Source: Epilithonimonas zeae
Lineage (GTDB): Bacteria; Bacteroidota; Bacteroidia; Flavobacteriales; Weeksellaceae
NCBI RefSeq assembly: GCF_023278365.1
Contig: NZ_CP075338.1
Coordinates: 744,001-808,000, forward strand
DNA: 64,000 nucleotides
Direction: 5' to 3'
Both the position numbers and the translations under genes were made by a program. Of the stretch, positions 1 to 64,000 are shown piece after piece. Within the stretch, counting starts at the first letter, position 1, and the number at the start of each line of letters is the position of its first letter. The notes beneath the pieces were generated by a model, which was not told the origin of the DNA, ran no database searches, and saw nothing but the letters and a program-made list of their open reading frames with translations.

Positions 1-1589
1 GAACGGTTGAGATTTTCCGTCCGTTTTTTGAAAATCAAAATGTTCTGAAAATTGCTCATAATATGAAATATGATGCTAAAGTTCTTCAGAATTATAATAT
101 AGATGTGACTGGCAAATTGTTCGATACGATGATTGCCCATTATCTTCTGAATCCAGATGGCAGACACGGAATGGATTATCTTTCCGAAATGTATCTGGAC
201 TACAAACCTGTTTCCATCGAGACTTTGATTGGAAAAAAAGGGAAGAATCAATTGACACTTCGTGAAGTTGATTTGGTAACTCAAACCAATTATGCAGCAG
301 AAGATGCTGATGTAACATTTCAACTATATGAATTGTTTGCGCCACAATTAGTCAAAGAAAATTTGGAAGAATTGTTTTATAATGTCGAAATGCCGTTGAT
401 GAAAGTTCTTGCCAAAATCGAATTGACAGGTGTTAAACTTGATGAAAAATGGTTGGCTCAGGAAAGTGTTGATCTCGAAAATGATTTAAGAATTCTTGAA
501 TCAAAAATATTCGAATTATCTGGAGAAGAGTTCAATATGAATTCGCCGAAGCAATTGGGTGAGATTTTATTTGATAAAATGCAATTGGATCCGAAAGCTA
601 AAAAAACCAAAACCGGACAATATGCAACCTCTGAAGATGTATTGCAAAAATTATCCTCGAAACACGAAATTATCACTTCAATTCTGGAATACAGGACTTT
701 ACAGAAGCTGAAATCGACTTACGTTGATGCTTTGCCAGGCCAGATTGATAAAAAAGATAATCGTGTTCATACAACTTTTGCCCAAACGGTTGCCGCAACA
801 GGCCGTTTGGCGAGTGTGAATCCGAATCTTCAAAATATCCCAATCCGAACTTTGAGAGGACAACAAATCCGTGGTGCTTTTGTTTCTGATGAAGGAAAAA
901 AAATCATTTCTGCCGATTATTCTCAAATTGAATTAAGATTGATTGCAGAAATTTCCGGCGAACAAAATATGATAAAAGCGTTCCAAAATGGCGAAGATAT
1001 TCACGTTTCAACGGCGGCAAAATTGTTTGATATTCCTCTTGAAGAAGTGACGAAAACTCAGAGAGGTCAGGCAAAAACCGTGAATTTTGGAATTATCTAT
1101 GGTCAAGGCGCATTTGCTTTAGCAGAACAAACCGGACTTTCCAGATCGGAAGCTAAAAAAATGATCGATTCTTATTATGAGAATTATCCAAGACTGAAAG
1201 AATATATGGCAGAGCAAGTCAAAAAAGCTCAGGATTTTGGTTATGTAGAAACCATTCTCGGTAGAAAACGCCATTTAAAAGATATTAATTCCAGCAATTT
1301 TGTAGTTAAGGCTCACGCCGAAAGAAATGCCGTGAATGCACCAATACAGGGAAGTGCAGCAGATATCATTAAACTTGCAATGATAAAAATTGACCAAGAA
1401 CTGGAAGCTCAAAATCTTGAAACAAAAATGCTTTTACAGGTTCATGATGAATTACTTTTCGAAGTTCCTATCGTTGAAATAGAAACCGCAAAATCTTTAA
1501 TCAAAAAAGAAATGGAATCTGCATTTGCTACAAGCGTTCCGCTTTTGGTGGAAGTTGGCGTTGGCGATAATTGGTTGGAAGCACATTAA
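1..1589 (+). CDS. polA: DNA polymerase I, 3' part (5' end outside window)
   Basis: Replicative repair polymerase that fills gaps and removes Okazaki primers. The reading frame is already open from base 3, before the first ATG at 63, so this is the C-terminal part of a longer gene. It holds the end of the 3'-5' exonuclease-like domain followed by the whole family A polymerase domain. Motif A (DYSQIELR), motif B (RGQAKTVNFGIIYGQG) and motif C (VHDELLFE) are all intact, so the polymerase should be active. The 5' nuclease domain would lie upstream of the window and cannot be judged. Confidence 0.97.
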   Translation, partial: TVEIFRPFFENQNVLKIAHNMKYDAKVLQNYNIDVTGKLFDTMIAHYLLNPDGRHGMDYLSEMYLDYKPVSIETLIGKKGKNQLTLREVDLVTQTNYAAEDADVTFQLYELFAPQLVKENLEELFYNVEMPLMKVLAKIELTGVKLDEKWLAQESVDLENDLRILESKIFELSGEEFNMNSPKQLGEILFDKMQLDPKAKKTKTGQYATSEDVLQKLSSKHEIITSILEYRTLQKLKSTYVDALPGQIDKKDNRVHTTFAQTVAATGRLASVNPNLQNIPIRTLRGQQIRGAFVSDEGKKIISADYSQIELRLIAEISGEQNMIKAFQNGEDIHVSTAAKLFDIPLEEVTKTQRGQAKTVNFGIIYGQGAFALAEQTGLSRSEAKKMIDSYYENYPRLKEYMAEQVKKAQDFGYVETILGRKRHLKDINSSNFVVKAHAERNAVNAPIQGSAADIIKLAMIKIDQELEAQNLETKMLLQVHDELLFEVPIVEIETAKSLIKKEMESAFATSVPLLVEVGVGDNWLEAH

Positions 1590-1641
1590 TATAAATTATG
1601 AATTATAAGTTATAAATGATTAATTATAAAAACATAAAAAT

Positions 1642-1911
1642 ATGAAAGCAGTAGTATTTTACGAGCACGCAACGGATAAATCAATGGATGAGTTTATGGC
1701 TGTTTTTCCTCGTCACGAAGAGTTTGAAGCGGAATTTATAAAGTCCGGAAGAGTTTTGGGAACAGGCGCTTTTGCCAATCCTGGAGAAGGTGCAATGGCA
1801 ATTTTTGTAGACAGACAAGCTGCAGAAGATTTTGTAAATGGTGATCCTTTTGTTCAGGAAGGTTTGATTGCAAAAACAACTATCAGGGAATGGAATGATG
1901 AATTGGCATAA
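1642..1911 (+). CDS. YciI family protein
   Basis: An 89-residue protein with the compact ferredoxin-like YciI fold pattern: a beta-strand start (MKAVVFYEH), a central helix, GAFANPGEGAMAIF, and a C-terminal DPFVQEGLI segment with the conserved D-P-F of the family. Family members are small, possibly dimeric proteins of uncertain enzymatic role. It follows polA by about 50 bp on the same strand. The specific substrate cannot be inferred. Confidence 0.85.
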   Translation: MKAVVFYEHATDKSMDEFMAVFPRHEEFEAEFIKSGRVLGTGAFANPGEGAMAIFVDRQAAEDFVNGDPFVQEGLIAKTTIREWNDELA

Positions 1912-1953
1912 TTTGTTCTGTTTAATTGACTTTAAACATTAAAATTCAATATT

Positions 1954-2307
1954 ATGATTTCACAAATAATTCCAAAATTACCTTTTATCGACAAAGAGAA
2001 AACATTGCAATATTATCAGAATTTAGGTTTTGAATTTCCTGCAGATTATGGTCAATATTTGATTGCGGTTTATAATAATTCGGAGCTTCATTTTTTTGAG
2101 TTTGAAAGTTTGATTCCTGAAAAATCAGATTTTATGCTGTATCTTAAAATTTCGAATAACATTGATAAATTTTATCAGCAAATTCAGGATAAAGGAATTG
2201 CGATTCATCCCAATGGAAGCCTCGAAACAAAACCTTGGGGAATGAGAGAATTTTCTTTGATTGACCCGAATGGAACTTTGCTAACTTTCGGAGAGAAGAT
2301 GAATTAA
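1954..2307 (+). CDS. VOC/glyoxalase-like protein (bleomycin resistance protein type)
   Basis: A 117-residue single-domain vicinal oxygen chelate protein. It shows the opening strand (QIIPKLPFIDKEKTLQYYQNLGF), the central LHFFEFE and the closing segment GMREFSLIDPNGTLLTFGE with the family's D-P-x-G-x-x-x-x-F pattern. Such proteins bind metals or small toxic ligands, or act as small isomerases and dioxygenases; sequence alone does not tell which. The following SdpI-family gene starts 1 bp after its stop, so they are probably co-transcribed. Confidence 0.82.
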   Translation: MISQIIPKLPFIDKEKTLQYYQNLGFEFPADYGQYLIAVYNNSELHFFEFESLIPEKSDFMLYLKISNNIDKFYQQIQDKGIAIHPNGSLETKPWGMREFSLIDPNGTLLTFGEKMN

Positions 2308-2308
2308 T

Positions 2309-2647
2309 ATGATAGAAAAATTGATGTTAAGTCCCAATATTATTGGATTTATTTTTATTTTGGCAGGATTAATCCAAATGATATTTCCACCAAAAAAGAT
2401 CAACAGTCTTTACGGTTACAGAACGCCTCGGTCTATGAAAAATATTGAGGTTTGGAATTTTGCACAGAAATTATCATCCAAAATATTAATTCTAATAGGC
2501 TTTTTCTTAATTCTCTTTGGAATCATTGCCTTATTTTTAGGATTACAAGAAGTACTGATCAATTCGGTTGGAATTGGATTAATGCTACTATTTGCAATAA
2601 TTCTATTTTTCTATATGGAATCAGCAATCAAAAAAAAGTTTCCTTAG
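2309..2647 (+). CDS. SdpI-family membrane protein
   Basis: A 112-residue membrane protein with three hydrophobic segments (about residues 8-28, 56-77 and 84-105). Between the first two lies the SdpI-type signature INSLYGYRTPRSMKNIEVWNFAQK, with the conserved GYRT and the W spaced as in that family. Bacillus SdpI is an immunity and signal protein against a killing factor, but most short members are of unknown role. It begins 1 bp after the VOC gene, which suggests translational coupling. Confidence 0.8.
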   Translation: MIEKLMLSPNIIGFIFILAGLIQMIFPPKKINSLYGYRTPRSMKNIEVWNFAQKLSSKILILIGFFLILFGIIALFLGLQEVLINSVGIGLMLLFAIILFFYMESAIKKKFP

Positions 2648-2778
2648 GAATTGTAACATTACTTTTATAAAACCGACTTAATTATAAATTAAATTTATGA
2701 AATCGCCATTGGTATTTAAACATAATTAATTTGGCAACTGCGATTCCATATGACAATAAGAAAAATAAATATCTATAT

Positions 2779-3804
2779 ATGAAAAATATAAAACTATACG
2801 GATTTTTTATTGGAGCAGCGCTTTTGACAAGTTGTGCGTCGAGTAAAAATTTCGGTTATGAAGGAAAGGGTTTCAAAGATGCCTATAATAGTATTACTGC
2901 AGAGGAACTGAAAACCAATCTTTATGTGATTGCCGGTGACGATATGGAAGGTAGAGATACCGGAAGCGCAGGGCAGAAAAAAGCCGGCGTTTATATGATT
3001 GAGCAATACAAGAAAAATGGTATTGGTTTCCCGGCGGCATTAGGTTCTTATTATCAAAAAGTACCTTCTGAAGCTATGAAAAAATATGGTGAAACTCTGC
3101 CAGATTCTGAAAATATAATGGCTTATATAGAAGGTTCTGAGAAACCAAATGAAGTAATTGTAGTTTCTGCTCATTACGATCACGTAGGAATGAAAAAAGG
3201 TGAAGTTTACAACGGTGCAGATGACGACGGAAGTGGAACTGTGGCTGTAATGGAGATTGCTCAAGCTTTTCAGGAGGCTAAGAAAAAAGGTTACGGACCA
3301 AAGCGTTCGATTCTTTTTCTACACGTAACTGGCGAGGAGCACGGACTTTTTGGCTCAGAATATTATTCTGATCATCCGGTTTTTCCTTTGGCTAATACTG
3401 TTGCAGACCTTAATATCGATATGATTGGAAGAGATGATCCAGAAAACAGAGGTAAGCAATATGTTTATGTTATTGGATCTGAAATGTTGAGCACAGAATT
3501 GAAAAAAATCAATGAAGAGGCTAACAAAAAATCTGTAAATCTGGAACTGAATTATAAATATGATGATCCAAAAGATCCACAAAGATTATACTACAGATCA
3601 GATCATTACAACTTTGCAAAGCATAATATTCCGGTTGCTTTTTTCTTTGACGGAATCCACGAAGATTATCACAAACCGACAGATACGCCTGACAAAATTG
3701 ATTATCCATTATTGCAAAAAAGAACCCAATTGGTTTTTACTACTGCTTGGGAATTGGCAAACAGACCAGACAGAATCGTAGTTGACGGAAAGAATACAAG
3801 ATAA
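2779..3804 (+). CDS. M28 family metallopeptidase, lipoprotein
   Basis: A secreted, probably di-zinc aminopeptidase. I choose the ATG at 2779 rather than the TTG at 2731 because it begins a clean lipoprotein signal (MKNIKLYGFFIGAALLTSC, lipid-modified Cys). The zinc ligands of M28 are visible: HYDH, the DDDGSG loop, the TGEEHGLFGS glutamates, NIDMIGRDD, and a C-terminal H in DYHKPTDTPDKI. The likely role is trimming of peptides at the cell envelope. It is followed by a 12-bp perfect hairpin terminator shared with the convergent Nudix gene. Confidence 0.92.
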   Translation: MKNIKLYGFFIGAALLTSCASSKNFGYEGKGFKDAYNSITAEELKTNLYVIAGDDMEGRDTGSAGQKKAGVYMIEQYKKNGIGFPAALGSYYQKVPSEAMKKYGETLPDSENIMAYIEGSEKPNEVIVVSAHYDHVGMKKGEVYNGADDDGSGTVAVMEIAQAFQEAKKKGYGPKRSILFLHVTGEEHGLFGSEYYSDHPVFPLANTVADLNIDMIGRDDPENRGKQYVYVIGSEMLSTELKKINEEANKKSVNLELNYKYDDPKDPQRLYYRSDHYNFAKHNIPVAFFFDGIHEDYHKPTDTPDKIDYPLLQKRTQLVFTTAWELANRPDRIVVDGKNTR

Positions 3805-3824
3805 AATAATAAACTATAAAAAAT

Positions 3825-3855
3825 AAAACCAGCTTACTATTAAGCTGGTTTTTTA
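3825..3855. terminator. Bidirectional hairpin terminator
   Basis: A 12-bp perfect stem (arms 3825-3836 and 3841-3852) with a 4-base loop, flanked by A-rich and T-rich tracts. It sits between the M28 peptidase gene on the plus strand and the Nudix regulator gene ending at 3862 on the minus strand, and can terminate both. Confidence 0.88.
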
Positions 3856-3861
3856 TTGGAA

Positions 3862-4629
3862 TTAATTACCAAAATCATTATTCTTGACTTCAGGATTATC
3901 TAAAAATCTATAGAGATAAGGCGCCTTGTTTGCTGAACCACTATAATGCTTTTCAAGTCTTTCCAAGATATTCATACTCAATATTTTTCTTTGGAAATTA
4001 TTCCTTCTGAGTGGTTCTCCTAAGATAGATTCATAAAGATTTTGAAGTTCTTTCATCGTGAATTTATCAGGCAAAAGATTACTTCCCATCACCTGATAAT
4101 CAATATTTTTTCTGAGATAAAGAAGACCTTTTTCAATCATTTCTTTGTGGTCAAAAGCGAGATTCGGGATTTCATCAATATCAAACCATTGGCAAACCTC
4201 ATTGAAAGAATCTGGGAAAGTGTAGGTCAAAGTATAGTCAATCAAAGCATAATAGCCTACAGAAATGAAACGCTGATAAATCCAATGATTGGTATCAACC
4301 TTGATATTTTTGTTTTCTAAAAGTTTTTGGTGTGTATTGTTTTCTGTCCTCTTGATATCACCAAAAGTGTAGAATTGCTCCATATAAACATCCGAAAGAT
4401 GTGTTCTCTCGTACAAAGTTCTGGCAGCAGCGTCATTCAGATTTTCATCATTGAAAATAAATCCTCCGGGAACTGCCCAAAGATCCAAATCATGATATTT
4501 TAATAACAAAACCTTAAGTGTATCCTTATGAAATCCGAAAATGACACAATCTACAGACACGTGTTCCACGAAGTCTTTTGTGTCTATAAGCTCCCTTAAA
4601 TTCTGTTTATTCTTGTTGGTTTCGGTCAT
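3862..4629 (-). CDS. Nudix-type transcriptional regulator (NrtR/AraR-like), degenerate Nudix box
   Basis: A 255-residue protein with an N-terminal Nudix domain (about 20-160) and a C-terminal winged-helix-like region (MKELQNLYESILGEPLRRNNFQRKIL), the layout of NrtR/AraR regulators. The Nudix box, starting at GFIFNDENLNDAAAR, keeps the spacing but is altered: the catalytic RE is RT, the EE is ER, and the final G is H. Hydrolysis is therefore unlikely and ligand sensing more likely. Its start overlaps the end of the MFS gene by 23 bp. By position it is the probable local regulator of the glucan locus, recognising a sugar or sugar phosphate (inference). Confidence 0.86.
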   Translation of the reverse strand: MTETNKNKQNLRELIDTKDFVEHVSVDCVIFGFHKDTLKVLLLKYHDLDLWAVPGGFIFNDENLNDAAARTLYERTHLSDVYMEQFYTFGDIKRTENNTHQKLLENKNIKVDTNHWIYQRFISVGYYALIDYTLTYTFPDSFNEVCQWFDIDEIPNLAFDHKEMIEKGLLYLRKNIDYQVMGSNLLPDKFTMKELQNLYESILGEPLRRNNFQRKILSMNILERLEKHYSGSANKAPYLYRFLDNPEVKNNDFGN

Positions 4630-5806
4630 AGGTTATCGTTGTTTTATTGAGAAAAAAAGTGAGACCAAATATAATTAATAATGGGAATAAAATAAATATT
4701 GGATAAAAATTACTTAGATTTTTATGAAAAACCCCAGCCATATACAGAGAACCGACTGAACTTCCCAAGGATGAACAAATCATTACGATTGATATTAGCA
4801 AGTGTGTTTTTTCCTTTGGAACTTTATTCAAAACTTCTGCATTGTATAGTGGAAACAAGGGCGCTAGAAATAATCCAATCAAAGGCATTAAGAATATAAG
4901 CAGGAATTTGTAATCCAAATAAAAATTTGAGATGATGATTTGACAAATTGATAAAATGGTGAAGACCATTAAAAGACAAATCAATACAAGTTTGAACCAA
5001 TGTAATCTTAAAATCAATCTGCTATTAATTAATCTACCAAAGAAAGAAAACAAAGCTAAAAATGCTGAAGCCTGCAATGCAAAATAAGAATTGAGTTTCA
5101 AATTATTTCTAAAAAAACTAGGCAGCCAGGAATTAAAACTCTGCTCTACAAAAACCATAAAAAACACGATGATGAAGAAATAAATAATTTTTGGATTAAG
5201 GAAAAACTTCCATTCTCCAGATTTTTTCTCGGTGTCAGAAATTTTTACTTCATCTATTTTTAGTGGTTTTAGCATCAGAATATTAATAATACTTAAAACT
5301 GCAATTACCCAAAATCCGAATTTCCAATATTCGGAAAAAGAACTAGTTAACAGACTTCCGAAACCAATATTGACAAAAAAAATCCCAATCATAAAAGATG
5401 CATCCACACTACTTATTGCACTCGCCAACTGTTTATCCTGGAAATTATTTTTGATAATACTGAAAACAGAGATTTTAGCCAAAGCAAAACTTACCCCAAC
5501 AATACTGAGCCAAATCTTGAAAAACCAAAAAGCATCTACAAGAGGAAGCGCAATACAGCTTGTAAGAATAAAAATCAATGAAAAAATAAGAGCATTTTTA
5601 TTTCCTGTTTTAGCAATCAGATTAACACAAAACAACGAAACAACCGCCATCGGAATATCTTTAAACGACTCCAAAACACCCAAACCTTTGTATGATATTT
5701 TCTCCGAAAGTTGCAGAATAATTACTCCCATGCTGTTAAGCAACATAGAGAAAATTAAAAAGCTCAACATTAGTGGAAATTTTATTGGTTTTTTATTAAC
5801 ATTCAT
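4607..5806 (-). CDS. MFS sugar transporter
   Basis: A 399-residue protein with about twelve hydrophobic segments spread over its whole length, typical of the major facilitator superfamily. It probably moves mono- or disaccharides released in the periplasm across the inner membrane. It is divergent from susC and overlaps the start of the Nudix regulator gene downstream, so transporter and regulator are likely one transcript. The substrate is inferred only from the neighbouring beta-glucan enzymes. The plus-strand reading frame over 5232-5810 is its shadow. Confidence 0.85.
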   Translation of the reverse strand: MNVNKKPIKFPLMLSFLIFSMLLNSMGVIILQLSEKISYKGLGVLESFKDIPMAVVSLFCVNLIAKTGNKNALIFSLIFILTSCIALPLVDAFWFFKIWLSIVGVSFALAKISVFSIIKNNFQDKQLASAISSVDASFMIGIFFVNIGFGSLLTSSFSEYWKFGFWVIAVLSIINILMLKPLKIDEVKISDTEKKSGEWKFFLNPKIIYFFIIVFFMVFVEQSFNSWLPSFFRNNLKLNSYFALQASAFLALFSFFGRLINSRLILRLHWFKLVLICLLMVFTILSICQIIISNFYLDYKFLLIFLMPLIGLFLAPLFPLYNAEVLNKVPKEKTHLLISIVMICSSLGSSVGSLYMAGVFHKNLSNFYPIFILFPLLIIFGLTFFLNKTTITYDRNQQE

Positions 5807-5884
5807 TTAATCGACCTTAACTTAAACTTAACAATTGGTAGTGTTTTTGGGGATTCCAAATATAACAATTATAATGATATTACT

Positions 5885-5913
5885 GATGATAATCATCGTT
5901 AAATTATCGATAA
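5885..5913. promoter_or_regulatory. Palindromes in the MFS/susC divergent region, candidate operators
   Basis: Two adjacent inverted repeats lie in the 206-bp gap between the divergent MFS and susC genes: GATGATAATCATC (5885-5897, symmetric around its centre base) and the perfect 10-mer TTATCGATAA (5904-5913). Placement 29 bp before a candidate susC -7 box suits binding by the adjacent Nudix regulator or another sugar regulator. This is a pattern-based inference. Confidence 0.45.
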
Positions 5914-5941
5914 ACAGTAGCTTTTTGAAAAAAATAAAAAA

Positions 5942-5949
5942 TAATTTTG
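5942..5949 (+). promoter_or_regulatory. Candidate -7 box for the susC operon
   Basis: TAATTTTG matches the Bacteroidota -7 consensus TAnnTTTG, 63 bp before the susC start. A TTTTTG at 5922-5927 is the only nearby -33-like match and is closer than usual, so only the -7 element is claimed. Confidence 0.5.
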
Positions 5950-6012
5950 TTATATCGAAAAAAAAGATACTTTTATTGTCTCAGTTTGAGATTAACAAAA
6001 ATTAATTAAAAT

Positions 6013-8913
6013 ATGAACTTAAAGTATTCAAAATGTCTTGGGTTAGCCGCTGTACTTTACTTCACAGCCAACTACTCAGCTCAACAACGGGTAAGTGACA
6101 CTGCTTCTAAAGAAAAAACGATAGAAGAAGTTGTCGTTATCGGTTATGGGACTCAAAAGAAAAGCAATGTGACCGGTGCGATTGCTAGTATTAAAGCTTC
6201 TGATATTGAAAACATTCCAGCAGGAAAACCAGAACAAGTGTTACAAGGTAGGGCTGCAGGTGTTAATGTTGTTTCGAATTCTGGCCAACCAGGTGCATCA
6301 TCATCTATTAAGGTAAGAGGTATTACCAGTTATAATTCTAACAATGATCCACTTTGGGTTGTAGATGGAATTGTGGTAGACGGAATTGGCTGGCTTTCTC
6401 AAAGTGATATCGAAAGTATAGAAGTTTTGAAAGATGGAGCTTCTTCAGCAATTTATGGTGTTTCTGCTGCCAGAGGTGTAATATTAGTGACTACAAAAAA
6501 GGGAAAAGCAGGAAGACTCAACTTATCATATAATGGATTTTTTGGAGTAAGTAATGCTGCACGAAAATTAGACTTGCTTAATGCTACACAATATGCAACG
6601 GTAATCAATGAAGGATTCGCTAATGATGGTAGTCCTATTAGATTTTCTAATCCATCATCATTTGGTTTAGGAACAGATTGGCAGGATATTATTTTCAGTT
6701 CTGCTGATAGACAAAATCATGAAATCAGTGTTCAGGGTGGAAACGAAAAATCAACTTTCTTTGGTTCATTCGGTTACTATGATCAATCGGGTATTGTTAT
6801 GAGAGATATATCTTATTACAAAAGATTAACCGCAAGATTAAACTCCACGCACAAAGTAACCAGTTGGTTAACTTTAGGTCAGACCTTTGCCTACACCAAT
6901 CAAAAAAATCAAGGTATTAATGCTAATGGTGAGTTTGGAGGGCCTTTAAGCTCCGCAGTAAATCTTGATCCAATTACTCAAGCTGTAGTTACAGATATGT
7001 CAACCGTAAATTCAGCACTGTATTCGAATCCTAATATTGTACGTGATCCTAATGGTAACCCTTATGGTATATCTCCGTACGTTAATCAGGAAATGTCCAA
7101 TCCGTTAGCTTTCAAATATACACAACTTGGTCAGCAGAACTGGTCAGATGACTTTATTGCAAGTGTTTTTGGTGAAGTTAAATTTTTGGATAATTTGACT
7201 TTAAGGTCATCTTTAAATGGGAAAAAAGCATATTGGGGCAACCAAGGTTTCACACCATTATTCTATCTAAATCCGAATTATAGCAATCTTGTTAATAATA
7301 GTTTAAGCAGAACTACGCAGACAAAATTTGAGTGGAGTATGGAAAATACTTTAACCTATCTATTCAAATTTGGCGATCATCATTTTAATGCGTTAATAGG
7401 AACTGGATATTATGATTATAATATAGGCGGTGGCCAAACCGTTACTTATACTAATTTACCAGTCAGTAATTATCAAGATGCTTCTTTTAATTTCTTCACA
7501 CCTATAGAAAACAAAAATGTTAATGCTTGGGATAATGTAGAATGGAATAAGGCATCATATTTTGGACGATTGATTTATGATTATCAAAACAAATATTTAT
7601 TTACAGGGACATTCAGATATGATGGTTCATCTCTTTTTGGAGGAAACAAACATTGGGGTAAATTCCCATCATTTTCTGTTGGATGGAATGTTGACAAAGA
7701 AAATTTTTGGCCAGAAAATAATGTAGTAACATCACTTAAACTACGTGGTGGTTATGGAAATCTGGGCAATGACGGTATGGACGCATTTAAGTTTGCGCTT
7801 TATTATATCCCAGGGGCAAACTATACAGATGGTAATGGTAATATTATGCCAGGTTATTATCCGAACGCTTTAGCAAATCCTAATCTAAAATGGGAAAGTA
7901 CTAGGCAGACTAATATTGCAGCGGATATGAAATTATTCAGAGATTTTTCTTTGACAGTCGATGTGTATAATAAAACATCTTATGATATTTTGCGACCAGT
8001 GCAAATACCTGGATATGTTGGAGTAACAGGCGTATCTTTCGCTAATGCTGGAGATATGGAAAACAAAGGGATTGAGGTAGAGCTTGGATACAAAAAAACA
8101 ATAAATGATTTCACAATATCGTTTAACAGTAATTTTGCTTATAATGAGAACAAAATTCTTTCATTGACATCTGGTCAAAAATTTGAAGATAGAGCAGGCT
8201 TCCAATCAATGGGGCCTATCCAAAGAATAGTTCCTGGAGAATCTTATAACAGTTTTTATGGTTTCCAGACATTAGGTGTTTTCCAAAATCAAGCTCAGAT
8301 TGATGCTTATGTTAACGGAAGCGGTCAAAAGTATCAATCTAATGCAAAACCAGGAGATTTTATATGGGCAGATTCTAATGGAGATGGCGTAATTAATGAT
8401 GAAGATAAAGTCAACTTAGGGAATTCAATTCCAAAATTCAATTTTGGAGCAACATTGAATTTAAATTACAAAAACTGGGATTTGATGGTTTTTGGTCAAG
8501 GTGCAGCAGGACACAAAGTATTTCAAGGTTTGAGAAGACTAGATATTCTTGATGCTAACTATCAAACCAAAATTCTTGACAGATGGACTGGTGAAGGTTC
8601 TACAAATGATAATCCAAGATTAACAAGAGCCGATCTCAATAAAAATTACTCAAGACTTTCAGATTGGTACTTGCAAAAAGGAGATTACTTTAGAATTAAA
8701 CTAATATCAATTGGTTATACATTACCTCAATCTGTTTCTGAAAACTTTGGTGCTAGTAAAGTAAGATTCTATGTTACCGGAGAAAATGTTTTCACTTTTA
8801 CAAAATATACAGGTTATGATCCAGAGATTGCTGCCGGTGATTCTTATGGTATTGATAGAGCATTTTATCCACAGGCTAGAACTTTTATGTTTGGTGCTAA
8901 TATAACTTTCTAA
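6013..8913 (+). CDS. SusC/RagA family TonB-linked outer membrane protein
   Basis: Outer membrane importer of oligosaccharides, working with the SusD partner encoded 10 bp downstream. The 966 residues comprise a signal peptide (to about residue 23), a TonB-box-like VVVIGYGTQKK, a plug domain with VRGITSYNSNNDPLWVVDGI and the SusC-specific SIEVLKDGASSAIYGVSAARGVI, then a long 22-strand barrel ending in aromatic F (ANITF). The usual CarboxypepD-like N-terminal domain of about 80 residues is absent, so this is a short-form SusC. With the GH16 and GH30 enzymes downstream, the substrate is probably a beta-glucan. Confidence 0.96.
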   Translation: MNLKYSKCLGLAAVLYFTANYSAQQRVSDTASKEKTIEEVVVIGYGTQKKSNVTGAIASIKASDIENIPAGKPEQVLQGRAAGVNVVSNSGQPGASSSIKVRGITSYNSNNDPLWVVDGIVVDGIGWLSQSDIESIEVLKDGASSAIYGVSAARGVILVTTKKGKAGRLNLSYNGFFGVSNAARKLDLLNATQYATVINEGFANDGSPIRFSNPSSFGLGTDWQDIIFSSADRQNHEISVQGGNEKSTFFGSFGYYDQSGIVMRDISYYKRLTARLNSTHKVTSWLTLGQTFAYTNQKNQGINANGEFGGPLSSAVNLDPITQAVVTDMSTVNSALYSNPNIVRDPNGNPYGISPYVNQEMSNPLAFKYTQLGQQNWSDDFIASVFGEVKFLDNLTLRSSLNGKKAYWGNQGFTPLFYLNPNYSNLVNNSLSRTTQTKFEWSMENTLTYLFKFGDHHFNALIGTGYYDYNIGGGQTVTYTNLPVSNYQDASFNFFTPIENKNVNAWDNVEWNKASYFGRLIYDYQNKYLFTGTFRYDGSSLFGGNKHWGKFPSFSVGWNVDKENFWPENNVVTSLKLRGGYGNLGNDGMDAFKFALYYIPGANYTDGNGNIMPGYYPNALANPNLKWESTRQTNIAADMKLFRDFSLTVDVYNKTSYDILRPVQIPGYVGVTGVSFANAGDMENKGIEVELGYKKTINDFTISFNSNFAYNENKILSLTSGQKFEDRAGFQSMGPIQRIVPGESYNSFYGFQTLGVFQNQAQIDAYVNGSGQKYQSNAKPGDFIWADSNGDGVINDEDKVNLGNSIPKFNFGATLNLNYKNWDLMVFGQGAAGHKVFQGLRRLDILDANYQTKILDRWTGEGSTNDNPRLTRADLNKNYSRLSDWYLQKGDYFRIKLISIGYTLPQSVSENFGASKVRFYVTGENVFTFTKYTGYDPEIAAGDSYGIDRAFYPQARTFMFGANITF

Positions 8914-8923
8914 AAAAATAACA

Positions 8924-10444
8924 ATGAAAAATAAAATATTAAAAATAAGTTTTGCGGCAATCTTTTTAGTAAGTATGCCAAATCTAGTAGTTTCTTGTAC
9001 GGACGACGATTTAGAAGAAAAAGAATATAAAGGAGCTTTCGCAAACTTTTTCCGCAATGAGCAGGAATGTTTCTTTGCTCTTGTAGGCACCTATGATCCG
9101 CTAAGAAAATATGCTGGCGGCTTCGAAAATATGGTGACCTTTTATAATGCCGCATCTGATGACTTCTATGCAGGTGGAGGAAGTGCAACAGATGGTGCTG
9201 GAATTCAAGGAGCTTCCAACTGGCAAATTAACCAGACTACAATGCCCGTAAGTTATTGGAGAGATTATTACCAGGGAATTGCAAGAGCTAATGAAGTCAT
9301 CAAAAGAGTTCCAGATGCAAATATGAGTGACGCAATAAAAAGCCGTTTTATTGCAGAAGCTAAAACTCTTCGTGCCATTTATTACTTTGATTTATTAAGA
9401 GTTTTTGGAAATATCCCATTGATATTAAATACATTTACTGTAACTGATGACTTTTATAATGTGCCACAAGTTGCACCAGCTGAAATCTATGCTCAAATAG
9501 AAAAAGATCTAACCGATGCGACTCCAAATCTGCCAATGACAGTTGGAGGTGCTGAAAGAGGAAGATTAACACAAGGTGCAGCTAAAGCATTATTAGGTAA
9601 AGTATATCTGTATGAAAAGAAAAATACACAAGCAGCAGCTCTATTGGCGGAAGTCAACGGAACACCAGGTAGCACTAGCCAATACGGATACAAACTGGTA
9701 GATAACTACAATAGTCTGTGGATTACTGACAACAAGTTTACAACAGAATCTGTATTAGAAGTAACTCATTCCAACAAAGGTAATTCCGATTGGAGCTTCT
9801 GGGGAGCAGGAAATGATGAGGGTAATTCAATCAATATTATGACTGCTCCAAGAGCCTACACAAGAAAAACTGATGATGCACCAGATGTTGTAGGTGGATG
9901 GGCATTTAATACTGTGACTACAGACCTTTATAACTTTATGCAAGGTGATCCAAGGATGTCTGCAACAATTCTCAATATGGCTATGCTTACAGCGGAAAAC
10001 AAAGCAAGTTATTCTCCAGCATATATGGACACCGGTTATTTCTTGAATAAATATATGCCAACAAGAGATGAAGTCACAGATCTTCCTGGAGCTACTGAAC
10101 TTAACTATAGACAAAATTATATTCTTATCAGGTTAGCAGACACATATTTAATGGAAGCCGAAGCTTTAGGAGGAACAGGAAGTAGGGCTCAAGCATTATT
10201 GGATGCTGTAAGAGCGAGAGTTGGTTTGACATCTGTTCCTGTAAGTTTACAGGCAATAAAAGACGAAAGAAGAAAAGAGTTAGCTGGAGAAGGTCATAGA
10301 TTTTTTGACTTAGTAAGATGGGGAGAAGCGGCAAGCAAACTTTCCAGTAGAGGATTCGTTGCTGGTAAAAATGAAATTATGCCAATACCTCTGACTGAAC
10401 TTACAGGTACAGCATTAAAACAAAACCCACATTATAATAATTAA
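8924..10444 (+). CDS. SusD/RagB family glycan-binding lipoprotein
   Basis: Surface lid and glycan-binding partner of the preceding SusC. The signal peptide ends in a lipobox with Cys at about residue 25 (NLVVSCTDDD). The family's TPR-like helices are present (ARANEVIKRVPDANMS, FIAEAKTLRAIYYFDLLRVFGNIPLI), as is the C-terminal SusD signature (RRKELAGEGHRFFDLVRWGEA, then KNEIMPIPLTEL). Length 506 residues, usual for the family. The next gene begins 2 bp after the stop, which shows a tight operon. Confidence 0.96.
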   Translation: MKNKILKISFAAIFLVSMPNLVVSCTDDDLEEKEYKGAFANFFRNEQECFFALVGTYDPLRKYAGGFENMVTFYNAASDDFYAGGGSATDGAGIQGASNWQINQTTMPVSYWRDYYQGIARANEVIKRVPDANMSDAIKSRFIAEAKTLRAIYYFDLLRVFGNIPLILNTFTVTDDFYNVPQVAPAEIYAQIEKDLTDATPNLPMTVGGAERGRLTQGAAKALLGKVYLYEKKNTQAAALLAEVNGTPGSTSQYGYKLVDNYNSLWITDNKFTTESVLEVTHSNKGNSDWSFWGAGNDEGNSINIMTAPRAYTRKTDDAPDVVGGWAFNTVTTDLYNFMQGDPRMSATILNMAMLTAENKASYSPAYMDTGYFLNKYMPTRDEVTDLPGATELNYRQNYILIRLADTYLMEAEALGGTGSRAQALLDAVRARVGLTSVPVSLQAIKDERRKELAGEGHRFFDLVRWGEAASKLSSRGFVAGKNEIMPIPLTELTGTALKQNPHYNN

Positions 10445-10446
10445 TT

Positions 10447-11322
10447 ATGAAAAATTATATAAAACATACATTATTAGGATTAACAGCATTGGCAGTTTCT
10501 TGTGCACCTGATAGAGTAGATGGTGACGGAAACGGTTTAGTTCCAACCAACTCTGATGCTTCATTTACAGTAACAAAAACTTCTGAGAATCATTACAGAT
10601 TAACAGCTTCTAATAATAATTATATCTCATCAAAATGGGACTTAGGAGATGGAGGCGGATTTGGAGTTGGTCCTAATATTTATGACGTTTTCATCCCAGA
10701 TGAAGGAACTTATAATGTTCAACATCAGATTATTGGTCAAGGAGGTGTCGTAGGCGGAACAGCTAGTCAAACAATCACTGTTGACAAAGCCGACCCTGCT
10801 GCAGGCAATATGATTCAAGGCGGAAAGTTTGCAGATGCAACAGATGTTGCCAAATGGACATTAGCATTCCCTAATCCGTCCAACTCTGCTTTATGGGTTT
10901 GGGATCTTGCAAACAAGAAAGCAACATTCACAGCAAATGGATGGGATAGAAATGTAATGTATCAGGCTGTAGAAGTTGTAGAAGGCCGCAAATACAAAGC
11001 AGACGCTATTGTTAGCTCCAAAGGCGTTTCTGATTCTTGGTTTGAGATTTACGTAGGTTATACAAAACCGACCGCTAATACAGATTATACAGGAGACGGT
11101 AACGATTCAACTTGGTTGAGAGGAATCAATACTTGGGCTGGAAGTGGAACTTCTGCATTCTCAGGTAAAATTTCAATTGTTGGTTCAAAAAATTCCAATA
11201 ATCCTGACGGTGTTTTTACGGCTACCAAAACGGGTATTGCATACTTTGCCATCAGATCAGGTGGTAATGATATGAAAGACGGAATTTCTATTACGAATAT
11301 AGAGTTCCGCGGCGTTAACTAA
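10447..11322 (+). CDS. PKD-domain surface lipoprotein, SusE/SusF position
   Basis: A 291-residue lipoprotein (LTALAVSC, Cys at about 19). An N-terminal PKD-like immunoglobulin fold (about 38-112, with SSKWDLGDGGG and GTYNVQHQII) is followed by a beta-sandwich like family 4/9 carbohydrate-binding modules (about 115-290, NMIQGGKFADATDVAKWTL). It occupies the slot that SusE or surface glycan-binding proteins take in PULs. A role in holding glucan at the cell surface is inferred from this architecture and position; no enzyme motif is seen. Confidence 0.8.
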   Translation: MKNYIKHTLLGLTALAVSCAPDRVDGDGNGLVPTNSDASFTVTKTSENHYRLTASNNNYISSKWDLGDGGGFGVGPNIYDVFIPDEGTYNVQHQIIGQGGVVGGTASQTITVDKADPAAGNMIQGGKFADATDVAKWTLAFPNPSNSALWVWDLANKKATFTANGWDRNVMYQAVEVVEGRKYKADAIVSSKGVSDSWFEIYVGYTKPTANTDYTGDGNDSTWLRGINTWAGSGTSAFSGKISIVGSKNSNNPDGVFTATKTGIAYFAIRSGGNDMKDGISITNIEFRGVN

Positions 11323-11345
11323 TTTTTTCTAATCATATTCTTAGG

Positions 11346-11379
11346 TGAAAGAGGTTCTCAAAAACCTCTTTCATTTTTT
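11346..11379 (+). terminator. Terminator after the susCD/PKD genes
   Basis: An 11-bp perfect stem (TGAAAGAGGTT at 11346-11356 pairing with 11363-11373), a short loop and a T-run. It separates susC-susD-PKD from the hydrolase genes, which therefore need their own promoter or read-through. Confidence 0.85.
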
Positions 11380-11488
11380 ATATTAATCAAATATTTTTCT
11401 AAGCTTCTCTTATGAAAGAGAGCTGTATTGGGAATAATCATTTCAATACAATTCTCTTGTTATAAAATATTTAAAACAATTTAATAAA

Positions 11489-12946
11489 ATGTATAATAAT
11501 AAGATTTTTCCGAATAAATTACTGTTCTGCGGATTGACAGTTTTTTCATTACTTTTTTGTCAAAGCAATAGTGTAGAAGATTCTTCAAATCCTCCGACTG
11601 ATGGTGGAGATAATGGTAATTATGCTTCAGCAAATGTCTGGCTTACAAAAGCAGACGAAACAGTAAAACTTCAAAAACAAAGTGATATTTTCTTCAATAA
11701 CGCAACCAATAACTATCAAACTCTTGATGTTGATGCTTCGCAAAAATATCAGACAATTGATGGTTTTGGATATACGTTGACTGGTGGAAGTGTTGAAGTT
11801 ATTAATCAATTATCAGCTTCAAAAAAAGAGGAATTATTACAGGAATTCTTCTCTAATAAAGATAATTCTATTGGCGTAAGTTATATAAGATTAAGTATTG
11901 GCGCATCGGATTTGAACAGCAGCGTTTTTTCTTATGATGATATGCCTGCAGGACAAACAGATATGTCTTTAGCTAATTTTTCTTTATCAAAAGACCAGGC
12001 TCTTATTGATATGCTAAAGAAAATATTAACCATCAATCCCAACATCAAAATTATGGCAGCGCCTTGGTCACCACCAGTTTGGATGAAGGATAACGGAAGT
12101 TCAATAGGAGGTAGTTTGAAACCAGAATATTATGGCGTTTATGCGCAGTATTTTGTGAAATATATTCAGGGAATGAAAGCGCAGGGAATCACTGTCGATG
12201 CAATTACACCACAAAATGAACCTTTGCATCCCGGGAATAATCCAAGTCTGTTGATGACTGCTCCTCAACAAGCAACTTTTATCAAAAATAATTTAGGACC
12301 GGCATTTCAGGCAGCCAATATCAAAACAAAGATTGTTCTTTATGATCACAACTGCGATAAGCCAGATTATCCATTGGAAATTTTAGCTGATGCAGATGCG
12401 GCGAAATATGTGGATGGTTCAGCTTTTCATTTGTATGCTGGAAATATCTCAGTTTTGAGTAATGTTCATTTGGCTCAACCAACTAAAAATCTTTATTTTA
12501 CGGAGCAATGGACAGGTTCTACATCGTCTTTTTCAGATGATTTGATGTGGCATTCTAAGAATGTGATTATCGGTTCTATGAGAAACTGGAGCAAAATCGC
12601 ATTGGAATGGAATCTTGCCAATGACCCACAGTTCAATCCACATACAGATGGCGGTTGTACACAATGTAAAGGTGCAATTACCGTGAACTCAAGCGAAAAT
12701 TTGACTAAGAATGTGGCATATTATATCATTGCACACGCTTCGAAATTTGTTCCTCAGAATTCTCAAAGAATTGCTTCTACGCAACCAGGAAATCTAAGCT
12801 CTGTTGCTTTTACAAGACCTGATGGAAAAACAACTTTAATTGTTCTGAATGAAGGAAATGCAACGGAGAATTTCAACATCAAAATGAATGGCAAATCTGC
12901 AGCCACTTCTTTACCGGCAAGAGCTGTAGCCACTTATGTATTCTAA
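11489..12946 (+). CDS. Glycoside hydrolase family 30, lipoprotein
   Basis: A surface GH30 enzyme of 485 residues. The signal ends in a lipobox (LLFC, Cys24). The (beta/alpha)8 barrel carries the acid/base Glu in TPQNEP (E244) and the nucleophile in LYFTEQ (E339), and a C-terminal beta-sandwich follows (TTLIVLNEGN). GH30 members include beta-1,6-glucanases and glucosylceramidases. Next to GH16 and a second GH30, a beta-1,6-glucanase role on branched beta-glucan is the best guess. The following GH16 gene starts 10 bp downstream. Confidence 0.92.
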   Translation: MYNNKIFPNKLLFCGLTVFSLLFCQSNSVEDSSNPPTDGGDNGNYASANVWLTKADETVKLQKQSDIFFNNATNNYQTLDVDASQKYQTIDGFGYTLTGGSVEVINQLSASKKEELLQEFFSNKDNSIGVSYIRLSIGASDLNSSVFSYDDMPAGQTDMSLANFSLSKDQALIDMLKKILTINPNIKIMAAPWSPPVWMKDNGSSIGGSLKPEYYGVYAQYFVKYIQGMKAQGITVDAITPQNEPLHPGNNPSLLMTAPQQATFIKNNLGPAFQAANIKTKIVLYDHNCDKPDYPLEILADADAAKYVDGSAFHLYAGNISVLSNVHLAQPTKNLYFTEQWTGSTSSFSDDLMWHSKNVIIGSMRNWSKIALEWNLANDPQFNPHTDGGCTQCKGAITVNSSENLTKNVAYYIIAHASKFVPQNSQRIASTQPGNLSSVAFTRPDGKTTLIVLNEGNATENFNIKMNGKSAATSLPARAVATYVF

Positions 12947-12956
12947 AATTAATTTT

Positions 12957-13760
12957 ATGATGAATTCCAAAACATTTAAAATAGTATCAGCATTCATATT
13001 AATTTCTGTATTGAATATTTCCTGTTCGACTCAAAAAAGCTCGGATAAAGGAAAACTTGTTTTTCAGGATGAATTCAGTTATAAAGGATTACCGGATTCA
13101 TCAAAATGGGAATTCGAAGTGGGGGGCGATGGTTTTGGGAATAATGAACTTCAGTATTATACTAAGGACAGAACAGAAAATGCAAGGGTAGAAAACGGGA
13201 ATCTCATTATCGAAGCCAAAAAAGAAAAATGGGAGAAAAACGATTATACATCGGCAAAACTAATTACCAAAAATACATTTCCATTCCAATATGGAACGAT
13301 TGAAGTACGAGCAAAATTACCCAAAGGTAAAGGAACTTGGCCTGCAATCTGGATGCTGAGCCAGAATATAAAAGAATGGCCGGATGATGGTGAAATCGAT
13401 ATTATGGAACACGTGGGGTATAACGAAGGTTTTGTTCACGGTTCTGTTCATACAAAAAAATACAATCATATCATCAATACTCAAAAAACGGATACAATTA
13501 TCATCAAAGATGTGGCAGAAAATTTCCACGTTTACAGAGCTGATTGGTCACCGGATAAAATCGAAATGTTTGTAGATGATAAAAAATATTTTACATATAT
13601 CAAAACTGAAAACGATTACGAAGCTTGGCCCTTTGACCAACCATTTTATTTGATTCTAAATCAGGCAGTAGGAGGGAATTGGGGTGGAAAAGAAGGTGTA
13701 GATTCTACCATTTATCCTCAGAAATTCTGGATAGATTATGTTAGAATTTATAAAAAATAA
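12957..13760 (+). CDS. Glycoside hydrolase family 16, laminarinase-like lipoprotein
   Basis: A GH16 endo-beta-glucanase, probably acting on beta-1,3-glucan. I take the ATG at 12957 (an ATGATG pair), which gives a lipoprotein signal (ILISVLNISC, Cys23); the open frame reaches back to 12936 inside the previous gene. The catalytic motif E146-I-D-I-M-E151 (GEIDIMEHVG) is intact, with the typical WPAIWML before it and NQAVGGNWGG after it. The length fits a single catalytic domain with no added binding module. It is part of the GH30-GH16-GH30 cluster. Confidence 0.94.
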   Translation: MMNSKTFKIVSAFILISVLNISCSTQKSSDKGKLVFQDEFSYKGLPDSSKWEFEVGGDGFGNNELQYYTKDRTENARVENGNLIIEAKKEKWEKNDYTSAKLITKNTFPFQYGTIEVRAKLPKGKGTWPAIWMLSQNIKEWPDDGEIDIMEHVGYNEGFVHGSVHTKKYNHIINTQKTDTIIIKDVAENFHVYRADWSPDKIEMFVDDKKYFTYIKTENDYEAWPFDQPFYLILNQAVGGNWGGKEGVDSTIYPQKFWIDYVRIYKK

Positions 13761-13798
13761 CTGATGTTGATATTGACATCAAATTTCTAAAAGTAAAA

Positions 13799-15238
13799 AT
13801 GAAAAAGACAATTATAGTATTTGTTGCATTATCTTTTGCAGCAAGTATTAATGCCCAGAATTACTGGAAAAAAGGAATGAAAGAGGGGAGAGTGATTATC
13901 ACTTCTCAAAAAACAAATGAGAAATTTGCTAAAAAAGCGAATGCCAAGTTTGTAGATTTTCCTCAGCCAAAAGAAACAGATGTCTGCGTTTTTGTAGACC
14001 CAGATTTCAAATATCAAAAATTAATTGGAATTGGTGGTGCGATTACAGATGCATCAGCAGAAGTTTTTGCAAGAATCCCGAAAGAGAAACAGAAGGAATT
14101 TATCGAAGCTTATTACGGAAAATCGGGGATTGGTTATAATATCGTTCGAACCAATATGAATTCCTGTGATTTCTCCAGCGACAGTTATACTTACATTAAT
14201 GATAATGATGAATCCTTAAAATCATTCGATGTAAAGCACGATGAACAATACAAAATTCCATTAATTAAAGAAGCTCAGAAAGCCATTATTCCAAAAGATT
14301 TCAGATTTTATTTCAGTCCGTGGAGTCCGCCAGCTTGGATGAAATCTAACAATAATATGCTGAAAGGTGGAAGATTATTGGACAAATATTATCAGGTTTG
14401 GGCGAATTATTATATTAAATTCATCCAGGAATACGAGAAAAGAAATATTCCGGTTTGGGGATTGACAATCCAGAATGAACCAATGGCCGTTCAGACTTGG
14501 GAGTCTTGTATTTATACCGCAGATAAAGAAGCAAAATTCCTAAAAGAAAACCTTGGTCCAACATTATGGAAGAATAATTATAAAGACAAAAAAGTCATTA
14601 TTTGGGATCATAACAGAGACTTGATGTATCAGCGAACTACAACAACTTTGCAAGATCCTGAAACTTCAAAATATGCTTCCGGTATCGGTTACCATTGGTA
14701 CGAAACGTGGAATAACAAATCTCAACTATTTGATAATCTTGCTGAAACGCACAGAGCTTTTCCGGATAAATTTTTGATTTTCACAGAAGGTTGCAAAGAA
14801 CAATTTGATTTTTCTAAGATTTATGATGTTAGTTTAGGTGAATTGTATGGTCGAAATATGATTAATGATTTCAATAAAGGAACTTCTGCGTGGACCGATT
14901 GGAACATTCTTCTAGATGAAAAAGGCGGACCAAATCACGTGGGAAATTTCTGTTTTGCACCAATTATCTATGATACAAATAAGCAAGAACTTCATTATAC
15001 TTATGAGTATTACTACATCGGTCATATTTCAAAATATGTAAAGCCAAATGCTCAGCGTGTTGGAACTTCCACCAATAAAGATTTCCTGTTATCTACAAGC
15101 TTTTTGAACGAGAGTGGGGAACTTGTAGTAGTGGTGATGAACGAAGGAGATAAGGATACAGATTTCAATCTTTGGATAGAAGGAAAATCTTCCAAACTCT
15201 CTGCACCAGCACATTCTATACAGACTATAATTTTATAG
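13799..15238 (+). CDS. Glycoside hydrolase family 30, secreted
   Basis: The second GH30 enzyme of the locus, 479 residues. It has an ordinary cleavable signal (ending SINAQ) instead of a lipobox, so it is probably periplasmic or released. The acid/base Glu lies in TIQNEP (E227) and the nucleophile in FLIFTEGCKEQF (E330). WSPPAWMK and the C-terminal beta-sandwich (VVVVMNEGDKDTDFNLWIEG) match glucosylceramidase/beta-1,6-glucanase members. It differs clearly from the first GH30, so the two probably attack different linkages or chain lengths. Confidence 0.93.
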   Translation: MKKTIIVFVALSFAASINAQNYWKKGMKEGRVIITSQKTNEKFAKKANAKFVDFPQPKETDVCVFVDPDFKYQKLIGIGGAITDASAEVFARIPKEKQKEFIEAYYGKSGIGYNIVRTNMNSCDFSSDSYTYINDNDESLKSFDVKHDEQYKIPLIKEAQKAIIPKDFRFYFSPWSPPAWMKSNNNMLKGGRLLDKYYQVWANYYIKFIQEYEKRNIPVWGLTIQNEPMAVQTWESCIYTADKEAKFLKENLGPTLWKNNYKDKKVIIWDHNRDLMYQRTTTTLQDPETSKYASGIGYHWYETWNNKSQLFDNLAETHRAFPDKFLIFTEGCKEQFDFSKIYDVSLGELYGRNMINDFNKGTSAWTDWNILLDEKGGPNHVGNFCFAPIIYDTNKQELHYTYEYYYIGHISKYVKPNAQRVGTSTNKDFLLSTSFLNESGELVVVVMNEGDKDTDFNLWIEGKSSKLSAPAHSIQTIIL

Positions 15239-15258
15239 TAATATATTATTTTCTAGGA

Positions 15259-15290
15259 ACAGCAGCTTTTTAAGGCTGCTGTTTTTATTT
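15259..15290. terminator. Terminator after the hydrolase cluster
   Basis: An 8-bp stem (ACAGCAGC 15259-15266 with GCTGCTGT 15275-15282) followed by TTTT. It lies between the GH30 gene and the convergent lipoprotein gene, whose stop codon begins in the T-run. Confidence 0.85.
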
Positions 15291-15803
15291 TAATTTGTCC
15301 GCAATCATCTTGCAATCGGCCGGGGCAAATCTTTGACCTTTTGTAAAGTTGATAGCTTTTGGAGATTCATATACTGATCTTGAAGAATTAGATTCTGCAT
15401 ATTTTCCGATGCCTTCTAACAAAACGCCACTGTCTTGTAAGAAATAAATTTCACGTTCGCTAGTAGTGCCTTCGGAAGCAAATTTATAATTGACTTTCAA
15501 TGTATCACCAGAAACTTTTCCTGTGATATCACCAGAATTCGAGTCTTTTTCGAAGTTTTTATATTTCAATTTACCCGAGACATTACCATCAATTATTTTA
15601 TAGGATAAAAACACAGAATCCTTCGCTAAGACATTCATATAACAATAATCTACATTTTCAGCTTCAGCAATTTGATTTCTAAGGTTTCTGTCAATTGCTA
15701 AAGTATCGGGCTTTCTATTTTCAACATTTTTTTGTGTGGCATCATTTTTCTCACAAGAATTTAGAATAACTAAACCAGACAACATTAAAATAATTTGTTT
15801 CAT
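15285..15803 (-). CDS. Hypothetical lipoprotein
   Basis: No known family recognised. The ATG whose complement lies at 15801-15803 gives a convincing lipoprotein signal (MKQIILMLSGLVILNSCEK, Cys17); the frame extends upstream to 15863 but that stretch lacks signal character. The mature 155 residues look like a small beta-rich domain (VSGKLKYKNFEKDSNSGDITGKVSGDTLKVNYKFASEG) ending with KGQRFAPADCKMIADKLK. Probably an envelope protein of about 170 residues. Confidence 0.75.
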   Translation of the reverse strand: MKQIILMLSGLVILNSCEKNDATQKNVENRKPDTLAIDRNLRNQIAEAENVDYCYMNVLAKDSVFLSYKIIDGNVSGKLKYKNFEKDSNSGDITGKVSGDTLKVNYKFASEGTTSEREIYFLQDSGVLLEGIGKYAESNSSRSVYESPKAINFTKGQRFAPADCKMIADKLK

Positions 15804-16147
15804 AACAGTTTGTTTAAAACTAAGTTTAGAAAATACTATACCAAAATAATAGAAGAAAAACACGTAATAAAACTGTTTATAGCATAATTATAAAATATCC
15901 TATAATTTATATTATGTTAAATTGGATATTATAACATACTGATTATCAGATCATATCATTTGAGCATAACTTAAAAAAATATCCAAAATTCTTACAACTT
16001 TGGATATTATTATTTTGTGTGAGATTATTCTCAGCAATTAGAATTTTAAAAATAAGTCCGTTGCAGAATCATTCAAAATCTGGCCTGTGTGAAATTATAT
16101 TCGATTAAAAATTTTATAACAGATTCTCAGCGATTAGAATTTAAAAA

Positions 16148-17251
16148 TTATTCAATCCTAAAATCAACTAAAGAATCTAATTTCGGAAACTTCTTTACAG
16201 ATACAAATCGTTTATCCGTGCAGTCGATTTCTGTCCAGCCTTTTTTATGATTCAGATCACCAACTTCAACCACGTATGGTTGGTAAGTCAGTTTTTGATT
16301 ATCATCCAAAATTTCTCTGTATTGAACAGCAATATCCAAAATACACTCAAAATCTGTATTCAATTTTACATTTCTATAAATAAGGTCAAAATGCGTTTCC
16401 TTATTTTGAGGAATATCAAAGTAAGTTTCATAACTCAACGTATCACCTTTAAGTACCGAGATTGCCTTTAACGCAAAGTATAAAGCCTGGGTATAATATT
16501 CTCGGGTTTTGCGACGATCCAAATCATTTTCATAAAAACCACCTTCGAACAAAATCGCAGGAATGCCAGATTTCATAAAATTATCACCACTGGATGTCGG
16601 ATAAAATTCGTCCGTATATTTTGCAATTCTGTTAGGCAAAATCTGTTTCATCTGCATATAAATGGCCGCAATCACAGCCATACTTTTTTTCCTGTTTTCG
16701 GTAACATCTCTTTCAACATTTTCAGATGGCGATAAAAAGGATAAAGTCGCCGGATGAATTCCGTCTGTAGTGAAAATCGTTCTTTGGTCGTGAAGGTTTA
16801 ACAGATAACTGTAGTTTCCATTTAGTACGATAGATTTCAAAACACGGATTTCATTACTCGAGTTGCGGATAAAATCTCTGTTGATATCAATATCGTAGGC
16901 ATTTCTTCTTGTCCAAGCTTCGGAGCCATCGGGATTTAACATGAAAATGAAATCCAACTGAATTAATGTAAAAAGCTTGTCTTTCAACTCAGGATTCTTA
17001 TCAAATATGGATAACAAATCCAGCATTGCCAATGTCGCTGTAGATTCGTTGCCATGCATTTGTGACCAAGCTGCAACTTTCAAATTTCCGTTTCCTAGAG
17101 ATAACATATAGATTGGTTTCCCCAAACTGGATTTTCCTATCTCTTTTACATAATCGCTGTAATTGTCCTGTAAGTAAGAAAATAATTTTTCAGGGAAAAT
17201 ATAGCGATCTGGGAAGTTAGCATTTTGGGAGTAAGGAAAACTAAAATTCAT
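16148..17251 (-). CDS. M14 family zinc carboxypeptidase
   Basis: A 367-residue metallocarboxypeptidase-like protein. Zinc ligands are H66 and E69 (MHGNES) and H154 (NLHDQR). NPDGSEAWTRRNAYDIDINRDF is the substrate-binding region, and the catalytic Glu is probably E235 in ILFEGG. There is no signal peptide (MNFSFPYSQ), so it may be cytoplasmic, which is less common for M14. Members of this type act on peptides or on peptidoglycan peptides. A TTTAC-N4-GTAA palindrome lies 56 bp upstream, the same motif found three times before the XRE regulator gene. Confidence 0.88.
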   Translation of the reverse strand: MNFSFPYSQNANFPDRYIFPEKLFSYLQDNYSDYVKEIGKSSLGKPIYMLSLGNGNLKVAAWSQMHGNESTATLAMLDLLSIFDKNPELKDKLFTLIQLDFIFMLNPDGSEAWTRRNAYDIDINRDFIRNSSNEIRVLKSIVLNGNYSYLLNLHDQRTIFTTDGIHPATLSFLSPSENVERDVTENRKKSMAVIAAIYMQMKQILPNRIAKYTDEFYPTSSGDNFMKSGIPAILFEGGFYENDLDRRKTREYYTQALYFALKAISVLKGDTLSYETYFDIPQNKETHFDLIYRNVKLNTDFECILDIAVQYREILDDNQKLTYQPYVVEVGDLNHKKGWTEIDCTDKRFVSVKKFPKLDSLVDFRIE

Positions 17252-17306
17252 TTTTTTCTTTGATTTGATTCGTCACAAAAATAACATTTAATCCGAAATA
17301 AACTAA

Positions 17307-17320
17307 TTTACATTTGTAAT
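17307..17320. promoter_or_regulatory. TTTAC-N4-GTAA palindrome upstream of the M14 gene
   Basis: The same inverted repeat as the three sites before the XRE gene. On the minus strand a TATTTTTG -7 match lies at 17276-17283, so the palindrome would fall at about the -33 position of an M14 promoter, a typical repressor site. Inference from position and sequence. Confidence 0.45.
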
Positions 17321-18329
17321 ATATTTAAACATAACCAAATGTCACTTTGTCTGTTTATTATTTTGTGGAATACATTATTGTTATATAAAATTTATATATT
17401 ATTTAATATCAGTTATTTATGTGTTTTAAGTAAAGTTATTTTTTAAATTTACTTTAATACTAAATTCTTTTATATAGTTTGATTTGTTCAACAAAATGCT
17501 AAACATATTTTGGTTAATTATTTAGGTTATATTACAAATGTATAAATAATTATTAATCAATAAATTCTCCATTTCTACTCGCTTTCATCCGTAGTTATTA
17601 ATTTTAATATACTTTTATCTTATTTTATCTACTAAGTGGAATATTATGTTAAATAGATTAGCATAAAAACTAGTTGCAATGAGCCTCTTCCCTGCTCTAC
17701 TCTTTGGTTCCGTGATAGAAAATGAATTTTTAATTAATTCAAATTTTATCGATTCACTTTCTTTATCAACTTATATTTTGATGACAAATAGCGAGAATTT
17801 GGATTTGAAAAAAATCAGATAATATTCAGACTTAGTGTTTATTAACAATAAGACATCTACACATATCTTTATAGTTATAAGCTATTAGTTTGACTAATTA
17901 TTAACACGTAATTGAGAAAGTATTTAATCTATTATAAATAACCTTTATAAATATTGAAATGGAAAGAACCATAATCAGAATATGAAAATTGCAATTGAGA
18001 TAAACCAATAATATTTATAAAATAACAATTATCACTATTTCAATAATATTTGTTGTTAATAACTTCAATTTTAAGAAATATGGAATTAGTATGAATTTTT
18101 ATATTGAAGTAAATATTTGAATATATTAATATTACATAGATTATCTCAACCTAAATTTATTAAATTAAATATAACATTCATTTATATCAACAAACTTTGG
18201 TGTTAGTATCTAATGATTTTCAACAAAAGGTTTTCCACAATTGCCAATACCAAATACTTTTAAACAACTTTATAAACAATTAAAACTATAAATAACTGTA
18301 ATTAAATAGGTTATATCAAAAATAATTAG

Positions 18330-18398
18330 TTTACAAAAGTAAATTGATGTCATTTACAAACGTAACCGTTTTTAAATTAAAATAGATTACATTTGTAA
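18330..18398. promoter_or_regulatory. Triple TTTAC-N4-GTAA operator region of the XRE gene
   Basis: Three copies of one inverted repeat: 18330-18343 (TTTACAAAAGTAAA), 18353-18366 (TTTACAAACGTAAC) and 18387-18398 (TTAC-ATTT-GTAA). Their centres are 23 and 33 bp apart, and the last ends 1 bp before the start codon. The third contains a -7 match (TACATTTG, 18388-18395), so binding there would block transcription. This is the expected layout for autoregulation by an XRE-type dimer. Confidence 0.65.
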
Positions 18399-18399
18399 A

Positions 18400-18921
18400 A
18401 TGAATTTCAATGATAGATTTACAAAAGTTATAGAATACTCTGAACTAACTCCTGCCGAATTTGCAGAAGAAATTGGTGTGCAACGTTCGAGTATTTCACA
18501 CATCATTTCTGGAAGGAACAAACCTTCTCTTGATTTCATTACCAAGATAAAATCTAAATTCCCAGATCTTGAATGGGATTGGCTGATTAACGGAAATGGC
18601 GAAATGCTTATTAACAAAGAAGAAATTCCAGTTACAATTCCTACAAGTGAACCGGAAGAAAAAAAGCCGGCAAAAAAAACTTTGCCAGATTTATTCTCAT
18701 TAATTAGTGATGAACAATTTGGACAAGAAGAAATTGATAAGAAACCCGAAAATCAAATTTCACGAGAATCTAATATTTCTGTACCAATTGTAGAAAAAAA
18801 TAAAATATCCGATTCTCAGCGATTAGAGAATTTTGATAAAAAACAAGAAAATTCGTCAAAAAAAATTAGACGAATTGTATTTTTCTTCGAAGATGGAACT
18901 TTTGAAACTTATGAGAATTAA
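18400..18921 (+). CDS. XRE-family helix-turn-helix regulator
   Basis: A 173-residue protein with an N-terminal Cro/CI-type HTH (about residues 6-66: LTPAEFAEEIGVQRSSISHIISGRNKPSLDFITKIKSKFPDLEWDWLINGNGEM). A charged linker follows, then a short C-terminal tail ending RRIVFFFEDGTFETYEN. There is no peptidase or sensor domain. The region just before its start is packed with three copies of a palindrome, and a -7 box ends about 5 bp before the ATG, so the mRNA could be leaderless. Probably an autoregulated repressor; its targets may include the M14 gene. Confidence 0.88.
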   Translation: MNFNDRFTKVIEYSELTPAEFAEEIGVQRSSISHIISGRNKPSLDFITKIKSKFPDLEWDWLINGNGEMLINKEEIPVTIPTSEPEEKKPAKKTLPDLFSLISDEQFGQEEIDKKPENQISRESNISVPIVEKNKISDSQRLENFDKKQENSSKKIRRIVFFFEDGTFETYEN

Positions 18922-18967
18922 GTATTATGTTAAATAGAGAATTTACAAATTCTAAATCTATAATATT

Positions 18968-19180
18968 CTAAATAGCATAAGCCGCTTTATTTTCAAAAAC
19001 ATTCATTCCGGTCATGCGATCTTGTTTATAAATAATCTCGACTGAAAAACATGAGATCTCGTACAGTACAAATTTCAATTCATTAATAGTACGTTGCTCT
19101 TTGATATGACCTTCTTTTTTAGCCATCTCAATTTGCTGATAATCCGGAAGATTTTTAAAATCGTAGAAAGATATTGTCAT
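18968..19180 (-). CDS. Small hypothetical protein (70 aa)
   Basis: A 70-residue protein starting MTISFYDFKNLPDYQQIEMAKKEGHI and ending ENKAAYAI. It has a strand-rich core (LKFVLYEISCFSVEIIY) and no signal or membrane segment. The composition and clear secondary-structure pattern look like a real small Bacteroidota protein, convergent with the XRE gene. Function unknown. Confidence 0.6.
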   Translation of the reverse strand: MTISFYDFKNLPDYQQIEMAKKEGHIKEQRTINELKFVLYEISCFSVEIIYKQDRMTGMNVFENKAAYAI

Positions 19181-19430
19181 AACATTTTTTATTTAATAGT
19201 TCTTACGTTTGACTATACAATTTGTTTACCAAAATCTATTTATAATTTTAAATTTAGCATGAGAGTTAAAAAATCTTGATAATATCACAATTAATTTAGC
19301 ATTAATTTCGTACTCCATATGAATCATGATTTTAAATGTAAAATTTGATTTGATGAATGTAAAATTTTAACTTGCAATATTATTGATAGCTTTGAAAAAA
19401 ATACTATAAATAGCTACAGTAATTTCTGTC

Positions 19431-21059
19431 ATGAAGTTTAAACTTATCTTTTTATTTTTTTTGATTTCGAATTTCTTTTGTTCTCAAAGTTCTAATGAAC
19501 TTCTGAAAATACTGACCAAAGAAATCAGTCAGAAGAAAAGGTACAGTGATAAAAAAGAAGCAGCTATTGAAGATTTAAAGAGAAACAAATCGCAGAATCC
19601 AAATCAGGAATATAGTAATAATGAAAATATTTACAGATTGTACAAGCAATATCAGATTGATTCTGCCGTGCATTATGTAAAGAAAAATATGGTGATTTCG
19701 GAACAGCTTAACAATCCGAAAATGATAGCTGAATCGAGTCTTCAACTGGCACATCTCTACTCGACTTTAGGGAAATACAAAGAGTCTGAAAATCTTTTGA
19801 AAAGTATTAATAAAAACACTTTAGACAACGATACCAAAGCCAATTATTACGATACTTACAGCAAATTTTATGAACACTATACCACCAATATTAATGATGT
19901 CAACGGTATAAAAAATATTGAACTGTACCGTGACTCACTTTTGATGGTGCTTCCCAAATCTACTGTTCAATATAAAATTAATCTTTCACAAAAATATATT
20001 CACGAAGGAAACCTCGATAACGCTGAAAAACTTCTGCATAATCTGATTAATGAAGCCAAGAAAAAAAATCTCGATTATGCGATGTCGGCTTATCTTTTGG
20101 GGGATGTTTACAAACTGAAAAATAAGAAGGACGACGAGCTGAAATATTATCTTATATCAGCGATTACCGACACCCAAAATGCGATTAAAGACAATGCTTC
20201 TTACCAAAATTTAGCAATGATCTTTTATCATAATGGAGACATTGATAAAGCCTATCTTTTTACAAAGTCTGCGATTGAGGACGCTATTTTTTGTAATGTA
20301 AAATTCAGGACTCTGAATATTTCTGAAATGTATTCCATCATCAATAAAGCCTATGTTGATAAAGAAACGAAATCAAAAAGTCAGCTGGAATTATATTTAA
20401 TTTTCATCAGTTTGCTTTCTGCGATTCTTGCCGGATTGATTATTTACATTTACCGTCAGATGAAAAAGGTTACCCGCATCAAAGAGCAGCTTTCAAAAAC
20501 GACGGAACAACTCGAACTATCCAATTCTGAAATTACAAAAACCAACGAAAAACTACAGCTTCTCAATCAGCAATTATCAGAATCAAACCAAATTAAAGAA
20601 GAATATATCGCCTATTTTTTTGATACTTGCTCGGCTTACATTAATAAACTGGAAGATTACCGAAAAAATTTAAATAAAAAAGCCAAAGACAATCAGCTTG
20701 ATGAACTGTTCAAAACCTTACGTTCAAATACTTTGATTGAAAATGAGCTGGAGGAATTGTACCGAAATTTCGACCAGATTTTCCTGAATCTTTATCCAAG
20801 CTTCGTCACCGATTTTAATTCTTTATTAATTCCTGAAGAAAAAATTGTCTTGAAAAAAGGCGAACTTCTGAACACCGAACTGAGGATTTTTGCCCTCATC
20901 AGATTAGGAATTACCGACAGCGTAAAAATTGCAGCCTTCCTTAGATATTCTTTAAGCACGATTTACAATTACAGAACCAAGACCAGAAATAAGGCCGCTG
21001 AGTCCAGAGATTTGTTCGAAAACAGGGTGGCAAACATCGGGGAAATCGCTTCAAAATAA
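19431..21059 (+). CDS. TPR-containing membrane regulator, DUF6377 type
   Basis: A 542-residue protein with a signal peptide (FFLISNFFCSQ), a periplasmic TPR-like region (about 60-310), one membrane helix (about 321-341), a coiled coil (about 345-395) and a cytoplasmic C-terminal region with an HTH-like end (LNTELRIFALIRLGITDSVKIAAFLRYSLSTIYNYRTKTRNKA). This is the layout of SusR-like or DUF6377 regulators, which pass a periplasmic signal to DNA across one membrane helix. Directly upstream of the GH3 gene and facing it, it likely controls that gene (inference). Confidence 0.82.
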   Translation: MKFKLIFLFFLISNFFCSQSSNELLKILTKEISQKKRYSDKKEAAIEDLKRNKSQNPNQEYSNNENIYRLYKQYQIDSAVHYVKKNMVISEQLNNPKMIAESSLQLAHLYSTLGKYKESENLLKSINKNTLDNDTKANYYDTYSKFYEHYTTNINDVNGIKNIELYRDSLLMVLPKSTVQYKINLSQKYIHEGNLDNAEKLLHNLINEAKKKNLDYAMSAYLLGDVYKLKNKKDDELKYYLISAITDTQNAIKDNASYQNLAMIFYHNGDIDKAYLFTKSAIEDAIFCNVKFRTLNISEMYSIINKAYVDKETKSKSQLELYLIFISLLSAILAGLIIYIYRQMKKVTRIKEQLSKTTEQLELSNSEITKTNEKLQLLNQQLSESNQIKEEYIAYFFDTCSAYINKLEDYRKNLNKKAKDNQLDELFKTLRSNTLIENELEELYRNFDQIFLNLYPSFVTDFNSLLIPEEKIVLKKGELLNTELRIFALIRLGITDSVKIAAFLRYSLSTIYNYRTKTRNKAAESRDLFENRVANIGEIASK

Positions 21060-21187
21060 CTCGATTTTTTATATTTCCGCTACATTTTTTGTCTTATTTA
21101 AAATTATAAATAATTAATTTTCAGATACTTAATTTTAAAAACCACTACTTTTTAGCTTTCCGATCCAAATCCGCTTCTATTAAATTT

Positions 21188-21195
21188 TAGTTTTG
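21188..21195 (+). promoter_or_regulatory. Candidate -7 box for the GH3 gene
   Basis: TAGTTTTG fits TAnnTTTG, 43 bp before the GH3 start. No good -33 match is seen 17-23 bp upstream, which is compatible with a promoter that needs an activator. Confidence 0.4.
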
Positions 21196-21238
21196 CCTTA
21201 AACGGTTCAATTAACATTTAATTTAAATTATTTTAATA

Positions 21239-23533
21239 ATGAAAAGGATGGTTATCGCAGCTTGTATGGCGGCAAGTATTTCTCAAATCGATGCGCAGAC
21301 AGTTGCTCAATATGAAAAGGTAAAAATGGATAAATTCATCACGGAACTGATGAGCAAAATGACGGTTGAGGAAAAAATCGGTCAGCTCAATTTTCCGGGC
21401 GGTGGAGATGTCACGACAGGTCAGGCAAAAAACAGCAACATCGCAGATAAAGTAAGAAAGGGAAATGTTGGAGCAATCCTAAATCTTAAAGGTGTCGAAA
21501 AAATTAAAGAAATCCAGAAAGTTGCGGTTGAAGAAAGCCGCCTGAAAATTCCTCTGTTTTTTGCGTTGGATGTAATTCACGGTTACGAAACAGGATTTCC
21601 AATTCCATTGGGTTTAGCTGCAACGTGGAATCCAAAGATGATTGAACAATCAGCAAGAATTGCTGCGAAAGAAGTGAGCGCAGATGGAATCAGTCTAACT
21701 TTCAGTCCGATGGTTGATGTTTCGAGAGATCCACGTTGGGGAAGAGTTTCTGAAGGAAATGGTGAAGACCCGTATTTGGGCGGTGAGATTGCAAAAGCTT
21801 TGGTAAAAGGTTATCAGGGAGACAATACCTATAAAACCAATTCCCAGATTATGGCGAATGTGAAACATTACGCTTTATATGGAGCGAGTGAAGCCGGAAG
21901 AGATTACAACACGGTGGATATGAGCCGCCAAAGAATGTTCAACGAATATATGTATCCTTACAAAGCCGCTGTAGATGCGGGAGTTGGAAGTGTGATGACT
22001 TCATTCAATGATATCGACGGACTGCCTGCTTCTGCCAACAAATGGCTTTTGGATGATGTCCTGAGAAAACAGTGGGGATTTACAGGCTTCATTATGACCG
22101 ATTACACGGGAGTGAGCGAAATGGTTGACCACGGAATTGGCGATCTGCAAACCGTTTCTGCAAGAGCTTTAAAAGCCGGAGTTGATTTGGATATGGTTAG
22201 TGAAAGTTATTTGGCTACTCTGAAAAAGTCTCTTGACGAAGGAAAAATAACGGTTGCCGATATCGATAAATCTTGCCGTTACATTTTGGAAGCTAAATAT
22301 AAAATGGGCTTGTTCAAAGACCCATATAAATATATTGATGTAAAAAGACCTGCGAAGGATATTTACACCAAAGAAAACAGAGAATTCGCCAGAAAAATTG
22401 CGGCTGAAAGTTTTGTTTTGCTTAAAAACGAGAATGTTTTACCATTAAAAAAGCAAGGAACCATCGGAGTTGTTGGTCCATTAGCCAATACAAGGTCGAA
22501 TATGCCCGGAACCTGGAGCGTTTCTGTTGATTTGAAAAAACCGTCGACTTTGGTAGAGGGAATTCAGTCTGTTGCAGGAAAAAATGCAAAAGTTCTTTAT
22601 GCAAAAGGAAGTCATTTGACCGCTGACCCAGAACTGGAGAAAAGAGCAACAATGTTCGAGCGTGGATTAGGTAGAGAAAACGAAAAACGCAGCGATGAAG
22701 AAATGATTAAGGAAGCGCTTGAAGTGGCTTCAAAATCGGATGTGATTGTGGCTGCTTTAGGAGAATCTTCGGAATTCAGTGGAGAATCGAGCAGCAGAAC
22801 AGACCTAAATATTCCGGATGTTCAGCAGAAATTATTGGCGGAATTATTAAAAACCGGAAAACCTGTTGTTTTGGTTGTTTTTAACGGAAGACCTTTAACC
22901 TTAAACTGGGAACAGAAAAACGTTCCAGCCATTCTGAATGTTTGGTTTGGAGGTTCTGAAGCTGGTCCTGCGATTGCAGATGTTTTATTTGGAGATGTAA
23001 ATCCAAGTGGAAAATTACCGATGACTTTCCCGCAAAATGTTGGTCAAATTCCGATTTATTACAATCATAAAAATACAGGAAGGCCTTTGGCAGAAGGAAA
23101 ATGGTTTGAAAAATTCAGGTCAAATTATATTGATGTGAGCAATGACCCACTTTACCCTTTCGGATATGGTTTGAGTTACACCAAGTTTGACTACGGAAAT
23201 ATTAAATTAAGCTCAAACCAGTTAAACCAAAACGGACAAATCTCAGCAAGTGTAGAGGTTACCAATAAAGGTTCTCTGGAAGGTCAGGAAGTTGTGCAAT
23301 TGTACATTCGTGATATCGTAGGAAGTATTACCCGTCCCGTAAAAGAACTGAAAGGTTTTGAGAAAATTTCTTTAAAACCAGGCGAAACGAAAACTGTTAC
23401 TTTCAAAATCACTCCTGAACTATTGAAATTCTACAATTATGATTTGGAGTATGTTGTCGAACCGGGAGATTTTGATCTGATGATCGGAACCAACAGTAAG
23501 GATGTGAAAACTGTTAAGTTTAGTTTGAAATAA
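21239..23533 (+). CDS. Glycoside hydrolase family 3 beta-glucosidase (BglX-like)
   Basis: A periplasmic beta-glucosidase of 764 residues. It has a signal peptide (ending QIDAQ), the N-terminal (beta/alpha)8 domain with VDVSRDPRWGRVSEGNGEDPYLGG, ANVKHYALYGASEAGRDYN and the nucleophile D288 in GFIMTDYTG. The alpha/beta sandwich follows (SGESSSRTDLNIPDVQQKLL), then a C-terminal fibronectin III-like domain (GQEVVQLYIRDIVGSITRPVKELKGF). Length and order match E. coli BglX. It would cleave glucose from the short beta-glucans produced by GH16 and GH30, though it lies 6 kb from them with its own regulator gene. Confidence 0.95.
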   Translation: MKRMVIAACMAASISQIDAQTVAQYEKVKMDKFITELMSKMTVEEKIGQLNFPGGGDVTTGQAKNSNIADKVRKGNVGAILNLKGVEKIKEIQKVAVEESRLKIPLFFALDVIHGYETGFPIPLGLAATWNPKMIEQSARIAAKEVSADGISLTFSPMVDVSRDPRWGRVSEGNGEDPYLGGEIAKALVKGYQGDNTYKTNSQIMANVKHYALYGASEAGRDYNTVDMSRQRMFNEYMYPYKAAVDAGVGSVMTSFNDIDGLPASANKWLLDDVLRKQWGFTGFIMTDYTGVSEMVDHGIGDLQTVSARALKAGVDLDMVSESYLATLKKSLDEGKITVADIDKSCRYILEAKYKMGLFKDPYKYIDVKRPAKDIYTKENREFARKIAAESFVLLKNENVLPLKKQGTIGVVGPLANTRSNMPGTWSVSVDLKKPSTLVEGIQSVAGKNAKVLYAKGSHLTADPELEKRATMFERGLGRENEKRSDEEMIKEALEVASKSDVIVAALGESSEFSGESSSRTDLNIPDVQQKLLAELLKTGKPVVLVVFNGRPLTLNWEQKNVPAILNVWFGGSEAGPAIADVLFGDVNPSGKLPMTFPQNVGQIPIYYNHKNTGRPLAEGKWFEKFRSNYIDVSNDPLYPFGYGLSYTKFDYGNIKLSSNQLNQNGQISASVEVTNKGSLEGQEVVQLYIRDIVGSITRPVKELKGFEKISLKPGETKTVTFKITPELLKFYNYDLEYVVEPGDFDLMIGTNSKDVKTVKFSLK

Positions 23534-23600
23534 TTATTAGTAGCAATCTGTAGTGATACATTTTGGATACTTCTATTTATAATTAATTTTTGTTAAAAGT

Positions 23601-23627
23601 AAAGAGAGTCAGATTCTGGCTCTCTTT
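23601..23627 (+). terminator. Terminator after the GH3 gene
   Basis: A stem of AAAGAGAG (23601-23608) with CTCTCTTT at its other end, about 70 bp after the GH3 stop. Confidence 0.75.
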
Positions 23628-23652
23628 ATTGATTTTTATAAATTGAAATAAA

Positions 23653-23676
23653 AAAGCCTCTTTTAAAGAGGCTTTT
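23653..23676 (-). terminator. Minus-strand terminator next to the left att copy, probable original tRNA terminator
   Basis: An 11-bp stem (AAAGCCTCTTT with AAAGAGGCTTT) whose T-run reads on the minus strand. The tRNA at 39747-39820 is transcribed on the minus strand. If the element is removed, this hairpin falls directly after the tRNA 3' end, as expected for the native tRNA terminator. Confidence 0.7.
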
Positions 23677-23690
23677 GTGGTCCCACCTGG
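23676..23690. repeat. Left attachment site (15-bp copy of the tRNA 3' end)
   Basis: TGTGGTCCCACCTGG is identical to 39745-39759, which forms the acceptor and T-arm end of the tRNA gene. The rest of the tRNA is absent here. Together the two copies bound a 16-kb segment with a tyrosine recombinase next to the intact tRNA copy. Confidence 0.85.
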
Positions 23691-23842
23691 ACTACTTTAC
23701 GATGAACGTAAAATCCTTTTATTCAGTAATTTACTTCAAAATAAAAATTAAAAGTAGACAGTATGGTATACACTTTTTACCATGTTATTACTTTATATTT
23801 TTTTCGATTAACAAATTTAGTTATTTTGTATCAAAAAATGAA

Positions 23843-24688
23843 ATGAAAAACATTATTGAAAATTTTACGTTCGCTAAATTATTTTATGATGCATTTACGT
23901 TAAAGATGCCTTTGCACAATTTCCCTGCCAGCTTACAGAACTTAATAAGTTTAGATATATTGGATTTAGTTTCATGTGATAGAGATGTAATGATTAATAA
24001 TTGTCAGATATGGAAAGATGAAGCATTTCGTAACATTGAAAGGATTGGAAAATTAGGAAGTACAAAAACTGAAAAAAAGTTATTAATTCTTGAATCTAAT
24101 ACAATGCAAGATTCGACCTTTGTCAAAGCTTTAAAATTGTTTAATGAAAGAAATTTTTATATTCTTTCCAGTTTCATAAAAAATATTCCATACGAAAACA
24201 ATCATTTACTTATAAAAACTCAGATGTTATTGTCTGCATATATAGGAATCAATCTCACCCTTCCGCAAGAGAAATGCAATAATAATTATGTTATTAATTC
24301 CGAAGACCAATTGGAATTGAATCCAAATAGTAATACTCTAATAATCCAAGAAAAATATTTGCAATCATTTATTGATTCTCTTAGCATTTATGCTTTTGAT
24401 ATTGAATCAAAAAATAAGTTAAAATCACTTCTGACAAGGCAAGCGATTCATACAGATATTAAATTTTCCTGCCCCGCTAACTCCGTTATAAATTTTTTTA
24501 AGCGGATGATTGATATAGAAGTTATCGTAAGTAATAAGGAAGTTGCGGGAAAATTTATCCAAACACATTTTTTATTTGGCAAAAAGGATAATTTTAAGCA
24601 CACTTCAAATAATAATATAATTAATTATCTTAAAAGATCAAGTTCTCCTGCTGTCTTATCACCAATAGTTCTCATTGAAAAATGTTAA
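23843..24688 (+). CDS. Hypothetical protein, leftmost element gene
   Basis: I do not recognise this 281-residue protein. The frame is open back to a TTG at 23675, but that would run over the attachment site; the ATG at 23843 is the sensible start. It is mostly helical and has no signal or membrane segment. The C-terminal part (VINFFKRMIDIEVIVSNKEVAGKFIQTHFLFG, then NNNIINYLKR) resembles the winged-helix-like tails seen in RteC-type and other accessory proteins of Bacteroidota mobile elements. A regulatory role is only a guess. Confidence 0.6.
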   Translation: MKNIIENFTFAKLFYDAFTLKMPLHNFPASLQNLISLDILDLVSCDRDVMINNCQIWKDEAFRNIERIGKLGSTKTEKKLLILESNTMQDSTFVKALKLFNERNFYILSSFIKNIPYENNHLLIKTQMLLSAYIGINLTLPQEKCNNNYVINSEDQLELNPNSNTLIIQEKYLQSFIDSLSIYAFDIESKNKLKSLLTRQAIHTDIKFSCPANSVINFFKRMIDIEVIVSNKEVAGKFIQTHFLFGKKDNFKHTSNNNIINYLKRSSSPAVLSPIVLIEKC

Positions 24689-24727
24689 AAGTTGCTAATT
24701 TTTATTACACTATAATTACATAAAGCT

Positions 24728-24773
24728 GTAGTGTATTTTCCGTGTAGTGCCAATACTGCGAAATTTGCAGTAT
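24728..24773. promoter_or_regulatory. Repeats upstream of the xis/rep genes, candidate operator or origin
   Basis: GTAGTG occurs twice 16 bp apart (24728-24733 and 24744-24749), followed by a 7-bp perfect inverted repeat ATACTGC (24753-24759) and GCAGTAT (24767-24773). It ends 13 bp before the HTH gene. This could be an HTH binding site or a hairpin origin used by the initiator encoded next to it; sequence alone does not separate the two. Confidence 0.45.
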
Positions 24774-24786
24774 AAAATCAAAAAAT

Positions 24787-24969
24787 ATGGAAAAAATAGA
24801 ATTATTTACTTTAGATGAAGTTGCTTCTATGTTAAAGAAGAAACGCACTACAATCTACAATTATAGAAAGAGCGGTAAGTTGAAGGCATTTGGTATGTCT
24901 GGTAAAAGTCCGTTATTTAGGTTTAAAGATATTGAAAATTTTATAACTAACTCTTTAAAGTTTAATTAA
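24787..24969 (+). CDS. Excisionase-like helix-turn-helix protein
   Basis: A 60-residue protein that is a single winged HTH of the excisionase/MerR type: FTLDEVASMLKKKRTTIYNYRKSGKLKAFGMSGKSPLFRFKDIENFI. Such proteins bend DNA at attachment sites or repress early genes of integrative elements. Its stop is followed 1 bp later by the start of the initiator gene, which implies coupled translation. Confidence 0.8.
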   Translation: MEKIELFTLDEVASMLKKKRTTIYNYRKSGKLKAFGMSGKSPLFRFKDIENFITNSLKFN

Positions 24970-24970
24970 T

Positions 24971-25882
24971 ATGATTGACAATATCGACTATAAACTTAAT
25001 TGCAAAGATTGTGCACTGGAATATATTACGCAAACAGGTGGTTATATTCAATCAAATTGGGTTTTACCAGATGGAAGTATTAAGATTTATCCTATAAAGA
25101 AAAAAGATAAAAATGTCGAGATCAAGGTGACAGAGAATAAAGCAATGATTTCGAATAGTTTACATAAGTATTTTAATATATACAGATATGGACAATACGG
25201 TGAACACAATTACAATGACTTTAACTTTTTTGATGTTCAAGAATCTCTTGATTTATTACAAAATAGCTTTTTGAATTTAGATTTGAATGATGGTATGATT
25301 TCAAGTTTAGAATTTGGATTTAATTTGATTACAGAAAAACCACCCAAATATTACCTTGATTATAATTTCTTGCTATATAAACATAAAGCTCCTGTGATTA
25401 ATAAAGGAACTAATTCTATGAACTACAAAAAGTTTGAGCATTGCAATATAGCTTTTAAAGTTTATGATAAGAAAACGCAATATAGTTTGTCACAGAATGT
25501 ATTAAGGATTGAAATCGTTTTTAAATCTAGAGAATTGCAAAAATTAGGTATTAGCTATCTTTCTGACTTAAGAAAAAGAGAAAGTTTTATCATTTTGTTT
25601 GATAATTTTATGAGACACTTTGAAGGCTTCACTATTGTCGATAATAGATATGAAAATCAAGATTTTGAAAAAAAATTTATAGATGATCTTGGAAATCGAT
25701 TAGAACCATCATATTGGAAAATTCATCGGGGGAAAACTAATATCAATCGTTTAAAAAATAGGTTGAGGGATATTATTGTCGAAAACAAGCTAAATAATAC
25801 AGAATTATATTTTGAGAAATTGATTAAAGATAAATTTCAAGAACTATTTTATTGCGAGAATTTGCATATTAATGTATGCTAG
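24971..25882 (+). CDS. Putative replication initiation protein (phage gpII/CRI-like)
   Basis: A 303-residue protein that I assign with moderate confidence to the phage/plasmid initiator group related to filamentous phage gene II. The supporting pattern is SLHKYFNIYRYGQYGEHNYNDFNFFDVQESLDLLQ, then SSLEFGFNLI, then AFKVYDKKTQYSLSQNVLRIEIVFKSRELQKLGISYLSDL, which match the order of conserved blocks (N..F, lEfG, KiYDK, LRiE, GI..L.DL). Proteins of this group nick one strand and start rolling-circle replication. It would let the excised element replicate. Confidence 0.55.
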   Translation: MIDNIDYKLNCKDCALEYITQTGGYIQSNWVLPDGSIKIYPIKKKDKNVEIKVTENKAMISNSLHKYFNIYRYGQYGEHNYNDFNFFDVQESLDLLQNSFLNLDLNDGMISSLEFGFNLITEKPPKYYLDYNFLLYKHKAPVINKGTNSMNYKKFEHCNIAFKVYDKKTQYSLSQNVLRIEIVFKSRELQKLGISYLSDLRKRESFIILFDNFMRHFEGFTIVDNRYENQDFEKKFIDDLGNRLEPSYWKIHRGKTNINRLKNRLRDIIVENKLNNTELYFEKLIKDKFQELFYCENLHINVC

Positions 25883-25974
25883 TGATTGATTTTCACTGAT
25901 TGTATATATTTGAAAACAAATCATTATTAACTGTTTTTTTTTCGTAAAGTTGTATTTTTGAAAAAAAGCTAATA

Positions 25975-27291
25975 ATGACAGATAACTATTTGATAATAAT
26001 TATTTGTACCATAATTCTCTTAATTGAAGTTTATAATGAAACTTTTTTACAGAATTATGGTACTTTTATAGAAAGACTAAAATATTTTTTTAGCCTTAAA
26101 ATGTTTTTCAAAACAATAAAGATTACATTTTTTTTATTTTTTATTCTTTTGATATATAAGTATTCTTTTGGTGGAAAATTAATAAACTATGATTTCATCC
26201 GAGAAAATATATTTACGATAAAATTTGAATTATTAAAGTATTATTTTACTCCAGTATCTTTTTATGCTTTATGGTTGATCCTAACAAATTCAAGAAAAAT
26301 ATTAGTAGAATTTTCTAACGATGAGTTTAATTACAGCCGAGCCAATCAGTTCCTTTCATTTTCTGCTTTCATTCTATACCGACTTATAACATTTATATTA
26401 ATTTATATACTTTTTGCAATAACATTTAGATATTTGATAATACTTGATGAAAGCTTTAGTGCAAATAAATTGTCACTTTTAGATTGGATAAATAATTCAT
26501 CCAAAAATGATATTAATTATAATAGTGGCGTTTATTTATCATTAGTAATTACAACATTTATATTCTTTATTTTTAATAACGCTTTTATCAAAATTAATAG
26601 TCCATTCTATAATTTTAAATCCAGTGAATTATCTTTTTTTTCCTATTTTTTTGTATCAATAATTTTAAGTATTGGTATTTTCTTTGGCTTCTTCTCAATT
26701 TTTAATGCTTACCACAATATAAGAATTACATCTTTAAAAGAATGGTTTAGTAACGAAAATATTCTAGGAATTTTGCCCTTACGAATTGCATCAGTTGTAA
26801 TATTAGTCAACTTGTTTGGTTATGTGTACAAAGAAATATTAGAAAGCAGAATTAAGCCTTTCTTGATTCTTGCTTTGTTTCCAGTTAGAAATATTGAAAG
26901 TTATAATTTAAACTTAAAAATAGAAAAAAGAGAAACATTATACTTTTCTCAAATAAGTTTTTATATATTAAATATCGCAATAGCTGAATATTTTGTTATA
27001 ATAGAATTTAAAAATCTATATGTAAGTATCTTAAATTTTGCAATATTATTTATCCAAGATGATTTTAAAATTATTAATGATTATTCTAACGGACTGCAAA
27101 ATGTACTACTTAAACATTTAAGAAAAATATATCTCTTTAATACAATTATGTTCTGTAGTGCTTTTATTGTATTGTTGCTTACAAATGAATATGAAGTTTT
27201 TTCAGGATACGTCATACTATCAGTTTTATTAGCACTACTCTATGGATATAATTACTCCCTTGTAAATCGCCATGATTATATTTATGATTAA
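25975..27291 (+). CDS. Hypothetical polytopic membrane protein
   Basis: A 438-residue, very hydrophobic protein with about nine or ten predicted membrane segments and an unusually AT-rich coding sequence rich in I, F, L, N and Y. No transporter motif or known domain is recognised. It stands alone between the initiator gene and the convergent polymerase gene, so it is probably its own transcription unit of element cargo. Confidence 0.65.
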   Translation: MTDNYLIIIICTIILLIEVYNETFLQNYGTFIERLKYFFSLKMFFKTIKITFFLFFILLIYKYSFGGKLINYDFIRENIFTIKFELLKYYFTPVSFYALWLILTNSRKILVEFSNDEFNYSRANQFLSFSAFILYRLITFILIYILFAITFRYLIILDESFSANKLSLLDWINNSSKNDINYNSGVYLSLVITTFIFFIFNNAFIKINSPFYNFKSSELSFFSYFFVSIILSIGIFFGFFSIFNAYHNIRITSLKEWFSNENILGILPLRIASVVILVNLFGYVYKEILESRIKPFLILALFPVRNIESYNLNLKIEKRETLYFSQISFYILNIAIAEYFVIIEFKNLYVSILNFAILFIQDDFKIINDYSNGLQNVLLKHLRKIYLFNTIMFCSAFIVLLLTNEYEVFSGYVILSVLLALLYGYNYSLVNRHDYIYD

Positions 27292-27328
27292 CAATACTAT
27301 CAAACAAAAATTTAATTGCTGGATAAAT

Positions 27329-30300
27329 TTATATTAACTTGTATCTCGGCAATCCAATCTCTTTTTCCTGCGGATATGGTTTTCTTTGGGTCATACTTAC
27401 ATCTTCTCTTATTCTATTATAAGCCTCAAATGATTTGTCTTTATCGAGTGTATATCTTGGATCAGGAATGAATGGCATTTTCTGCATTTTCAGAATCGTG
27501 ATAGTTGGAAAATGAAAATCAACCTCGACAATTCCTAAAAGTAAATAACATCCACCTCCCTGAAATGGATACTTACTAAGATTATCAGGAAAATGAGCTG
27601 TATCAAAATACTCTCCTTCATTATCAATCCAAGTCCCAAAGAACATAGCTCCTCTTTTAGTAGGTACGTGTTTTCTTGAAATAAGATAAGCCAGCATTTT
27701 GACTTCTTTTTTGTGATGTTTGGTTAAGTCCTTTGCCATCACGCTTCCTCTGTATTTTGTTTGCAAAAGATCAAATGGACTTACAGAAACAGGAAATCCT
27801 AAAATTTCTATTTCATCAAATGCATCCTCATAGGGATGACGCACAACTTCTGGTAATTTGTATTCTTTTTTAGGCTCATCAAGCAAAGTCAAATGTTTAT
27901 AATTTTGTTTTTCGCCTGCGAGCAAAAATCTGGCTTCTATCAAAAGTTCGTGTTTTGGTTTTCCTGTAAATCTAAAAGCTCCGATGAATATCAAAGTTTG
28001 CAGCGTTTCAAGTCCAATAGAAACTCTTTTAACGAAGTTTTCTAATGATTCATAATCTCCATTAGCATTTCTTTCTTCAGGGATTAAAGTTGCTGTTTTG
28101 CTATCTAAACTTTCGATGTGCATAAATCCCATATATACATCTCTGCCATAAACTGTGGTTTTATACTCACCCTTGTTTACACAAGGATTTAGAATGTTAG
28201 CACCTGACATTCTGGCTTCGTGAATATAGACCTCCGTCCTGTAAAAACCACCACCATTATTAATAGCAGATACCATAAACTCAATGGGATAATTAACTTT
28301 TAAATATAAGCTTTGATAACTCTCTACAGCGTAAGATGCTGAATGTGCTTTACAAAATGAATATCCTGCAAAGGATTCAATCTGGCGATACACTTCTTTT
28401 GATAACTGTTCGGAATGTCCAAGCTTTTTACAGGATTCAAAAAAATGATCCTTAACTTTCTGTAAAGCTGATAGTGAGCGACCTTTGCCACTCATAGCAC
28501 GCCTCAAGACATCACCATCCGACGCCGCTAATCCTCCAAAATGAAGAGCAATCTTTATAACATCTTCCTGATACACCATAATACCATAAGTCTCACCTAG
28601 TTCTTTTTTAAAAACCTCGTGGAAATATTCGAACTTGTCAGGATTATTGTGTCTGAAAATATATTCACGCATCATACCACTTTGTGCCACACCTGGTCTT
28701 ATGATAGATGATGCTGCAACCAACACCTTATAATTATCACATTTTAACCTTCTCAACAATCCACGCATCGCAGGGCTTTCTATGTAAAAACAACCTATTG
28801 TTTTACCTCTGCTCAAATACTCATTACACTTTGATTCATTTTTTGAAATTGACGTATCTCTAATGTCAATCGTAACACCTCTTTTTTCTTCTATAAGCTT
28901 AACTGCATCATTGATTGTACCTAATCCTCTTTGTGACAAAATATCAAATTTCTCAAAGCCAATTTCTTCTGCTACGTGCATATCAAATTGAATAATTGGA
29001 AATCCTTTAGGTGGCATTTCCAGAGCTGTGTAATTGGTAATTGGTTCTTCTGAAATAATGATTCCACAAGCGTGCATACTTCTTTGATTTGGAAACTTTT
29101 CTAATAGTTTTCCATACTTATGAACCATAGCCGAAACCGAATTTATATCGTGAGCTTCTATAGGCTTTGTTGCCAGTTCATCCAGTTCTTCTTTTGGCAG
29201 ACCAAATACTTTACCTACCTCCCTGAATATTGACTTATATTTAAACTCAACATTAGTCCCACAAAAGGCAACGTGATCTTTCCCATATTTATCAAAAATA
29301 TACTGCAAAATAGTATCTCTATCCTGCCAACTCCAATCCAAATCAAAATCAGGTGGAGTTTTGCGATTCAGATTAAGGAACCTTTCAAAATATAAGTCAA
29401 GTTCTAAAGGACAAATATCAGTAATCCCTAGACAATAAGCTATAATACTGTTTGCTCCGCTTCCTCTACCTACGTGCATAAATCCCATTCTGTTACTATA
29501 CTTAACAATATCCCAAGTAATAAGGAAATAGCCTGAAAAATTAAGCATATCAATTACCTTTAACTCTTTTTCCACTCGTTGAATGGCTGATCGGTGACAA
29601 TCAGGATAACGCCTCTTTAAACCTTCATAAGAAAGCTTAGCTAAAAGTTCAAAATCACTTTTTTTGCTACCTGTAAAAAACTTTTTATTTTTCGGTGTTG
29701 AGTAGTCAAATTCAAAATGGCATTGTTCCAAAATCCATTCTGTATTCTTTATGATCTTTGGATATGCCTTGAATTTATTTAATAAATCCTCTGGCTGAAC
29801 AAATACTTCTGAATCTTTACAATAATCAGTTGATTTTAACTTTGAGCCTAATATATTAAGATCAATGGCTCTTAAAATCTTATGCAGATTATAATCCGTT
29901 TTGGTTTTAACTGTAACAGGCTGTAAAATGACCATTTTCGGAATATATACTTTCAATTCCGATTTTACCAAAAGATTTAGCTCTTCAGGTTTGATTCCTA
30001 TATATTCATTACGGTGTAGTTTTTCAGGAAAATCGTTAAGTGGGTATATAACTGTAACATTTGAAAATGATGGATGATATTTTGGAAGTTCTTTACCATC
30101 GCAATTATGTTCTGTTAAAAGTTTGTTGATTTCGCCAATCCCTTTATTCCCTTTAGCAAGACAGATATAAAATAGTTCGTTTTCTTTTCTGATTTCTACA
30201 CCAATAACCGATTTTATATTGGATGCTTTACAAAGTTTGTGAAATTCATAAATGCCTGTAATCGTATTGATGTCTGTTAAGGCCAATATCCTAACATTCA

Positions 30301-30382
30301 ATTCAACAGCCTGCTGAACCAATTCCTGTACGGATATAGTCCCATAACGTAAACTATTGTATGAGTGACAATTTAAAAACAT
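27329..30382 (-). CDS. DNA polymerase III alpha subunit, DnaE2-like
   Basis: A 1017-residue C-family polymerase. It starts with a PHP domain (NCHSYNSLRYGTISVQELVQQAVELNVRILALTD). The catalytic aspartates are visible in PPDFDLDWSWQDRD, and the helix-hairpin-helix and OB-fold regions follow. It is shorter than the about 1100-1200 residues of replicative DnaE, as expected for DnaE2/ImuC-type enzymes used in damage tolerance. It lies 9 bp after dinB on the same strand, so the two form one unit. As cargo it would give inducible translesion synthesis. Confidence 0.88.
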   Translation of the reverse strand: MFLNCHSYNSLRYGTISVQELVQQAVELNVRILALTDINTITGIYEFHKLCKASNIKSVIGVEIRKENELFYICLAKGNKGIGEINKLLTEHNCDGKELPKYHPSFSNVTVIYPLNDFPEKLHRNEYIGIKPEELNLLVKSELKVYIPKMVILQPVTVKTKTDYNLHKILRAIDLNILGSKLKSTDYCKDSEVFVQPEDLLNKFKAYPKIIKNTEWILEQCHFEFDYSTPKNKKFFTGSKKSDFELLAKLSYEGLKRRYPDCHRSAIQRVEKELKVIDMLNFSGYFLITWDIVKYSNRMGFMHVGRGSGANSIIAYCLGITDICPLELDLYFERFLNLNRKTPPDFDLDWSWQDRDTILQYIFDKYGKDHVAFCGTNVEFKYKSIFREVGKVFGLPKEELDELATKPIEAHDINSVSAMVHKYGKLLEKFPNQRSMHACGIIISEEPITNYTALEMPPKGFPIIQFDMHVAEEIGFEKFDILSQRGLGTINDAVKLIEEKRGVTIDIRDTSISKNESKCNEYLSRGKTIGCFYIESPAMRGLLRRLKCDNYKVLVAASSIIRPGVAQSGMMREYIFRHNNPDKFEYFHEVFKKELGETYGIMVYQEDVIKIALHFGGLAASDGDVLRRAMSGKGRSLSALQKVKDHFFESCKKLGHSEQLSKEVYRQIESFAGYSFCKAHSASYAVESYQSLYLKVNYPIEFMVSAINNGGGFYRTEVYIHEARMSGANILNPCVNKGEYKTTVYGRDVYMGFMHIESLDSKTATLIPEERNANGDYESLENFVKRVSIGLETLQTLIFIGAFRFTGKPKHELLIEARFLLAGEKQNYKHLTLLDEPKKEYKLPEVVRHPYEDAFDEIEILGFPVSVSPFDLLQTKYRGSVMAKDLTKHHKKEVKMLAYLISRKHVPTKRGAMFFGTWIDNEGEYFDTAHFPDNLSKYPFQGGGCYLLLGIVEVDFHFPTITILKMQKMPFIPDPRYTLDKDKSFEAYNRIREDVSMTQRKPYPQEKEIGLPRYKLI

Positions 30383-30391
30383 AATTAACTC

Positions 30392-31531
30392 TTATAATAA
30401 GCCAGATGCTCTGCCTACACTTGTATTTCCAAACCTCAATTTCAGTTTATCCATTGTTTGATAGAGGCTGATTAATTCTTCGGTGTCTTCAAACAAATTC
30501 ATCTGATGACAGCCGTGTACCAATCCTGTGAACTTAACACCAATTAATCGAATTCTCATTCTTCGGGAATACAGTTTGTCGAATAAATCTAAAACATACT
30601 TTAACAATGTATGGTCAGCAGATGTGTAAGGTATTCTGCATTGTTTGGTTTCAGTATCAAAATTGGAATATCTTATTTTAACAACTACAACTGATGTAAG
30701 CCATTTTTCACTTCTGAGTTGAAATGCCAATTGTTCAACCATTCCTGATAATATACTTTTGATTCCCTGAATATCAATAGTGTCCTGAGAAAAGGTGTTT
30801 TCTGATGATATGGACTTTCTTTCGGAATAAGGTATAACAGGTGTCTCATCAATGCCATTGGCTTTCTTCCAAAGTTCAGTACCATTTTTTCCAATTAATT
30901 GATGCAACACATCAACAGGTGTTTCAGATAAAGTTTGAATTGTTCGCACGCCAAGCCTTGAAAGCAATTGAAATGTCACATTCCCTACCATAGGAATCTT
31001 TTTGATAGACAATGGATTTAGAAAAGGTTTAATATTCTGTGGAGGGATTTCCAATCTTCCTGTAGGTTTGGATTCACCAGTTCCAATCTTAGAAACGGTT
31101 TTGTTAGTGGATAATGCAAAACTAATGGGTAGACCTGTATCTTTTGTAACAGCACCTGCAATTTCATTTGTCCATTTATAGCAACCAAAAAATTTATCCA
31201 TTCCTGAGAGATCAATATAAAATTCATCAACACTTGCTTTTTCCAATAAAGGTACTTTTTCCTGAATGATTTCTGTAACCGTATGCGACATATTGGAATA
31301 ATATTCCATATCGCCTTTTATAACTTTCGCATCAGGACATAATCTTAGTGCCATTTTAATAGGCATTGCACTTCTGACACCAAAATATCTTGATTCATAG
31401 GAACAGGAAGCCACAACTCCCCTATCACCACCACCAATAATGACAGGAATACCATTCAAACTGGAATTTTTCAGTCTCTCACAAGAGACAAAAAACGTAT
31501 CCAGATCCATATGAACAATTGATTTTTCCAC
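30392..31531 (-). CDS. Y-family DNA polymerase (DinB/Pol IV-like)
   Basis: A 379-residue translesion polymerase. MDLDTFFVSCERL holds the first catalytic Asp and KASVDEFYIDLSGMD the SVDE acidic pair. The helix-hairpin-helix region (IKKIPMVGNVTFQLLSRLGVRTIQTL) and the little-finger domain follow. It is divergent from the S24 repressor gene, with only 61 bp between start codons. A TAATTTTG -7 match on the minus strand (31536-31543) lies directly before the start, so the mRNA may be leaderless. The intact active site points to an active polymerase rather than an ImuB-type dead one. Confidence 0.92.
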   Translation of the reverse strand: MEKSIVHMDLDTFFVSCERLKNSSLNGIPVIIGGGDRGVVASCSYESRYFGVRSAMPIKMALRLCPDAKVIKGDMEYYSNMSHTVTEIIQEKVPLLEKASVDEFYIDLSGMDKFFGCYKWTNEIAGAVTKDTGLPISFALSTNKTVSKIGTGESKPTGRLEIPPQNIKPFLNPLSIKKIPMVGNVTFQLLSRLGVRTIQTLSETPVDVLHQLIGKNGTELWKKANGIDETPVIPYSERKSISSENTFSQDTIDIQGIKSILSGMVEQLAFQLRSEKWLTSVVVVKIRYSNFDTETKQCRIPYTSADHTLLKYVLDLFDKLYSRRMRIRLIGVKFTGLVHGCHQMNLFEDTEELISLYQTMDKLKLRFGNTSVGRASGLL

Positions 31532-31566
31532 GCTTCAAAATTATTACGTTTTGTAGCTTAATTTTG

Positions 31567-31593
31567 TATATTTGTTGCTATAAATTATAGCAA
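31567..31593. promoter_or_regulatory. Promoter and 19-bp palindrome of the S24 repressor/dinB switch
   Basis: TTGCTATAA-A-TTATAGCAA (31575-31593) is a perfect inverted repeat around one central base. It overlaps the A of the repressor start codon and directly follows a -7 match TATATTTG (31567-31574). It lies 44 bp from the dinB start on the other strand. Position and symmetry make it the prime operator candidate for the repressor controlling both directions. Confidence 0.75.
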
Positions 31594-32360
31594 TGTCAAT
31601 TTTATCAGAAAACATCAGGTATTTAAGAGGTAAGCTGAATATGTCACAACAGAAAGTTGCGGATGATTTATCAATTACCAGAGGGAGGTATGGTAAGTAC
31701 GAAGACGGGGCGACAGAGCCTCCGCTTGATATTTTGCTTAAAATCTCCAAATATTACAAAGTCAGTATCGATTTGTTATTAACTGTCAATGTCAGTAAAT
31801 ACTCCATCAATGAGATTATGGAACTTCCCGACAATAGGATTGTTTTACCCATAAGGGTTGATAATGACGGCAACGATCAAATTGAGATTATCCCACAAAA
31901 GACTTCAATGGGCTATTTAAATGGCTATAGTGACCCTGAATACATAGAAAGTCTTGATACAATTTCATTACCATTTCTAAAAGGCGGTAAATTCAGAGCC
32001 TTTCCTGCTGAAGGTGATTCTATGCCGCCCTATAAAGATGGAACTTACATCGTAGGAAAGTATGTCGAAAATCTTTCTGATTTGAAAACAGACAGAACTT
32101 ATGTTTTCATAACAACTAATGATGGTATCAGCTATAAAAGATTTCAGTTCCACGAAGCAGATGGCATTTGGGTCAAAGCAGATAACAGTTTTTATGAGCC
32201 ATATAAAATTCCATTAGCAGAAATCAAAGAAATTTGGGAATTTGCCTGTAGTATTAATACCAAAGAATTAACGAACACTTCAAAAGACAAAAATTCGGAG
32301 ATTTTAGAAATGTTTTTGGAATTAAAAAACGAAATAAGACTATTAAAAAAGCTACATTAA
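31593..32360 (+). CDS. LexA/CI-like self-cleaving repressor (XRE HTH + S24 peptidase)
   Basis: A 255-residue protein. The N-terminal HTH (about 5-62: NIRYLRGKLNMSQQKVADDLSITRGRYGKYEDG) is joined to an S24 peptidase domain. Catalytic Ser143 lies in EGDSMPPYKDGTYIVG and catalytic Lys182 in GISYKRFQF. The expected scissile bond is M106-G107 in KTSMGYLNGYSDPEYIE, where LexA-type proteins usually have Ala-Gly. Cleavage in response to RecA filaments would release the divergent dinB-dnaE genes. Canonical LexA is thought to be missing from many Bacteroidota, so this element may bring its own damage switch. Confidence 0.9.
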   Translation: MSILSENIRYLRGKLNMSQQKVADDLSITRGRYGKYEDGATEPPLDILLKISKYYKVSIDLLLTVNVSKYSINEIMELPDNRIVLPIRVDNDGNDQIEIIPQKTSMGYLNGYSDPEYIESLDTISLPFLKGGKFRAFPAEGDSMPPYKDGTYIVGKYVENLSDLKTDRTYVFITTNDGISYKRFQFHEADGIWVKADNSFYEPYKIPLAEIKEIWEFACSINTKELTNTSKDKNSEILEMFLELKNEIRLLKKLH

Positions 32361-32416
32361 CTTTAAATATTGCGTAATTCTTAATTAAAAAATTCTAATC
32401 TAACACAATTTGAAAT

Positions 32417-33811
32417 ATGCAAAAAATTGACATTGAGATTTTCCAAGCAATTATTGAAAACACTAATTTTAAAACAATTAAGCTTACTAACAAACAAGTG
32501 CATCTTGAAGATAGCATTGATATTGAAATGTATGATAGATCATTCTATTTTGAAAATTGCATATTTACTGGAGGAAGAATTAATTTTAGAAATTACGAAG
32601 AAGGAGATAATCATTCTCAGTCTATACAATTTATAAATTGTACAATCTCAAATGATTTATTCATTAAAGATTGCAAATTATACAAAATAGAGTTTAGTAA
32701 TGTTAATATAAATTCAAACCATTTTCACATATCAACTTTAGATGTAGAGTATCTAAGTATTTCAGGAAGCCCAGAGAAATACAATAATATTAATTCATTA
32801 ATACTTCATAATTTAAATATTCACACACAAATTGCTGATTTGGATTTTAGATTAAATAATATTAATAGTTTTCATGTTAATAACTGTATTTTTATAACTA
32901 TACAAATTAATTCTAATAATATTAAAAGATTACATTTCGATAAACTTGTAAATAAAAATTATTTTCAGTTTTGGAAAAATAATTTAATGGAATATTCAAC
33001 TATAAAAAAGTCAGTTTTAAATGAATTTATAGGCAAAAGTTCAATATATGGACAAGAGTTAAAATTTGAACAAACAAGCTTTAATGAAGTTTGTAGATTG
33101 GATAAAGTTCCATCTAAGTCACAAAGTTCAATTAATTTTATAGAATGTATATTTGAAAAAAGTGTCTTTTTTGATGAAAGCACCTTTTATCAGATAGCTA
33201 CCGAAGGAGTATTTTTCAAAGATATAGTTTCTTTCAACTCAACAACAGTTCACAAAATCAAATTTAAAAGTGTTCATTTTGACAAAATTGCATTTTTTAA
33301 TGGTTTCAAAATAATTTCCCTAAAGTTAGTTGATATTGGAACAATCAGAATTATTAAAAATCAATTATACAAAACAGAAAATAAAGTAGATTTTCTTAAG
33401 TACAATGTTCTTGAACAAAATATTTTATTAAATGATAAAAATATAAGTTTTAATGATAGAGCTATACTCACATTAAATAAAATTTCTAATAATTTTGGAA
33501 GTAATTGGATACAAGGAATATTATTTACAATGTTAGTTAGTTTTTTGGGATTTTTTTTATTACTACTTATAAATAATTTTTCACAAAATAATAGTTATGA
33601 ATTTGTTATTAGTTTGGACAACAATGTACCTTCAGCATCTTTTCAAGAAATACTTGGTGAATGGCTTAAATTTACTTTTTCGCTAGATGTACGAATCTAT
33701 AAAAATTATGAATCGAATGGTTTTTTGTTGCTAACATTCTTTTTATTCAAGATCATTGTCGGATACGGAATTTATCAAACAATTGCAGCTTTTCGGAAAC
33801 ATAGTAAATAA
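32417..33811 (+). CDS. Beta-helix-like protein with two C-terminal membrane segments
   Basis: A 464-residue protein not assigned to a family. Residues 1-310 are short repeating strands with periodic N, F, I and S (FENCIFTGG, FINCTISNDLFIKDCKL, FIECIFEKSVFFDESTF), like degenerate pentapeptide or right-handed beta-helix proteins. Residues 365-385 and 434-456 are membrane helices around a loop of about 48 residues, a pore-like arrangement. It starts 57 bp after the repressor gene on the same strand. A sensor domain joined to a membrane effector is an inference. The next gene follows at 8 bp. Confidence 0.65.
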   Translation: MQKIDIEIFQAIIENTNFKTIKLTNKQVHLEDSIDIEMYDRSFYFENCIFTGGRINFRNYEEGDNHSQSIQFINCTISNDLFIKDCKLYKIEFSNVNINSNHFHISTLDVEYLSISGSPEKYNNINSLILHNLNIHTQIADLDFRLNNINSFHVNNCIFITIQINSNNIKRLHFDKLVNKNYFQFWKNNLMEYSTIKKSVLNEFIGKSSIYGQELKFEQTSFNEVCRLDKVPSKSQSSINFIECIFEKSVFFDESTFYQIATEGVFFKDIVSFNSTTVHKIKFKSVHFDKIAFFNGFKIISLKLVDIGTIRIIKNQLYKTENKVDFLKYNVLEQNILLNDKNISFNDRAILTLNKISNNFGSNWIQGILFTMLVSFLGFFLLLLINNFSQNNSYEFVISLDNNVPSASFQEILGEWLKFTFSLDVRIYKNYESNGFLLLTFFLFKIIVGYGIYQTIAAFRKHSK

Positions 33812-33818
33812 ACATAAA

Positions 33819-34541
33819 ATGAAAATAATAGATTTTGACAAACAAATAAATGCAAATCCATATTTGCTAAATATTTATAATAATATTCCTAAAATTGATT
33901 TTCAGAAAAAATATGATTGGGCTCTCCATTCAGAAAATATCATTAGGGAATTTCCACATTCACAATATTGTAATTTTGATTTAAAATGGCTAGAAATTGT
34001 ACAACGAATTGATAATGTTAATGATTTAATTAAAGAACTTTTTTCAGATTTCATATTACTAAATTTAGTGATTGATCCTGACCCTTTACAAGATGGAATG
34101 AGGAAAACCCCACTTCACTACAAACAGAAGTTTTTGACGGAACAAATATTTTATTGGATTAGAAAAACTGTTGATGAACTAATTTCATTAATATTTGTAT
34201 TAGAATTTTTGAAGCAAAATGGAAATAATTATCCAGAAAAAATAAATACTGATTGTATAGGAAAGCTAATTCAAACTAATGATTTCATACCTGATATAAA
34301 GTCTAAACATCTTAATTTCTTGGTACTAATAAATGATATTTCAAATGCTTACAAACATTCTTTTCACAATTCAGAAACATACTCATTAATAGGAATAAAT
34401 GATCCACTGGCTCATGCATATGGATTTAAATTAAATAATGTTAATAAAGAAGTATTATTTACCGCTCATAAAATTGAAGATATTATTAATTCACTTAATA
34501 TACTAATATGTGATATGATTGACTACATTAAAAAAATATAG
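33819..34541 (+). CDS. Hypothetical helical protein, partner of the beta-helix membrane protein
   Basis: A 240-residue protein with no recognised domain. The ATG at 33819, 7 bp after the previous stop, is preferred to the frame's ATG at 33756, which lies inside the previous gene. It is mostly alpha-helical and soluble. A segment NDISNAYKHSFHNSE loosely recalls HEPN-like helical proteins, but the R-x4-6-H catalytic motif is not present. The tight spacing suggests it works with the preceding membrane protein. Confidence 0.6.
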   Translation: MKIIDFDKQINANPYLLNIYNNIPKIDFQKKYDWALHSENIIREFPHSQYCNFDLKWLEIVQRIDNVNDLIKELFSDFILLNLVIDPDPLQDGMRKTPLHYKQKFLTEQIFYWIRKTVDELISLIFVLEFLKQNGNNYPEKINTDCIGKLIQTNDFIPDIKSKHLNFLVLINDISNAYKHSFHNSETYSLIGINDPLAHAYGFKLNNVNKEVLFTAHKIEDIINSLNILICDMIDYIKKI

Positions 34542-34675
34542 AAACGTCTATAAAGTTGGCAGCATTCAAATAGTTGTATTTTTTAATATTGACATTAACA
34601 TACCTTGAAAACTAATTTTCAATAGCTTTGTAAATCGCAAATATCTATTCAATTATAAAATTTCTATTAGTATTT

Positions 34676-36559
34676 TTACTTTAAACTATCTAAATACAAT
34701 TTCGAATTTATATACAATTGTGTTTCGTTAGCCATTCGCCTTCCTTGATTAACATCATTTTTATCACTTCTCAGTTCTTTTATATTTAACATTGTATTAT
34801 CCATCAATTTAACAATAGAACTTTTTAAACTTTTCATTGTTGGATTAATTTGGGATTTTTTAAAAGCATTAAAAATTATTCTATTTTCAAAATCTTTATT
34901 GTCAATTTTTAAATTAATTACTTCATTAGAATTTAGTAGTATTTTAGTTTCAATTGTTCCTAAAATAATATAACCGAATTCATGTGCCTTTTCTCCTTTC
35001 GGCAGAAACCTATCTTCAATGATAATTAACATACCATTTTCTTTTAAAACACTTTTTATAAGAAGTAATAATTCTATCCATTCGTTTGGGTTAATCTCAT
35101 GGAGCACATTGCACAGCACCACAATATCATAGTTGTCTTTAGGAATTTCTGAATCGAGGTAATATAATTTATTAAGAGTAGGAACTTGTAATAATAGAAC
35201 CTCATTTTCTTTATCGGGTTCATATGCTGAATAGATTATCTTTTTTGCAGTATCTCCATCTTCAGATATAGTATATCCAATTCTACCCTTGCCAGCCCCA
35301 AAGTCCAACAATTCTACTGTAGTATTTTTTTGAACGAAATCTTTAAATAATATAAACTGGGGATCATTTGTATTATTTGAAAAAACAACATCTGGATTTT
35401 TGAAACACTGAACCATAAAATTTCCGTATGCCCACTCCGAAATTGAGTTTATAAAAGATGTTAGTTCCATTACATGGTCTTCTAAACCCATAAGTTCGTT
35501 AAAAGAATTACCAGGTGTAGTTCTCGAAGGTGGAATTATAGAATCATTTTTCACCATTAAAATTTCATCAAAATCTAAATGTGATAATATATGAACTGAA
35601 TGTGTTGCAATCCATAGCTGTCCAGATTTGCTTATGATGTTTTTTAACGCACCTATTAATTTAACTTGTGCTTCAGGATGTAAATGTTTTTCAGGCTCAT
35701 CAATTATAATGATACAATCTCTAATGTTAGCTTTAGAGTTTGTCTCTAAGAAAAAAAATAATATCGCATAAGCAAATAGCATTTTTTGTCCTGGGCTTAA
35801 TAAATCTATATTAAAAGGTTCCTCATTCAAATGCAATATACTATTAATAACATTGCCCTGAGTAACTTGACTATATGTAAATTCTTTTCCTAAAAATTGC
35901 TTGACATATTTTTTAAAACATTGGAAAAGCTGAAATGATTTATTTATTTTAATACTTTCTTCAATAATAGAAGGGTTAGTCTTATTTTTTAAATACAAAT
36001 TAAATTCCTCACCAATAATTTCAGTTGAAATTCTTTTAAAATATTCAATTGTTGAAAGATTATTAAATAAGGAAAATTCATTGATAATTACATTCCTATT
36101 TTCATCAAGAAAATCAATATTAATAATATCTTCAAATGTCAACTTACCACTTATGTTATCCTTAATAATCTTTAAATCATCATTATCAACAACCTTTATA
36201 TAAGCTGTACTAAATCTTTTAAAATTCTCTCTAAATGCTGAAAAACCTAAAAAAGATGGGTGTTTTTCAATGTTTTCAGTATCAGTTGTCTGATTAAATT
36301 GAATCCTTAGAGACTCTACATTTTTTTTTTGTCTTCCAATAATTTGTGTTGGTATATTAGTTATAAAATCATTGTAGTATTTATCTGCAGTTATTTCATT
36401 TGCATACTTTTCAACTAATTTTAGGATTCGTGATTTTCCAGCACCATTTTTTCCTACCAAAGCTACAGTTGACCCTAGCGGTTTCTTTGTTAAATCTATT
36501 TCTTTTAAATTAACTTTTTTAGTTTCTGACTTTTCAATTTTTATTTTAGAAATTCTCAT
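34676..36559 (-). CDS. ABC-type ATPase fused to a SAM methyltransferase-like domain
   Basis: A 627-residue protein with two parts. Residues 1-345 are an ABC/RecF-like AAA ATPase: Walker A GKNGAGKS (36-43), a signature-like LLSPGQKM (253-260), Walker B CIIIIDEPEKHLHPEAQ (D287, E288) and an H-loop ATHS (H320), as in OLD-type or SMC-like defence ATPases. Residues about 400-545 look like a class I methyltransferase: motif I LLDFGAGKGRIG (417-428), acidic SAYEPD and YDIVVLCNVLHEINPNEW. OLD proteins carry a TOPRIM nuclease in this position. It stands alone as cargo; a defence role is inferred. Confidence 0.8.
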   Translation of the reverse strand: MRISKIKIEKSETKKVNLKEIDLTKKPLGSTVALVGKNGAGKSRILKLVEKYANEITADKYYNDFITNIPTQIIGRQKKNVESLRIQFNQTTDTENIEKHPSFLGFSAFRENFKRFSTAYIKVVDNDDLKIIKDNISGKLTFEDIINIDFLDENRNVIINEFSLFNNLSTIEYFKRISTEIIGEEFNLYLKNKTNPSIIEESIKINKSFQLFQCFKKYVKQFLGKEFTYSQVTQGNVINSILHLNEEPFNIDLLSPGQKMLFAYAILFFFLETNSKANIRDCIIIIDEPEKHLHPEAQVKLIGALKNIISKSGQLWIATHSVHILSHLDFDEILMVKNDSIIPPSRTTPGNSFNELMGLEDHVMELTSFINSISEWAYGNFMVQCFKNPDVVFSNNTNDPQFILFKDFVQKNTTVELLDFGAGKGRIGYTISEDGDTAKKIIYSAYEPDKENEVLLLQVPTLNKLYYLDSEIPKDNYDIVVLCNVLHEINPNEWIELLLLIKSVLKENGMLIIIEDRFLPKGEKAHEFGYIILGTIETKILLNSNEVINLKIDNKDFENRIIFNAFKKSQINPTMKSLKSSIVKLMDNTMLNIKELRSDKNDVNQGRRMANETQLYINSKLYLDSLK

Positions 36560-36682
36560 AGGTTATAGTAAAGATTATAATTCAAATGTAATAATTTATC
36601 TAAATTTTTCATCTTTGTTTTAGAAAATTTCTATTTTTGTACTTAAAGAAATATCGAAATAATAAAGCGTTAGCTTTTATTC

Positions 36683-36860
36683 TGTTATAGGGAATCTGGT
36701 AAATTCAAAATGTAACACGGAATAAACAGTTGATGCTCACGCTTATGGCGTGGGCTATTCTTGTTTGTGTTACAGGGCTTACCAGAGCCTCCTATTGGCA
36801 AATTAAGTTATAGTTCCACGCTTTCTGCATTTTATAATCCTCACTCTGGAACTAGTGAGC
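36683..36860 (+). ncRNA. Candidate structured RNA with nested stems and a predicted pseudoknot
   Basis: Three nested stems are seen: TCTGGTAA/TTACCAGA (36695-36702 with 36779-36786), TGTAACAC/GTGTTACA (36711-36718 with 36767-36774) and GCTCACGC/GCGTGGGC (36735-36742 with 36748-36755, one G-U pair). Downstream, a 6-bp hairpin (36840-36845 with 36854-36859) has a loop whose TGGAACT (36847-36853) pairs with AGTTCCA at 36812-36818, a pseudoknot. It ends 17 bp before a small exported protein's start. It is either a cis-regulatory leader or a separate RNA; no protein frame crosses it. Confidence 0.6.
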
Positions 36861-36876
36861 ATTAAAATTCAAAGTC

Positions 36877-37251
36877 ATGAAATTTTTTTTTACAATTTCA
36901 GTATTTATTTTTACTGGACTCTTTAATTCTCTAAATGCACAGTATAGAAAACCAAGACAAGGCTGGATTGAGCCAACTAATCAGGAATTTACGATGAAGA
37001 TTCTTGCCGAGAAAGAGGCTAGATACAAAGAAAATGTTAGTCAAGTTGTAGCTCTAAACAAAGAAATAAACCTCCTTATTCGCATTCAATCTAAAAATGG
37101 TTTATCTGAATCTCAACTATCTTACATCAAGTCATATCAGAATGCTATAATTAAGATAAATAATTCCAATTATGATTACGGAAATTCCAATGTAACTCAA
37201 TCTGTGCTAAATTATCTCCAACAATTTTATGATGAAATATATTCTTGGTAA
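36877..37251 (+). CDS. Small secreted hypothetical protein
   Basis: A 124-residue protein with a signal peptide (MKFFFTISVFIFTGLFNSLNAQ). The mature part starts YRKPRQGWIEPTNQEFTMKILAEKEARYKENV and is helical, with one short Q/N/Y-rich tail. No family recognised. It directly follows the candidate structured RNA and may be controlled by it. Confidence 0.65.
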   Translation: MKFFFTISVFIFTGLFNSLNAQYRKPRQGWIEPTNQEFTMKILAEKEARYKENVSQVVALNKEINLLIRIQSKNGLSESQLSYIKSYQNAIIKINNSNYDYGNSNVTQSVLNYLQQFYDEIYSW

Positions 37252-37267
37252 TGTAAAAAAACATAAG

Positions 37268-37633
37268 ATGAAAAAATATATATTTTCCTTAGCGTTGGCA
37301 ATATCTATAAATGGCTATTGTCAGGAATTTAATTGCACAGACATTACCAGATTTAAGCTATACAATATTTATCAACAAAATGAAGGAATTTTCAGGGTTA
37401 AAAAAGATAACATTGATTATATCTCAAATATTATTAGTAGGACAAAAATCGAAACATTGAGACAAATTTGTATTAACAATTGGAATAATTATAATAACTA
37501 CGGAATCCAATATATGTTTGAAAGATATATCAGAAATTATGGTTACATAGACAAGAATTATTATATAGAAAATATTCAATATCTAGAAATTTTAAGCTAT
37601 TTAAAATTTTCAATACAAAAGAGATTAAATTGA
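37268..37633 (+). CDS. Small secreted hypothetical protein
   Basis: A 121-residue protein. The ATG at 37268 gives a signal peptide (MKKYIFSLALAISINGYCQ); the frame reaches back to 37229, overlapping the preceding gene. The mature part is helical and rich in N, Y and I, with three Cys in the whole protein. It starts 16 bp after the preceding exported protein, so they are likely one operon. Function unknown. Confidence 0.6.
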   Translation: MKKYIFSLALAISINGYCQEFNCTDITRFKLYNIYQQNEGIFRVKKDNIDYISNIISRTKIETLRQICINNWNNYNNYGIQYMFERYIRNYGYIDKNYYIENIQYLEILSYLKFSIQKRLN

Positions 37634-37742
37634 ATTTTACATAAGTTACTTAAAACTACCCATACAAAAACCAAATTGTTTGATTGAATTAATCCTACCA
37701 AGACATAAATAATATCTAACACATAAATAATAACCAAAAATC

Positions 37743-38183
37743 ATGAGAAAACAATTTACAAACAAGATATTACTAATGCTTTTTGCATTAATAACAATTT
37801 CGTGCGAAAATAATGACACTTCAAATTCAACCTCAGTAAATATTACGGGAAAATGGATTTTAGCTTCTTATAGAATCTCAAACTTTGAAAATACTGGAAC
37901 TACAGTTGATGATTGGGAATCCACAATTCCCAGACCAACATTTGAATTTAAAAACAACAATAGTGTTGTAGATAACCTAATTAATGGTAAGTTACGTGAA
38001 ATGACATACGAAATAAAAGGTAATAGTATTTTATTTCAAAAATCAATAGCTTACGAAACACACAATTCTTTTACATATAAAATTACTGGGTCAAGATTGG
38101 AACTGAAGAGAGAAGACAGACATACATTACAAAATGGAAATTTATTTGTAGAATCAACAGAAGTAATTTTAATAAAGCAATAA
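37743..38183 (+). CDS. Lipocalin-like hypothetical lipoprotein
   Basis: A 146-residue lipoprotein (LLMLFALITISCEN, Cys21). The mature part has the pattern of lipocalin-like Bacteroidota lipoproteins: an early NITGKWILASYR strand, TFEFKNNNSVVDN, MTYEIKGNSILFQ, and YKITGSRLELKR near the end. The pattern is seen; ligand and role are unknown. It ends before a clear terminator at 38206. Confidence 0.65.
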   Translation: MRKQFTNKILLMLFALITISCENNDTSNSTSVNITGKWILASYRISNFENTGTTVDDWESTIPRPTFEFKNNNSVVDNLINGKLREMTYEIKGNSILFQKSIAYETHNSFTYKITGSRLELKREDRHTLQNGNLFVESTEVILIKQ

Positions 38184-38205
38184 AACTATCACCTCGATAA
38201 TATCG

Positions 38206-38236
38206 AATCGTTGCAATTATGCGACGATTTTTTTTA
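38206..38236 (+). terminator. Terminator of the small exported protein genes
   Basis: AATCGTTGC (38206-38214) with GCGACGATT (38221-38229), one mismatch, then a run of T. Confidence 0.75.
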
Positions 38237-38286
38237 TTTTTTTGGAAACTCATTAAAATATATGAATACACTAACTATATGATTTG

Positions 38287-38328
38287 TTCCCCCTACCATA
38301 AGATGGTATTTTGCTGATTCCCCCTGCC
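38287..38328. repeat. Direct repeats at the integrase 3' side
   Basis: TTCCCCCTACC (38287-38297) and TTCCCCCTGCC (38318-38328) are 31 bp apart, with a small TACCAT/ATGGTA inverted repeat between them. The C-rich sequence stands out in this AT-rich element. Binding by an element protein is possible; no function is shown. Confidence 0.4.
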
Positions 38329-38349
38329 CAACTGCCACAAGGATAATTT

Positions 38350-39567
38350 TCACCATGCATCGCTTAACTTCCTAGCTGTATCTTCACTCGCATACTTCAC
38401 ATACCCTTGGAAAACACTAAAGTCTTCGTGACCTGTAATCTGCATAATTTCAAGTGGGTCTAGCCCCTTCTTCAAACATTCTATTATAAAAAATCTTCTA
38501 CCATAATGAAATGTGATCCATTGATACAACGGTTTTTTGATAGCTTCTATATCACCCTTATAATTTTTCTGGTTAATTAGTGTTACCTTATTTACCTCAG
38601 CTTTTATTAGAATCTTTGTAAGGTGCTTATTGATAGTTTGATTAGTAAAACTTTTGCCAACCCCATAAAGATTATGAAATTCTTTAATGTACAATATAGC
38701 CCTATCTGACATAGGTATAATTTCAGGTGTATTTTTCTTTATATTTCTAAAATGATATTTCCCGTCAATTATTTGTTCATAATTAATCAATGAAACGTCT
38801 GAATATCGAAGACCTGTTAAACAGCTGATACAGAACAATCTTCGACTTATGTCCAAATTAATATCATTGGACAAATCAACATTTAATACTTTATCGAAAT
38901 CTTCCTCCCTAAAATCTACAAATTGACCCTTCTCATGCTCCCTTGTTAACATCTCAAAAATTCTATTTTTATGATAATGTCTATCATAGGTAAATTTTAA
39001 GAAAGCTTTCATATTCTTGATCTGCTTTGATCTTGTATTAGACTTCTGCTTACAATCTATTTTTAAATAGTTAATAAAACCATCAAAGAAACTTAAATCC
39101 AAATCATCAAATGATAAATCGCTTCTTTGCGTAGTACTTGAAAAGGATTTAAGATGATTTCTAAGCGTAGTGTATGCTTTTATTGTACCTTCTTTAAAGC
39201 TGCTTCTTTTTAATTCTATGAATTTTTCAAGAGTTTTATCAACTGTAAGATCATTTTCAGAGTTTTCAAATTTGCCTGTTAGAAAAGATTTTATCTCTCT
39301 AAAAAATCTCTCACTATTGGATTTATCAAATTCTACAAAATTTTTTGTATACAATGAAAGTATTTTAGACTCAATTGTATTAAGTATCTTATTTAAATTA
39401 AATGAATTTGCCATACTTGGCTTTGCTCGCATATTGTTTCTATTCCAGTGCTTACAACCAATTTTTTGTTGTGTGGAATATTTGGCTCTCTTTCCATTGA
39501 GACTGATAGCAACCAAAATCAGTGATTCTGAAGCTTTTGGTTCTTTTAAATAGAAATTAATTTTCAT
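38350..39567 (-). CDS. Tyrosine recombinase (integrase) of the element
   Basis: A 405-residue phage-type integrase of the Bacteroidota kind. The N-terminal part is an arm-binding and SAM-like core-binding region (TVDKTLEKFIELKRSSFKEGTIKAYTTLRNHLKSF). Catalytic residues are seen in order: Arg in SCLTGLRYSD, H-x-x-R in FHYGRRFFI, His in QITGHEDF and the nucleophile Tyr in QGYVKYA. I place the start at 39567, giving MKINFYLKEPKASESLILVAISLNG; the frame opens a few codons earlier. It reads away from the tRNA 180 bp away and probably catalyses insertion there. Confidence 0.93.
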   Translation of the reverse strand: MKINFYLKEPKASESLILVAISLNGKRAKYSTQQKIGCKHWNRNNMRAKPSMANSFNLNKILNTIESKILSLYTKNFVEFDKSNSERFFREIKSFLTGKFENSENDLTVDKTLEKFIELKRSSFKEGTIKAYTTLRNHLKSFSSTTQRSDLSFDDLDLSFFDGFINYLKIDCKQKSNTRSKQIKNMKAFLKFTYDRHYHKNRIFEMLTREHEKGQFVDFREEDFDKVLNVDLSNDINLDISRRLFCISCLTGLRYSDVSLINYEQIIDGKYHFRNIKKNTPEIIPMSDRAILYIKEFHNLYGVGKSFTNQTINKHLTKILIKAEVNKVTLINQKNYKGDIEAIKKPLYQWITFHYGRRFFIIECLKKGLDPLEIMQITGHEDFSVFQGYVKYASEDTARKLSDAW

Positions 39568-39581
39568 AATAGTACTATTTG

Positions 39582-39611
39582 GTGACACTTTATTTTACTG
39601 CGTGGACACTT
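39582..39611. promoter_or_regulatory. Repeats upstream of the integrase gene, candidate arm or operator sites
   Basis: GTGACACTT (39582-39590) and GTGGACACTT (39602-39611) are near-direct repeats 20 bp apart, just upstream of the integrase start and between it and the tRNA. They may be arm-type integrase sites or autoregulatory sites. Confidence 0.4.
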
Positions 39612-39666
39612 ATAGGGACATAATGTTATGAATATAACTGAACAAACCTAAAATTAAATATACAAA

Positions 39667-39703
39667 AAAATCCTTGCATTACTAATGAATACAAGGATTT
39701 TAT
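39667..39703 (-). terminator. Minus-strand terminator between tRNA and integrase
   Basis: A 10-bp perfect stem (39667-39676 with 39692-39701) whose T-run reads on the minus strand. It lies just inside the element, so it would stop tRNA transcription before the integrase gene in the inserted state. Confidence 0.75.
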
Positions 39704-39744
39704 GTTCAGCTATGTTTAGTCAATTTTAACTAAGTTTAGCTTTA

Positions 39745-39759
39745 TGTGGTCCCACCTGG
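39745..39759. repeat. Right attachment site inside the tRNA 3' end
   Basis: TGTGGTCCCACCTGG, identical to 23676-23690. It covers the acceptor 3' strand and part of the T-arm of the tRNA, the classic target of tyrosine recombinases. Confidence 0.85.
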
Positions 39760-39820
39760 GCTCGAACCAGGGACCACCTGATTATGAGTCAGGTGCTCTA
39801 ACCAACTGAGCTATAGGACC
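39747..39820 (-). tRNA. tRNA with CAU anticodon (elongator Met or Ile2)
   Basis: A 74-nt cloverleaf on the minus strand. The acceptor stem GGTCCTA pairs with TGGGACC, the D-arm is AGCTCAGTTGGTTAGAGC, the anticodon arm CCTGACTCATAATCAGG has CAU, and the T-arm holds GGTTCGAGCC. CCA is not encoded. CAU could be elongator Met or lysidine-modified Ile2; the GACTCATAATC anticodon loop recalls E. coli Ile2, but I cannot decide. It is the intact copy beside the element. Confidence 0.95.
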
Positions 39821-39882
39821 TCGAAATTTGGTTAAATTTTGTGTGTGCAAAAATAACAAAATTTCTTTATCTACCAAACCTT

Positions 39883-40281
39883 TTAAGGTTTTTCTTGACA
39901 CAATTCTACCAATACTCCATTAGTTGATTTAGGATGTAAAAAGACAACTAATTTATTATCAGCACCTTCTTTGGGTTCTTCTGAGATGAAAATAAATCCT
40001 TCTTTTTTTAGTCTCTCAATCTCATTATGGATATTTTCTACTCCAAATGCAATATGATGGATTCCTTCTCCTTTTTTCTCTAGAAATTTTGTTATTGGAC
40101 TTTCTGGATTTGTAGCTTCCAAAAGTTCGATTTTACTTTCTCCAAGTTCGTAGAATGATGTTGTCACACCCTCTCTTTCTACCGATTCCTGTTTGTAATT
40201 TGGTTTTCCTAAAAGTCGGGCAAACAGATCATCAGAATCTGATAGAGATTTGACTGCGATACCGAGATGTTCTATTTTCAT
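39883..40281 (-). CDS. mce: Methylmalonyl-CoA epimerase
   Basis: A 132-residue VOC-fold epimerase that interconverts the two methylmalonyl-CoA stereoisomers in propionate metabolism. The metal ligands are visible: H4 in EHLGIAVKSL, H in GIHHIAFGVENI and E in VLVELCQE. YELGESKIELLEATNPESPITKFLEKKGEGIHH is the characteristic stretch. Its minus-strand orientation matches tpiA, from which it is separated by about 260 bp. Confidence 0.92.
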   Translation of the reverse strand: MKIEHLGIAVKSLSDSDDLFARLLGKPNYKQESVEREGVTTSFYELGESKIELLEATNPESPITKFLEKKGEGIHHIAFGVENIHNEIERLKKEGFIFISEEPKEGADNKLVVFLHPKSTNGVLVELCQEKP

Positions 40282-40537
40282 TTTGTGATTTTATTTTAGA
40301 AAAGGAAAGATATGGATAAAGTTCAATTGTTGACAAAATTGGTTTGGATGACAAAATCCATAGCCCCGATTGCAACGACATCCTTTTTTGTTTTTGTTCC
40401 TCAGTTCGATTGAATGACAAATCTTCTAAAAACAAAAAAGATATAGTGGAAAGCGGGATTAAGCTCCTTAAAAAAAATTGTCAAATCGAAAAAACTTTGG
40501 TTACACCAGTTCTTCGATTTGACAAAATGTTATTTTA

Positions 40538-41299
40538 TTAAGAATTGAATCCTTCGATAATCTTGGAAAAATCTTCGATTTTAAGTGCTGCACCGCCAAT
40601 CAAACCGCCATCAACATCTGGCTGAGAGAAGATTTCTTTAGCGTTGTCCGGCTTCACACTTCCTCCGTAAAGGATAGAAACTTCGTCAGCAACTTCTTTT
40701 CCGTATTTGTCAGCAATCAGACTTCTGATGTAAGCGTGAACTTCCTGTGCCTGCTCTGCAGTCGCTGTTTCGCCGGTTCCGATAGCCCAAACTGGTTCGT
40801 AAGCAATGACTACTTTTTTGATTTCCTCAGCGGAAAGTGTGAAAAGAGCAGTTTCTGTTTGGTTTTTTACAACTTCGAAATGCCTTCCTGCTTTTCTTTC
40901 TTCTAATTTTTCGCCATTGCAATAGATTGGCGTCAAACCTTTGTCCAAAAGTGCTTTTACTTTTCTGTTGGCATGGCTGTCGGTTTCTCCGTGGAAAGTT
41001 CTTCTCTCAGAATGCGAAACCAGACTTCCGTCTGCATCAACAGAAGTCAACATATCAACAGAAATTTCGCCCGTGTAAGCGCCACTTGCATACTCAGAAA
41101 CGTCCTGAGCAAAAACGCCTACTTCCCCATTTTTGAAAACTTCTTTCGCAGTTGTAAGATACAAAGCTGGTGGAGCAATGTAAACCTCACAGTTGGTCGT
41201 GTTATTTTTTTTGTATTCCAAGAGCTGAGCCATCAATTCTTGCGCTTCAGCATAAGATTTGTTCATTTTCCAGTTTCCTGCAACAATGTTCTTTCTCAT
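40538..41299 (-). CDS. tpiA: Triosephosphate isomerase
   Basis: Glycolytic and gluconeogenic isomerase of dihydroxyacetone phosphate and glyceraldehyde 3-phosphate. A complete 253-residue TIM barrel: NWKMNKSYAEA at the start (Lys), SHSERR with the electrophilic His, YEPVWAIGTGETAT with the catalytic Glu and flexible loop, and LYGGSVKPDNAKEI with GGLIGGAALK for phosphate binding. It lies 7 bp after the TerB-like gene in a four-gene minus-strand run. Confidence 0.97.
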   Translation of the reverse strand: MRKNIVAGNWKMNKSYAEAQELMAQLLEYKKNNTTNCEVYIAPPALYLTTAKEVFKNGEVGVFAQDVSEYASGAYTGEISVDMLTSVDADGSLVSHSERRTFHGETDSHANRKVKALLDKGLTPIYCNGEKLEERKAGRHFEVVKNQTETALFTLSAEEIKKVVIAYEPVWAIGTGETATAEQAQEVHAYIRSLIADKYGKEVADEVSILYGGSVKPDNAKEIFSQPDVDGGLIGGAALKIEDFSKIIEGFNS

Positions 41300-41306
41300 T
41301 ATATTT

Positions 41307-41657
41307 TTAATTTAAGTTCCAAATGTTTTTTAATAATGTGTAGAATTGATGTTCTTCATCACTTACTTCATTATCAGCTTTAATCAGTGATTTTGCAAAC
41401 TGAATAAAGTCTTTTCTTTCCGCTTCTGTAGAATCGTCTTCAAAACATTTTGCGTGAAATTCAAAATGGTCTTTCCACTGGTCGGAAGTGAGTTGTGCAA
41501 TGATTTCCAATTCGTCATCCAAATTGAGACGGAACGGAAATTCTTCCGCCATATATTCCTGAACTTTAAGACCTTCTTCCGGTTTGATAATGCCATCCAC
41601 AGCGGACAAAATCATTAATAAATGATAGCCTGCGATAGGTTTATTTGATTTTCTCAT
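41307..41657 (-). CDS. TerB-like protein
   Basis: A 116-residue all-helical protein of the TerB/DjlA N-terminal type, with LLMILSAVDGIIKPEEGLKVQEYM near the start and FAKSLIKADNEVSDEEHQFYTLLKNIW near the end, both with the acidic A/AD-G/N-x-V/I helix turns typical of the family. No membrane part. It sits between the DoxX-type gene and tpiA, 7-8 bp from each, so it is part of that operon. A role in tellurite resistance is not implied. Confidence 0.8.
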   Translation of the reverse strand: MRKSNKPIAGYHLLMILSAVDGIIKPEEGLKVQEYMAEEFPFRLNLDDELEIIAQLTSDQWKDHFEFHAKCFEDDSTEAERKDFIQFAKSLIKADNEVSDEEHQFYTLLKNIWNLN

Positions 41658-41665
41658 TATATAAT

Positions 41666-42742
41666 TTAATCTTGATTTAAATAATCTTTTGCTCCTAATT
41701 TTTCCACTATTTTTCCTTTTTCCAAAATCAATATAAAAGGATTACTTCTCGCGATGGTTTTGATTGCGATTTCGTCCATTAGATAATTTGGGATTTGTTT
41801 ATAGAAATTAGGCTGTGTGCTGATTCCGTAGACTTTTGCTTTTTCAGTCAAAGCTTTAGTTTCTGTTTTTTTAACCAACTCGGAATCTGCTTCTTTTGGT
41901 TTGTAGGTAAACACTAAAACAATTCTTGGTTCCTTCAGGATTTCGTCTGTAATTGGATTTCCATTGGCATCTTCGACTTTGAATTTCGAAATCTCAGACT
42001 CGTAACCTTTTTTAGCGATTTCAGAAGTTGTTTTTCCGTCTTCGATTTGCCAGCTGGTATCTTTCCAATATTCTTTGTTGATGTATTCGTCCTGATCTAC
42101 TTTTTTAACCTCGTTGGTTTTAGAATTTTTAAGTGAATAAAAAGTCTTATATTCAGAAGGATTTTGTGCTATCTTTTGTTTCTCATCCGCTAAATCAGTT
42201 CCAATAGAATAAGCTCTGAAATCTATCATCGGCTCGTGAGCAATTCCTCTGTACATCACGAAAATCATGATCAAAACAAAAACACCTAGCAATGGTAATT
42301 TTCCAAATCTTACCTTTTCATCTTCTTCTCTTTTTCTATAAAGAAAAGCTAATACGATTAATAAAACCAAAAGTGTAATATCTTTCCAGAATGATTGCCA
42401 AGGCGTGAATTTCAGTGCATCTCCGAAACATCCACAATCTGTTACAACATTATAATAAGCTGAATAAAACGTAAGAAAACCAAAGAAAACGCAAAGTCCG
42501 ATCAGTGCATAAAGCGTTTCTTTAAGCTTGATTTTCATCAATAACATAAATCCTAAAACCAACTCCAGAACAACAACAATGATTGAAAATGCCAAAGCAT
42601 ATTTTTCCAAAAACGGTAAATTGAAAACAATTGGAGAGAAATACTCTTCCAGCTTGAAAGAGAATCCTTTTAAGTCAACTGCTTTTACAAATCCGGAAGC
42701 GATGAATATAAGTGCAACAATGTAGCGTAAAACTGCTTTCAT
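41666..42742 (-). CDS. DoxX-type membrane protein, BT_3928 family
   Basis: A 358-residue protein. The first half has four membrane helices of the MauE/DoxX type (LRYIVALIFIASGFVKAVDLKGFSFKLEEYF, with the C-G-C-F motif DCGCFGDALKFTPW). The second half is a soluble domain after a helix at about 150-165, with a late VLVFTYKPKEAD and a thioredoxin-like end (LILEKGKIVEKLGAKDYL). This matches the BT_3928 family of Bacteroidota; its function is not established. Co-transcribed with TerB and tpiA. Confidence 0.82.
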   Translation of the reverse strand: MKAVLRYIVALIFIASGFVKAVDLKGFSFKLEEYFSPIVFNLPFLEKYALAFSIIVVVLELVLGFMLLMKIKLKETLYALIGLCVFFGFLTFYSAYYNVVTDCGCFGDALKFTPWQSFWKDITLLVLLIVLAFLYRKREEDEKVRFGKLPLLGVFVLIMIFVMYRGIAHEPMIDFRAYSIGTDLADEKQKIAQNPSEYKTFYSLKNSKTNEVKKVDQDEYINKEYWKDTSWQIEDGKTTSEIAKKGYESEISKFKVEDANGNPITDEILKEPRIVLVFTYKPKEADSELVKKTETKALTEKAKVYGISTQPNFYKQIPNYLMDEIAIKTIARSNPFILILEKGKIVEKLGAKDYLNQD

Positions 42743-42756
42743 AATTTTTTTCGGTA

Positions 42757-43293
42757 TTAATTTTTAAATTTAATCAGACAAAAAACTGCATAATTCAGCA
42801 TATCAAAATAGTTGGCATCCAAACCTTCGGAAACCAAAGTCTTTCCTTGATTATCTTCTATCTGCTTAGTTCGCAAAACTTTTTGATAAATCAAATCTGT
42901 AATGGACGAAATTCTCATATCTCTCCAAGCTTCGCCATAATCGTGATTTTTGCGTTCCATCAATTCTTTTGCTTTTTGAGCGTAAGAATCATAAAGATTA
43001 ATGATTTCTTCTGGATTAGCATTTAGTTCATCAGAAAAACCTTTCTCCAACTGAATCAATCCAATAATAGAATAATTGATAATCGCAATGAATTCGTCTT
43101 CCTCGCTTTCATCCACCATTTTCACATCCGTCATTTGCAACGTTCTGATTCTGCTTACTTTGATGTAGATTTGGTCTGTAATAGAACTTGGACGAAGGAC
43201 GCGCCAAGCGGTTCCATAATCTTTCATTTTCTTTTGAAAAAGGTCTCTGCAAGCCTTGATAACGTCGTCAAACTGGGCGGATGTATTGTGCAT
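42757..43293 (-). CDS. DUF1599 domain protein with internal duplication
   Basis: A 178-residue protein made of two copies of one block: residues about 15-50 (FQKKMKDYGTAWRVLRPSSITDQIYIKVSRIRTLQ) and about 112-145 (MERKNHDYGEAWRDMRISSITDLIYQKVLRTKQIE). Both keep K-x-x-DYG-x-AWR-x-x-R-x-SSITD-x-IY-x-KV-x-R. The family is linked by name to nucleotide modification. The duplicated DYG/AWR residues probably form a binding site. First gene of the tpiA operon. Confidence 0.88.
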   Translation of the reverse strand: MHNTSAQFDDVIKACRDLFQKKMKDYGTAWRVLRPSSITDQIYIKVSRIRTLQMTDVKMVDESEEDEFIAIINYSIIGLIQLEKGFSDELNANPEEIINLYDSYAQKAKELMERKNHDYGEAWRDMRISSITDLIYQKVLRTKQIEDNQGKTLVSEGLDANYFDMLNYAVFCLIKFKN

Positions 43294-43392
43294 AAATCTG
43301 TCTAATTGGTCAAAGATACAAATTTAGTTGTTTTTAATTTTTGATTGCCAACCAGAAAAATTATCTATTTTTATGATTCTAAAATTTTTTTT

Positions 43393-44460
43393 ATGCGATT
43401 TGCCGTTTCTTTTTTTCTGATATCTTCTGTTTTTATCAATGCTCAACAGAAATTGGAACTGACAATAGAAATGGCCAATAAGCTTGCATCCATGCCTTTG
43501 AAATGCATCGATCAAGAATATCCGAATAAGACTGCACACGTCATCAATGCTGAAAAAGATGCGATTTTGACGCCAAAACAATTGCATCCTAGTTTTTATG
43601 GTTGTTTTGATTGGCACAGTTCTGTCCATGGACATTGGATGTTGATAAGATTATTGAGAACAATGCAGGATTTGGAAAATAAAGATAAAATTATTTCTAT
43701 TCTTGATGACTCTTTTTCACCTGAAAAAATCAAAGAAGAAGCGTCTTATTTTACCAAATATCAGGTGGCGCAGAATTTCGAGAGAACTTATGGCTGGGCT
43801 TGGATTTTGAAATTGGACGAAGAATTAGCAAGATGGAATCATCCAAAAGCCAAAGTCTGGCATCAAAATTTAAAACCTTTGACAGATGAAATTCTAAGAC
43901 TTTGGAAAGCCTATTTACCCAAACAAACCTACCCCAACAGAACTGGTGTTCATCCGAATACCGCATTTGCAATGAGTTTTGCAATCGATTGGGCAAGAGA
44001 AGTTGGAGATCAATCATTCGAGAAAGAATTATCTGAAAAAGCTAAAATTTTCTACTTAAATAACACTAAAACGCCAGCTTATCTGGAACCTGATGGAAGT
44101 GATTTCTTTTCACCAAGTCTGGAAATTGCAGAGTTGATGAGCAGAATTTTGCCTCAAAAGGAATTTGAAAAATGGCTTAATCAGTTTTATGAAAAAAGAA
44201 GTTTGGAAAATATTGAACAAATTCCTATTATAAGTGATGTTAATGACTATCAAACAGTTCATCTTGTGGGACTATCATTTTCGAAGGCTTGGGCAATGAA
44301 AAACATTATCAATGCCTTACCAGAAAAGAATTCCATCAGAAAGCAATTTGAGATGACTCGGGAAAAATTTATTGAAAACTCATTACCAATTATTTTTAAA
44401 GGCAATTATGGTGGTGACCATTGGTTAGCGAGTTTTGCGGTTTACGCAATGACGAATTAA
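43393..44460 (+). CDS. DUF2891 family protein, secreted
   Basis: A 355-residue protein. The ATG at 43393 begins a signal peptide (MRFAVSFFLISSVFINAQQ); the frame reaches back to a TTG at 43345, too close to the divergent gene. The family's conserved blocks are visible: HPSFYGCFDWHSSVHGHWML, RTYGWAWILKLDEEL, GVHPNTAFAMSFAIDWAR, PDGSDFFSPSLEIAELM and GGDHWLASFAVYAM. It is predicted to be an alpha/alpha toroid-like protein, perhaps acting on sugars; the reaction is unknown. Confidence 0.85.
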   Translation: MRFAVSFFLISSVFINAQQKLELTIEMANKLASMPLKCIDQEYPNKTAHVINAEKDAILTPKQLHPSFYGCFDWHSSVHGHWMLIRLLRTMQDLENKDKIISILDDSFSPEKIKEEASYFTKYQVAQNFERTYGWAWILKLDEELARWNHPKAKVWHQNLKPLTDEILRLWKAYLPKQTYPNRTGVHPNTAFAMSFAIDWAREVGDQSFEKELSEKAKIFYLNNTKTPAYLEPDGSDFFSPSLEIAELMSRILPQKEFEKWLNQFYEKRSLENIEQIPIISDVNDYQTVHLVGLSFSKAWAMKNIINALPEKNSIRKQFEMTREKFIENSLPIIFKGNYGGDHWLASFAVYAMTN

Positions 44461-44474
44461 AAATATAATTAATT

Positions 44475-44589
44475 TTTAAACCACATAAACACATAGAAAT
44501 TTATAGATATGTAATTTAAAAAAGATAAGTAGAATTAAAACTATTTTATCTTAGATTCAAGTAATAACCATGTTTCTATGTGGTTTAAA
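44475..44589. repeat. MITE-like inverted repeat
   Basis: A 13-bp perfect inverted repeat, TTTAAACCACATA (44475-44487) and TATGTGGTTTAAA (44577-44589), with a further shared ATAGAAA inside each arm. The total is 115 bp with a non-coding centre, between two plus-strand genes. It could be a mobile repeat copy or a large hairpin terminator. Confidence 0.55.
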
Positions 44590-44616
44590 TAAAGTATCAA
44601 TATTTCAAATTTTAAA

Positions 44617-45444
44617 ATGGAATTTTCTATTACCAATTCTAATCAATCAAGATTTTTCTCAATTAATTGTAACGGCAGATTAATTGATTTGTCAAAACCA
44701 AAACTAATGGGGATTTTGAATCTGACTCCAGATTCTTTTTCTGATGGTGGAAAATTCAACAACGAAAAATCAGCATTACAACAAGTCGAAATTTTACTGA
44801 AAAATGGAGCAGCAATTATCGACATTGGCGCACAATCAACACGTCCCAATGCGGAATTTTTGAAGGCTAATGAAGAAATCAGAAGAATCGGAAATATCAT
44901 TTCAATAATCAAAAAAGAGTTTCCGGAAAGTTTAATTTCTCTAGATACATTTTATTCTGATGTGGTAAAATTTGGATATGATGAAGGAATTGATATTGTA
45001 AATGATATTTCTGCAGGACAATTTGATTCTGAGCTTTTGGATACAGTTGCAAAAACTGGTTTACCTTATATATTGATGCATATTAATCCGACTTATGATT
45101 CGATGCACGATAAAATCATATTCGATGATATTATTTTATCAATCAATCGATTTTTCTCAGAAAAGGTAAATCTTTTAAGACAAAAAGGAATCAAAGATAT
45201 TATTCTTGATCCCGGTTTTGGCTTCGGTAAAACTGTTGAAGACCAATATCAAATGATTAATGAATTTGAATATATTGGATTTGGAAAATTGCCAATTCTT
45301 GCTGGGATTTCAAAGAAATCATTCATCTATAAACCGCTGGGAAAACAACCGAACGAAGTTGAAAAGGAAACATTAGATTTACATCATAAGTTATTAGGAA
45401 AAGGAGCAAATATTATTCGGCTTCATAGACCTGAAAATCTGTAA
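44617..45444 (+). CDS. folP: Dihydropteroate synthase
   Basis: Condenses p-aminobenzoate with the pterin pyrophosphate in folate synthesis. The 275 residues have all marker loops: LMGILNLTPDSFSDGG, IIDIGAQSTRPNAE, ISLDTFYSDV, DIVNDISAGQ, ILMHINPTYDSMH, DPGFGFGKTVEDQY, GISKKSFI and the C-terminal IIRLHRPENL. The usual final R-x-H-[DN]-V ends as RLHRPEN here, a minor change. It stands alone behind a repeat element. Confidence 0.95.
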   Translation: MEFSITNSNQSRFFSINCNGRLIDLSKPKLMGILNLTPDSFSDGGKFNNEKSALQQVEILLKNGAAIIDIGAQSTRPNAEFLKANEEIRRIGNIISIIKKEFPESLISLDTFYSDVVKFGYDEGIDIVNDISAGQFDSELLDTVAKTGLPYILMHINPTYDSMHDKIIFDDIILSINRFFSEKVNLLRQKGIKDIILDPGFGFGKTVEDQYQMINEFEYIGFGKLPILAGISKKSFIYKPLGKQPNEVEKETLDLHHKLLGKGANIIRLHRPENL

Positions 45445-45751
45445 CTCAGAATATAAATTAAATCATTTTCTGAAAATCCTTAAATATTTGTTTAGAAATT
45501 TTTATTATATTATTATCTTTCCTGTTAAAAAATATTTAACAAATTAAAAAAAAGCTACCAATGGAAGCTGATAATTAATCTATTTATCCAAAATTAGCTT
45601 ACTCTTGATCAACTAAAACTAAATATTTGGAAATTTATTAGATAGTTTTTAACTAACCTTTTTGCATAAAATCGAATGCTCATACTAAAGTCATAACATA
45701 AAAACCAATGCTTCATGTAAATAAGCATTGGTTTTCATTTACTAAAGTTCT
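45445..45751. other. Non-coding gap with one terminator
   Basis: About 300 bp of AT-rich sequence between folP and the convergent lipoprotein gene. Apart from the terminator at 45701-45735, I see no gene or motif. Confidence 0.6.
45701..45735. terminator. Bidirectional terminator
   Basis: A 13-bp perfect stem, AAAACCAATGCTT (45701-45713) with AAGCATTGGTTTT (45723-45735), between folP and the convergent lipoprotein gene. Confidence 0.85.
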
Positions 45752-46375
45752 CTAATATCTAGTACGATTAGCTACCTTATAATAGACAAGACATTTTAAA
45801 CTAGAATAATCACCACACATAGTTGTATCAAAATCAAAATAAATACCAATTGGCTTCATAGCCGGGTTCATGCTTACGTACTCATCTATTGAAGAAAGAA
45901 TCTTATATAATGCATAAGAACTTCCTACAGGAGAAACATTATTCCCAGGATATAATTCTTGAGCGTCATAATTTTCCGAACGATATATATTGAGATTGGA
46001 CATAGAATCATACTGTAAAACACTGCTATCACCTAAAACCTGACTAGCTACATAAAACTTTTTAAAATTATCTAATCCATTATAATATTTTGTATTTAAA
46101 TAATCTGTACAGCTTTTAATAATAGCTGCAAAAAACCAAGGACGGGGATTAGCAGATGGTGTCAAGCTATAATAGGTTTCAAAATTTATTGTAGGATAAT
46201 TACTAGGATTACCATAATTAACTAAAGATGAAGTTGGGGTAGGAACAATACATAGAGGATCAGTAGAATTTTTTGCAAATGCATTTGTTGGTTTTTCATC
46301 AATAATCATATTTTCTCTCTCGCTACTGCAAGAAAAAGTGATAAATAAATAAAGTAAAAAAGTTAATTTCTTCAT
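45752..46375 (-). CDS. Hypothetical lipoprotein
   Basis: A 207-residue lipoprotein (MKKLTFLLYLFITFSCSS, Cys16). The mature part has few features: NFETYYSLTPSANPRPWFFAAIIKSCTDYLNTKYY near the centre and SPVGSSYALYKILSSIDEYVSMNPAMKPIGIYFDFDTTMCGDYSSLKCLVYYKV at the end. No family recognised. It is divergent from the T9SS protein gene. Confidence 0.7.
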   Translation of the reverse strand: MKKLTFLLYLFITFSCSSERENMIIDEKPTNAFAKNSTDPLCIVPTPTSSLVNYGNPSNYPTINFETYYSLTPSANPRPWFFAAIIKSCTDYLNTKYYNGLDNFKKFYVASQVLGDSSVLQYDSMSNLNIYRSENYDAQELYPGNNVSPVGSSYALYKILSSIDEYVSMNPAMKPIGIYFDFDTTMCGDYSSLKCLVYYKVANRTRY

Positions 46376-46505
46376 GATAAATTTGTTTTTATTATATAAT
46401 GAGGCAAATATAAAAAATATTAATTAATTAATATTTTTTTTGATTAAAACTTGTCTATTTAAAATTAATTTAACTAAATTTGATAAAATTAAAAAATATT
46501 ACATT

Positions 46506-48143
46506 ATGAAAAAAACTCTATTTTCTTTATTTGCAACGGTAGCATTATTTTCTACCAATGTGGTAAAAGCCCAAACGGTAATCTTTGAAGATAGCTTTGA
46601 ATCTTATACTGATTTTGCTATTGCAAATGTTGGCAGTTGGACTCTAACTGATGTTGATCTTAAAACTACTTATGGTTTTCAGGGTGTTACGTTTCCAAAT
46701 TCCGGTGTAGCAAAATCTTTTCAAGTATTTAATTCTACAGCTACAACTCCCGTATTAACACCATCTGCTACTTCTAATTGGACGGCTAGAACAGGCAGTA
46801 AGGCAATGGTTAGTTTTGGAGCAGATTCTTCACCTTGGTCCAATGACTGGTTGATTTCACCACAGGTACAATTATTAACTGGACAAGGAGCGTCATTAAG
46901 TTTTTGGGGTAAAGGTTGTGATGCTACTTATGGAGCAGAAAAATTTAAAGTTTTGATTTCAACTACAGGAACCGCTGTTTCTGATTTTACTGCAATTTCG
47001 GCACTTACAACTACTCCATCAGATGCTGCTTGGCATGAATACACATATAATTTAAATGCATATGCAGGGCAACAAATCTATGTAGCAATCCAATGTACTT
47101 CTGATGACCAATTTGGATTTGCGGTTGATGATTTTAAAATCGTTAGTGCAGCACTACCAACAACAGCACCTAGTTGTTCAACATTAACATCTCCTGCTAA
47201 TGGAGCAACAAATCTTACTTATCTATCACAAACATTATCGTGGTCTGCTCCAACAACAGGGACTGCTGATTCTTATGATGTATATTTGGATAAGAATTCT
47301 GACCCAACTACATTGGTTGGTAATATAGCCGGAACTAGCTATACTGCTACTAACCTTGACGGCTCTTCAACTTATTATTGGAAAGTAGTTCCTAAAAATA
47401 CTATAGGATCTGCAACCGGATGTACAGTTTATTCATTTACAACTATGGCACCAACCTATTGTACTGCAGGTGCGACATCTACAAGCTGGGAAAAAATCAG
47501 CAATGTAACATTTGCCAATATCAATAACAACTCAACAGCTACTGCAGGTTATGAGGATTTTACTGCGGTTACAGGTAATGTAGAGGCAGGGTCAACTTAC
47601 ACCTTTACAGCATCATTCACTGGAACTTCTTATGACGCAGATCAAGTAACTGTTTGGATAGATTTGAATAATGATAAGGACTTCAATGATGTTGGAGAAC
47701 AAGTTTTAGTAACTCCAATAAAAAAATCTCCTTGGACAGGTTCTATCACTATTCCCGCAAGTGCTACTATTGGCACAACTCGTATGAGAGTTAGATTGAA
47801 CGATACAAGTTCTTCTACTTCTAATACTACTCCTTGTGGAACTGCAACATTTGGACAAGTAGAAGATTATACATTAAACATTGGACAATTAGCTGTTAAT
47901 GACGTTTCTAAAAACGGTATCAAAGCTTATCCAAACCCAGTAAAAGATATCTTCACTATTGAAGCTCAAGGAAAAATCAAATCTGTTAAAGTATTTGATG
48001 TAACTGGTAAGCAATTATTAACTAAAGATTTAAATGAAGCGACATCTAAAATTGATTTCACTAAATTTAATTCTGGAGTTTATGTTGTAACAACTACGAT
48101 GGAAGATGGCTCTACTTCTTCTACAAAAGTGATCAAGAAATAA
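46506..48143 (+). CDS. T9SS-exported multidomain surface protein
   Basis: A 545-residue secreted protein. I start at the ATG at 46506, which begins the signal peptide MKKTLFSLFATVALFSTNVVKAQ; the frame is open from 46440. In order: a choice-of-anchor/cleaved-adhesin jelly roll (about 25-210, FEDSFESYTDFAI, ASLSFWGKG, FAVDDFKI), a fibronectin III-like domain (about 215-310, ANGATNLTYLSQTLSWSAP), a GEVED domain (about 320-450, WIDLNNDKDFNDVGEQV) and a C-terminal T9SS sorting domain (KAYPNPVKDIFTIEAQGKIKSVKVFDVTGKQLLTKDL). Probably an adhesin or binding protein. Confidence 0.92.
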   Translation: MKKTLFSLFATVALFSTNVVKAQTVIFEDSFESYTDFAIANVGSWTLTDVDLKTTYGFQGVTFPNSGVAKSFQVFNSTATTPVLTPSATSNWTARTGSKAMVSFGADSSPWSNDWLISPQVQLLTGQGASLSFWGKGCDATYGAEKFKVLISTTGTAVSDFTAISALTTTPSDAAWHEYTYNLNAYAGQQIYVAIQCTSDDQFGFAVDDFKIVSAALPTTAPSCSTLTSPANGATNLTYLSQTLSWSAPTTGTADSYDVYLDKNSDPTTLVGNIAGTSYTATNLDGSSTYYWKVVPKNTIGSATGCTVYSFTTMAPTYCTAGATSTSWEKISNVTFANINNNSTATAGYEDFTAVTGNVEAGSTYTFTASFTGTSYDADQVTVWIDLNNDKDFNDVGEQVLVTPIKKSPWTGSITIPASATIGTTRMRVRLNDTSSSTSNTTPCGTATFGQVEDYTLNIGQLAVNDVSKNGIKAYPNPVKDIFTIEAQGKIKSVKVFDVTGKQLLTKDLNEATSKIDFTKFNSGVYVVTTTMEDGSTSSTKVIKK

Positions 48144-48165
48144 TTAATTTTTCTATAATCAATTT

Positions 48166-48194
48166 AATCCCGCTAATATTTAGCGGGATTTTTT
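48166..48194 (+). terminator. Terminator before rpsF
   Basis: An 11-bp perfect stem, AATCCCGCTAA (48166-48176) with TTAGCGGGATT (48180-48190), then a T-run. Confidence 0.9.
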
Positions 48195-48205
48195 ATATTA
48201 ATTAG

Positions 48206-48234
48206 TTGTAGTTTAGAAAAAAGTTGTACTTTTG
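48206..48234 (+). promoter_or_regulatory. Bacteroidota housekeeping promoter of rpsF
   Basis: TTG at 48206-48208, an 18-bp spacer, then TACTTTTG (48227-48234) match the -33/-7 consensus TTG-N17-23-TAnnTTTG. It lies 35 bp before the rpsF start and after the preceding terminator, the clearest promoter in the window. Confidence 0.85.
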
Positions 48235-48268
48235 CAACTCGAATTTTTAATTAAAATTAATTAACATT

Positions 48269-48610
48269 ATGAACAATTACGAAACTGTTTTCATTTTAAC
48301 TCCCGTTCTATCTGATGCTCAGGTGGAGGAAGCAGTGAAAAAATTTGAAGATCTATTGACTTCAAACAATTGCGAAATCGTTGCCAAAGAAAATTGGGGA
48401 CTTAAAAAATTGGCTTATCCAATCCAATTGAAAAAGAATGGGTTTTATACTCTAATCGAATTCAAAGGGGAAGGAACTGTAGTTGCTGATCTAGAAACTG
48501 CTTACAAACGTGATGAGAGAGTTATCCGTTATTTAACGACTAAACTTGACAAACACGCTGTAGAATATGCAGTAACAAGAAGAAGCAAAGTAAAATCTGC
48601 TAAAGCTTAA
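48269..48610 (+). CDS. rpsF: 30S ribosomal protein S6
   Basis: A 113-residue small-subunit protein that pairs with S18 in the platform. The start ([30 protein letters not shown]), [24 protein letters not shown] and [18 protein letters not shown] are characteristic. First of three ribosomal genes, 25 bp before rpsR. Confidence 0.97.
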
Positions 48611-48635
48611 TTATTAATCTTTAAAATTTAAAACA

Positions 48636-48938
48636 ATGGCAATAGACGATATGGCAAAACAAGCCTCTGCTGGAGGTGAATCAGAAGTGAAGTTTCTTAC
48701 TCCACTTGATATCAATACAAAATCTGAAAAGAAATATTGTAGATTCAAAAAATTTGGAATTAAGCACGTAGATTATAAAGATGCAGATTTCCTTTTACAA
48801 TTCGTAAACGAGCAAGGTAAAATTTTACCTAGAAGATACACAGGAACTTCTCTTAAATATCAAAGAAAAGTATCTGCGGCTATCAAAAGAGCAAGACATT
48901 TAGCTCTTATGCCTTACGTAGCGGATCTTTTGAAATAA
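48636..48938 (+). CDS. rpsR: 30S ribosomal protein S18
   Basis: A 100-residue protein with the S18 core [64 protein letters not shown]. The N-terminus is longer than in E. coli (about 75 residues), which is usual in Bacteroidota. Co-transcribed with rpsF and probably rplI. Confidence 0.97.
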
Positions 48939-49009
48939 GACAAAATTAATAAAAGAAGTAGGCTCGCCTGCTTCTTTTGTTGCTGAATAATAATTTAATT
49001 CTAACTGTT

Positions 49010-49085
49010 TTAGATATTAGATATTAGATCTCAGATATTAGATTTTCTAACTTCTTATTTCTAACCTCTAACTTCTAGAATCTAA
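49010..49085. repeat. Low-complexity TTAGAT/TCTAAC repeat tract
   Basis: The rpsR-rplI gap contains repeated units of the type ATTAGATATTAGATCTCAG followed by CTAACTTCT-type units that are partly their complement, so the tract can fold back. It interrupts an otherwise tight ribosomal operon. Confidence 0.6.
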
Positions 49086-49099
49086 ACAAGACAACAACA

Positions 49100-49615
49100 A
49101 TGGAAATTATCCTAAAACAAGACGTAGAGAACTTAGGACTTGAGTTCGATACAGTAAATGTAAAACCAGGTTACGCTCGTAACTTTTTATTACCTCAAGG
49201 TTTTGCTCTTTTGGCAACTCCTAAAAACAAAGCGGCTTTAGAAGCTACTTTGGAAGCTAGAAAAGAAGAAGAAGCTAAATTGATCGCTACTGCTAACGCT
49301 GTTGTAGACCAATTGAAGAAAACTTCTGTTACTATTCCTGCAAAAGTAGGTGCTGGTGATAAATTATTTGGTTCTATCAACAATGCTGATCTTGCTGCTG
49401 CATTAGAAAAAGCAGGTGTAAGCGTTGATAAAAAATACATCAAAATCCCTGGAAATACAATTAAGAGAACAGGTAAATTCTCTGCAGTTGTAAGACTTCA
49501 TAGAAATGTAGAATACAGCTATGAGTTTGATATCGTTTCTGATGCTCCAGTAGAAGCTCCAAAACCAAAGGCTGCTCCTGCTAAGGTAGAAGAAACTCCT
49601 GCTGAAGAAGCTTAA
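49100..49615 (+). CDS. rplI: 50S ribosomal protein L9
   Basis: A 171-residue protein. The N-terminal domain MEIILKQDVENLGLEFDTVNVKPGYARNFLLPQGFALLAT is followed by the long helix and C-terminal domain (VGAGDKLFGSINNADLAAALEKAGVSVDKK), with an acidic Ala/Pro-rich tail (APKPKAAPAKVEETPAEEA) common in this group. Third gene of the rpsF-rpsR-rplI set. Confidence 0.97.
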   Translation: MEIILKQDVENLGLEFDTVNVKPGYARNFLLPQGFALLATPKNKAALEATLEARKEEEAKLIATANAVVDQLKKTSVTIPAKVGAGDKLFGSINNADLAAALEKAGVSVDKKYIKIPGNTIKRTGKFSAVVRLHRNVEYSYEFDIVSDAPVEAPKPKAAPAKVEETPAEEA

Positions 49616-49636
49616 TTGAATTAATTTTCAAAACAT

Positions 49637-49668
49637 AAAAAACCATTCTAAAATTTAGAATGGTTTTT
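49637..49668. terminator. Terminator after rplI
   Basis: An 11-bp stem, AAAACCATTCT with AGAATGGTTTT, with A- and T-runs, between rplI and the convergent thioredoxin-like gene. Confidence 0.85.
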
Positions 49669-49676
49669 CTTTTTAA

Positions 49677-50225
49677 TTATGATTTCTTGGATTTCCAACT
49701 ATTAAAGAAATCTTTTACTTTCTCAAGACTATAACCACTTCCCTCTTCTAAAATCGAACTATCTTGAGTATGAATCAGTTTACCATTTTCATCTAAGACC
49801 ATAAAAACAGGATAACCATATTTTGCACCAGGATTATCATACTTAGAAAATATTTTTTCGTTTTTATTTTCAGGTGACCAGTTCAAATGATAATAAACAT
49901 AATTATCATCAACAATTTGCTTTAATTCCGGTGTTTGCTGTACATAATTATTGAATCTTAAACACCAGATACACCAGTTACCTCCTGCTTGTATAATGAC
50001 ATTCTTATGTTCTTTTTTAGCTAATTTCACAGCATTCTGGATGTCTGCTTCAGCATTAGCTTCAGGATGATATGGTTTAGGTAGTTTTGCTTTTTCTTCA
50101 GCCGCAGCTTTCTTTTTAACATCTATTTGCTCTTGAGTTAAAGGAGACTCTTTTGTTTGCGCATTGGAAAGAGAAAATAAAAGTAAACCTCCAACAAACA
50201 ACAAACTCTTAACAGATTTTCTCAT
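49677..50225 (-). CDS. Thioredoxin-like secreted protein
   Basis: A 182-residue protein with a signal peptide (VGGLLLFSLSNAQ). After a charged linker rich in K/A it has a thioredoxin fold with the redox motif C-I-W-C in GGNWCIWCLRFNNYV and a cis-Pro region in KYGYPVFMVLDENGKLI. This resembles thioredoxin_7/DUF255-type periplasmic reductases in Bacteroidota. Probably acts on envelope disulfides or in oxidative protection. Confidence 0.88.
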   Translation of the reverse strand: MRKSVKSLLFVGGLLLFSLSNAQTKESPLTQEQIDVKKKAAAEEKAKLPKPYHPEANAEADIQNAVKLAKKEHKNVIIQAGGNWCIWCLRFNNYVQQTPELKQIVDDNYVYYHLNWSPENKNEKIFSKYDNPGAKYGYPVFMVLDENGKLIHTQDSSILEEGSGYSLEKVKDFFNSWKSKKS

Positions 50226-50287
50226 TATTATTGATAATTGATTTTAATTAAACATCAAAGTTAAGCAAAAATTCAGCCATTTTTCAG

Positions 50288-50295
50288 TATATTTG
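50288..50295 (+). promoter_or_regulatory. Candidate -7 box before the acyltransferase gene
   Basis: TATATTTG fits TAnnTTTG, 18 bp before the TTG start. No clear -33 element is seen. Confidence 0.4.
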
Positions 50296-50312
50296 CCAAT
50301 ATTCATTATCCA

Positions 50313-51191
50313 TTGAATCAATTTTTATTCAGCATATTATTACTAATTTCCAGATTACCACTCAGAATATTATATTTCTTTTCAGATATAATGTTCTTTC
50401 TCAATTATTATATCATAGGCTATAGAAAAGCAGTTGTTTTAGAAAATTTACGAAACTCTTTTCCCGAAAAGACGGAGAAAGAGATAAAAGAAATTTCTAA
50501 AAAATTCTTTTCTAATTTTTGCGATTATCTTGCAGAAATGCTAAAGGCTTTCACAATTAGTCATACAGAGTCACGTGTTAGAATGCAACATTTGAATCAA
50601 GATCTTTTCCATGAAGCAAAAGCCGAAGGTAAAAACGTCATCCTTCTTTCTGGTCACGTTTTCAACTGGGAATGGTTTAATGCGCTGGCAACACTTGTTC
50701 CTCAAAAAAATTGCCATCCAGTTTACAGAAAAATGAGCAGCAGTTTTTGGGAAGAGAAAATTAAAATGATTAGAAATCGATTTAATAATAAATCTTTAGA
50801 AGCCAACGAAGTTATTAAGCATATTTTCCGAACACCCAATAATGGAGAATCAATCTATATGTTTGTTGCAGACCAGACGCCACACGTTTTGCATGTAAAT
50901 TACGGATTGAAATTTCTGAATCAAAAAACACCGGCTTTCATCGGTTATGATAAATTATCTACAAGAATGGATATGGCTTTCATTTATTGTGAAATGAAGA
51001 AAGTAAAACGTGGGTTTTATCAGGTTAATTACCATAGAATTTACCCAGATGGCGAAAAATTTGTGGAACACGAGGTGGTGAAAAAATTCCACGGCTTGTT
51101 GGAGAATACGATTCGAAAAAGACCGGATAATTGGCTTTGGTCACACAGAAGATGGAAATATAAAGATGCTATAAAAAACTACCAAGAATAA
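50313..51191 (+). CDS. Lipid A biosynthesis acyltransferase-like protein (LpxL/HtrB family)
   Basis: A 292-residue membrane-associated acyltransferase. An N-terminal hydrophobic anchor (FLFSILLLISRLPLRILYFFSDIMFFLNYYIIGY) is followed by the family start RKAVVLENLRNSFPEK and the H-x4-E catalytic motif in SGHVFNWEW. It probably adds secondary acyl chains to lipid A, or makes a related aminolipid. No ATG fits, so a TTG at 50313 is taken as start. The stop overlaps the next ATG by one base. Confidence 0.88.
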   Translation: MNQFLFSILLLISRLPLRILYFFSDIMFFLNYYIIGYRKAVVLENLRNSFPEKTEKEIKEISKKFFSNFCDYLAEMLKAFTISHTESRVRMQHLNQDLFHEAKAEGKNVILLSGHVFNWEWFNALATLVPQKNCHPVYRKMSSSFWEEKIKMIRNRFNNKSLEANEVIKHIFRTPNNGESIYMFVADQTPHVLHVNYGLKFLNQKTPAFIGYDKLSTRMDMAFIYCEMKKVKRGFYQVNYHRIYPDGEKFVEHEVVKKFHGLLENTIRKRPDNWLWSHRRWKYKDAIKNYQE

Positions 51192-52168
51192 TGACTGTAG
51201 CTATCGCAATCCTCAATTGGAACGGTAAAAGCTGGCTCGAAAAATTCTTACCATCTGTAATAGAACATTCTCAGGAAGCCGAAATTTATGTTATAGACAA
51301 TGCTTCTACAGACGATTCTATTCAATTTTTGACGTCTAATTTTCCATCAATAAAAATCATACAAAATCAATCTAATTCTGGTTTTGCAAAAGGTTACAAC
51401 GAAGGTTTAAAATCCATTAAAGCTGACATTTACTGCTTACTGAATTCCGATGTAGAAGTTACAGAAAATTGGATTTCTCCTATCACAAAATTATTTTTTG
51501 AAGACCAAAATATCGCAGCCATTCAACCAAAGATTCTGGATTATAATCAAAAGAACAAATTCGAATTTGCAGGTGCTGGTGGTGGTTTGATAGACAATTT
51601 AGGTTATCCTTATTGCAGAGGAAGAGTTTTTGATGACATCGAAACTGATAACGGACAATACGACGATGAAACCGAAATTTTCTGGGCTTCCGGCTGTTCA
51701 TTATTTATCCGTTCAGAAGATTTTTGGAATATGAATGGTTTTGACGAAAGATTCTTCGCCCATCAGGAAGAGATTGACCTTTGCTGGAGACTGAAAAATG
51801 CTGGAAGAAAAATCTATTACACTGGAAAATCTATAGTTTACCACGTTGGTGGCGGAACATTAAACAAACAAAATCATAGAAAGACCTTCCTTAATTTTAG
51901 GAATAATTTGACAATGCTCGTTAAGAACCTCCCAGTTTACCAATTAGCTCCCGTAATATTTGCAAGATTAGTTCTTGATGGTTTTGCAGGATTATATTTT
52001 GGATATAAAAATGGATGGTCTCATCTTGGAGCAATCTTGAAAGCCCATTTTGGATTTTATGCAGCGATTCCTCAATCTTTAAAACTGAGACAAACACATC
52101 AAGTGAAAAATTACTATCAATCAAAATGGTTGATATTTAAACATTTTTTAGGTTCTAAAAATAATTAA
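51191..52168 (+). CDS. Family 2 glycosyltransferase
   Basis: A 325-residue GT-A fold enzyme: VAIAILNWNGKSWLEKFLPSV and IYVIDNASTDDSIQFL bind nucleotide, LLNSDVEVTENW carries the Asp motif, GCSLFIRSEDFWNMNGFDERFFAHQEEIDLCWRLKNAG is the acceptor/ED-x-D region, and the C-terminus has a hydrophobic, membrane-near part. It resembles rhamnosyl- or hexosyltransferases of cell-surface glycans. It is translationally coupled (TAATG overlap) to the acyltransferase, so both likely modify the outer membrane. Confidence 0.9.
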   Translation: MTVAIAILNWNGKSWLEKFLPSVIEHSQEAEIYVIDNASTDDSIQFLTSNFPSIKIIQNQSNSGFAKGYNEGLKSIKADIYCLLNSDVEVTENWISPITKLFFEDQNIAAIQPKILDYNQKNKFEFAGAGGGLIDNLGYPYCRGRVFDDIETDNGQYDDETEIFWASGCSLFIRSEDFWNMNGFDERFFAHQEEIDLCWRLKNAGRKIYYTGKSIVYHVGGGTLNKQNHRKTFLNFRNNLTMLVKNLPVYQLAPVIFARLVLDGFAGLYFGYKNGWSHLGAILKAHFGFYAAIPQSLKLRQTHQVKNYYQSKWLIFKHFLGSKNN

Positions 52169-52171
52169 TTG

Positions 52172-52726
52172 ATGGATTTCATTGCTTTAGATTTTGAAAC
52201 GGCAACGCACGAGAAAAACTCAGTCTGCGAGTTGGGAATTTGCATTGTGGAAAATGGGCAAATCAAAGAAACCAAATCTTGGCTCATAAAACCACCTTCG
52301 TTTCCCTATTTCAATCATCACAATGTTGCTGTTCACGGCATTACACCTCAAGATGTGCAGCACGCTCCCACTTTTGCAGACGTTTGGTATGAGATAGAAA
52401 ATCTAATGTATGGTAATCTGATTATCGCTCACAATGCTGCTTTCGATGCTAATGTTTTGCGAGGATGCCTGGACCATTACGGTTTTTTCAAACCAAATAT
52501 GAACTATTTGTGCAGTATTGGAGTTGCAAAAAAAGCTTGGAAAGATTTGAAAAGTTACGGACTCAAAAGTTTGGCAGAATATCATCAAATCAATTTTAAT
52601 CATCACCGCGCAGATGCCGATGCAGAAGTATGTGCGAAGATTTCTCTATTAAGTTTTGAGAGGCTCTTCATTACAAGAAACGATGAAGTTCGTGATGTTT
52701 TTAACAAGAAAATTAAGTTTCTTTAA
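52172..52726 (+). CDS. DnaQ-like 3'-5' exonuclease
   Basis: A 184-residue single-domain DEDD nuclease: FIALDFETATHEK (Exo I), AHNAAFDANVLRG (Exo II) and HRADADAEVCAKI (Exo III, DEDDh type with His). The ATG at 52172 is preferred to the TTG one codon earlier. It resembles the proofreading subunit or an RNase T-like enzyme; there is no polymerase link in the neighbourhood. It follows the glycosyltransferase gene by 3 bp. Confidence 0.9.
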   Translation: MDFIALDFETATHEKNSVCELGICIVENGQIKETKSWLIKPPSFPYFNHHNVAVHGITPQDVQHAPTFADVWYEIENLMYGNLIIAHNAAFDANVLRGCLDHYGFFKPNMNYLCSIGVAKKAWKDLKSYGLKSLAEYHQINFNHHRADADAEVCAKISLLSFERLFITRNDEVRDVFNKKIKFL

Positions 52727-52734
52727 AATATTAA

Positions 52735-52865
52735 TTTGGGCAGCTTAATCCGCCTTCCACTCCCAAACCTAACGAAGTGGTTCGACGAAGTCAATCTTTC
52801 ACTCCACTGCGTTGCGTAAAAAGGATTTCCGTTCAAGTCGGGCTGCTGCAATTCTATGTTCAGAA
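52735..52865. repeat. Structured intergenic repeat candidate
   Basis: A GC-richer stretch between the exonuclease gene and apaG. It begins GGGCAGCTTAATCCGCCTTCC and ends with GGATTTCCGTTCAAGTCGGG and GGCTGCTGC; GCAGC and GCTGC can pair across about 100 bases, and a TGCGTTGCG block lies in between. No reading frame. I recall similar AATCCGC/GGATTTCCG stretches in Flavobacteriia but cannot verify it here. Confidence 0.5.
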
Positions 52866-52884
52866 AGACATTTTGATTCGAAAA

Positions 52885-53268
52885 TCAATTACTTAAAACC
52901 TCGGAAACCAAATTAAATTTTGGAATTTCAACTGCGAAATTTTCTTTACTATCACTTTCAAATTGGTAAGAACCTTCCATATTCCCCACCCCAGATTTTA
53001 GAATCACATTGGAAAAATAGGTAAAGGTTTCGCCTGACACCAGAACTGGAGTCAAACCAATAACGCCAGCGCCTTCAACCTCAGTAAAACCAAAGCCTAG
53101 GTCATAAATCATCCATTTTCTCCTAAGAAGCTTCACTGTTTCAGTTCCAAGATTTTGAATTTCAATATGATACTTGAAAACAAAACGGTTTTCAGAAGGA
53201 TAACTGTTGAAATTATCATATTCTGCAGTAACGCTGACTTTTATTTCTGACGTAATTTTTGACACCAT
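52885..53268 (-). CDS. apaG: ApaG protein
   Basis: A 127-residue single-domain immunoglobulin-like protein, with the family blocks NRFVFKYHIEIQNLGTETVKLLRRKWMIYDLG, GAGVIGLTPVLVSGETFTYFS and MEGSYQF. ApaG is linked to magnesium/cobalt homeostasis in enterobacteria; its exact role is unclear. Normal length (about 125). Convergent with the exonuclease gene across a repeat. Confidence 0.92.
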   Translation of the reverse strand: MVSKITSEIKVSVTAEYDNFNSYPSENRFVFKYHIEIQNLGTETVKLLRRKWMIYDLGFGFTEVEGAGVIGLTPVLVSGETFTYFSNVILKSGVGNMEGSYQFESDSKENFAVEIPKFNLVSEVLSN

Positions 53269-53385
53269 TTTTTATGAATTTAAAGGTAAAATACAAATAT
53301 CTAGCCGAATATTGGATTAAAAAATCACAATTAAGTTAAATCGAATTCAATATTAATTAGATTTTATTCAATCGGTTAATTTTCT

Positions 53386-53393
53386 TAATTTTG
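53386..53393 (+). promoter_or_regulatory. Candidate -7 box for purB
   Basis: TAATTTTG fits TAnnTTTG and lies 29 bp before the purB start. Confidence 0.45.
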
Positions 53394-53421
53394 TGTAATC
53401 TAAAAAAGTAAAAAGAAAGAA

Positions 53422-54849
53422 ATGAATTCCTACAAAAATCCATTGGAAGAGCGCTATTCCAGTGAAGAAATGTTGTTTAATTTTTCGCATAACAACAAGT
53501 TCCAGAACTGGAGAAAGCTTTGGATTGCCCTTGCTGAAATCGAAAAAGACCTTGGCCTTGAAATCACAGACGAGCAAATCGCTGAATTAAAAGCCAATGC
53601 CGAAAACATCGATTATGAAAAAGCTGCCGAATATGAAAAAAAATTCAGACACGATGTAATGGCTCACGTTCACGCTTATGGTGATGTAGCGCCTTCTGCA
53701 AAAGGTATTATTCACTTGGGAGCAACTTCGGCATTTGTAGGAGATAATACAGATTTAATTCAGATTCGTGACGGACTTTTAATTCTAAAGAAAAAGTTGG
53801 TGAATGTGATGAAAAATTTATCTGATTTTGCGATTCAGTATAAAGATTTACCGACTTTAGGTTTCACTCACTTCCAACCGGCTCAGTTAACGACTGTTGG
53901 AAAAAGAGCGACACTTTGGTTACAGAGTTTAGTTCTTGACATCGAAGAGCTTGATTTCTTCCTGGAAACATTAAGATTCAGAGGAGTAAAAGGAACAACA
54001 GGAACTGCAGCAAGTTTCTTAGAACTTTTCAATGGAGATTATTCTAAAGTAAAACACTTAGATAAGGAATTATCAAAAAGATTCGGTTTCGAAAAAGTTT
54101 TTGGAGTTTCCGGACAGACTTATGACAGAAAAATTGATGCTAAAGTGGTAGCTTTATTAGGAAATATTGCTCAGTCTGCACATAAATTCACAAACGATTT
54201 ACGTCTTCTTCAAAATCTGAAAGAAGTTGAAGAACCATTCGAGAAAAACCAAATCGGTTCATCGGCAATGGCTTACAAGCGTAATCCAATGAGAAGCGAA
54301 AGAATCGGAGCGTTGGCAAAATATGTGATGTCTTTAACGACAAGTTCTGCGATGGTCGCTTCAACACAATGGTTTGAAAGAACTTTGGACGATTCTGCAA
54401 ACAAGAGGTTAACAATTCCTCAGGCGTTTTTAGCGGTTGATGCAATTCTATTGATCTGGAACAACATTATGAACGGAATCGTAGTGTATCCGAACAGAAT
54501 CAACAAGCATATTATGGAAGAACTGCCGTTTATGGCGACGGAATACATCATTATGGAAGAGGTAAAAGCTGGTGGAGACCGTCAGGAAATCCACGAAGTG
54601 ATTAGAGTTCATTCTATGGAAGCTTCCAAAAAAGTGAAAGAAGAAGGAAAAGAAAATGACTTGATCGAAAGAATTTTAAATGACGATTCTTTAAAACTAG
54701 ATAAATCAAAATTAAAAGAGGTTCTTGATCCTAAAAACTTTATCGGCTTTGCACCGATTCAGACGGAAGAATTCATTGCCAATGAAGTCCAGCCGATTAT
54801 TGAGGCAAACAAAGATCTGATAGGATTAGAGGCTGATCTTAAAGTATAA
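53422..54849 (+). CDS. purB: Adenylosuccinate lyase
   Basis: Cleaves adenylosuccinate to AMP and fumarate and acts one step earlier (SAICAR lyase) in purine synthesis. The 475 residues have the fumarase/ASL signature GSSAMAYKRNPMRSERIGALA, the catalytic His regions (FRHDVMAHVHAYGDVAPSAKGIIHLGATSAF and LGFTHFQPAQLTTVGKRATLW) and the C-terminal RIHEVIRVHSMEAS-type helices (DRQEIHEVIRVHSMEASKKVKEEG). Purine genes purB and purL lie 1.2 kb apart here, with one unrelated gene between them. Confidence 0.97.
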   Translation: MNSYKNPLEERYSSEEMLFNFSHNNKFQNWRKLWIALAEIEKDLGLEITDEQIAELKANAENIDYEKAAEYEKKFRHDVMAHVHAYGDVAPSAKGIIHLGATSAFVGDNTDLIQIRDGLLILKKKLVNVMKNLSDFAIQYKDLPTLGFTHFQPAQLTTVGKRATLWLQSLVLDIEELDFFLETLRFRGVKGTTGTAASFLELFNGDYSKVKHLDKELSKRFGFEKVFGVSGQTYDRKIDAKVVALLGNIAQSAHKFTNDLRLLQNLKEVEEPFEKNQIGSSAMAYKRNPMRSERIGALAKYVMSLTTSSAMVASTQWFERTLDDSANKRLTIPQAFLAVDAILLIWNNIMNGIVVYPNRINKHIMEELPFMATEYIIMEEVKAGGDRQEIHEVIRVHSMEASKKVKEEGKENDLIERILNDDSLKLDKSKLKEVLDPKNFIGFAPIQTEEFIANEVQPIIEANKDLIGLEADLKV

Positions 54850-54905
54850 ATATTGTGCAGTCTTTTCGGGCTGCATATTTTTTTAAAATTATACCTAAAT
54901 TATTT

Positions 54906-56024
54906 ATGACCAGAACGATTATTTCAGTTTTATTGATTTTAACCTGTCTCTTTTCAAAGGCTCAGGACAGAATTAATTTTACTGAAAAATTCAAAAAAGA
55001 GAATCAGGGAAAGTATAAAATTGAAATCAATGAGGCAAAGGAATTGATTCATATAATGCTGGCAATTACCAAATCCGGATTGGAAAATGATGATATGATT
55101 CAGCAGGAAGGTGTTTATTATAAAGATGTCATCTCACATTTTAAACCTTTTAAAGATGAAAAGATCATCAAAACTTTCGACTCTTTGCTGGTTGCTTCAC
55201 CCTACAATTATATTTTTTTAACGGGAAATGGTATTTCCTATGATTTTAAAGGTGAGAAGCTCGTTAAAAATGAAATATTTGTCTTCCCGGCAACTGGTGT
55301 TTCAGGTATTAAAATCACTGAAAACCCAATTACGACTTACAAAAAAGAAATTGAAGATTTTGCGATAAAGTCTAAGTTTAGAGAATTTTACAAAAAACAG
55401 AAGCCGTACTATTCTCAAATTATTTCCGATTATGATAGAAAAGCTAATCTGGGCAAACAGTGGAAATGGCTGGAGAAAAATTTTAAAACCAAAATCAACA
55501 GCTACATCATCTTCTGTTCACCACTCATCAACAGTCTGAACTACACCGGAGATTTTGACAACAATAATTTTAAGCTGATCTATATGGTTTTGCCACCACT
55601 CGATAACTTTGAAAAACTTTCGGAGATTCAAAATGAGCTGTTCAATACAAGAGTAATGCTTACTGAGATTGACCACAATTATGTAAAAGCACCAAGTATC
55701 GCAAACAAAGAAGCTATTGATCAGTATTTTAAAGACAGGAAGATATGGACAGACGAAAATACAGAAGGCATTTTTGCCTATCCAAATCCGGTAAAAGTAT
55801 TCGATGAATATATGACATATGGCGTTTTTGTTTTGTTCTGTGAAGATAATTATGATCAGAAAAATTTCCTTGAAACTAAGCAAAGCATCATTGCGCTGAT
55901 GAAAGAAAGAGGTTTTCCGAAAATGCAGGAATTTACAGACAAGCTGCTGAAAGTTCGTGCAGAAAACCGTGATAAAAAAATTGACGATTGGTATCCCGAA
56001 TTTTTAAAACAATTCGCTGAATAA
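54906..56024 (+). CDS. Hypothetical secreted protein
   Basis: A 372-residue protein. The ATG at 54906 begins a signal peptide (MTRTIISVLLILTCLFSKAQ); the frame extends back to 54855. The mature part is charged and mixed alpha/beta, with INEAKELIHIMLAITKSGLENDD, FLTGNGISYDF, YIIFCSPLINSLNYTGDFDNNNFKLIYMVLPPLDNF and FVLFCEDNYDQKNFLETKQSIIALMKERGF. This hints at an inactive peptidase or thiol-ester-like fold, but no family is identified. Its place between purB and purL seems unrelated to purine synthesis. Confidence 0.65.
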   Translation: MTRTIISVLLILTCLFSKAQDRINFTEKFKKENQGKYKIEINEAKELIHIMLAITKSGLENDDMIQQEGVYYKDVISHFKPFKDEKIIKTFDSLLVASPYNYIFLTGNGISYDFKGEKLVKNEIFVFPATGVSGIKITENPITTYKKEIEDFAIKSKFREFYKKQKPYYSQIISDYDRKANLGKQWKWLEKNFKTKINSYIIFCSPLINSLNYTGDFDNNNFKLIYMVLPPLDNFEKLSEIQNELFNTRVMLTEIDHNYVKAPSIANKEAIDQYFKDRKIWTDENTEGIFAYPNPVKVFDEYMTYGVFVLFCEDNYDQKNFLETKQSIIALMKERGFPKMQEFTDKLLKVRAENRDKKIDDWYPEFLKQFAE

Positions 56025-56075
56025 AAAATAAATCTAATAAAATCCTGAACTTCGGTTCCTGAATCTAATAAAAAA

Positions 56076-59000
56076 ATGAACAAAAGAATTTTCGTAGAAA
56101 AAAGAGGAATTTTCGATGTTGAAAGCCCAAAAATTTTTGATGAAGTAAAAGCGGTGGTTCCGTCGATCCAAAGCGTAAAAGTATACAACGTTTACGATAT
56201 TTTTGGATTAAACGATGGTGAATTTGAAAAAGTGGTCAACAGTACTTTCGTGGATCCGGTTACTGATATTCTAATCGAGGAAAATCCTGCACAGGGAATT
56301 CATTTCGCCTTAGAATTTTTGCCAGGTCAATACGATCAGCGTGCAGATTCTGCTCAACAGTGTATCGCTTTACTGACTGGAAATGAGAAGTCTAAGGTAA
56401 GAAGCGGTAAATTAATCGAATTTGAAGGGGCTTCTGAATCTGATTTGGTGAAAATCAAAGATCTGCTTATTAATAAAGTGGAATCTCAGGAAAAAGATTT
56501 GTCAATTTTAGACATTCCTGCGGAAGAAACGCCATCAAAAGTTATTGTTCACGAAAACTTCATCAATTTTGATGATGCTCAGCTTGAAGAATTCTTTAAT
56601 AAGCACGGTTTTGCGTTAGGTTTGGATGATTTGAAATTCATTCAGGAATATTTTAAATCGGAACAAAGAAATCCTACGGAAACGGAACTAAAAGTTTTAG
56701 ACACGTATTGGAGTGACCACTGTCGTCACACGACTTTTGAAACGGAATTATCAAATATTGAATTTGAAGGACAGTTCAAACATACATTGGAAACGATTTT
56801 CAATGATTATATCGAAAAAAGAAAATTCTTAGGACGCGAATTGAAACCAATCTCTTTAATGGATCTGGCGACAGTTTGCGGAAGATATTTCCATAAAACA
56901 GGCAATTTGGAGAACTTGGTGGTTTCTGACGAAATCAACGCCTGTACAATCCAAATCGAAGCTGAATACGACGGTAAAAAAGAACCTTGGTATTTGTTAT
57001 TCAAAAATGAAACACATAATCACCCGACGGAAATTGAGCCTTTTGGTGGGGCTTCAACGTGTTTGGGTGGTGCAATCAGAGATCCTTTGTCCGGACGTTC
57101 TTTCGTTTTCCAGGCGATGAGATTAACGGGTGCTGCGGATGTTCTGGAGCCTGTTGACCAAACTTTACCGGGGAAATTACCCCAAAAAACAATTACAAAA
57201 CAGGCTGCAAACGGATATTCTTCTTATGGTAACCAAATCGGTTTGGCGACTACAATGGTTTCTGAAATCTATGATGAAGGCTACAAAGCAAAAAGAATGG
57301 AAGTTGGTTTCGTTGCCGGAGCGGTTCCTGTGGATTGGGTAAGACGTGAAAAGCCTGCAAATGGTGATTCTATCATCATTTTAGGAGGAGCAACCGGTCG
57401 TGACGGTGTTGGAGGAGCAAGCGGAAGTTCAAAAGAGCAGGACGAAACTTCTATCCATACGATGAGTTCTGAAGTTCAGAAAGGAAATGCGGTTGAAGAA
57501 CGTAAAATCCAGAGATTATTCAGAAATCCTGAAGTAACGAGACTGATTAAAAAATCGAATGACTTCGGAGCTGGTGGTGTTTCTGTAGCGATTGGTGAAA
57601 TTGCTGATTCTTTGGAAGTTAATCTGGATGTTTTACCTTTAAAATATGAAGGTTTGAACGGAACGGAACTGGCTATTTCCGAATCTCAGGAAAGAATGGC
57701 AGTTGTGGTTGAACCAAAAGATAAAGAAAAATTCATCAAGTTCTGTGAAGCTGAAAATATTGTAGCTGTTGAAGTGGCAAAAGTGACAGATTCTGGAAGA
57801 ATGCAGATGTTCTGGAAAGGCGATAAAATTGTTGACCTTTCAAGAGAATTCTTAGATACGAACGGTTGTTCAAAAAGTCAGGAAGTTAAAATTACGCACC
57901 TGAATGAAGTAAAAGAAGAAACTCCGTCATTCAATGAGGAAAACTTTTTGAAAATTTTAGGAGATAAAAATGTTGCTTCTCAAAAAGGATTGCTGGAAAT
58001 GTTCGATTCTTCTATCGGTGCGACTACGGTTGCGATGCCTTTAGGTGGAAAATACCAGCAGACTTTGATGGAAGGAAGTGTTCAGACATTACCGATCATC
58101 GGAGCAAAAGATATCGAAACAGTTTCTTTGGCAAGTTGGGGCTTTGATGCTGAAATTTCTAAACAGAACTCTTTGTTGGGAGCTTCTTATGCTGTCGTTG
58201 AAAGTGTTGCAAAAATCGTTGCGATGGGTGGCGATTATAAAAATATCAGATTCAGTTTCCAGGAATATTTTGAGAAATTAGGTCAGAACCCTGAAAAGTG
58301 GGGTAAACCTTTAGCTTCTTTGCTAGGAGCCTATGATGCTCAAATTAATTTTGGTTTAGCAGCGATTGGAGGTAAAGATTCAATGAGTGGAACGTATCAG
58401 GATCTGAATGTTCCGCCAACGTTGATTTCTTTCGCTTGTGCGAACGGAGAAAAGAAAAACATTATCTCTCCTGAATTTAAGAAGGCAGGAAATAAAGTGT
58501 ATTTCTTCAATCATATCGCTCAGGAAAATGGACTTCCGAACTATGATGTTTTAAAAACTGTTTATGAATTTATTTTTGAAAACATAAAAGCTGGAAAAAT
58601 CGTTTCAGTAAAAACGGTGAAAGAAGGAGGAGTTGCTGTTGCTTTAGCAAAAATGAGCTTTGGAAACAGATTAGGTGCTGAAATTAAAGTTGCTGAAAAT
58701 TCTTTATTAGCGAAAAATATCGGAAGCTTAATCATCGAATCTAAGGAAGAATTGAGCTCTGTAAATCTTCAATTAATAGGAAAAGTTGTTGCAGACGAAG
58801 TTTTAACGATCAACAATCAACCAACAACCATTAACAAACTTTTGGCTGCAAACACAAATACATTTGAGAATCTTTTCCCAACGATTGAAAAAGAAAAAAT
58901 CACGGTTGTAATTGATGAAAAATTAAACTCGATCAACCCAAGAAATATTATCATCAAAAAACACGGAATCGCTCAGCCGAAAGTATTTGCACCGGTTTTC

Positions 59001-59765
59001 CCGGGAACAAACTGTGAATATGATACACTGAACGCTTTCGCAAAAGAAGGAGCTGTTACAAGCAGCCTGCCTTTAATCAATATCAATCACCAGTTATTGG
59101 ATGAAAGTATTGATGCTTGGGTAGAAGAAATTAAAACTTCTCAGATTTTGGCTTTCTCAGGAGGTTTTTCAGCAGGTGACGAGCCGGATGGTTCTGCAAA
59201 ATTCATCGTTAACGTTTTGAAAAACGAAAAAATGAGAAATGCAGTTCACGAATTACTAGATAGAGACGGAATGATCATCGGGATCTGTAACGGTTTCCAG
59301 GCATTGGTGAAATCAGGATTGTTACCTTACGGAAGAATCAAAGATCTGGATGAAAATTCTCCGACTTTGGCTCACAACGCCATCAGAAGACACATTTCTC
59401 AGATGGTAAACGTAAGAGTTGTGAATGACGAATCGCCTTGGTTAAAAGGAATGAAAGATCAGGTGTTCACGATTCCGATTTCTCACGGGGAAGGTCGTTT
59501 TATGGCTTCGGAAGCGGAAATTCAAAAGCTGTATGAAAACGGACAGATTGCAACCCAATATTTAGATTTAGAAGGAAATATCGCTCACGGAATGCCGTTC
59601 AATCCAAATAACTCATTGTTCGGAATTGAAGGAATTACGAGTCCGGATGGAAAAATATTCGGTAGAATGGGACACCCTGAACGTTTTGCAGAAGGTTTAA
59701 TGAAAAATATTCCGACTGCGAATTATCATAATATCTTCAAAAATGGAGTGGAGTATTTTAAGTAA
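56076..59765 (+). CDS. purL: Phosphoribosylformylglycinamidine synthase, single-chain type
   Basis: Fourth step of purine synthesis (FGAR plus glutamine to FGAM). The 1229-residue single-chain form fuses the synthetase domains (two AIRS-like ATP-binding halves, TLPIIGAKDIETVSLASWGF; ETHNHPTEIEPFGGASTCLGGAIRD) to a C-terminal class I glutamine amidotransferase: FPGTNCEYDTLNAF, catalytic Cys in GICNGFQALVKSG and the His/Glu pair in GRMGHPERFAE. A full-length, intact large PurL as in proteobacteria and Bacteroidota. It ends with a strong terminator. Confidence 0.97.
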   Translation: MNKRIFVEKRGIFDVESPKIFDEVKAVVPSIQSVKVYNVYDIFGLNDGEFEKVVNSTFVDPVTDILIEENPAQGIHFALEFLPGQYDQRADSAQQCIALLTGNEKSKVRSGKLIEFEGASESDLVKIKDLLINKVESQEKDLSILDIPAEETPSKVIVHENFINFDDAQLEEFFNKHGFALGLDDLKFIQEYFKSEQRNPTETELKVLDTYWSDHCRHTTFETELSNIEFEGQFKHTLETIFNDYIEKRKFLGRELKPISLMDLATVCGRYFHKTGNLENLVVSDEINACTIQIEAEYDGKKEPWYLLFKNETHNHPTEIEPFGGASTCLGGAIRDPLSGRSFVFQAMRLTGAADVLEPVDQTLPGKLPQKTITKQAANGYSSYGNQIGLATTMVSEIYDEGYKAKRMEVGFVAGAVPVDWVRREKPANGDSIIILGGATGRDGVGGASGSSKEQDETSIHTMSSEVQKGNAVEERKIQRLFRNPEVTRLIKKSNDFGAGGVSVAIGEIADSLEVNLDVLPLKYEGLNGTELAISESQERMAVVVEPKDKEKFIKFCEAENIVAVEVAKVTDSGRMQMFWKGDKIVDLSREFLDTNGCSKSQEVKITHLNEVKEETPSFNEENFLKILGDKNVASQKGLLEMFDSSIGATTVAMPLGGKYQQTLMEGSVQTLPIIGAKDIETVSLASWGFDAEISKQNSLLGASYAVVESVAKIVAMGGDYKNIRFSFQEYFEKLGQNPEKWGKPLASLLGAYDAQINFGLAAIGGKDSMSGTYQDLNVPPTLISFACANGEKKNIISPEFKKAGNKVYFFNHIAQENGLPNYDVLKTVYEFIFENIKAGKIVSVKTVKEGGVAVALAKMSFGNRLGAEIKVAENSLLAKNIGSLIIESKEELSSVNLQLIGKVVADEVLTINNQPTTINKLLAANTNTFENLFPTIEKEKITVVIDEKLNSINPRNIIIKKHGIAQPKVFAPVFPGTNCEYDTLNAFAKEGAVTSSLPLININHQLLDESIDAWVEEIKTSQILAFSGGFSAGDEPDGSAKFIVNVLKNEKMRNAVHELLDRDGMIIGICNGFQALVKSGLLPYGRIKDLDENSPTLAHNAIRRHISQMVNVRVVNDESPWLKGMKDQVFTIPISHGEGRFMASEAEIQKLYENGQIATQYLDLEGNIAHGMPFNPNNSLFGIEGITSPDGKIFGRMGHPERFAEGLMKNIPTANYHNIFKNGVEYFK

Positions 59766-59800
59766 GCTTTAAGTTTAGTTACTCAAATAACAATAAAAGG

Positions 59801-59834
59801 AAAATGACTGTCATTATTGGCAGTCATTTTTTTT
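59801..59834 (+). terminator. Terminator after purL
   Basis: Stem ATGACTGTCA with TGGCAGTCAT (about 59804-59827) and eight Ts. The same stem, differing only in the loop, recurs at 63826-63849 at the start of the barstar gene. Confidence 0.88.
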
Positions 59835-59841
59835 GACAAAT

Positions 59842-59868
59842 TGCAACATTTTTTCAATTCCCGCATCT
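59842..59868 (+). promoter_or_regulatory. Candidate ECF promoter of the GLPGLI gene
   Basis: TGCAACATTT (59842-59851), 11 bp, then GCATCT (59863-59868). The sigma gene has TGCAACATTT with the same 11-bp gap to GCGTCT. GCAAC and CGTCT are like ECF -35 and -10 elements, and the gap from TGCAAC to the -10 is 16 bp, as usual. The start codon lies 32 bp downstream. Confidence 0.6.
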
Positions 59869-59899
59869 TAATGATAGCAAGACCATCACAAACTATTAT

Positions 59900-60733
59900 A
59901 TGAAACTTAAATTATTATTAAGCTTATTTGCATTCAGTTCTATTGCAATATTTTCACAATCTTATAAAATAATCTACGATTTTAAATGGAAAACCGAAGA
60001 ACATTCAAAAGATTATAACTCTGAGTTAACCGTTCTTTTAAAAAATGATGAGAAATCTTATTTCGAATCATTGGCAAAATTTAAGTATGATTCAATAAAA
60101 ACAAAACTGGTAAAGCAGGGAAGCAGAAGTTTTCCGGCACCCAAACAGCAATGGAAACTACAGACTTTAATTTTTAAAGATTTAAAATCTCAAACAACAA
60201 TTACTGAAGAAAACTTTTTCGATAAAGTTTATTTGACAACCTATCGTTGTAAACCCACCTGGAAAATCCTTCAGGAAAAAAGCAAGGTGCTTAATTATAA
60301 TGTACAAAAAGCTGAGGCTGATTTTGGGGGAAGAAAATGGTTTGCCTGGTTTACCAATGAGATACCTATCAGTGACGGACCTTATAAATTTTACGGATTG
60401 CCCGGACTGATCCTGAAAATATCTGATTCGGAAGAGAATTTTATTTTCGAAATCAAAGGACTTACCAAAGAACAATATAATATTGAAGGACGCAATGCTT
60501 ACGATTCCAAAGTCAACCTCACGCCTAAAAAATGGGACGTATTTTGGAAGAAATATCGCGAAGACCCATCGATGATTTTTGCTAATCTCAATTCTCCGAA
60601 TAACACTTTTACTTATGTTTATAACGGCTTAAGTGTAGACAGTAAAGAAGCTAAAGAGATTTACAACAAGACCGAAAAAGAAAAAATCGATATTTTTAAA
60701 ATTCCTATTGAAACCAAATCGTGTGAACATTAA
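59900..60733 (+). CDS. GLPGLI family protein
   Basis: A 277-residue exported protein of a family found almost only in Bacteroidota. Signal peptide MKLKLLLSLFAFSSIAIFSQ, the motif YGLPGLILKISD after DGPYKF, and the typical lead-in WFAWFTNEIPISDGP. Function unknown; often encoded next to TonB-dependent receptors or peptidases. A promoter-like motif shared with the ECF sigma gene suggests it belongs to that regulon. Confidence 0.88.
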   Translation: MKLKLLLSLFAFSSIAIFSQSYKIIYDFKWKTEEHSKDYNSELTVLLKNDEKSYFESLAKFKYDSIKTKLVKQGSRSFPAPKQQWKLQTLIFKDLKSQTTITEENFFDKVYLTTYRCKPTWKILQEKSKVLNYNVQKAEADFGGRKWFAWFTNEIPISDGPYKFYGLPGLILKISDSEENFIFEIKGLTKEQYNIEGRNAYDSKVNLTPKKWDVFWKKYREDPSMIFANLNSPNNTFTYVYNGLSVDSKEAKEIYNKTEKEKIDIFKIPIETKSCEH

Positions 60734-60761
60734 TTAAAAAATCAGAAAAAATATAAAAAAC

Positions 60762-60788
60762 TGCAACATTTGGAATTGGTTTGCGTCT
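60762..60788 (+). promoter_or_regulatory. Candidate ECF promoter of the sigma operon
   Basis: TGCAACATTT (60762-60771), 11 bp, GCGTCT (60783-60788), 34 bp before the sigma start. Same motif and spacing as before the GLPGLI gene, which suggests autoregulation by the sigma factor. Confidence 0.6.
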
Positions 60789-60821
60789 ATTATATAGAAC
60801 CATAAAAAAACGAATAACCTT

Positions 60822-61394
60822 TTGAAGACAAAAACAGAAAATATCAGTGACAAAGAATTGTTGGAGCGATGCAGTTCCGGAGACAATTCGGGGTATTCTC
60901 TACTCTATCATCGTTATTCTAAGGCTGTTTTCAATTCCATTTATCGTATCGTCAATGACAGAGAAGATGCGGAAGATATTCTTCAGGAGGTTTTTTTGAA
61001 AGCATTTTCTGAAATCAAATCTCTGAAAAATGTAGAAAGTTTCGGAGGTTGGATTAAGCGAATCGCCATCAATCAATCGCTCAATTATCTTCGGAAAAAC
61101 AAAATCTATTTTACTGAAATTGAAGATGATAAAATATTGGACATAGAAGATGACGAGTTGGAAGCCAAGTTGGCTATGGAATCTCGTGTAAAAGAGCTTC
61201 AAAATATTATTGCAGGATTTCCTTTGCAGACCAGAACAATTATTAACCTTTATCTGTTCGAGGAAATGCCACAGGAAGAAATAGCAAAAGTTTTAAATAT
61301 TCCGCACGGAACAGTAAGAAGTTATTACCATCGTGCCAAAAAGAAAATTTTTGAGAAATTAAATCCAAAACACTACAATGAAAGATTCGCTTAA
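60822..61394 (+). CDS. ECF RNA polymerase sigma factor
   Basis: A 190-residue sigma-70 family factor with only regions 2 and 4. Region 2: LLYHRYSKAVFNSIYRIVNDREDAEDILQEVFLKAFSEIKSLKNVESFGGWIKRIAINQSLNYLRK. Region 4: INLYLFEEMPQEEIAKVLNIPHGTVRSYYHRAKKKIFEKL. There is no ATG in a plausible place, so a TTG at 60822 is the start. It overlaps the following gene by 17 bp, as usual for sigma/anti-sigma pairs. Confidence 0.92.
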   Translation: MKTKTENISDKELLERCSSGDNSGYSLLYHRYSKAVFNSIYRIVNDREDAEDILQEVFLKAFSEIKSLKNVESFGGWIKRIAINQSLNYLRKNKIYFTEIEDDKILDIEDDELEAKLAMESRVKELQNIIAGFPLQTRTIINLYLFEEMPQEEIAKVLNIPHGTVRSYYHRAKKKIFEKLNPKHYNERFA

Positions 61395-62223
61395 AAAATA
61401 TATTAATGACCATCGAGATGAATTCGACACTCTCGAAGTTCCTGATCAAATGTTTGATAAAATAATGTCCAAATTGGATAGTCCCACTCCATCTGTTGCA
61501 AAAACAGGTAAGATATTTTCTTTGAAAAATTGGGCTATTGCAGCTTCTGTTACAATCATATTAAGCTTAGGAATCTTTAACTTCTGGCAAGAAAAAGAAA
61601 TCGATAAAACTGCTCTTGCAATAAAACAAACTCCTGAAAAAGAAGATGACATTCTAGATAATATTTCAATTCCTGAAAACAAATCAGAAATATCAAAAAA
61701 ACAGACGGAATTAAAACAAAACACTACAAAAGTTCTTGCAAATAACAAATCTAATTATCCAAAAAAATCGATAAAAAACCAAGACTTTGTTTCGGATCAT
61801 CGTATTGAAGATAAAAATTATTTTGATAAAACAAACGCAATAGAACTGATGGATAATCAATTTTCTGCCAGTTCCAGATTGCAAGGGATTGCTTTGATAA
61901 AAAATTTACCAGATTATGATGCAAAATTAATCGATTTGCTTTCCGAAAAAGCGATCTCAGACGAAAATACGAATGTAAGATTGGCAGCAGTTTCGGCTTT
62001 GGAAGCACAACAAAAAAATCCTGTCATAAAAGATAAAATTCAACAAATTTTTGTTCAACAAAATGACCCGATGGTTCAGAAAGAATTGATTTCTTTTTTG
62101 GCTGAAAAACAGCCATCAGAGTTGGATTCTGAAGTTCATACAAAACTTTTAGCACTCGTTAAAGATCCAACAACAGTAGATTTTGTGAAAGACGAAGCCT
62201 ATTCTGTAATAATGAAATTTTAA
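61378..62223 (+). CDS. Anti-sigma-factor-like membrane protein with HEAT-like repeats
   Basis: A 281-residue protein: a short cytoplasmic N-terminus (MKDSLKKYINDHRDEFDTLEVPDQMFDKIMSKLD), one membrane helix (about 50-67, NWAIAASVTIILSLGIFNFW), a periplasmic charged linker and helical repeats at the C-terminus (SSRLQGIALIKNLPDYDAKLIDLLSEKAISDENTNVRLAAVSALEAQQKNP, like HEAT/armadillo). The position and layout fit an anti-sigma factor that senses an envelope signal; the HEAT-like periplasmic part is a less usual sensor. It is translationally coupled to the sigma gene. Confidence 0.75.
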   Translation: MKDSLKKYINDHRDEFDTLEVPDQMFDKIMSKLDSPTPSVAKTGKIFSLKNWAIAASVTIILSLGIFNFWQEKEIDKTALAIKQTPEKEDDILDNISIPENKSEISKKQTELKQNTTKVLANNKSNYPKKSIKNQDFVSDHRIEDKNYFDKTNAIELMDNQFSASSRLQGIALIKNLPDYDAKLIDLLSEKAISDENTNVRLAAVSALEAQQKNPVIKDKIQQIFVQQNDPMVQKELISFLAEKQPSELDSEVHTKLLALVKDPTTVDFVKDEAYSVIMKF

Positions 62224-62271
62224 AAGCTTTTAAATAAATAAACCCAATAAATTATTAACAAATTAAACATT

Positions 62272-63075
62272 ATGAAAAAGATATATTTAATCATATTTGC
62301 TTTGATGACAATTTCCTTCCAAGCGCAGGAAAATACAAACCAAGCAAATACAACAAAAGAAAATTCGAAGACATATAAAGTCAATAAAAATAAAGGAAAA
62401 CTACTCATTAATCTGGGAAAAGTAACAGTTGAAGGTTACAAAGGCAATGAAATCATTTTCTCTTTGGAAGGTAAAATGCCCATAGAAGACAAACGTGCAG
62501 AAGGCCTGCAGGTAGTGAATGCTTTAGGACTTACAGACAACACCGGACTAGGAATCAATGTTTCTGAAAAAGACGGCATTTTGGAAGTAAATCCCTTGAA
62601 AAAGATTTCGTCGCCATCGATTAAAATATTAGTTCCGGAGAATGTGATTGTTTCGTTTAAACATCAATCTCAATATGGAGAAAATATTGTTTTTAGAAAT
62701 ATGCAAAATGAGATTGAAATCGCGTCTACTTACAATAATATCCAGTTAGAAAATATTACAGGGCCTGCAACGGTGAAATCTATCTATGGAAATGTGGAAG
62801 CGGTTTTCAGCCAAAATGTAAAAGGTCCTTTATCCATTATTTCGGTTCACGGGCATACAGATGTCAGCCTTCCAAAATCTGTAAAAGCCAACCTAAAAGC
62901 AACAACTTCTTATGGCGAAATCTACATTTCCCCAGATTTTAAAATTGAGCAAGAGAAGAAAACAGAGGACGACTTGATTAAGTATGGCAATGATCTTATC
63001 GGGAAAGTGAATGGCGGTGGAACCGATATAGAAGTTCGTTCAGATTACAGTAAAATTTATTTGAGAGCGAAATGA
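62272..63075 (+). CDS. DUF4097-like exported protein
   Basis: A 267-residue exported protein (MKKIYLIIFALMTISFQAQ). The mature part has the right-handed beta-solenoid pattern of DUF4097/head-GIN-type proteins: GKLLINLGKVTVEGYKGNEIIF, IEIASTYNNIQLENITGPATVKSIYGNVEAVFSQNVKGPLSIISVHGHTDVSLPKSVKANLKATTSYGEIYI. Part of the ECF operon and overlapping the next gene by 4 bp (ATGA). Role unknown; probably an envelope target of the sigma factor. Confidence 0.8.
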   Translation: MKKIYLIIFALMTISFQAQENTNQANTTKENSKTYKVNKNKGKLLINLGKVTVEGYKGNEIIFSLEGKMPIEDKRAEGLQVVNALGLTDNTGLGINVSEKDGILEVNPLKKISSPSIKILVPENVIVSFKHQSQYGENIVFRNMQNEIEIASTYNNIQLENITGPATVKSIYGNVEAVFSQNVKGPLSIISVHGHTDVSLPKSVKANLKATTSYGEIYISPDFKIEQEKKTEDDLIKYGNDLIGKVNGGGTDIEVRSDYSKIYLRAK

Positions 63076-63794
63076 AAAGGCTAATCATTTTTGTAATGGT
63101 TTACGTTTTCGGAATCATTACTGCACAAACAACGATTAACAGAAGTTTTGCTACGACTAAAAATCAAAATATCTCCTTGAAATTCGATTATCCTCAATTG
63201 ATTAAAATCAGCACTTGGGACAAAGATGAAATTCAGATTTTGGGAACTGTCAATATCAATGATAATGAAAACAATGATGCTTTTCAAATCAAAGAATCGA
63301 AGGAAGGAAATGCTCTTGTTATCGAAGGAAACGTTTCTGAAATGGATAAAATACCGCATCGGATAACAGTTCACAAGGGAAATGAGAAATTAACTTTTAA
63401 ATCCAAAGAAGATTATCAACAATATTCTAAAGCCAACGGAGTAACTTTCAACACGATGTCCAAAGGAGTTGATATCAATATTGAATTGGAAATCAAAGTT
63501 CCGAAATCTCTCAAAACCCAGATAGAAGCAAAATACGGTTTGGTAGAAGTTAAAAACTTCGGTGGAGAAATCAATGTTAATGCGCCTTATGGCGGTATTG
63601 ATGCTACGATTGCAGAAAGAAATACAGGAAAGCTTTCGGCAGAAACATATTTTGGGCAAATCTATTCTAATTTGGATGCTAAATTTGGCGGAAAAGATTC
63701 GGATGATTTTCATACCTTAGTGAGTACAACGTTGGGAAACGGACCACAATACAGTCTTGAATCCAAATACGGAAATATCTATCTAAGGAAATAA
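63072..63794 (+). CDS. DUF4097-like exported protein, second copy
   Basis: A 240-residue paralogue-like protein with a signal peptide (MKRLIIFVMVYVFGIITAQ). It keeps the same solenoid pattern (LKTQIEAKYGLVEVKNFGGEINVNAPYGGIDATIAERNTGKLSAETYFGQIYSNL, then YSLESKYGNIYLRK). The repeated YG-x-I/V-x-V/I edge matches its neighbour. Start overlaps the upstream stop, so both are coupled. Last gene of the ECF operon by spacing. Confidence 0.8.
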   Translation: MKRLIIFVMVYVFGIITAQTTINRSFATTKNQNISLKFDYPQLIKISTWDKDEIQILGTVNINDNENNDAFQIKESKEGNALVIEGNVSEMDKIPHRITVHKGNEKLTFKSKEDYQQYSKANGVTFNTMSKGVDINIELEIKVPKSLKTQIEAKYGLVEVKNFGGEINVNAPYGGIDATIAERNTGKLSAETYFGQIYSNLDAKFGGKDSDDFHTLVSTTLGNGPQYSLESKYGNIYLRK

Positions 63795-63798
63795 TTAA

Positions 63799-64000
63799 AT
63801 GAAAAACGAAATCAATAATAAAAAAATGACTGTCATCAATGGCAGTCATTTTTCGAATATGGAAGGTTTCTACGAGGAAGTTTCCCAGCTTTTTATGAAA
63901 GATGAAGATTGGAAAGTCGGGACATTGGACGGTTTTGATGATGTTTTATATGGATTTCGCGGCGAAATTATCTGGAAAAATTCCCAAAAGTCGAGAGAAG
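63799..64000 (+). CDS. Barstar-like ribonuclease inhibitor, cut by window end
   Basis: The visible 67 residues have the barstar pattern: TVINGSHFSNMEGFYEEVSQLFM, then WKVGTLDGFDDVLYGFRGEIIWKN. Barstar-family proteins bind and block barnase-type RNases. Two starts are possible: 63799, or 63826 (MTVINGSHF), which fits barstar better. A hairpin equal in stem to the purL terminator covers 63826-63849, that is, the start of the coding sequence. The 3' end and any RNase partner lie outside the window. Confidence 0.8.
   Translation, partial: MKNEINNKKMTVINGSHFSNMEGFYEEVSQLFMKDEDWKVGTLDGFDDVLYGFRGEIIWKNSQKSRE
63821..63854 (+). terminator. Terminator-like hairpin over the barstar start
   Basis: ATGACTGTCA-TCAA-TGGCAGTCAT with A-runs before and Ts after. 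It is a plausible end for the ECF operon but lies inside the barstar frame, so it can also control barstar translation or read-through. Confidence 0.6.

Follow-up and report, generated by a model that had tools for sequence, protein, structure and literature searches.

A candidate one-gene immune module that fuses an ABC ATPase to a methyltransferase on an integrative element of Epilithonimonas zeae

What might an ATPase of a defense-associated clade govern when the domain fused to it is a methyltransferase? ATPases of the OLD/PtuA/AriA clade switch nucleases (TOPRIM, HNH). The locus considered here, within a 64,000-nucleotide stretch of Epilithonimonas zeae (contig NZ_CP075338.1; hereafter the window), encodes an ATPase of this clade and a methyltransferase in one intact gene. 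An earlier note, made from the letters alone, placed the gene at 34676-36559, which is borne out, and the strand is minus. We suggest, at about even odds (roughly 0.5), that the product is a one-gene immune-type module in the style of PARIS, OLD, and Septu, the effector of which would be a conditional methyltransferase acting on a non-DNA target. The parts of the gene, in window coordinates, are:

34676..36559, minus strand: ABC ATPase-methyltransferase fusion gene, 627 aa in one open frame
35528..36559, minus strand: ATPase half, residues 1-344 (Pfam AAA_21, PADLOC PtuA/AriA, motifs)
35945..36394, minus strand: hypervariable insert, residues 56-205, candidate trigger-recognition region with the lowest identity of six segments
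34679..35365, minus strand: class I SAM methyltransferase core and C-terminal helical tail, residues 399-627

The fusion gene is a single-gene unit because its downstream neighbor (33756-34541) is convergent and its upstream neighbor (36877-37251, 317 bp away) is divergent; its description as a stand-alone cargo gene holds. A chance fusion or an assembly error was ruled out, given that the fusion recurs in eight members on separate contigs, and a two-gene system with 33756-34541 was ruled out, given that, by eye, the window neighbors are absent at every relative's locus. A possible two-gene unit lies at 32417-34541, where a 261-aa frame that has no Pfam match is overlapped by the gene for a pentapeptide-repeat-like protein whose C-terminal part appears to hold membrane segments.

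The motifs and profile matches of the N-terminal half agree with its proposed assignment to the OLD/RecF-type defense ATPases. It carries Walker A GKNGAGKS (residues 36-43), the signature LSPGQ (254-258), Walker B IIDEPEKHLHPEA (285-288) with its D-E pair, and the H-loop ATHS (318-321), and it exceeds the Pfam cut-offs for AAA_21 (E 1.8e-14) and AAA_15 (1.6e-8). The best PADLOC matches are PtuA, AriA, AbiLi, NsnB, Old, and GajA, with PtuA (1.8e-19) the best single match, next to AriA at 3.1e-19, Old at 3.4e-15, GajA at 6e-15, and mad3 at 8e-13. With these motifs and best matches, the half belongs to the OLD/PtuA/AriA clade of ABC ATPases. Among relatives introduced below, the ATPase half of L083 has the candidate PDC-M01A as its top PADLOC match (1.3e-16), and that of L084 matches AriA at 1.9e-20.

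The C-terminal half is a methyltransferase where a TOPRIM nuclease might have been expected, as had been proposed from motif I and a subsequent acidic residue. These are LDFGAGKGR (418-426) and E447, followed by motif IV CNVLHEI (483-489) and IEDRFLPKGE (514-523); the core occupies about residues 399-570, with the helical tail behind it. In the window protein the Pfam model MTS barely exceeds its cut-off (5.2e-5; 23.4 vs. 23 bits) and seven more methyltransferase models (8.4e-5 to 0.073) each fall below their own, all within residues 386-522, and no Pfam TOPRIM model is found in the protein at E up to 1. The relatives give clearer calls: Methyltransf_23 is above cut-off in L001 (2.8e-10), L002 (1.6e-8), and L003 (5.5e-8) and slightly under it in L084 (25.8 vs. 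27 bits), and L083 has a Pfam methyltransferase call above cut-off at 1.4e-7. A separate structure comparison of this half, as the earlier note had advised, found a methyltransferase fold. The AlphaFold model (mean pLDDT 78, pTM 0.77) has blocks of residues 71-170 at pLDDT 84-97, and its first 48 residues, the linker, are mostly at pLDDT <50. The best 50 of its 1560 PDB matches are all SAM-dependent methyltransferases or cyclopropane-fatty-acid synthases (two Rv2258c entries we take to belong to this class), at modest TM-scores of ≤0.60 by target. Motif I, the acidic residue after strand 2, and the Rossmann-type fold place the half among the class I SAM methyltransferases.

As to the substrate, neither the PDB matches (best 50 of 1560) nor a viral structure library points to a single one. 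The former lean toward small-molecule N- and O-methyltransferases and also include the tRNA m3C enzyme METTL6 and cyclopropane synthases. A catalytic histidine near the place of motif IV in O-methyltransferases is suggested by mutants named in PDB titles (Plu4895 H229N), and H487 is a candidate equivalent. The lean toward small molecules in these best 50 of 1560 would also suit a metabolic or resistance role, in which the protein is a resistance or stress enzyme. Its ATPase would then spend ATP on gating a small-molecule methyltransferase, or on bringing it substrate, so that an antibiotic or toxic metabolite is inactivated; a sporadic, mobile, single-gene distribution would fit such useful cargo as well. 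We consider this unlikely, given that defense ATPases score far above the transporter and ABC-F models (1.6e-7 or weaker against the window protein, among the matches listed), that no biosynthetic cluster is seen by eye and no neighbor gene is common to the window and any relative, and that the fast-evolving insert described below fits an arms race better.

DNA bases are an unlikely target. A motif IV of the form [DNS]PP[YFW], or PCQ, is the mark of DNA base methyltransferases, and [DNS]PP[YFW], its NIP variant, and PCQ are found in none of the eight members, which disfavors a DNA base methyltransferase of the kind found in restriction-modification, BREX, or DISARM. A DNA modification enzyme was therefore rejected as a candidate. 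The corresponding reading of the whole protein, in which an ATPase accompanies DNA modification of the self-marking or restriction type, draws on a weak PADLOC match of the C-terminal half to the MADS component mad2 (4e-6 in L002, about 3e-5 in L001, L003, and L083, 0.0053 in the window, none in L084), which is the only PADLOC model that the C-terminal halves match when searched alone. With the motifs missing and no restriction gene visible by eye beside the window copy or the relatives' copies, we regard it as very improbable. In a phylum search with the C-terminal half only, 23 of 394 genomes besides its own had matches, none stronger than E 2.9e-8. The open frames concerned measure 191-348 aa, with one exception of 1298 aa (L034); the sole such locus inspected, L028, is an unfused methyltransferase.

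The fusion family has eight members including that of the window, with which the seven others share about 26-59% identity; their hosts are Flavobacterium, a Chitinophagaceae MAG, and an HP1-like prophage contig. A scan of a genome collection gave five loci. Three hold full-length relatives that are 55-58% identical (L001 in Flavobacterium gelidilacus, L002 in F. zhairuonense, and L003 in the Chitinophagaceae MAG), and in the other two (L004, L005) the match is confined to the ATPase. In the Flavobacterium genus group, 5 of 348 genomes match at E 1e-20 or better, two of them being L001 and L002 again (by identical coordinates and scores) and three being new (G888 at 37%, G1016 at 31%, and G940 at 32% over residues 213-626). 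A single in-frame TAA divides the G888 copy (L081:8001-9968) into two frames, of 179 and 470 aa. Viral contigs searched with a profile gave 16 loci, among which only L084 is full length, with 29% identity to the window protein over residues 192-627 and 44% to L083; the other 15 match at most residues 144-389. Apart from the own genome, no further full-length member was found in 59 relatives, 395 genomes of the order, and 395 plus 296 of the phylum (overlapping samples, in most of which scoring was limited to the best few candidates per genome; the 296 were scanned with a broader profile). Neither 50,697 phage records nor 72,556 plasmids yielded a full-length member, the plasmids giving partial matches only. 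The window and L084 proteins have zero matches among the phage records, and a DNA search of E. coli genomes with L084 likewise gave zero. L083 matched 18 phage records, mostly lambda Ea59, over ≤36% of its length; the ATPase half of this member (gene at L083:7998-9923) is 26% identical to Ea59 over residues 105-333 (E ~1e-6). The family is thus sporadic, scattered, and single-gene in its distribution, and the fusion persists down to about 26-28% identity.

Across this range, the catalytic parts of both halves are kept. All eight members have Walker A G-x-N-G-x-G-K-S, the signature S-x-G, Walker B D-E-P-E, the H-loop histidine, motif I L-D-F/Y-G-x-G-x-G-R, motif IV N-V-x-H-E-I, and the E-D-x4-G-E element, counting the split member over its two frames (Walker A in the first, the other motifs in the second). 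After strand 2, all seven alignment rows have an acidic residue (E or D), as does L084 (D, read by eye). H487, E488, E515, and D516 do not vary across the seven rows, and their motifs are present in 8/8 members. The retention of motif I and of the acidic residue could also be expected if the methyltransferase half were a SAM-binding sensor and the ATPase fired when a phage SAM-degrading enzyme lowers SAM, and phages do carry SAM-cleaving enzymes. Such a SAM-depletion alarm seems to us quite unlikely, because the four invariant residues probably exceed what SAM binding alone needs, and the protein would then be left with no recognizable effector.

The insert at residues 56-205 evolves differently. 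It is the least conserved of six segments in all 10 pairs examined (of 21 possible), and between L082 and L083 it stands at 58% vs. 85-95% for the other segments. In none of the 21 pairs of the seven intact members is the ATPase half more conserved than the methyltransferase half, although the margin is just 0.2 points in the window/L001 pair. For L082/L083, the one unsaturated pair (most pairs are too diverged), dN/dS is about 0.21 in the ATPase half and about 0.10 in the methyltransferase half, and so both are under purifying selection in that pair. Its fast evolution makes the insert a candidate recognition region, and a fast insert next to conserved catalytic parts is what may be expected of a diversifying sensor wired to a fixed effector.

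How, then, does the fusion protein relate to known systems? In PARIS, the AriA ATPase, of the same clade, is a sensor that holds and releases a separate TOPRIM tRNA nuclease effector, to which it is sometimes fused (PMC12409363); the fusion protein would share this plan, but its effector is a class I methyltransferase, and no TOPRIM is found in the protein or among the scanned window neighbors. In OLD proteins, TOPRIM is fused to the ATPase (PMC10568477). OLD nucleases (P2 Old and GajA of Gabija) thus resemble the fusion protein in having an N-terminal ABC ATPase and a C-terminal effector in one chain, whereas the latter has a methyltransferase and no TOPRIM at its C terminus, and no GajB-like helicase gene is seen beside it. 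PtuA of Septu and of the retron Ec78 PtuA-PtuB pair is the top match of the window ATPase half; however, a methyltransferase is fused in place of an HNH partner, no HNH model was found in the scanned window neighbors, and none was seen in the relatives' neighboring frames by eye (some also scanned by model). MADS has an ABC ATPase (mad3) and a methyltransferase (mad2) to which the two halves show weak matches; its components are separate proteins of a multi-gene system, whereas the fusion is a single gene and scores 39.4 bits vs. an NCBIfam cut-off of 420 for MAD3. Since searches revealed neither a TOPRIM or HNH domain nor a DNA-methyltransferase motif IV, the protein is not OLD, PARIS, Septu, or classical restriction-modification. 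In agreement with the earlier note, which knew of no defense system with this exact fusion, no model among the matches listed from PADLOC, NCBIfam, Pfam, and PHROGs spans both halves (whole-protein matches being the best 25 of 112 families in PADLOC and the best 25 of 85 in NCBIfam). By title or abstract start, no earlier description of the fusion was found in the literature searched, and a prior note is possible.

Unfused ATPases offer a further comparison. In the 296-genome phylum sample, five of six are followed by a PtuB-like HNH gene (four of the five cases come from one genus, and the two scored by model lie above the TIGR02646 cut-off and below that of PtuB), and the sixth, L099, by another gene. 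The effector slot thus appears exchangeable. Given that PARIS and OLD ATPases govern TOPRIM domains and that unfused ATPases adjoin PtuB-like genes, the same switch with another effector is the simplest reading. We infer sensing, gating or activation, toxicity, and defense as the activities of the fusion protein, as follows. The ABC ATPase half would sense an invader or an invader protein through its fast-evolving insert and change state with ATP; this change would release or activate the fused methyltransferase, which might then modify a target other than a DNA base (tRNA or rRNA, a protein of translation, or a small metabolite), and the methylation would halt growth or phage production. The full-length AlphaFold model is poor (mean pLDDT 50.8), so the relative placement of the halves cannot be derived from it, and it gives the coupling of sensor and effector no structural support. 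More tentatively, at somewhat less than even odds, the family may represent an immune effector of a new class, in which an ATPase gates a methyltransferase and infection is blocked via methylation of a non-DNA target, with methylation as weapon rather than self-mark. If true, a defense protein would stop infection by adding methyl groups and not by cutting, a conserved ATPase switching a methyltransferase would extend the range of effectors, and the target of a methylation event able to stop phage growth would be new biology.

The surroundings of the relatives bear on the defense reading in both directions. Their neighbor genes were named by reading translations, except for the L083 integrase, and few were scanned by model. 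The L001 copy adjoins dnaK and an L-serine dehydratase-like gene; L002, a 136-aa frame and a transglutaminase-like gene; L003, a 224-aa frame and an aldehyde-dehydrogenase-like gene, with the contig ending 0.5 to 1.3 kb past the gene; and L082, a methylmalonyl-CoA-mutase-like gene. The L081 (G888) copy is closely flanked by uvrB-like and mscS-like genes, and L083 has a phage-type integrase gene about 2.2 kb from the fusion gene. The prophage copy lies beside HP1-type baseplate genes (L084:2991-6978) in a cargo block of a bPH-SHOCT gene, the fusion gene, a TacA-like antitoxin, and a GNAT toxin-like gene, about 0.7 kb from this toxin-antitoxin-like pair, and a malic-enzyme gene lies at the contig end. 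Among relatives, only L082 and L083 have neighbors in common (a 137-aa HTH gene, an ~105-aa gene, and small repeated genes). Co-occurrence with defense genes, which the earlier note had proposed as a check, was not seen by eye within up to 8 kb on each side in five of the seven other members, and this absence of clustering (mostly from neighbors read by eye) counts against the defense reading. Housekeeping surroundings, which that note had named as a point against it, are partly what is found: around five of the seven others, the neighbors look to the eye like housekeeping or hypothetical genes. Yet the distribution is sporadic, for which reason a housekeeping role is disfavored, and two copies, those of the window and the prophage, lie on clear mobile elements. 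The scattered and unrelated gene positions speak for horizontal movement. For the F. gelidilacus copy at dnaK, no clean empty site was found in 22 loci (one being its own); both relatives with sdaA in reach carry another gene between, so the dnaK interval is simply variable. At uvrB, mscS lies within 1.5 kb in 0/22 loci (one being its own).

In the window, the fusion gene is the single-gene cargo of a 16-kb element integrated in tRNA-Met, bounded as follows:

38350..39588, minus strand: tyrosine integrase of the element (Pfam Phage_integrase 5.7e-9, Phage_int_SAM_5 3.8e-11, PHROG integrase 9.3e-24)
39745..39759: attachment-site copy at the 3' end of tRNA-Met, 15-bp exact repeat
39746-39820, minus strand: tRNA-Met
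23676..23690: second attachment-site copy at the far end of the element, 15-bp exact repeat

At tRNA-Met, 21 loci from relatives were compared. That of G017 (L043) has the empty site, in which window position 39739 joins 23693 directly; L046 and L062 have short matches only to the far flank, and the remaining loci have none. The one empty site confirms the integrative element that had been proposed. The copies on this element and on a prophage contig could indicate a regulator or maintenance factor of mobile elements themselves. This, too, has a low probability in our view, given that no element genes are seen by eye around the copy in five of the seven other members and that the window integrase has zero matches at E 1e-30 in 22 other genomes of the genus.

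The same element carries, at 27329-32360, genes for a PolIII-alpha-like polymerase, a Y-family polymerase, and an HTH-S24 (LexA-like) repressor, apparently an SOS-mutagenesis cassette. Extra partial copies of the tRNA-Met end lie about 49 kb off in G016 and about 9 kb off in G008, two genomes of the genus, on the same contig as the tRNA, and tRNA-Met 39746-39820 looks like an insertion hotspot. A second integrase, 31% identical, is encoded in the same genome (G000 contig 1, 3839633-3840835) and adjoins tRNA-like matches at 3839186-3839252 and 3839378-3839444.
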